The notes under the pieces are model-generated. The model searched no databases, was not told the DNA's origin, and was given only the letters and a program-made list of their open reading frames with translations. Both the position numbers and the translations under genes were made by a program. From a virus, in the IMG/VR virus record IMGVR_UViG_3300042914_003083, positions 1 through 24,695 of that record: a stretch of DNA of 24,695 nucleotides; one strand, written 5' to 3'. Shown here one piece after another: positions 1 to 24,695 of this stretch; the first letter of the stretch is position 1, and each line of letters starts with the position of its first letter.

Positions 1-502
1 GGAATTGTGTATCACACCCTTGTAGACATTCACGAACCTTTTCTCTTGGAAGTGCTTTTAGTCTTTCTTGTGTTGATTTCTTGAGTTGAGCCAATTCACG
101 TCTTGCGACTTCTTTTGTGATTGTACCGGCCTTTACTGCATCCTTGATTTTCTTCTCTTCTATTCTTGCGTTCATAAGAATTTCACGTTCAGCTGTCTTG
201 AGTGTTTCGATACAAGATTGTGTACATTGTTTGTGTTGTACAAGTAATCTTTCTACGAGTGGTTTTTGTTCTGGTGTGAGATTTAAAAGACGAAGTAGGT
301 CAGCAAATGGACTTGGTGTAACCTTCTTACCGTTATCTGGCTTTGGTCTTTCCGCCACTTGTTCTGATACGGTTCCATCTGGATTAGCAACCATCGTTGT
401 ATAAATCGCATCTGGCTCTGTTGGACCTGTTTCTGTATTTGAGCAACCGACGATTGACATAAGTCCAAGAACTGTGATGAGTGAAAGTAGTGTTGTCTTC
501 AT
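1..502 (-). CDS. phage-encoded lipoprotein, 3' end outside window
   Basis: An open frame starts at the ATG at 502 and runs off the left edge after 167 codons with no stop. The start is set by a strong Shine-Dalgarno, AAAGGAG, six bases before the ATG. The protein begins with a short positively charged N-terminus (MKTTLL), a hydrophobic stretch and a lipobox-like IVGC at residues 17-20, so it should be cleaved at Cys20, lipidated and anchored in a membrane. The mature part has a polar, Pro-rich linker, then a helical region with LTPEQ (an LTxxQ-like motif as in Spy/CpxP-type periplasmic proteins, inferred only) and two Cys pairs of the type CTQSC and CLQGC. The reading frame keeps protein-like composition to the edge. 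Role unknown; a host-envelope protein made during infection (for example superinfection exclusion, as with T5 Llp) is a guess. It lies downstream of the KP-repeat gene, separated by 69 bases. Confidence 0.8.
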   Translation of the reverse strand, partial: MKTTLLSLITVLGLMSIVGCSNTETGPTEPDAIYTTMVANPDGTVSEQVAERPKPDNGKKVTPSPFADLLRLLNLTPEQKPLVERLLVQHKQCTQSCIETLKTAEREILMNARIEEKKIKDAVKAGTITKEVARRELAQLKKSTQERLKALPREKVRECLQGCDTQF

Positions 503-571
503 ATTATCTCCTTTGATAGAATTGTTTTTACAGGAATCCTAATCTACGAAAAAAGTTACAGATTTCCAAAA

Positions 572-1342
572 TTATTTTTGAAATTCTTTTAAAGATTCCC
601 GAACAAGTCTTTTTATTAGACTTCTGAATTGTTCTTCCGTCTTTTCTTTTGGTTTTTCTTCTGGCTTTGGTTCTTCCTTTGGTTTTTCTTCTGGCTTTGG
701 TTCTTCCTTTGGTTTTTCTTCCGGCTTTGGAGTTTCTTTAGGTTTCTCATCTGGTTTCGGTTCTTCCTTTGGTTTTTCTTCCGGCTTTGGAGTTTCTTTA
801 GGTTTCTCATCTGGTTTCGGTTCTTCCTTTGGTTTTTCTTCTGGCTTCTCTTCTGGAGATGGTTCTTCTTGACCAACTGAAGATTCCAATGAAGAATTTA
901 GATTTGAGTTCAGACCGTCACTAAAATTATCAAGACTATCTTCCATTTGGGAAAACATTTCACGTTCTTCGTCTGTTAGTTTACCGTTTATCATTCTTTC
1001 AATTTTAGAGAGAACACGGTTTACATCTCCAATTCTTTTATCAGATTCTTCTGGTTTTGTTGGTTGTGATGAGAGGAATGCGAGTGTTTTATACAATGCC
1101 TTGATAGGACCGTTGTTGTAAAATCTTTCTGAAATACCGAGGAGTTGTTCTTTTTTATCCGAATAAGTTTCATTGGAGGCAAACCCTCTCAACATCTTAT
1201 TGATTCCCTTATTTCCTAATTTTGGAAAGGCTATTGGCAACATACCACGTTGTTTTTCAACAACCATAGCCAAATCAATAAATACCATTAGTGATGTTGC
1301 GTTTCCAGTTGAAAGTAATGTTGCTTCGTTTATACGTTTCAT
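572..1342 (-). CDS. hypothetical protein with Lys/Pro/Glu rod and basic C-terminal helix
   Basis: This 256-aa protein has three parts: an N-terminal globular-looking region (residues 1 to about 145), a rod of about 70 residues made of repeats such as EEKPKEEPKP (about 160-232), and a C-terminal amphipathic basic helix (EEQFRSLIKRLVRESLKEF). I do not recognise the N-terminal part. KP/EP-rich rods are known as stiff spacers, for example in TonB, so the rod probably holds the terminal helix away from the head domain; this is inference. The start is supported by AGAGGAAATT before the ATG, and the gene follows the 105-aa gene by nine bases, so the two are probably co-transcribed. The repeats are also visible as DNA repeats, so their number may vary between relatives. 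Confidence 0.85.
   Translation of the reverse strand: MKRINEATLLSTGNATSLMVFIDLAMVVEKQRGMLPIAFPKLGNKGINKMLRGFASNETYSDKKEQLLGISERFYNNGPIKALYKTLAFLSSQPTKPEESDKRIGDVNRVLSKIERMINGKLTDEEREMFSQMEDSLDNFSDGLNSNLNSSLESSVGQEEPSPEEKPEEKPKEEPKPDEKPKETPKPEEKPKEEPKPDEKPKETPKPEEKPKEEPKPEEKPKEEPKPEEKPKEKTEEQFRSLIKRLVRESLKEFQK
651..850. repeat. tandem 30/60-bp repeat inside the KP-rich gene
   Basis: Units of 30 bases start at 651, 681, 711, 741, 771, 801 and (partial) 831. The units at 651 and 681 are identical, and the 60-base blocks 711-770 and 771-830 are identical to each other. They encode ten-residue units of the form KPKEEPKPEE or KPKETPKPEE. Identical DNA copies point to recent expansion by slippage or recombination. 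Confidence 0.9.
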
Positions 1343-1351
1343 AATTTCCTC

Positions 1352-1669
1352 TTATGGTATCGGTGTTATCATACCCTTCGATTTATCAAGGTAGACACTT
1401 ATACTTGTTTTTTTGTTGAAGAAGTGAAGTTTATTACCATATGGTTTCTTGTATTCATACCCAAGTTTTTTTAGAGTCTGAACAATTTCCTGTTCTTTGT
1501 ATTTGGAGACATCAATTGTGCTATTAGGCAACATTGAAATATCTTTTAGTTGTTTACTAATATCAGAGAACACACCCTCAAATCCTTCGGCTTCACGAAT
1601 GGAAGCGAATTCTTTTCGGATTGACTCTATAATTTCGTTTGTTTCTTTTATAAGTTGAATTTCATTCAT
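1352..1669 (-). CDS. hypothetical phage protein, 105 aa
   Basis: The protein is acidic and helical in its first half (MNEIQLIKETNEIIESI) and ends in a compact alpha/beta-looking part with KKLGYEYKKPYGNKLHFF and a short strand ISVYLDKSKG. No signal peptide or membrane segment is seen. I do not recognise the family. A leader of 55 bases precedes it, carrying a small hairpin and a copy of the ATATTTAT promoter-like motif 32 bases before the ATG, so it probably heads the last transcription unit of the window together with the KP-repeat gene. The Shine-Dalgarno is weak (TAGAG). Confidence 0.8.
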   Translation of the reverse strand: MNEIQLIKETNEIIESIRKEFASIREAEGFEGVFSDISKQLKDISMLPNSTIDVSKYKEQEIVQTLKKLGYEYKKPYGNKLHFFNKKTSISVYLDKSKGMITPIP

Positions 1670-1690
1670 AATAATACTCTAAACAGAAAA

Positions 1691-1715
1691 CACCATATAA
1701 CATAAATATAAGGTG
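1691..1715 (-). terminator. hairpin after the 129-aa gene
   Basis: CACC and GGTG arms plus four further A/T pairs after one mismatch form a stem, followed on the minus strand by TTTTCTGTTT. It lies ten bases past the stop of the 129-aa gene. The stem is modest. The promoter-like motif at 1702-1709 is inside it. Confidence 0.45.
1702..1709 (-). promoter_or_regulatory. candidate promoter motif ATATTTAT before the 105-aa gene
   Basis: The exact 8-mer is on the coding strand, 32 bases before the start codon at 1669, in the only non-coding stretch nearby. It matches copies before other genes of the window. Confidence 0.45.
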
Positions 1716-1724
1716 GTTGGATTT

Positions 1725-2114
1725 TTATATTGAATAGACTCGTATCAATTCAATCTTGATTATCTTCAGTCCTTCTGGCTTCTTCAACATCATAGTATCT
1801 CTGTAATTTTCCCATTCTATTGGGTATGTCTTATCGAGAACTCCGTTGTTCAAATTCATAATCAACTCATTGAGTGCGTTGATTGTATAAATTGTATTAC
1901 TTTCCTTTTTACGATGAACCAAAATTGAACCTGGTAAAAAATCTTTATGTGAATCTAAGAGAACGTTGTATGATAAGATAAGTTCATTTACAAGGTCTTG
2001 TGATTTCAAAAGAAAAACCTTGCTATTCAAAACTCGGAACTCATTTTTTATATCATCTAACTTTTCTTCTATCTCATATTTTTTTACAAATGTACATACA
2101 AGTTGTGTCTTCAA
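1725..2114 (-). CDS. conserved-type phage protein, 129 aa, TTG start
   Basis: The protein begins MKTQLVCTF and contains HRKKESNTIYTINALNELI near residues 68-86, a pattern I associate with a small conserved protein of unknown role in T4-like environmental phages (from memory, not checked). No ATG exists in the frame until late in the protein, so the start is the TTG at 2114. That TTG overlaps the TGA stop of the 61-aa gene (TTGA), and GAGAGG lies just before it; translation is therefore probably coupled to the upstream gene. No signal peptide, membrane segment or catalytic motif is visible. Confidence 0.85.
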   Translation of the reverse strand: MKTQLVCTFVKKYEIEEKLDDIKNEFRVLNSKVFLLKSQDLVNELILSYNVLLDSHKDFLPGSILVHRKKESNTIYTINALNELIMNLNNGVLDKTYPIEWENYRDTMMLKKPEGLKIIKIELIRVYSI

Positions 2115-2296
2115 TACCTCTCTCTCGTTTGTTCCCGAATATTTTCCATTACTGCCTTTACAATCTGTGGGTTGTCAATCTTACGATTCAAAATCTCTAA
2201 AAGTTCATATAAGTGTGATTCATTTTCCAAATCAATTATCCCTGATGGTATTTTCTTTGACCATTCATTTACAATCTCTTCAATCATGTTTATCAT
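2111..2296 (-). CDS. small phage protein, 61 aa
   Basis: A short, helical, charged protein (MIEEIVNEWSKKIPSGIIDL at its start after MIN). The pattern NEW..ki..GiiDl.n..Hl..L..iL resembles a small helical module that I recall at the N-terminus of larger proteins in T4-like environmental phages; here it stands alone. That link is inference. AGGA lies nine bases before the ATG at 2296; a second ATG at 2287 is possible. Its last codon overlaps the TTG start of the next gene. A promoter-like ATATTTAT sits 29 bases upstream, inside the end of the preceding polymerase-like gene. Confidence 0.75.
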   Translation of the reverse strand: MINMIEEIVNEWSKKIPSGIIDLENESHLYELLEILNRKIDNPQIVKAVMENIREQTRERY

Positions 2297-2323
2297 TTGT
2301 AGTATTCCTATAATAGTATATGA

Positions 2324-3538
2324 TTATAAATATGGAGATATGATACCAAAATTCTCACCAACAGAACATTTTGTAGTCATACCATCGGTTTCAAAAAAAC
2401 GTTTTAGTTGTGGTATCAGTTCCACTTCATGAGGTGGAACGTCAAATACAAAGGCATCGTAGAGATACATACACAATACCGTTCTTTTGTCCTCTAATAG
2501 AGGTAGAATCGTTTTTAATTTACGGACGTTGTATTCCGTCTCTAATGATTGTAAGAAGTAATTGAATACCTTATTTGGTGTTGGGTCTTCTATTTCACGG
2601 AATCTCTTATGATAGAAGTATGATTCTGTATAACCCTTTTCAACATACTCTTGATATAGTTCATCAATCATTGCTTGAACTCTTTGGAAAAATGGATGTT
2701 GTAAGAATTGGTCTGTGATTGTTCCATAGATGTTTTGGAACACTCGTGACTTTACTTCGTCATATGAAATATTGAGTCCCAACTCTTCCTTTATTTCTTC
2801 ATATGGGTGTTTCGTAAACTTGTAGTCAAGAATCTTTGCTAGTAGTTTTATGTGGAAAGCATCATAGTCAAACTGAACAATCTTCCCTCCTTCAAAACGA
2901 GAATGAATCTTATTACGTGTACCATCGTTTTTGTTCAAGGCAGAGAAGTTGAAGTTGTTCCATGAATTACTTGGACGAGAAGTTGCGGTGTACCACATAT
3001 AGTTTTGTTTCTTCGTCTCATCACCAACAGGAATCTGGCTAGTTTCTATAAACTTGAACGTGTTTGTAAAATCCTCACAATAGTCGATACATTCCTGTGA
3101 AATCTTATCTGGCTTGTAGTATGGAAGTGTAAAGAGAATTATGTTCTCTGCAAACTCAATCAATTTTGAAAGAGGTATTATCTTCGTCAACTTTTTAGAA
3201 TCGTGGTATCTCGAATAAAAGTTCTCCATCACAGTTGTGTAAAATTCTTGTATATTCACGTGGTCGTGAATGTAGTAGTGTAGATATGAATTTAGGTCAA
3301 TACCACCCTTGAAACTATGGTATATCATGGCCTTCTTATTCAAGACAAGTGAATTTTGGTGAAGTTTTATGGACTGTAATTCGTATTCGGACGGGAGTGA
3401 ATCTGGATGAGTAAAGTTTATGAACTTTGTAGTTCCATTGATAAAGTACAGATACAAACCAACTAATTCCGAATCAGATGAATGGAAGTTGTTGTTTGAA
3501 AAGAATGGAATACAGATACATGGGGTATCTTGAAACAT
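2324..3538 (-). CDS. family A DNA polymerase palm/fingers-like protein, no exonuclease domain
   Basis: The second half of this 404-aa protein carries the ordered signature of the family A (Pol I) polymerase core. TSRPSN with R188 matches TGRLSS; IVQFDYDAFHIKLLA matches motif A (VSADYSQIELR) with D224 in the place of the metal-binding Asp; VKSRVFQNIYG matches motif B with K263, F267 and Y271 at the spacing of K758, F762 and Y766 of E. coli Pol I; NKVFNYFLQSLETEYN matches the helix before motif C; and LYDAFVFDV matches motif C (VHDE) with D361. Several active-site residues differ: motif A Glu is His229, motif B Arg is Tyr, motif C His-Asp-Glu is Tyr-Asp-Ala. The first 170 residues show no 3'-5' or 5'-3' exonuclease motifs. 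At 404 aa it is far shorter than Pol I (about 930 aa). TAGGAAAT precedes the ATG and overlaps the stop of the upstream gene. Whether it still polymerises is open. Confidence 0.75.
   Translation of the reverse strand: MFQDTPCICIPFFSNNNFHSSDSELVGLYLYFINGTTKFINFTHPDSLPSEYELQSIKLHQNSLVLNKKAMIYHSFKGGIDLNSYLHYYIHDHVNIQEFYTTVMENFYSRYHDSKKLTKIIPLSKLIEFAENIILFTLPYYKPDKISQECIDYCEDFTNTFKFIETSQIPVGDETKKQNYMWYTATSRPSNSWNNFNFSALNKNDGTRNKIHSRFEGGKIVQFDYDAFHIKLLAKILDYKFTKHPYEEIKEELGLNISYDEVKSRVFQNIYGTITDQFLQHPFFQRVQAMIDELYQEYVEKGYTESYFYHKRFREIEDPTPNKVFNYFLQSLETEYNVRKLKTILPLLEDKRTVLCMYLYDAFVFDVPPHEVELIPQLKRFFETDGMTTKCSVGENFGIISPYL
2326..2333 (-). promoter_or_regulatory. candidate promoter motif ATATTTAT before the 61-aa gene
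   Basis: Exact 8-mer on the coding strand, 29 bases before the start at 2296, overlapping the last codons of the polymerase-like gene. Confidence 0.4.
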
Positions 3539-3543
3539 ATTTC

Positions 3544-4209
3544 CTACGCGTTGTTTACGTTGTATATTGAAAATTCTCTGAAGTTCGTTAGAACCTTTTT
3601 CAATATAGGGAATTTTTTCGAATATTTCTCAACAATTCTTTTATTTGTATTGTAAACTCCGGAAATTTTTAGGATGCCATCTTGTATAACATCAAATTCT
3701 GGGCCATCTATTTTCCAAGGCAATTCAATCAGTTCGTAGAGATATTGGTTTATTCCATTATTTTGAGTTGGATATGTGTCTGCCTGTTTCTTATCTATTT
3801 CTATTGGTAATCTCGATTCCAATTCATTTCGTTTAAAAACAAAATAACGTGTCATTATACCACGAGATTTTTCTTTTGCAGAAGGTTGACGTATAGTCGC
3901 AATAGGTGAGACAAATCTATAATACTTTGTTGGTCCAGATAACTCACGTTTTTGTCCATTAAACACACCATAATTTACAATATCAACATATCGAAAATAT
4001 GATTCTGATTTATTCTTATATGGAACCAAAACACGAGATTTTGTTGGGTGCCATGATTGTTCAGTAAAAACTTCATTCGTTGATTCATAGATGTGATAGA
4101 ATCCTCTATAATTTTCCCAAGTATCTAATATCATCCACTCCGAACCATTTGTAAATAGTCCTTCTTTTATTTCATTATCCGCGTAATATATTTTTTTACG
4201 ATTAGCCAT
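3544..4209 (-). CDS. probable virion/tail-associated protein of unknown function
   Basis: This 221-aa protein follows the hub gene after one base and precedes the polymerase-like gene by five, so it belongs to the tail operon. It has an aromatic-rich beta-type N-terminal half (YRGFYHIYESTNEVFTEQSW at about residues 34-53, a turn pattern I associate with small virion proteins of large environmental phages) and a second half with RYFVFKRNE, IEIDKKQAD and a Leu/Pro-Trp segment ELPWKIDG. No transmembrane segment, signal peptide or enzyme motif is visible. Function not identified; a structural or assembly role is inferred from position only. Confidence 0.8.
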   Translation of the reverse strand: MANRKKIYYADNEIKEGLFTNGSEWMILDTWENYRGFYHIYESTNEVFTEQSWHPTKSRVLVPYKNKSESYFRYVDIVNYGVFNGQKRELSGPTKYYRFVSPIATIRQPSAKEKSRGIMTRYFVFKRNELESRLPIEIDKKQADTYPTQNNGINQYLYELIELPWKIDGPEFDVIQDGILKISGVYNTNKRIVEKYSKKFPILKKVLTNFREFSIYNVNNA

Positions 4210-4210
4210 T

Positions 4211-6607
4211 TTATGCCTTTAGCTTATTTGGGTCTATTCTAGCTTTGGTATTTAGTGTTGTTTCCCAAACTCCATTCTGAATAGTGTGTGATATTTTAGT
4301 TATAACGAAAACCATACCTTCTTGATTATATCTCGCAGGTATAAGATTTGTTTTTATGACATCTCCGAATTTAAAACCATCAATCCCATCAATTGTGATA
4401 GACAAATCAATCGGATATAGAACCTTTGTCAACCAGTGGGTTCCTTCATTTTGAGGAGATGAACGTTTATATCTGGCATAGTTTCCTTTCAATCCAGTTG
4501 AGAATGTTGGACCTGCCCCGTTTGTTTTGAACTTACCTTTTTGATCTTCTATTTGTTGTTTTGCAGCTGTAAAATCATCAGTCGCCCCCTTTGCCGAGAA
4601 TGAAACATCAGATGCAGATTTTCCACCCCTAGCTTCCGTAAATGCGGCGGCAGCAGAAGCTGCTGGTGGTTTTGATGTTATACTAACAGATTTCAAAATA
4701 GGTTTAGCTATCGTTGCATAAAAGCCATACGGTACAACAGGGTCTGTGGTCTCCTGTGCCAGATTCATGTCTTCTATCGTCAGAATTGCTTTTTCAGTTT
4801 CACCTTTCGACGGAGTTCCACCTTTCGGCGGGTCTAATAATTGAGTGGCAAGTTGGTACATTTCACCGGATGCGTAATTAACCTTCTTTATTAGTTCGTC
4901 AAAAAATCCAGTAATATTTTTGTATTCTATACTTGTTTGATTTTCTTTTACAAATGAACGATAAGTATCTATAACGGTAGTTGTTGATATAAGAATATTT
5001 CCAATATCTATTAGATTATTACCATCGGATGATTTTAAAATTGATTCTGCAGCACCTGGACCAAAGGGTTTAAACTCACCATAAGCGCCCATCTTCTCAT
5101 CTGGAAAATATACCTCTTCTGGTGCAGAAGATACGATAGCAATTCCTTTATCTTCACTTCCCACTAAATATTGTGTAGTATTCCCGAAGCATTGTATTTT
5201 AAATAAATTTTTTCCCATTGGATTATCAGATAGAACTGTGTTAATAAATTCTGTTAAATCACCAAGTTTTACATAATAAATAGGTTGAACTATAGGGTCT
5301 GGAACTGTTGTATTATACAAATTATTTGCCTGTGTATTTGTATTTTGTGTTATACTCGGTGGGTTTGGAGATGATTTATCTCTAAGTGATTTACTAGCAA
5401 TATTTTGAGTTGTTCTTGCCAATTCGTCTGCGGACGATGACAATGCACTATCTCCACCCGTAAACTCTTTCTTTAGATTCTGAATGTGGTATTGCCTAAC
5501 TCTTTCGATATGCGATTTATATGCAGATATATCTCCACTCTTCTTGACTTGTAAGGAACTACCGTCTGTCTGTGTTTCTCGTTCAAACCACTCAAACTTT
5601 GCACCACTACCCTCATCAGCTATCCGTTTATCAGCATCTTCCAACGGCTTTAAAACGTCATTCTCAAAAAATGGTGCATATTTTTTTGCGATTTCTTGCT
5701 TCTTTCCGTCAAGATCTAATTGTCTTTGGTAATTACTCTTATTAGTTTTTTGTGTTTCTGAAAGTTTATCATCTGGCAAGTCAGCAAGAGACATAGGCAT
5801 TCCTATCGCAAAGTAACTCAATTTTCTTCCGTCTGATCCGGATGGATAGTAACGAACAGTTGCTTCAGTTACGCTTTTATTATTAGTACCGCCTAAATTT
5901 TTAACTTCCTTTTCGATAATACCCGCTAAATCCCCATCAGGTATAGGTTGTGCAAGTGGATCTGTTTGTGTAGAATTTGGATCTGGATTTGTCTGTTCTC
6001 CGGAAACACCTATTGCTATTGTTGCCTTTGAAACAATACTACATTTTGCAGTTATTGATAAGTCTTGATTCACACTCCAATCAAAATTATAGATAATACC
6101 AGTCAATTGCCCATTATTTGGGCCACCATCACGAACAGACCAACCGTATTTTATCTGAACTTCTTTTCCTGGTTTGAAAAATGCATTTTCAATACCCTCC
6201 ATCATAAATCCATCTTTTGATATATCTGGATATATCGTAAACGAAAAACTACCTTTCAACAAGGAGCCAATTGTCCCTTCATTAGAAAGTTCCACCGACT
6301 GTAATAATGGATATTTTGGTTGATTTCTGGTTGAATCATATAGCGTAAGATTACCACCCCTATCAGACATAACACGAGAGTGGGAACTTCCCAAAGTAAT
6401 ACCACCACCAGTTATTATAGCATACGCAATTTTTCCATATGACCAAAGTAATCTCTCCGCTTCAGGAAATCCCGATTGTCCTTTTGTTGGACGTTGAGAC
6501 CTGACACGAGATCCATAAAATTCACCGCGTTTATTTAGTTCATTTTGTACGTCTTGATCAACTGGTCTGTAAAATGGATTAAATTTTCCAGATTTATCTA
6601 ATGCCAT
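4211..6607 (-). CDS. baseplate hub protein (gp27/gpD-like)
   Basis: This 798-aa protein has the shape of a contractile-tail hub. The N-terminal third contains beta-rich segments (SVELSNEGTIGSLLKGSFSF, then KPGKEVQIKYGW and TGIIYNFDWSVNQDLSITAK, residues about 105-195) typical of the first tube-like domain. A long polar, helical and probably flexible middle region follows. The C-terminus (about 720-795) has DLSITIDGIDGFKFGDVIKT, then FVITKISHTIQNGVWETTLN, which is the hallmark end of hub proteins of the gp27/gpD/VgrG-N kind. In the virion it would form the trimer linking tail tube and spike. GAGGTAGGT just before the ATG gives a good ribosome binding site. It lies between the LysM gene and the 221-aa gene with almost no spacing. 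An Ala-rich low-complexity stretch occurs near residue 645. Confidence 0.8.
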   Translation of the reverse strand: MALDKSGKFNPFYRPVDQDVQNELNKRGEFYGSRVRSQRPTKGQSGFPEAERLLWSYGKIAYAIITGGGITLGSSHSRVMSDRGGNLTLYDSTRNQPKYPLLQSVELSNEGTIGSLLKGSFSFTIYPDISKDGFMMEGIENAFFKPGKEVQIKYGWSVRDGGPNNGQLTGIIYNFDWSVNQDLSITAKCSIVSKATIAIGVSGEQTNPDPNSTQTDPLAQPIPDGDLAGIIEKEVKNLGGTNNKSVTEATVRYYPSGSDGRKLSYFAIGMPMSLADLPDDKLSETQKTNKSNYQRQLDLDGKKQEIAKKYAPFFENDVLKPLEDADKRIADEGSGAKFEWFERETQTDGSSLQVKKSGDISAYKSHIERVRQYHIQNLKKEFTGGDSALSSSADELARTTQNIASKSLRDKSSPNPPSITQNTNTQANNLYNTTVPDPIVQPIYYVKLGDLTEFINTVLSDNPMGKNLFKIQCFGNTTQYLVGSEDKGIAIVSSAPEEVYFPDEKMGAYGEFKPFGPGAAESILKSSDGNNLIDIGNILISTTTVIDTYRSFVKENQTSIEYKNITGFFDELIKKVNYASGEMYQLATQLLDPPKGGTPSKGETEKAILTIEDMNLAQETTDPVVPYGFYATIAKPILKSVSITSKPPAASAAAAFTEARGGKSASDVSFSAKGATDDFTAAKQQIEDQKGKFKTNGAGPTFSTGLKGNYARYKRSSPQNEGTHWLTKVLYPIDLSITIDGIDGFKFGDVIKTNLIPARYNQEGMVFVITKISHTIQNGVWETTLNTKARIDPNKLKA

Positions 6608-6609
6608 AC

Positions 6610-6951
6610 CTACCTCATTTCATTCAAATCTTTTATCAACCTTGATATTGGTTGGTAACTATCATAGTAAGGAATTCTTATTATCACACCGGGTGGTATC
6701 ATAAGTGTACCATTTCCAATTCCATTTGCTTTTGCAATTACGTGCCAGAAAACTTCATCGCCGTAAAATTCTTTTGCTAACAAATCTAATCTGTCATTTT
6801 CCTGTGAGAGAATGTATGTATCTTCACTCAAAATATCATTGAAATCTGGATATAATGTTGTTTCCAATCGTCTTACAGATCTGACTTTACCATCAGATTC
6901 TATTTTTCTTGAATTGTTTACTATATTAGAATTTTCGTATCGTGAAGACAT
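6610..6951 (-). CDS. LysM-domain baseplate protein (gp53/gpX-like)
   Basis: A 113-aa protein with a polar N-terminal arm and a LysM-like module at about residues 45-96: YILSQENDRLDLLAKEFYGD, then FWHVIAKANGIGNG and PPGVIIRIPYY. The pattern DRLDxLAxxFYGD...PGxxIRIP is characteristic of the small LysM proteins placed beside the hub in contractile tails (T4 gp53, the P2 gpX type and Afp7-like proteins). It probably sits where the tube meets the baseplate rather than on the cell wall. The gene directly precedes the hub gene, with two bases between stop and start. Its own start region is a very AT-rich leader (A8 run) without a clear Shine-Dalgarno. Confidence 0.85.
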   Translation of the reverse strand: MSSRYENSNIVNNSRKIESDGKVRSVRRLETTLYPDFNDILSEDTYILSQENDRLDLLAKEFYGDEVFWHVIAKANGIGNGTLMIPPGVIIRIPYYDSYQPISRLIKDLNEMR

Positions 6952-6982
6952 AATTTTTTTTATTAAAAATCAAATATTGTTA

Positions 6983-7103
6983 TTAAAGTGGCAAATCTAC
7001 ATTTTCAAAATTTGCAGAATCACCGATTTCCAATGCCGCTTGTCTGTTCATTTCATCTATTTGTTCTTGACGAGTAAGAGGTTTTGGAATTTCTATTGCA
7101 CAT
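6983..7103 (-). pseudogene. small frameshifted ORF or post-stop extension of the giant repeat protein
   Basis: Immediately after the TAA of the 2040-aa gene, the same frame continues open for 39 codons (CAIEIPKPLTRQEQ... ending FENVDLPL) to a double TAA at 6980-6985. An ATG at 7103-7101 overlaps the stop (TAATG) and has AGGA five bases upstream, an ideal start, but its frame ends after 16 codons. Dropping one A near 7096-7097 would join this ATG to the 39-codon frame. The simplest reading is a small gene, MC-IEIPKPLTRQEQIDEM and onward, broken by one extra base in the genome or assembly. Stop readthrough or a ribosomal slip are alternatives. Confidence 0.45.
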
Positions 7104-10100
7104 TATGTTCCTGATGCACCCGACGTTCCCGAAGTTCCCGATGAACCAGATGTTCCTGAAGTTCCTGTAACGGGTTCCGATTCTATTGTCTGAATTGAAT
7201 TCGCTAGTAAACCATAATCTCCAGCCTCAGGGTTTGTTCCGTAACCTTCAACTACCCCGCTATAAATAGTAGGCGTTACTGATAAATCATCAAATTCTTT
7301 AAAGTAGTTTACCCTTTCAGTTCGCCCATTAACTGGTTGTAGTCCTGATTCGATATTATTTCCAGTCTCACTATCATCATACAATGAATACATAATTCCA
7401 CGGAATTCTGGTCTGTAAACACCGACTGGTACAAATGAAACATTCACTTGAATATGTTTTGGTAATTGTAAAACCCCAGGATTACTTCTTTCTCTTGTAA
7501 CCGTTCCCGTTTCACTTGATAAATTCATATCTTCTGGCATTTTTGCAGTTTCCCATGTTGTTTGTTGATTATCAAACGTATATGAAAGTGAAGAAATATA
7601 ACCAGGCATCTTACGATATAAATGACCAATGTTTAGTCGTATCATCGGCCCTCTCATAAGACCACTCTTTAAATATTCAGGTGCAGTCCATGATGCAAGA
7701 TAGTTTAACTTCCTCCAAGAAGCTTTCATTTCATCCCTCGAACCGATATGAACTGTAAATCCAAACGAAATCTCTCGTTCATATCCTTGATATGTGTAAA
7801 GTGGGTCTGCACGTCCCATATACTTTACAGCGTTCCATGATGGATTATGGTTATCGGTTATGTTATCAAATGTTGCACGAAATACTATAACTTCAGCAGG
7901 GCAATTGCCATGACCACTCAATACAAGACTTGAAAAATAAAATTCAACCAAATCATCTTTTCCTGGAATACCATCCGTGTAACCTGATTTTTCATAGACA
8001 AGATTTGTGTTGATATTGAAATTCGCTCTCTTGTAATCAATAATATTTATCCTATCTCCTCTAAATTTTTGTTTTTCACCATTTATGGTTTTTTCGGAAG
8101 CAACCGCGTAATCTCTAAATACACTATCTCCAGAATTAAAAATTTCTTTTTTAGCAAATTTTTTGTATTCTATGGTGTTAATATATGGTTGATTTCTTTG
8201 AGCACCTGGCTCACCCTGTTCACCAAATCCATATCTGTCTGTTAGGTTACGAGTATCAAATCTAGCTTGATCTGGATCTGTAATAAATGAAACCGTAGAA
8301 TCATCGAGATTTATACCAGCACGAAAATCATTGAACAAACTACTACGTCTTCTGTCATTTCGTTTCAATTTATCGTAGTTTGAAACACGATACTTCTTGA
8401 TAGGGTTTGAATCATAATCTATAATTTGATCCGATGGTCCTTCTGATAATTCGATACCTTGGCGGAAGACACTGGTGTCTCTTTTTGATTCAAATCTATC
8501 TTGTTCTAAATCATATTTTGGATTAAATGGGTTTAGTTTTTTTATTATATTTTTTGTCTGTGATTGTATGTATATTTCGTCATTAAAATTTTGTGAAGAA
8601 TTTTCATCTTTAGGTCCATTCAAAATATAAGCGAGTGCTTTTATTATACCAAATGCAGTTCCACCATATTTACGTTGTTGGGATTTCAATTCATCAGCAT
8701 AAGTAGTTTCATTGATTGCACCGTAAAATGTATCTCGTTTTGCAGAATCTAAATATTGTGGTTGTGTTTGAGATAAAACATTCAATACTGATGCAGCTGT
8801 TATCGGACCGGAAAAAAATGATTTTTCTAACGTTGGTGATGTTGTATAGTTTGTTAAATATGGATGGCCAGCTCGACGTATAACTGTTCCACCGATTCCA
8901 AAATAAGATTGGGCACCACCAAATGTGCTGGATATTCTGGAAATAGAAGAAATCCCAGCTAATTCCTTAATTCTTTGAGTTGCCGATGTTCCTTGTCCCG
9001 GTTTCGTTGGTTTGAATGAGTTTGGTAAAAGTTCTTTCATCAGACCAATCAATCTATTGTAACCACCAGGGTCTCTATTTGCATCATTAGGAGTTCCTAA
9101 CTTTTCAAATGATTTATATTCAGGGTTTGATAACTGAAGATTTGTCTCTCTATTAAATGTTGACTTTTCATACTTGTTTAAAAAGTCAGAGTCAAATGGA
9201 AACAACCCATGTCTTGCTAAATGTACACCAGCTCTTGCCGTTGCAACATTTGCCAACATTGTTAATGGATTGTAAATCAAAGTCGATGATACTCCAAACA
9301 ATCCACTTGTTGGGGTTTTTGGGTCAACATCAACAGCGGGATTCATTGCCTGCAACCCAAGTTGTCTTATATTGAATAAACCACCCTTTATACTAGCAGT
9401 CCACTTTCCAAGACGAACTACATCCATTGCAATACGTTCTGCCTGAGTGACAATACCACCTCTAACTATACCATCGTCAAATGTCACACCAAATCCCCAA
9501 CGTTGATTTTCAACTTCACCAACTCGTTGAATACCACGAACAACGAATGGTTGATTGAAAACTGCAATTTCTTTGTTTACAGATTCATCTTGAAGTTTAT
9601 ATTTTGAGTATTGCTTATCTAACTCCGACGGAGACCGTCTTGTATTCGCCCATTTTGTTAGATAACCAAGACCATCGGTTGAATCCTTTGCCAATTTCTC
9701 ATACTTGCGGAAATATGTGCTTCCATACCCTTCACTCTTTACTTTCATCCATGGCACTTGATTTCCAAGTGTTGCAGTTCCTGTATTAGTCCCATCTGAC
9801 CAAAATATACCACCGAGAGTTTTCGGTGCATATTTTCCAACATCATCTGTTGTTCTTTGTCTTTTTACCTTTTCACGATTACCTTCAATCCCGAATCGTA
9901 TATCAGCAACATCATCCGGCGTAAGTCTTGGGTCTAATAATGGATAAAGTGATGAATTTGGATTGTTCATTTGAACCAAAAATCCAGAACGTTCCATTGG
10001 ATTAAAACCAAAAAACTTTGTATATGGAACTTTTTTGATTGATGATAGATTATCTGCGGTTGCAATTGAAAATCTAGACCATTCATCTGATAGTTTTGAT

Positions 10101-13100
10101 GAAGATACGTCATCAAACAATTTAGTGAATCCACTTATTGCATTTGGATTATTACCGGGAACTTTGAAGAAGTCCACTTCAGGTGCGTCTTGTTTAGAAC
10201 CATTCCAAGTGAATCTACTTGTTTCTTTTTTGTAGTATGATTCCAATGGTGCAATAAGAGTTTTGAATCCAAGTGCAGGTGTATTTTGAAGATAATCCAC
10301 ATTTGGAGCATCTTGACGTGTTCCCTTAAAAGAGAATCTCGATATATCAGGCTTGAATTCTGTTGAAAGTGATTCAACTAATTTCGTGAATCCCTTGTTT
10401 ACATCATTTTGGAAGTAATCAACAGTAGTTGCTTCCGATCTACTTCCTTTGAATGTAAATCTACTTATATCTTGTACATACTTTGTTTCAAGTGGTGCAA
10501 CTTTCAAATTGAATCCATCTGCCGATGTATTTGATAAGAAATCGACCGGAGTTGGGAGTGTTCCCTTGAATGTAAATTTTGAAACATCCTTTTTGAATTT
10601 ACTATCAAGTAAAGGTGTTTTGTTTATAAATCCGGTTTGATGTGTATCATCAAGGAAGTTTACTTCTTTTGGCAATGTACCTTTGAATGTATATTCGCTA
10701 CTTTCCTTCACATAATCCGTTTGTAACTTTTGTACAAACGAAGTGAATCCCTTTCCATTTGTATTTGGAAAGAAGTTTGTTGTTGGAGCATTCTTACTAT
10801 TACCGTCAAAATCGAATCTCGAAGAGTCTTTGACATAACGAGTGGCGAGTGCCTGTGGAAACTTCTCAAATCCCTTTGACGTATTATTCTTTGTTATATC
10901 AAAGAAATCAGTTTCAGGTGCAGATTGTCCACTTCCATCAAAATCAAATCTAGAAGAGTCCTTTATGTACTTGGTATCATAGATTTGGGCAAACTTCTGA
11001 AATCCTTTTGTTGTAAATTGACCATTTAGATCAAAGTAATTTACTTCTGGTGCATCACCACGGTTTCCGTCAAAATCAAATAATGAAGAGTCTTTGATAA
11101 ACTTCGAATCATATTTTTGAGCTAAACGATGAAATCCTGTTGTTTGATGTTGTTTGTTTAGGTCAAAGAAGTTTGTTTCAGGTGAATCAGTTCTTGTGCC
11201 TGACCAATCAAATTCAGAAGCATCTTGTATGTATTTTGAATCGTGCAATCCAGCAAATTTGTGAAATCCTGAAGTTGTTGTCTTTACCATCAAATCAAAG
11301 TAATTTACTTCTGGTGCATTCTGACGTATTCCATCCCAATCAAATCCAGATGAGTCTGGAATATATTTTGACTCGTATAACTGTGGGAATTTACTAAATC
11401 CAGCAGTTGTATTTTTTCCAGTTATATCAAAGTAATTCACTTCAGGTGAATCTTGACGTTTTCCATCCCAATCGAAATTAGAAGAATCAGCAATATACTT
11501 TGAATCGTATTGTTGCATGAATTTTGTAAATCCATGAGTTGTTGATTTATCGTTCAAATCAAAGTAGTTTACTTCAGGTGAATCACCGCGGTTTCCTTTC
11601 CATGAAAAGACTGATGAATCTGGAATATACTTTGAATCAAAAGTTGTTACAAACTTTGTAAAACCATCAGTAGTTGATTTTCCGTTCAAATCAAAATAAT
11701 TTACAACAGGAACTTCTTGTGAATTTCCTTTGAATGTAAATTGTGATGAATCTACTTTATAGTCAGATTGATATAATGTTGAGAAAGTTTTGAAGCCTTC
11801 CGATGTAAATTGTTTTGTTTCATCAAAGAAATTCGTTGATTCTATCTTGGAAAATCCGTAAATAGAAGATTCTGTTTCATACTTTGTTTCACCAATCTGA
11901 GAAAACTTTGTGAACCCTTTACCATTGATGTCTGTAATGAAATTGGTAGTTGGTGCAGAATCTCGTTTACCTGACCAACCAAATTCAGACTCACCTTTGT
12001 ATAGAGTCTGTCCTTTTTGTTGTTTTACAACAAATCCTTTTGCATTGGTATCTGGGAAGAAGTTTACTGATTGTGTACCTATAACAGAGAACTTTGATTT
12101 ATTCGGATTTTCATTTCTACCACTTGGATTTGTTTTTGTAACAACATCAAGATTGAGTTTACTGTTATCTTCGGTTTGTTGAGATTCGCCAGTATAACGG
12201 GCAACATCGACTTCTCTTGGTAATTCAAATCCTTCCAATTTTGAAATTGGTATAAAACGAAGTGGTAAGCCATCAAGATTCAAACGACTATTGTCTTCTG
12301 TTTGAATTGTTGTATTGTCAAACCTAAAAACCTTTGTCTTTGGGTCTGTTACAAATCCGTCTTGTTTTATATCTGTAATGATTGTTGGTGTCTCTTTCGC
12401 ACGTTCATATGTAAGAACATTGACATCAAGTACCGTTTTTGGGTCTGTGATATTGTTTATCGGAGAAATCAAATCCTTTGATATTTTTACCGATTGTTTT
12501 GTTCTATCAAATGTTTGTGGTTTAGCAACAATTTCAATATCTGGATTTACAACATTATCCACTTCATCATTTGGGTTTGGTTTTATCGTAGGACTTGTTT
12601 TTGTTCTATCAAATGTTTGAGGTGAAGGGATTATATCAACATTTGGATTTGTTATGTTGTTTGTTGCTTCATCTTTACCGACGGTAATTTTCGTAGGAGA
12701 TGTTGTATTATACGTCCCTTGTTCTTGTCCATTTACACGAACATTTGATTTCGTATTATATGTCCCTTGTTGCTGAATTGTAACCTTCACATCAGATATA
12801 TTATTGTTTGTTCCCTGTGGTTGCTTTATAGTCAATATATTTGACTTTGTAAGTTTGCTAGAGAACTCTGTTACATTCACCCCACCAAACTTTTCTGAAA
12901 TCATTTGGGTTGGAATAAATGTTCTTTCTTGTCCATCATACTGTTCGTTTATACGAGAGTATTTTGACACAGAATTTATAAGTAGATTCTGTTGTGCAAA
13001 CTTTCGTATGTCATCTAATTTTGTTGAATCTAATTTACTTTCTAATTGTTTTGTTTCCACCTTTTTTATAGTTGGTGAAAATTGAGATAACTTCGCCGTT

Positions 13101-13225
13101 ATAGGTTGAACGGTTGCGAAGTTCTTATTATTCGTTGCCTTTGATGCCTCTGGTGTATTTTTTGGTTCACGAGAAACTTCAGAACGAAATTTAGAAAGGT
13201 CTGATGATAAATCTACTAATGCCAT
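7103..13225 (-). CDS. giant tail/baseplate protein with ~16 tandem repeats
   Basis: A 2040-aa protein between tape measure and LysM/hub genes. Residues 1-385 are polar and partly repetitive (QGTYNT, QTFDRTK and QTEDNS each occur two or more times). Residues about 387-1055 hold about 16 tandem units of 37-44 residues with consensus NYFDLNG-TT-GF-KF, SKYI-DSS-F-F-G, APEV. Residues about 1100-1700 form a larger unrecognised region (GGIFWSDGTNTGTATLG, then several Gly/aromatic segments). Residues about 1740-1960 (YTYQGYEREISFGFTVHIGS, WRKLNYLAS, GPMIRLNIGHLY, ISSLSYTFDNQQTTWE) look like a baseplate or tube-initiator domain. The end is a GTSG-type low-complexity tail. A role in tube initiation or baseplate periphery is inferred from position. 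The start has GGGTAAC and an ATATTTAT motif 19 bases upstream. Confidence 0.8.
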   Translation of the reverse strand: MALVDLSSDLSKFRSEVSREPKNTPEASKATNNKNFATVQPITAKLSQFSPTIKKVETKQLESKLDSTKLDDIRKFAQQNLLINSVSKYSRINEQYDGQERTFIPTQMISEKFGGVNVTEFSSKLTKSNILTIKQPQGTNNNISDVKVTIQQQGTYNTKSNVRVNGQEQGTYNTTSPTKITVGKDEATNNITNPNVDIIPSPQTFDRTKTSPTIKPNPNDEVDNVVNPDIEIVAKPQTFDRTKQSVKISKDLISPINNITDPKTVLDVNVLTYERAKETPTIITDIKQDGFVTDPKTKVFRFDNTTIQTEDNSRLNLDGLPLRFIPISKLEGFELPREVDVARYTGESQQTEDNSKLNLDVVTKTNPSGRNENPNKSKFSVIGTQSVNFFPDTNAKGFVVKQQKGQTLYKGESEFGWSGKRDSAPTTNFITDINGKGFTKFSQIGETKYETESSIYGFSKIESTNFFDETKQFTSEGFKTFSTLYQSDYKVDSSQFTFKGNSQEVPVVNYFDLNGKSTTDGFTKFVTTFDSKYIPDSSVFSWKGNRGDSPEVNYFDLNDKSTTHGFTKFMQQYDSKYIADSSNFDWDGKRQDSPEVNYFDITGKNTTAGFSKFPQLYESKYIPDSSGFDWDGIRQNAPEVNYFDLMVKTTTSGFHKFAGLHDSKYIQDASEFDWSGTRTDSPETNFFDLNKQHQTTGFHRLAQKYDSKFIKDSSLFDFDGNRGDAPEVNYFDLNGQFTTKGFQKFAQIYDTKYIKDSSRFDFDGSGQSAPETDFFDITKNNTSKGFEKFPQALATRYVKDSSRFDFDGNSKNAPTTNFFPNTNGKGFTSFVQKLQTDYVKESSEYTFKGTLPKEVNFLDDTHQTGFINKTPLLDSKFKKDVSKFTFKGTLPTPVDFLSNTSADGFNLKVAPLETKYVQDISRFTFKGSRSEATTVDYFQNDVNKGFTKLVESLSTEFKPDISRFSFKGTRQDAPNVDYLQNTPALGFKTLIAPLESYYKKETSRFTWNGSKQDAPEVDFFKVPGNNPNAISGFTKLFDDVSSSKLSDEWSRFSIATADNLSSIKKVPYTKFFGFNPMERSGFLVQMNNPNSSLYPLLDPRLTPDDVADIRFGIEGNREKVKRQRTTDDVGKYAPKTLGGIFWSDGTNTGTATLGNQVPWMKVKSEGYGSTYFRKYEKLAKDSTDGLGYLTKWANTRRSPSELDKQYSKYKLQDESVNKEIAVFNQPFVVRGIQRVGEVENQRWGFGVTFDDGIVRGGIVTQAERIAMDVVRLGKWTASIKGGLFNIRQLGLQAMNPAVDVDPKTPTSGLFGVSSTLIYNPLTMLANVATARAGVHLARHGLFPFDSDFLNKYEKSTFNRETNLQLSNPEYKSFEKLGTPNDANRDPGGYNRLIGLMKELLPNSFKPTKPGQGTSATQRIKELAGISSISRISSTFGGAQSYFGIGGTVIRRAGHPYLTNYTTSPTLEKSFFSGPITAASVLNVLSQTQPQYLDSAKRDTFYGAINETTYADELKSQQRKYGGTAFGIIKALAYILNGPKDENSSQNFNDEIYIQSQTKNIIKKLNPFNPKYDLEQDRFESKRDTSVFRQGIELSEGPSDQIIDYDSNPIKKYRVSNYDKLKRNDRRRSSLFNDFRAGINLDDSTVSFITDPDQARFDTRNLTDRYGFGEQGEPGAQRNQPYINTIEYKKFAKKEIFNSGDSVFRDYAVASEKTINGEKQKFRGDRINIIDYKRANFNINTNLVYEKSGYTDGIPGKDDLVEFYFSSLVLSGHGNCPAEVIVFRATFDNITDNHNPSWNAVKYMGRADPLYTYQGYEREISFGFTVHIGSRDEMKASWRKLNYLASWTAPEYLKSGLMRGPMIRLNIGHLYRKMPGYISSLSYTFDNQQTTWETAKMPEDMNLSSETGTVTRERSNPGVLQLPKHIQVNVSFVPVGVYRPEFRGIMYSLYDDSETGNNIESGLQPVNGRTERVNYFKEFDDLSVTPTIYSGVVEGYGTNPEAGDYGLLANSIQTIESEPVTGTSGTSGSSGTSGTSGASGT
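10060..12067 (-). repeat. tandem ~42-residue protein repeats in the giant tail protein
   Basis: About 16 successive units were aligned by eye. The best conserved (units 4-10) are 44 residues long, a 132-base period, with invariant-type positions: paired aromatics at the start, GF in the middle, SKY or similar, DSS-F, then an aromatic-Gly. Units at both ends are shorter and more diverged (37-41 residues), while the central ones are close relatives, a pattern expected from internal duplication. Confidence 0.85.
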
Positions 13226-13244
13226 TTGTTACCCATTGTTTAGT

Positions 13245-13252
13245 ATAAATAT
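13245..13252 (-). promoter_or_regulatory. candidate promoter motif ATATTTAT before the giant repeat gene
   Basis: Exact 8-mer on the coding strand, 19 bases before the ATG at 13225, in the 43-base gap after the tape measure gene. Confidence 0.4.
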
Positions 13253-13268
13253 CATCATATCAAGGTTA

Positions 13269-16200
13269 TTAGATTGTTTTACCATATGTACCCTGACGCA
13301 TGGTTCCTGTATATGCCTTCTTGAAGTTTAGCTCTGTTTTTATTTCTTCAACAAACTTCTCACCAAACTTGATAATAGTTGGTTGATTTGCAGCTTGTGA
13401 TATAACGGATATAAGTGTATCGAGTTTTTTCTCAACATTTGCCATATTCGTACCACCACCACCAGCGGCGACTGCAACATTACCACCACCAGCGCCTGCC
13501 GTTACAGGTTGTGTAGATTGTTGTTCAGAAGAACCAAATAAATTACCAACGAGGTTAGTAACTGCGTTCATTCCCGTAGTTGCCAAATCAGATATTGCCG
13601 CAGATGTTTGTGCTGACTTTATCTTTTCTATTTTTTCAACAAGTTGGTCAACTTTGTCAAGATTTATACCGGCCATAGTTGATGAAAATGTCATCATTGC
13701 TTGTCCGAGTTTATCTATTGCCATAGCAACAGATAAAAGACCTTTTGAATCTATTGATGCAAATCGATTGAATTTATCTACGGGGTCTCCTCCAAAGAAT
13801 TTACCAAGTGCATCTCCAAGTCCACCGATAAAACTACCACCACCGAATGCGGCTAATGCACCAGCAATAGCATAGATTCCCATTGCAGCCTTTATCATTT
13901 TACTACCGTCAATATCTTGTAGTCTAATGACAGATGTTGTTATTGTTTCAATTACCTTTGCAATGGCCTCACCAACTGTCTTTATTACCCCACCAATACC
14001 GTCAAAAAATGCCTTTATACCAGGTGCTGCTGCACCAATTCCTTCGCCAAGAAGTTTGAAAGCATAGCCAAGTCCAATCATTGCAAGAGTAAATACCCCG
14101 ATACCCAATATTAGTGTTGGATTAACCAGAGCACGCATTGGTTTGAAGAATTCAACTACCGACTCACCCAACATTTTCATTATACTTGGTAATCTTTTGA
14201 CCGAACTTTCAATTTGAGCAAGCCCCCAAATTGCAGCTGTCAATACACCAATAGAGGCCGCGGCAACTCCAATATCTTCGATGTCTATGTTTTTGAAAAG
14301 TTGTAATGATAATCCTAATACACCGAGAGCAGCTGCAACTATAACCATGGCGGCCGCACCCTCTATAAGATCACCTTTTATTTTTGAAATGGCCAAAAGT
14401 GCCGCAGTCAACCCTATCAGAGCCAATGCAGCTTTTCCCATATCCTCTTTGTTTACATTTGCAAATTCTTGAAGTGCTTTTGCAGTTACCCATAGTGCCG
14501 CGGCAACAACAAGTAGTGCAGCTGCACCTTCTAATAATTTACGAGTGTCTAACTTTTCAAAGAATCCTGATATGCCGCCGCCTTTCTTTGAAGAGCCAAC
14601 ATCGGTTGATGCTAGTTCTTCCACATTTTCTGTTAGATTTTTTGTACCAACCTTACCAACAGCATCACTTGCTTTACCTCCAACTCCCTCGGCGGCGTCA
14701 GATACTTGTGATGTCAAGTCGCCGGCCTGTTCTGTAAGACCTTTCATTGCGTCAGAACCGGGTCCTTTTATCATATCAAAGAATCCAGTGATTCCATCTT
14801 TTAGACCACCGATTGTATTCTTCACCATAGAAAAACCATCTACGAGCTTTTTACCAACCCATACAGTCGCAATTATTCCTAATAGTGCACCAATCGTCAT
14901 CAATACAGGTTCTAATGCCTTTGTATTATCAAGAACTGTTAGAAGTTTATCGGCCATTTCTATTAACGGCGTCACTAATTTTGCCATTTTTTCTTGAAGT
15001 TTGGTTACCGCATCTGCAAGTTTCTTTTTCGTTTCTTCTGATTCTTTTTCTTTTGCTAAGTTTCTAACATAGTCTTTGTATTGTTGATTTCCACCTTTTG
15101 CCAATTCTTTATTCAATTCCTCTGCGTTCATTTCCTGAAGTTCTGTCATTTTTGCTTGGTCGATTCCAAGATTCTTCAGATTCTCTGCATTTGTCAGCAT
15201 TTTTACCATATCCTCCCTCGTCTTACCGAGAGCTTTAGCCATTGCATCCTGAGCAAGAACATTCATTCCTTGATATTCTTTTAGAGAACCAGCTTGATTT
15301 AGTATTTCATCTTGAAGTTTTGCAGTATCTCCTTGTAGGGCATATTGACGTGCCATATCCAAGTTAATATTCTTACCAGTCAAAACTCTAGCTTCCATTT
15401 CTTTCCCAAGAGAATCTTCTATTTCAAGCATTCCCATACCAATATTTTGAACTTCTTGAAGAGTTGTTCCTAATAACTTTGCTTTTGATGCGGCTTTTAT
15501 AAGTTCTTGAGTGCTTCCTTTGAAGCTAGCGGCAACTTGTGGTGGAATCTTTGCCAATGTTTTCAAAGATTCTTTACTTGTCATCAACCCTTTGTTTAGA
15601 GTTGATGCTTCCGCAGTAAGTTGACCCATACTCTTACCTGACATAGCTGCCAGATCTTGAATATTTTTGATTTCATCGGCACCGAGACCAAATTCTTTAC
15701 TGAGGACGGTCGAATCTTTTACAAGTTGTTTTACTTTTTCATCACCCGCGGCAAATTTAGAAGCAAGATCCATTCCACCCATTACTTCCTCTGCCGTTTT
15801 GAGACCTTCTGCAACTTCTTTTGAGTTGATACCCACAAGTTTCATTTCGCCAGCAAGGTCTGTTGCAGCATGATGAATTTCCATCGCTTCGTGTTTTGAT
15901 ACTCCCAAGTCTTTACCAAGTTGTGAAACTTCTTCATCAACTTTACTGAATGAGTCAACCAGAAAACCGACGAGTGAAATCAAGACACCAACACCTAATG
16001 CTTTCATAAACATTGGTGCCATATTAGTTAAACCTTTTAGACCAGCACCAGCTGCTTTTAGTCCACCAGCTAAACCTTTTTCCCCCCTCACCGCATTAGT
16101 TACTTCTAATATAGTTTTACCCAATTTGTCTTTCATTTCACCTTTTAGCTTGTCAAGGTCGAAATAAGATCTTATCCCACCTTTCAAATCCAATTCTGCA

Positions 16201-17045
16201 AATTTATTGAAAGTATTTAGTGTTTTTGCCGCCTGTTCTGACATTTTTTTCATTTGTTCATTTTGAGATTCCAAAGTATCTAATGCCGCTTGTTGTTGTT
16301 TTACCAAAGCAATAGCTTGTTCTTTCTCAATTTCTGTCATTCCAGAATTTTCATCTTGGAGTTCGGCCAATTTTCTTTCTAATAATAGCTTCTGTCTACT
16401 CAAATCCACTTCTTGATACTTACCATTTGCCGCATCATCTATTTGAGAAAGTATATCTTTTTCCAATGATGATATATCGGATGTTATGTTTTTACCGTCT
16501 TCCAATTCTCGAACATAATCATTTGTTAAGAATTTTTGACTCTTCATTATTAATTCTGATTGTGCGAGTATGTTTGACTGCTGTTCTAATAATTTGTTTG
16601 CACCACTAGCTTCTTTTGCAAATCCAGCGGCATTGGAACTAATCTTATTCATCAAATCTTGAGAAAGACTTAGATCTCTATTTGTTTGTCTTTTTAGATC
16701 GAGTAATCTTTTTTCAGCTTTTTCAGATTTATCAAATCTCTTCTCGGCTTCTTCTTCTAATTTTGTTTTTTCTTGTTGTAGTTTTTTTAGTTCTTTTTGA
16801 TTTTTTACAGATTTCTCTTCTAAATCAATAAGTTTTTTTTCCGATATTTCAATTGATGTTTGCAACTTTGCAATTTCTTCCTTATTAGATACGGAATCCT
16901 TTTCCAATTGGTTAAGTTTTTCCTGTTTCTTTATAAGTTCCGATGCAGTTTTTGATGCCTGTTCACGTATATCTCTCCCCTTCCGAAGAGCTTGTGATTC
17001 CTTTTCGGCTATTTCTGCAAGTTTTTTGGTATCTTGTTCTGCCAT
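13269..17045 (-). CDS. tail tape measure protein
   Basis: This 1258-aa protein has the classic tape-measure layout. A long charged coiled coil occupies about residues 1-290 (many E/K/Q heptads such as KKLIDLEEKSVKNQKELKKL). Hydrophobic Gly/Ala-rich segments follow at about 345-365 (ALGVGVLISLVGFLV), 715-740, 835-860, 900-920 and 980-1000, then a Gly-rich linker near 1195-1215 and a small C-terminal domain (FGEKFVEEIKTELNFKKAY). In the virion it runs down the lumen of the tube, sets tail length and is ejected at infection; the hydrophobic stretches could enter the host membrane. Position after the chaperone-like genes and before baseplate genes fits. It starts ten bases after the 78-aa gene with only a weak Shine-Dalgarno (AAGAT), so coupling is likely. 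By the usual 1.5 Angstrom per residue, the tail would be roughly 190 nm. Confidence 0.9.
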   Translation of the reverse strand: MAEQDTKKLAEIAEKESQALRKGRDIREQASKTASELIKKQEKLNQLEKDSVSNKEEIAKLQTSIEISEKKLIDLEEKSVKNQKELKKLQQEKTKLEEEAEKRFDKSEKAEKRLLDLKRQTNRDLSLSQDLMNKISSNAAGFAKEASGANKLLEQQSNILAQSELIMKSQKFLTNDYVRELEDGKNITSDISSLEKDILSQIDDAANGKYQEVDLSRQKLLLERKLAELQDENSGMTEIEKEQAIALVKQQQAALDTLESQNEQMKKMSEQAAKTLNTFNKFAELDLKGGIRSYFDLDKLKGEMKDKLGKTILEVTNAVRGEKGLAGGLKAAGAGLKGLTNMAPMFMKALGVGVLISLVGFLVDSFSKVDEEVSQLGKDLGVSKHEAMEIHHAATDLAGEMKLVGINSKEVAEGLKTAEEVMGGMDLASKFAAGDEKVKQLVKDSTVLSKEFGLGADEIKNIQDLAAMSGKSMGQLTAEASTLNKGLMTSKESLKTLAKIPPQVAASFKGSTQELIKAASKAKLLGTTLQEVQNIGMGMLEIEDSLGKEMEARVLTGKNINLDMARQYALQGDTAKLQDEILNQAGSLKEYQGMNVLAQDAMAKALGKTREDMVKMLTNAENLKNLGIDQAKMTELQEMNAEELNKELAKGGNQQYKDYVRNLAKEKESEETKKKLADAVTKLQEKMAKLVTPLIEMADKLLTVLDNTKALEPVLMTIGALLGIIATVWVGKKLVDGFSMVKNTIGGLKDGITGFFDMIKGPGSDAMKGLTEQAGDLTSQVSDAAEGVGGKASDAVGKVGTKNLTENVEELASTDVGSSKKGGGISGFFEKLDTRKLLEGAAALLVVAAALWVTAKALQEFANVNKEDMGKAALALIGLTAALLAISKIKGDLIEGAAAMVIVAAALGVLGLSLQLFKNIDIEDIGVAAASIGVLTAAIWGLAQIESSVKRLPSIMKMLGESVVEFFKPMRALVNPTLILGIGVFTLAMIGLGYAFKLLGEGIGAAAPGIKAFFDGIGGVIKTVGEAIAKVIETITTSVIRLQDIDGSKMIKAAMGIYAIAGALAAFGGGSFIGGLGDALGKFFGGDPVDKFNRFASIDSKGLLSVAMAIDKLGQAMMTFSSTMAGINLDKVDQLVEKIEKIKSAQTSAAISDLATTGMNAVTNLVGNLFGSSEQQSTQPVTAGAGGGNVAVAAGGGGTNMANVEKKLDTLISVISQAANQPTIIKFGEKFVEEIKTELNFKKAYTGTMRQGTYGKTI

Positions 17046-17054
17046 ATCTTATGA

Positions 17055-17291
17055 CTATCTCATTAGTCTTTTATATTTTTCTCTGTCTTCCGCCGCTTTC
17101 TTACAGGCATCTGGGTACTTTTTACAATAATCATCAATATTCTTTTGCATCTTATCATACGATGACCACATATCTTCGATTGACTTTACAATAGTCGGAT
17201 TTTTCATGAACGCCTTCTTTAGCTTTGCAGCTTTTCTATTTACTATAAAATTTATTATTATGTCTAATAAATCTTGTTTGAATGATGCCAT
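17055..17291 (-). CDS. small protein upstream of the tape measure gene, 78 aa
   Basis: A helical, basic protein starting MASFKQDLLDIIINFIVNRK, with an amphipathic N-terminal helix and a charged C-terminal helix containing DYCKKYPDACKK. It is preceded by an excellent Shine-Dalgarno (GGAGGAAT) and by a terminator-like hairpin with an embedded ATATTTAT motif, so it may open a new transcript that includes the tape measure gene. I do not recognise the family. Its place directly before the tape measure gene would suit a tail assembly factor, but no motif proves this. Confidence 0.75.
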   Translation of the reverse strand: MASFKQDLLDIIINFIVNRKAAKLKKAFMKNPTIVKSIEDMWSSYDKMQKNIDDYCKKYPDACKKAAEDREKYKRLMR

Positions 17292-17312
17292 CTATTCCTC
17301 CATAAAAAAGTA

Positions 17313-17342
17313 GGGTTTACATACCTATAAATATGTAAACCC
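17313..17342 (-). terminator. perfect 10-bp hairpin after the 81-aa gene
   Basis: GGGTTTACAT at 17313-17322 pairs perfectly with ATGTAAACCC at 17333-17342 around a 10-base loop. On the minus strand it is followed by TACTTTTTTATGG, a typical intrinsic terminator tail, six bases past the stop of the 81-aa gene. The promoter-like motif lies in its loop and arm. Confidence 0.7.
17327..17334 (-). promoter_or_regulatory. candidate promoter motif ATATTTAT before the 78-aa gene
   Basis: Exact 8-mer on the coding strand, 35 bases before the start at 17291, nested in the hairpin 17313-17342. A transcript starting a few bases downstream would lack the hairpin's 5' arm. Confidence 0.5.
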
Positions 17343-17348
17343 CAAATA

Positions 17349-17594
17349 TTATCTTCTCGGTGGTTGAGAAAAAGTTGGTGCAGAACGTTTTGACTTGTTC
17401 ATTTCACCCTGTTCCGCCTTATTCCTCGCTTCAATTGCCTTTGAAACTTGTTGTATGTAGTACCGTCTTAGATGAATAGGCAAATCATAAACCTCATTCC
17501 AAGTAAAACCACCTTTTCCATAGTAACACAAAGAAAAAATTTCTTCGTGTAATCCCAACTTATAATCAGTTGTTAGGCCAAAAAAAGGAAACAT
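17349..17594 (-). CDS. 81-aa frame overlapping the gp26-like gene (possible frameshift extension)
   Basis: The frame overlaps the last 29 bases of the gp26-like gene in the +1 (equivalently -2) phase. The protein has a conserved-looking core, KLGLHEEIFSLCYYGKGGFT followed by WNEVYDLPIHLRRYYIQQ, and a polar tail. There is an ATG at 17594 but no convincing Shine-Dalgarno before it. Seven T in a row lie in the overlap, so this segment may be made as a C-terminal extension of the gp26-like protein by ribosomal slippage, as in the G/GT tail assembly chaperones. Its location between tube and tape measure genes is the usual place for such chaperones. Independent initiation at the ATG by coupling remains possible. 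Confidence 0.8.
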   Translation of the reverse strand: MFPFFGLTTDYKLGLHEEIFSLCYYGKGGFTWNEVYDLPIHLRRYYIQQVSKAIEARNKAEQGEMNKSKRSAPTFSQPPRR

Positions 17595-18435
17595 CCATCG
17601 GAATGTCTATCTCCTTTACTTCACCAGTTGCATCTGATACAAATGTAAATGTCATATCAAGGTCTGGTGAAATTTCCTTCATATGAGCACGAAGGGCTCT
17701 CGAATCAAGTGCAAACAATTCATTATCTACAAAGTTGTTTATAGTTGCTCGACCTGATTCACCATCTACTGCCAGTATAAGATTTTTCAATCTTGTTGTT
17801 AGTTCACGGTCTATTCCAGTTCTTACTTGTGTTTTATTCATACCTTTTATTTCGGTTTGAATATCCTTCTCTAACTTATGTGTCATTAGACGGAAAGTGA
17901 CAACCCGCTTAGACTGCGGTAGTTCAAAGTCGAATTCATTTATTCGACGCTCGAATAGAGAATAATCCACCTCCTTGTGTTCTATTTGAGTCAGGTCAAT
18001 TGTAACTTTTTGTTTAGTACCCGGAGAAAACGGGTCGTCAATTTCCACCGTATAATCTTTTCCATATCCTAAAATTCTTGCAGCAACCATGATTGCATTC
18101 TTATCACCAACATACAAATCACCATAATTGACTGGTGTGACAATAAGTGATTCGAACAACTTATCTAATACCACTCCTTGTTTGATGAGATTTTGTGACG
18201 TAAGAATATCTTCTTCCCGTGCAGTCATATACTTCATCTCAATTACACCCTCGGCAAGAGGATGGTCTTCTGGATATAAGAGACCCTTTGATGGGAGTGG
18301 TATAATTTCCGTTGGAAAGTTTGATTTCTTAACTGAAGTTTGTTTGTAGTCTGCCATCAAATTGGCTTTGAGTTCTTCGTCGGACATCTCTGCCGCTGTT
18401 TTTGGGAGATTATATCCGGTTGGTACTTGTGCCAT
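17566..18435 (-). CDS. T4 gp26-like baseplate hub / tail assembly protein
   Basis: The 289-aa protein carries the signature segment IPLPSKGLLYPEDHPLAEG, then VIEMKYMTAREEDILTSQNL and IKQGVVLDKLFESLI (about residues 45-98), followed by GDKNAIMVAARILGYGKDY. This matches the pattern of gp26-type baseplate hub proteins of T4-like phages as I know them (LPSxG, MTxxEEDIL, GD...ARxxxYG). The metal-binding-looking CPxC that many relatives show after this point is replaced here by DPFSPGTK. An Arg/Lys-rich helical region (about 195-225) and a beta-type end follow. It has AGGA upstream and an ATATTTAT motif 41 bases before the ATG. Its 3' end overlaps the 81-aa frame at a T7 run, which suggests a chaperone-like pair. 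Confidence 0.75.
   Translation of the reverse strand: MAQVPTGYNLPKTAAEMSDEELKANLMADYKQTSVKKSNFPTEIIPLPSKGLLYPEDHPLAEGVIEMKYMTAREEDILTSQNLIKQGVVLDKLFESLIVTPVNYGDLYVGDKNAIMVAARILGYGKDYTVEIDDPFSPGTKQKVTIDLTQIEHKEVDYSLFERRINEFDFELPQSKRVVTFRLMTHKLEKDIQTEIKGMNKTQVRTGIDRELTTRLKNLILAVDGESGRATINNFVDNELFALDSRALRAHMKEISPDLDMTFTFVSDATGEVKEIDIPMDVSFFWPNN
17580..17586 (-). other. candidate slippery site (T7) for programmed frameshift
   Basis: In the gp26-like frame the sequence reads TCC TTT TTT TGG, and in the 81-aa frame CCT TTT TTT GGC. A +1 or -2 slip on this run moves ribosomes from the first frame to the second, eight codons before the gp26-like stop. Confidence 0.4.
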
Positions 18436-18476
18436 AACTAAATCCTGTAACTAAATGAAACAATTTGTTCGTATAG

Positions 18477-18484
18477 ATAAATAT
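18477..18484 (-). promoter_or_regulatory. candidate promoter motif ATATTTAT before the gp26-like gene
   Basis: Exact 8-mer on the coding strand, 41 bases before the ATG at 18435, between the homing endonuclease stop and the gp26-like start. Confidence 0.45.
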
Positions 18485-18487
18485 GTG

Positions 18488-19324
18488 TTAGAGTAGATTT
18501 TCTATCAGAGTTTCAAGAACATAAACTGGATTTTCATTTATATCTGATTCCCAAAACCGGAGGAGGGTGTATCCGTTTGAATAGGCAATTGCAGTTTTCT
18601 TTTTATCATTTACCACGTTCTTGGTTTGTTCCTTCATGACAGGGGTTTCGTGTTTGGTTCCAGGTCTGCAGTGCCAGAAGTCTCCGTCTACTTCGATGAG
18701 GATGTTCTTACTCGGAATGTAAAAGTCATAGAAGAATCCCGATAACTCGTATTGATAGATACATTCTATACCATGAGATTCTAGCATATCCTGCATTAGA
18801 CGTTCTGGTTTAGACATTTTACCTGATGTTAGTCTTTCTCTTCGGTTGATGGCAAGTTGTTTTTTCATCTGTTCACGGTGTTCAGGAGATTTTGGTTTAC
18901 CCTTATGAAACTCCGATATTTTTTTTGATCTTTCTTCATTTTCACTTATTGATCGTTTCAGTAAGTTTGCACGTTCCTCTCCGTATGCAGCGTCATACGA
19001 GAGTCCTTTGTTCCATTGTTGAATTTCTCCAGATTGAAATCTTTGTTTTCTAGTTTTAGCCGATTTCTTCGCACCTTCTTGTGAATAAAATCCACCAGTC
19101 GTTCGAACATAATGTCCGTGTTTGAAATCATTGAATTTTTGTTCACGATAATCCCACTTTACAATTTCTCCACATCCACATTTACATAATGGGTCTTCAC
19201 CATTATTGTATATCAGCTTTCTAACAACCTCAGATGAAACTTCGTGTGACTTGCGATAATGGAGAGAAATACTGGTGTAGTTATCGTATTCCTTCTCACA
19301 TAAATGACATTTGAATGTTTGCAT
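18488..19324 (-). CDS. free-standing homing endonuclease, C2H2 finger plus Vsr-like nuclease
   Basis: The 278-aa protein opens with a C2H2 zinc finger (C6, C9, H22, H27), followed by CKCGCGE and FKHGH, a second zinc-type patch common in phage homing enzymes. A NUMOD3-like DNA-binding motif (HKGKPKSPEHREQMKK, about 140-155) comes next. The C-terminal 110 residues form a Vsr/EDxHD-type PD-(D/E)XK domain: SKPERLMQDML, YDFYIPSKNILIEVDGDFWH, NDKKKTAIAYSNGYTLLRFW. It would cut a phage genome lacking it and spread by repair; it has no tail role. It sits between the tube and gp26-like genes. AGGGA lies nine bases before the ATG, but inside the 3' arm of a 15-bp hairpin, so translation from read-through mRNA should be blocked. 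Confidence 0.85.
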   Translation of the reverse strand: MQTFKCHLCEKEYDNYTSISLHYRKSHEVSSEVVRKLIYNNGEDPLCKCGCGEIVKWDYREQKFNDFKHGHYVRTTGGFYSQEGAKKSAKTRKQRFQSGEIQQWNKGLSYDAAYGEERANLLKRSISENEERSKKISEFHKGKPKSPEHREQMKKQLAINRRERLTSGKMSKPERLMQDMLESHGIECIYQYELSGFFYDFYIPSKNILIEVDGDFWHCRPGTKHETPVMKEQTKNVVNDKKKTAIAYSNGYTLLRFWESDINENPVYVLETLIENLL

Positions 19325-19328
19325 AATG

Positions 19329-19378
19329 AAAAATCCCTATATTGTTTAGTATCTCTACTAATAAATATAGGGATTTTT
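19329..19378. terminator. 15-bp hairpin with T tracts on both strands; hides a ribosome binding site
   Basis: Bases 19329-19343 pair without mismatch with 19364-19378 (core ATCCCTATAT / ATATAGGGAT), with a 20-base loop. Runs of T flank it on both strands, so it can end transcription in either direction, including that of the tube gene. On the minus strand its 3' arm contains the AGGGA of the homing endonuclease gene. Confidence 0.7.
19361..19368 (-). promoter_or_regulatory. candidate promoter motif ATATTTAT before the minus-strand homing endonuclease
   Basis: Exact 8-mer on the coding strand, 36 bases before the ATG at 19324, in the 5' arm of the hairpin. A transcript begun near 19354 would leave out that arm and free the ribosome binding site. 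Confidence 0.5.
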
Positions 19379-19392
19379 TCTCAAACTTACAA

Positions 19393-19433
19393 ACGATTAC
19401 GTTATTTTGTTCTAAATAATACCACGTAATCGT
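19393..19433. other. 10-bp inverted repeat just after the tail tube gene
   Basis: ACGATTACGT at 19393-19402 pairs with ACGTAATCGT at 19424-19433, leaving a 21-base loop. It starts about six bases past the tube stop and has no T tract, so it may protect the 3' end of the tube mRNA from decay rather than end transcription. Confidence 0.55.
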
Positions 19434-19439
19434 ATTCAA

Positions 19440-19928
19440 TTAGAACTGAAGGATGGCATAGTCGTAACTTAACGTAAGTGAAATTTCAACGAAGTTATCC
19501 GTTGACCAATCCATATCACCAAATGTTGTTGCTGTGATAAACGCACCCTTCAGAGTCCACTCTTCAACCTTGTCACCAACTGGGCCAAGAACGTTGAATG
19601 TAATGTCCTTCTTATAGAAGTCAGAATAACCATCACGACCTGTTACAGATTCGTGTGACAAACGTACCCACTCCATAACTGCCTGTGCAGCTGATGGTAC
19701 GATTGGGTCATATAGCTTGATAGTGACATCCTGCCATTCACCTTTACCCTTAACCTTACGTTTCACATTGATGTGGTCAAGTGTGATAGGGTTGAAGTTG
19801 ATGTTTGGTCTACTTGCGCCTTTGATAAGGTAAGCAGGAACACCTTCGATATACATAATAAACCGATTAGCAAGTTTCGGTTCATACGGGGTAAAGAAAA
19901 TTTCGGTAGGGTCGAGTAGTTCAGCCAT
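19440..19928 (-). CDS. tail tube protein (gp19-like)
   Basis: At 162 aa it has the length of T4 gp19 (163 aa). It starts MAELLDPTEIFFTPYEPKLA and has the tube-fold order: ANRFIMYIEGVPAYLIKGAS, then ITLDHINVKRKVKGKGEWQD, VTIKLYDPIVPSAAQAVMEW, DITFNVLGPVGDKVEEWTL and FVEISLTLSYDYAILQF. Hexamers of this protein stack to form the inner tube enclosed by the sheath. TTGGAGAAATAA provides a ribosome binding site. Compared with the neighbouring endonuclease genes it uses more C-ending codons, as expected for an abundant protein. A homing endonuclease gene lies on either side. It is expected to be highly and late expressed; a near-copy of the promoter motif (CTATTTAT) lies 43 bases upstream. Confidence 0.92.
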   Translation of the reverse strand: MAELLDPTEIFFTPYEPKLANRFIMYIEGVPAYLIKGASRPNINFNPITLDHINVKRKVKGKGEWQDVTIKLYDPIVPSAAQAVMEWVRLSHESVTGRDGYSDFYKKDITFNVLGPVGDKVEEWTLKGAFITATTFGDMDWSTDNFVEISLTLSYDYAILQF

Positions 19929-19971
19929 TTATTTCTCCAATGGTTTCATGTACTAAATAAGTATTATATCA

Positions 19972-19979
19972 ATAAATAG
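19972..19979 (-). promoter_or_regulatory. weak candidate promoter motif CTATTTAT before the tail tube gene
   Basis: One mismatch from the ATATTTAT motif, on the coding strand, 43 bases before the ATG at 19928. A TATAAT-like hexamer is also present at 19963-19968, so the true promoter here is uncertain. Confidence 0.3.
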
Positions 19980-19990
19980 GTCTTTGTTTT

Positions 19991-20015
19991 AAATTTAACT
20001 ATCATAGTTAAATTT
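19991..20015. other. perfect 12-bp palindrome between divergent genes
   Basis: AAATTTAACTAT at 19991-20002, one central C, then the exact inverse at 20004-20015. On the plus strand it runs into eight T (20013-20020). It lies between the divergent tube and plus-strand endonuclease genes. It may be an operator for a dimeric regulator or a terminator hairpin that stops minus-strand antisense or plus-strand transcription. Confidence 0.6.
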
Positions 20016-20024
20016 TTTTTGTGT

Positions 20025-20032
20025 ATATTTAT
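20025..20032 (+). promoter_or_regulatory. candidate promoter motif ATATTTAT before the plus-strand homing endonuclease
   Basis: Exact 8-mer, here on the plus strand, 28 bases before the ATG at 20061. It is the only rightward gene, and the motif is turned round with it. Confidence 0.5.
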
Positions 20033-20060
20033 ACCATATGAACCAAATACAGGAATGTTT

Positions 20061-21668
20061 ATGAATTGCATACAATGTAATACACCGTTTACAAAATCAT
20101 CATACAGTTCAAAACAACTCTGTTCCAGAAAATGTAACAACGCATACACGAAGAAAATAAACACAATTGAAAAGTTGTGTCCAATGTGTAATAAATACTT
20201 CACATCTGACAAAAGGAAAAATAGGATTGTATGTAGTGTTCCATGTGCAAATAAATATCAAAAAACAGAACAGGTTTTGCAAAAGAAACGAGAGTTGACC
20301 AAATCTAGTTTGATGGAAAAATATGGCGTTGAACATAATTCACAGATAGAAGGATTCACCAAAAATCGTCAGCAAACGATGATCTCGAAGTATGGTGTGC
20401 CACATTTTACAAATAAAGAAAAGGCACAAAAAACACTTATCGAACGATACGGCGATTCCAAGTACAACAACAAAGAAAAGACGAAACAGACGATGAAAGA
20501 CAAGTATGGTGTAGAATCGTTTTCACAATCACCCCTGTTCAAGAAAAAACTGAAAGAAAAGTATGGTGTTGAACATCCGATGATGATTTTGAAAAATAGG
20601 AAATCTGCGTTTTCAAAAGTTATCTCTAAGATAACCACAGTCACGCCATTGTTTGATTTTGATACATATAACGGAGTAAACGGTTCATCCGGTTATCCAT
20701 TTAGATGTAATACATGTAATAATGAATTTAACGCTAGATTAGACGATGGAAATATTCCAATATGCAGGGTGTGTAATCCAATAATTCATACAAAGTCTAA
20801 ATGTGAATATGAGATAATAGAGTGGTTAAAAACAGTATACACGGGTGAGATTATACATGGAGACAAATCCGTATTAAATGGTAAAGAAATAGATGTTTAT
20901 TTACCGACGGAAAATCTTGGCATAGAGTTAAATGGTCTCTATTATCATGGGGAAATTTGTGGTGGAAAAAAGAGAAATTATCACCTCAATAAAACGCAAC
21001 GTTGTGCCACGCATGGTATAACATTATTACACGTTTTGGACATCGAGTGGATAAATAAAAGAGATATAGTAAAATCTATACTTTTGAATAAGTTGAAGAC
21101 ATTAAAGTTCAAACCACTTAACGGTAGGAACTGTATTATTAAAGAGATTTCTGCTCGTGAATCTAATGAATTTCTGAATAAAAATCATATACAGGGAGAA
21201 GATAAGTCATCTGTTAGAATTGGACTATACCACAAAGATACGCTGGTATCTGTATTGACATTCGGAAAAAACAGATTCAGTAAAGAAACTGAATGGGAGA
21301 TGTATAGATTTTGTAGTGAGACTTATACTCACGTTAGAGGCGGTCTTGATAAAATGTTTTCATACTTTATATCCGCGTACAAACCATCAAGCATACTTAC
21401 ATTCTCAGATAGGAGATATTTTGATGGTAGTGTGTATGGTAGAATCGGGTTTAAATTTGTAGGAGTTACGCCACCGAATTATCACTACTTCAAGATTAAT
21501 GACCACAAAACCGTATTCGGTTCCAGAAACAAATTTCAAAAACATAAGTTGCCATTTCTACTCGAAACATTTGATTCATCTCTCACCGAATGGGAGAATA
21601 TGCAACTCAATGGATATGACCGTATATGGGATTGCGGTAGTTCTAAGTGGATATGGTCAATTGGGTGA
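20061..21668 (+). CDS. large free-standing PD-(D/E)XK homing endonuclease with GNAT/Mom-like C-terminus
   Basis: The start chosen is the ATG at 20061 (AGGA six bases upstream), giving 535 aa and beginning at MNCIQC; an in-frame TTG at 20019 lacks support. Domains in order: two zinc ribbons (C3, C6, C21, C25; C40, C43, C58, C62); five repeats around KYGV (about 85-175), a DNA-binding array seen in phage endonucleases; a third CxxC...CxxC ribbon (about 215-245); a PD-(D/E)XK core with CEYEIIEWL, GKEIDVYLPTENLGIELNG and LLHVLDIEW (about 250-335); and a C-terminal part (about 365-535) with LVSVLTFGK, WEMYRFCS, ILTFSDRRYFDG and GFKFVGVTPPNYHYF that resembles GNAT/Mom-like folds. It is read against all neighbours, lies between the 162-aa gene and the tube gene, and is a likely selfish insertion. 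Confidence 0.85.
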   Translation: MNCIQCNTPFTKSSYSSKQLCSRKCNNAYTKKINTIEKLCPMCNKYFTSDKRKNRIVCSVPCANKYQKTEQVLQKKRELTKSSLMEKYGVEHNSQIEGFTKNRQQTMISKYGVPHFTNKEKAQKTLIERYGDSKYNNKEKTKQTMKDKYGVESFSQSPLFKKKLKEKYGVEHPMMILKNRKSAFSKVISKITTVTPLFDFDTYNGVNGSSGYPFRCNTCNNEFNARLDDGNIPICRVCNPIIHTKSKCEYEIIEWLKTVYTGEIIHGDKSVLNGKEIDVYLPTENLGIELNGLYYHGEICGGKKRNYHLNKTQRCATHGITLLHVLDIEWINKRDIVKSILLNKLKTLKFKPLNGRNCIIKEISARESNEFLNKNHIQGEDKSSVRIGLYHKDTLVSVLTFGKNRFSKETEWEMYRFCSETYTHVRGGLDKMFSYFISAYKPSSILTFSDRRYFDGSVYGRIGFKFVGVTPPNYHYFKINDHKTVFGSRNKFQKHKLPFLLETFDSSLTEWENMQLNGYDRIWDCGSSKWIWSIG

Positions 21669-21676
21669 GTAAAAAT

Positions 21677-21707
21677 AATGAAGTCAGCCCAATGGACCGA
21701 CTTCATT
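21677..21707. terminator. bidirectional terminator between convergent genes
   Basis: AATGAAGTC at 21677-21685 pairs with GACTTCATT at 21699-21707 around a 13-base loop. ATTATTTTTAC follows on the minus strand, and a T-rich stretch (TACTTTATTTTTA) a little further on the plus strand. It lies between the stops of the plus-strand endonuclease and the 162-aa gene. Confidence 0.75.
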
Positions 21708-21752
21708 TAATGCAAAATACTTTATTTTTAGAATGAATAACCGTCCAATAAT

Positions 21753-22241
21753 TTACTTAACACCATTCAAGTATTCAGCAATTTTACGTCCAGTCAGATT
21801 AGCAATTGGTGGTTTTTCTATATTTGAGTATAGATATAGGACAGGCTTGACTCCTGACGGGTTTGTTCCATTAAATGCAATTTTCCATCTCGTTTTTTTC
21901 GATAATTCCGTCGATTTATTAGATAGTCCCCAAACGCCCTCATCATCATGTGACATACCAACTAAACCAAGTTTCACCGATCTAATTTGCGATCTATTGT
22001 AATCTGGCCATTTTTTGGTTGGTTGTCCCATCTTGTCTACCTTATTCATCTTGTCTAACTGTCTGCTTATATCTACTAGTTTATCAAATGGTGACATTAT
22101 ACCACTTAATAGATTGTTTATCTGTTTCGCGTGAGAATCTATATCAGTTATCATACTATTCAGATTAGCGTTAGCTTCACGAATATTAGATAAAACCGAT
22201 TCGGCCTCTTTAAGCAATTGTTTTCTTGATGATAATTTCAT
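21753..22241 (-). CDS. hypothetical protein between sheath and tube genes, 162 aa
   Basis: The first half is a helical, coiled-coil-like segment (SSRKQLLKEAESVLSNIREA, then NANLNSMITDIDSHAKQINN). The second half looks like a compact domain with IRSVKLGLVGMSHDDEGVWG, WKIAFNGTNPSGVKPVLYLY and the end TGRKIAEYLNGVK. No signal peptide, membrane segment or catalytic motif is recognised. AAAGGAAAT precedes the ATG. It is isolated by a terminator on each side and has no copy of the ATATTTAT motif, so it may be a moron-type added gene, expressed from read-through of the sheath terminator or from an unseen promoter. Function unknown. Confidence 0.75.
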   Translation of the reverse strand: MKLSSRKQLLKEAESVLSNIREANANLNSMITDIDSHAKQINNLLSGIMSPFDKLVDISRQLDKMNKVDKMGQPTKKWPDYNRSQIRSVKLGLVGMSHDDEGVWGLSNKSTELSKKTRWKIAFNGTNPSGVKPVLYLYSNIEKPPIANLTGRKIAEYLNGVK

Positions 22242-22265
22242 ATTCTATTTCCTTTTATAAAATTT

Positions 22266-22289
22266 GGGGGAGTGTATTTCAACTCCCCC
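22266..22289 (-). terminator. intrinsic terminator after the tail sheath gene
   Basis: GGGGGAGT at 22266-22273 pairs with ACTCCCCC at 22282-22289 with an 8-base loop, ten bases past the sheath stop. On the minus strand it is followed by AAATTTTATAAAA, a rather poor T tract. Confidence 0.65.
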
Positions 22290-22299
22290 GTTTATTTCA

Positions 22300-24695
22300 T
22301 TAGGCACCTGGGAATGCTGCACCTGTTGATTGAATGTTGAAGTCAAGAATAATGAATTCAGCAGTTCTAGCAGGTTGTAGATATAACTGACCATAAAGAA
22401 TGTTACGGTCGATAATATCAGGTGTGTTATTTGACTCATCCATGATAACGCGGAAGGCATAAAGACCTTGACGTTGTTGGATTGACTCAAGATAAGGAGT
22501 AACGATGTTCAAGAATCTTGTTCTCGTTTGTGTTGTGTTTTGTTCGAACACAAGATAACGTGTAGCAGAAGCGATGAACTTCTTAGCTGCAATCAAGAGA
22601 CGACGAACATTGATACGGTCAAGAGCAGATGGACGACCTTGAAGTGTCTTCTGACCCCATACACATACTCCTGTTGATGGGAATACTGCGATTGGGTTGA
22701 TACGTGACTCATAAAGTTCATCACGTTCTGCGTGTGTCAGACGTGTCTTCACTTCGATAACTTCTGTAAGACCACCGCGGTTCAAACCGGCAGGAGCGAA
22801 CCATTCAGCAGAAACACGGTCGTTGAATGCAATAACACCAGGAAGAACTACTGAAGGTGGAACCCATACTGGCTTGTTTCTATCAAAGTCAAGAATCTTG
22901 ACCCACGGATAGTAAGTACCAGCGTAGTTAGAATCAAATCCTTCGGTTGCTGACTTAGCAGTAGCGATATTATCCGTTATACCTGTCAAGTCCATTACAT
23001 AGAAAGCATCACCACGGTTTTCACAAACATCCTTCGCATATGTTGTTATTGGTGAGTGAAGTGTGTGAAGAATACCAGGTGTAGCAATCATATTGATGTC
23101 AAATTCATCTGGGTTAGATATTGTGTCAATTGCCTTCTTATAAGAAATATAACCGGCGGCAGACGTTGAAGAAATATCAAATCCTTGAGTATTTCCAGAT
23201 ACAATATATGTTCCTGTTTTCTTTTGAAGGTGTGGCTTATGACCATCAAATCCACCTTGAAATGGAACCATAAACTTACGAGTATCAAGTGCGGTATTTG
23301 TTGTCAAGTCAATAGATGCACTGTATGAGTTTGAAGAAGCTGGGAAGTTTGCACCCGGTGCTTGCTCATAGTTACCTAGATAGAAATCTGTTCCAGAGCC
23401 AGTTGTCTGATTTGCTGCAATTGGAAGTGGTCTTAGATAATTGAAGTTGTCTGTATTTGTAAAATCATAATCGAATCCAAAATAAACTCTTCTATTATAT
23501 GAACCACCGGTAGTTTGTGAAGTCTTATATGTTGCTGAAGATGGTTGTGTGAATTGAACAGGGATTGGTGAAATAGGGGCACGGAATCCAAATGGAACGA
23601 GATTTGGAGATACGCCGCCGTTTGTCACTGCTTCTGTTGTTTCTACACGGATATACTTTGACTTATTAGAGTAATCACCATTTACAACAACTTTACCTTC
23701 GTCTGTGATTGTAATATAACGGTCACCGATTACACGAGCGATATAACGTGGTGAATTCGGGTCAAGGTTACACTTGAATTGTTCTACCACATTTGGACGG
23801 AGGTCATCATCTTGTGTTGTGAATGGTGTTTGTGGAAGCTTAGATTGATCCACAAAACGAACTACAACATCAAAGTCACCGTACTCAGAACCAGCGATTG
23901 TTCCAGCTGGACGAATGTTTGCGATACCAACCTTGACTTCATAGTTAGAATGAATACCGTGAGAAATTGTATGGAACTTGAACAAGTCTTGTGCAAGAGA
24001 GCCAACTTTCTGTGAAGTAATCCACGGAGTTGATGCCTCCATATAATCATCTGTAAAGTCCCACGGTGACGAAGCAGAACCAGTCTCAATGAGAACAGTT
24101 GTTGCTGGGTCTGCAGCTAGTGAAGCAGATGCCTGCCACTTGAAGTTCACATAATTATAGACCGCATGAGTACCATATGGGGTATATCCATAAAGGTCAC
24201 CGATAAAAGCAGATGATTCTGGATTTATAGATGAACTATATGGTACACCAGCCTCATTTGTTGCATTTGTAAATGTTGATGTATCTGTTGTGAAACCACC
24301 ATCAACTGTAATAACGAAGCTACCACTCTTATTTGCGGACAAACTTGAATTTGCAAACAAACTTGTTGAATCTGTATTTGTTACTACGAATGTTGGGTGA
24401 AGTAAGGAAATGAGTTTCTTACCCCAGCTACCCGTTGCAACAAGAGCAATAGGATGCTTGAGTGAATAACCACCCGAACCAAGAACACGAACAATCGTTG
24501 CACTACCAGCGTTATTTAGGTAGTTTTTAGCAGTATATGGTAAATATGATTGCTCATATGAACCACCGAAATGTGTTACGAAGTCAGAATATCCTTGAAC
24601 TACCGTAGGAACAAATGCCGGACCCTTCATTGTTGGTCCGATAAGTGCTGCACCAATCTGTGCAATTCCCTGTGGTAAGAACGAAAGATCCTTTT
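22300..24695 (-). CDS. tail sheath protein (gp18-like), 5' end outside window
   Basis: The frame stays open to the right edge: 21 further codons (DLSFLPQGIAQIGAALIGPT) precede the Met at 24630, so that Met is internal and the true start lies outside. At least 797 residues are present, longer than T4 gp18 (659 aa), with a Ser/Thr/Gly-rich middle that probably forms surface domains. The C-terminal part is diagnostic: YYPWVKILDFDRNKPVWVPP, PGVIAFNDRVSAEWFAPAGL, NRGGLTEVIEVKTRLTHAER, GVCVWGQKTLQGRPSALDRI, NVRRLLIAAKKFI, and TAEFIILDFNIQSTGAAF. This is the sheath core that contacts the tube and contracts. The tail tube gene lies downstream on the same strand after the 162-aa gene and the inserted endonuclease. 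A terminator follows directly, fitting strong separate expression. Confidence 0.93.
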   Translation of the reverse strand, partial: KDLSFLPQGIAQIGAALIGPTMKGPAFVPTVVQGYSDFVTHFGGSYEQSYLPYTAKNYLNNAGSATIVRVLGSGGYSLKHPIALVATGSWGKKLISLLHPTFVVTNTDSTSLFANSSLSANKSGSFVITVDGGFTTDTSTFTNATNEAGVPYSSSINPESSAFIGDLYGYTPYGTHAVYNYVNFKWQASASLAADPATTVLIETGSASSPWDFTDDYMEASTPWITSQKVGSLAQDLFKFHTISHGIHSNYEVKVGIANIRPAGTIAGSEYGDFDVVVRFVDQSKLPQTPFTTQDDDLRPNVVEQFKCNLDPNSPRYIARVIGDRYITITDEGKVVVNGDYSNKSKYIRVETTEAVTNGGVSPNLVPFGFRAPISPIPVQFTQPSSATYKTSQTTGGSYNRRVYFGFDYDFTNTDNFNYLRPLPIAANQTTGSGTDFYLGNYEQAPGANFPASSNSYSASIDLTTNTALDTRKFMVPFQGGFDGHKPHLQKKTGTYIVSGNTQGFDISSTSAAGYISYKKAIDTISNPDEFDINMIATPGILHTLHSPITTYAKDVCENRGDAFYVMDLTGITDNIATAKSATEGFDSNYAGTYYPWVKILDFDRNKPVWVPPSVVLPGVIAFNDRVSAEWFAPAGLNRGGLTEVIEVKTRLTHAERDELYESRINPIAVFPSTGVCVWGQKTLQGRPSALDRINVRRLLIAAKKFIASATRYLVFEQNTTQTRTRFLNIVTPYLESIQQRQGLYAFRVIMDESNNTPDIIDRNILYGQLYLQPARTAEFIILDFNIQSTGAAFPGA

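Follow-up and report, generated by a model that had tools for sequence, protein, structure and literature searches.

Does the synthesis of a homing endonuclease encoded directly behind a phage tail tube gene follow the expression of that gene, or does it follow a promoter of its own? The question is raised by a hairpin that lies immediately before the homing endonuclease gene (HEG) in a 24.7-kb virus record. The whole stretch of DNA that was analysed, 24,695 nucleotides long, is called the window here. The hairpin is very probably a cis-acting lock, which would make endonuclease synthesis depend on the gene's own promoter and not on tube expression. The support for this lock is computational and comes from geometry, covariation, the polarity of a promoter-like box, and differences from other genes and from HEG-free relatives. 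On its minus strand the window encodes a tail module of the T4 type; the genes and one junction element are listed below.

24630-22300, minus strand: tail sheath gene
20061-21668, plus strand: antisense endonuclease-like gene (DUF7487, phrog_3339), between the tube gene and the gene at 22241-21753
19440..19928, minus strand: tail tube gene (T4 gp19-like), immediately upstream of the endonuclease gene
18488..19324, minus strand: HEG, 278 aa, between tube and hub
18477..18484, minus strand: ATATTTAT box of the hub gene, at the right-hand junction relative to HEG-free relatives
18435-17566, minus strand: baseplate hub gene

The DUF7487 gene at 20061-21668 (plus strand) is preceded by a ATATTTAT copy at 20025 and, just before it, by a stem with a T-run, and it has no lock. 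At 7103-13225 the minus strand encodes a 2040-aa protein with many NYFDLNGKSTTDGF-type repeats and a Gly-Thr-Ser repeat tail.

By its predicted fold, the 278-aa protein is a Vsr-like (EDxHD-type) homing endonuclease. It combines N-terminal zinc-finger-like motifs with a C-terminal Vsr-like nuclease (DUF559/MTES_1575 match). The best PDB match by sequence profile was I-Bth0305I (E 0.0029). An AlphaFold2 model with a mean pLDDT of 84.9 had I-Bth0305I and Vsr as its top structural matches in Foldseek, the best being 3r3p, the catalytic domain of I-Bth0305I (E 3.7e-5, TM 0.78 by target). Predicted structure and profile match both give the catalytic domain a Vsr-like fold. Residues E174, D200, E211, D213, H218 and several more do not vary among 37 sequences, an observation that involves no superposition on the I-Bth0305I active site. 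Full-length relatives of the endonuclease were not found among named phages, and the junction used as a nucleotide query against named phages gave no match.

The hairpin is formed by a perfect 15-bp stem on the minus strand, in which 19378-19364 pair with 19343-19329, and it is prolonged inward by an inner stem. After the 3' arm come the bases CATT and then the endonuclease ATG (19324-19322, minus strand). The elements of this leader are listed below, together with their basis where it can be given.

19393..19433, minus strand: second, smaller stem-loop (ACGATTACGT/ACGTAATCGT) just past the tube stop codon
19364..19378, minus strand: 5' arm (AAAAATCCCTATATT); sequence, fold and arm-swap test
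19361..19368, minus strand: ATATTTAT promoter-like box, at the top of the 5' arm and in the loop; strand-polar leader motif of the virus group
19344..19363, minus strand: 20-nt loop with the inner stem TTAGTA/TACTAA; fold
19329..19343, minus strand: 3' arm (AATATAGGGATTTTT), which holds the Shine-Dalgarno (SD) sequence and the T-run; sequence, fold and relatives
19334..19338, minus strand: SD-like AGGGA; nine bases between AGGGA and ATG

The AGGGA is a moderate SD. On re-reading of the sequence, the coordinates of the initial annotation for the stem, the AGGGA and the spacing to the ATG were all correct. Its placing of the box in the 5' arm was slightly generous, as five of the eight bases lie in the arm and three in the loop. 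Folded as a plus-strand copy, the hairpin reaches -28 kcal/mol (z = -7.15), and none of 200 dinucleotide shuffles did as well. In the window it lies about 60 nt 3' of the tube stop codon. Stems resembling the smaller stem-loop at 19393..19433, with different sequences, were seen by eye in relatives.

The box inside the hairpin has the distribution of a promoter element. In the window, ATATTTAT occurs in seven minus-strand copies, six of which lie 27-49 nt before a gene start. Among 239 related loci, in which intergenic DNA is 0.14 of 1.96 Mb, 743 intergenic copies are sense and 25 antisense. The T4 box TATAAATA, with 26 intergenic sense copies in the same loci, was rejected as the promoter box because it showed no enrichment in sense leaders. 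All five ATATTTAT copies in the stretch read of Flavobacterium phage immuto are sense, as are five of the seven in Microcystis phage Mel-JY01; no paper was found on the promoters of immuto phages or on Mel-JY01. This sequence pattern is most simply read, by a wide margin, as that of a promoter, and ATATTTAT is a strong candidate promoter motif for this virus group. A box of this kind also lies upstream of the tube gene in relatives. In the deep-branching loci L097, L107, L112 and L126, a TTG-N20-TAnnTTTG pattern, which we take to resemble the promoter of Bacteroidota, lies across the hairpin and either replaces the usual box or stands beside it.

A box within a stem is also seen before other genes. 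The ATATTTAT boxes at 17334 and 1709 (minus strand) lie inside terminator-like stems with a free SD, the stem at 17334 consisting of GGGTTTACATATTTATAGGTATGTAAACCC and then TACTTTTTT. The g13269 leaders of relatives likewise have a hairpin that encloses ATATTTAT and leaves the SD free. Since such hairpins stand before ordinary genes, part of the design is general in the group, and these viruses may commonly place a promoter within a stem.

Folding of the mRNA (minus) strand with 40 nt of coding sequence included predicts a sharp change in SD exposure at the box. The window SD has an unpaired probability of 0.0005 in read-through RNA, which includes the 5' arm, and of 0.71-0.90 in RNA that begins with the first base of ATATTTAT or anywhere further downstream. 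The earlier claim that RNA lacking the 5' arm exposes the SD is thus borne out in predicted folds. Because the SD opens for all of these 5' ends, the conclusion is independent of the exact start site.

These features would work together as follows. A polymerase reading through from the strongly transcribed tube gene would produce RNA with the SD paired in the 3' arm, and this RNA would be silent for the endonuclease; a fraction of it may stop at the T-run of the hairpin. With ATATTTAT as promoter, RNA would start about 6-8 nt behind the box, at approximately 19353-19356, and without the 5' arm its SD and start codon would be open. The benefit may consist in capping the endonuclease dose under heavy late tail transcription. 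By analogy with T4, the tube gene is presumably a late structural gene, so that the lock would probably limit read-through and not timing.

The endonuclease search gave 80 loci, nearly all of them 60-140 nt behind a tube gene, and the identity of these tubes to the window tube falls to about 40%. Clustering of the HEG loci at 90% identity yielded 55 clusters. The stem, which the initial annotation expected in relatives that keep the gene, is present in every one of the 55 as a hairpin that ends no more than 16 nt from the start codon. The box or a close variant lies inside the hairpin in 53 clusters (exact in 44). In 41 of the 55 the SD lies in the 3' arm, always 6-9 nt before the ATG, and is paired by predicted folding in a stable hairpin of the read-through RNA. 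Hairpin, box and SD all occurred together in 1 of 550 shuffled leaders. In the other 14 of the 55 clusters no SD can be recognised in the arm, and SD burial is therefore less conserved than the position of the box inside the hairpin. Loci L099, L104, L110, L111, L145 and L133 have a CGATATTTATTATCG hairpin directly before the endonuclease, with no visible SD in the arm.

Comparison of relatives for compensatory stem changes, which had been proposed as a check, did reveal such changes, both in an arm-swap test and in a pair table registered on the ATG. The median stem pairing was 12 bp for native arms versus 7 bp for arms swapped between loci, and for 20 of 45 loci no swap equalled the native score. 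The arm sequences vary between subfamilies with their complementarity kept. The pairs at -13 to -10 before the ATG are nearly all of the pyrimidine-purine type, as required by the SD in the 3' arm, and several pair types are found elsewhere in the stem. A MAFFT column alignment was dropped for pair counting, as it put the subfamilies out of register by one base. Among the closest relatives the 55-nt hairpin is 89-98% identical; in more diverged pairs, fourfold-degenerate sites of the HEG are 31-48% identical and the spacer 48%. These sequence comparisons suggest that selection acts on the hairpin itself.

DNA that is far more conserved than the gene behind it might also be an operator. The endonuclease would then repress itself as I-TevI does, through an operator overlapping its late promoter (PMC2988022), and the dyad would result from protein binding and not from RNA folding. 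The arms change completely across subfamilies while their complementarity stays, however, and a sequence-specific DNA site would not need pairing, which makes this explanation very unlikely as a substitute for the lock. Lock and operator could also coexist.

The difference between the two kinds of RNA is peculiar to the HEG leaders when these are set against other genes with the same box. In 40 HEG leaders, a set limited to the clusters having both the SD in the arm and the box, the SD is unpaired at 0.001 in read-through RNA versus 0.58 in promoter-started RNA. For the tube, hub, sheath and other genes with the same box, the values are 0.36-0.44 versus 0.43-0.51. The contrast between read-through and promoter-started RNA differs between HEG leaders and other genes with p<1e-16. 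A loose 8-bp criterion for the lock gave many weak AU-rich matches at ordinary genes, and accessibility and scored stems were used in its place.

Transcription termination at the hairpin is plausible. A T-run is present and the 15-bp stem has only three G-C pairs; a consensus terminator scan did not call the hairpin, the loop limit of the scan being 8 nt versus the 20 nt found here. It may be asked whether the hairpin mainly terminates the tube operon and houses the next promoter for compactness, the SD being buried as a by-product of the close start codon. The hairpins with a free SD in the 17334, 1709 and g13269 leaders would fit such a terminator, and so would the HEG hairpins that have no SD in the arm (14 of 55) and the T-rich stretch that follows most HEG hairpins. 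A by-product, however, would not explain why, in 41 of 55 clusters, the 3' arm invariably carries the purine-rich SD side at a spacing of 6-9 nt to the ATG while the arms themselves change. The few G-C pairs and the failure of the scan to call the hairpin also speak against a terminator, as does the corresponding stem at the HEG-free junction, which has the opposite polarity and leaves the SD free. A role mainly in termination is accordingly improbable.

The HEG-free relatives show what the junction looks like without the insert. In these relatives a GGGTATAC-type stem stands before the box, not around it, and the hub SD is free. Microcystis phage Mel-JY01, which has the nearest tube gene among named phages (86%), has no insert. 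The tube of L002 is 99% identical to the window tube, and when L002 and the window are compared by eye, the insert seems to have taken the place of the DNA between the tube stop codon and the hub promoter box. The tube-hub slot contains the HEG, rmlB or nothing, and presence and absence at this one site are polymorphic among close relatives. On the tube-gene tree the content of the slot changes at least 12 times (the least possible number being 2), as expected of a mobile insert. In L030 the hairpin persists after the tube gene and only a few codons of the endonuclease remain (ATGACAAAATTTAATGGAAATTTGTAA), which marks a decayed copy.

The position of the hairpin, about 60 nt past the tube stop codon in a HEG family found nearly always behind the tube gene, would also suit an RNA processing site or a stabiliser of the tube-mRNA 3' end, unrelated to endonuclease translation. 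The HEG-free relatives do not have this hairpin, however, and the same kind of hairpin precedes a GIY-YIG nuclease that follows the sheath gene. Such a function is extremely unlikely to account for the hairpin.

The lock is also found on other cargo. The DNA pattern CCCTATATTTATN{6,34}ATATAGGG alone, searched in 2.9 million viral contigs, gave 35 loci, which include near-copies of one virus from different samples; all 35 lie directly after a tail tube gene. The hairpin is followed by the HEG in 13, by an rmlB-like gene in 21 and by the contig end in 1. A second hairpin pattern gave 18 loci, 17 of them behind a tube gene. The rmlB-like gene, a sugar-nucleotide dehydratase (Pfam GDP_Man_Dehyd/Epimerase), occupies the same tube-hub slot as the HEG (L015, L176, L207, L210, L230, L237 and others). 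Judged by sequence, the rmlB and HEG leaders look homologous, including the inner stem, which is outside the search pattern. The rmlB leaders have AGGG 10-14 nt from the ATG, and their SD remains rather inaccessible in the short RNA as well (median 0.12).

The same lock precedes the GIY-YIG nuclease gene located between sheath and tube; it is seen in each of the five close relatives with leader sequence, and its arms have changed and are still complementary. Examples behind the sheath gene are L129:2084-2791 and L292-L296, and L129 has two unrelated nucleases in one genome, each with its own lock. Among the large DUF7487 endonucleases the lock was found in 1 of 21 sense genes and in none of the 14 antisense genes, numbers that do not bear out the hypothesis of a lock required by sense-oriented inserts only. 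It may tentatively be proposed that the portable lock belongs to the cargo slot, that rmlB and the HEG are exchanged behind a homologous lock, and that homing-type exchange moves regulated, non-selfish cargo; this remains somewhat doubtful.

The mechanism itself is already known from I-TevI, segB and mobE. In the T4 leaders of I-TevI, I-TevII and I-TevIII, a stable hairpin in read-through RNA sequesters the SD, which stands about 8 nt from the AUG. RNA from a late promoter at a suitable position starts without the 5' arm, and early and middle read-through RNA stays silent (PMC2988022, PMC3014915). The initial annotation saw the logic of I-TevI copied here. That likeness stands for SD burial and box placement (41 and 53 of the 55 clusters), but it does not carry over directly to the timing argument, the upstream gene being presumably late, and it does not extend to the T4 box. 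The three T4 endonucleases lie in group I introns within early or middle genes, have the box TATAAATA and are of the GIY-YIG or HNH type, whereas the window gene is free-standing behind a presumably late tail gene, has the box ATATTTAT and encodes a Vsr-like nuclease. I-Bth0305I shares the predicted catalytic fold, but it is annotated as a mobile intron protein, unlike the free-standing window gene with its zinc-finger-like motifs. The free-standing HEGs segB (T4) and mobE (phage Aeh1) have an SD-burying hairpin and a similar layout of promoter and structure (PMC2988022). They are single cases in T-even relatives, of the GIY-YIG and HNH types, and the review that treats them describes no common lock on unrelated cargo and no deep covariation set (PMC2988022). 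Read-through-silent and late-promoter-active leaders are also known from genes other than HEGs, namely T4 gene e (lysozyme) and soc (PMC3014915, PMC2988022); these are resident phage genes, whereas the locked genes described here are cargo in a variable slot.

In its sequence features the window gene belongs to the kind represented by I-TevI, segB and mobE. What appears to be new is the Vsr-like nuclease, the different promoter box, the presumably late gene upstream, the depth of the covariation, and the sharing of the lock by unrelated cargo. The cargo behind sheath or tube that shares this kind of lock comprises a Vsr-like nuclease, a GIY-YIG nuclease and a sugar-nucleotide dehydratase. A control known from a handful of T-even genes is thus seen throughout a deep group of contractile-tailed viruses, most of them uncultured, whose variation suffices to show base-pair covariation, and on two unrelated nucleases and a metabolic gene. 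The old idea that selfish genes have to be insulated from host transcription becomes testable by comparison. Because the gene upstream is itself a late structural gene by analogy with T4, the lock looks like protection against a read-through dose and not like a timer, and in this respect it would depart from the textbook reading of the T4 systems.
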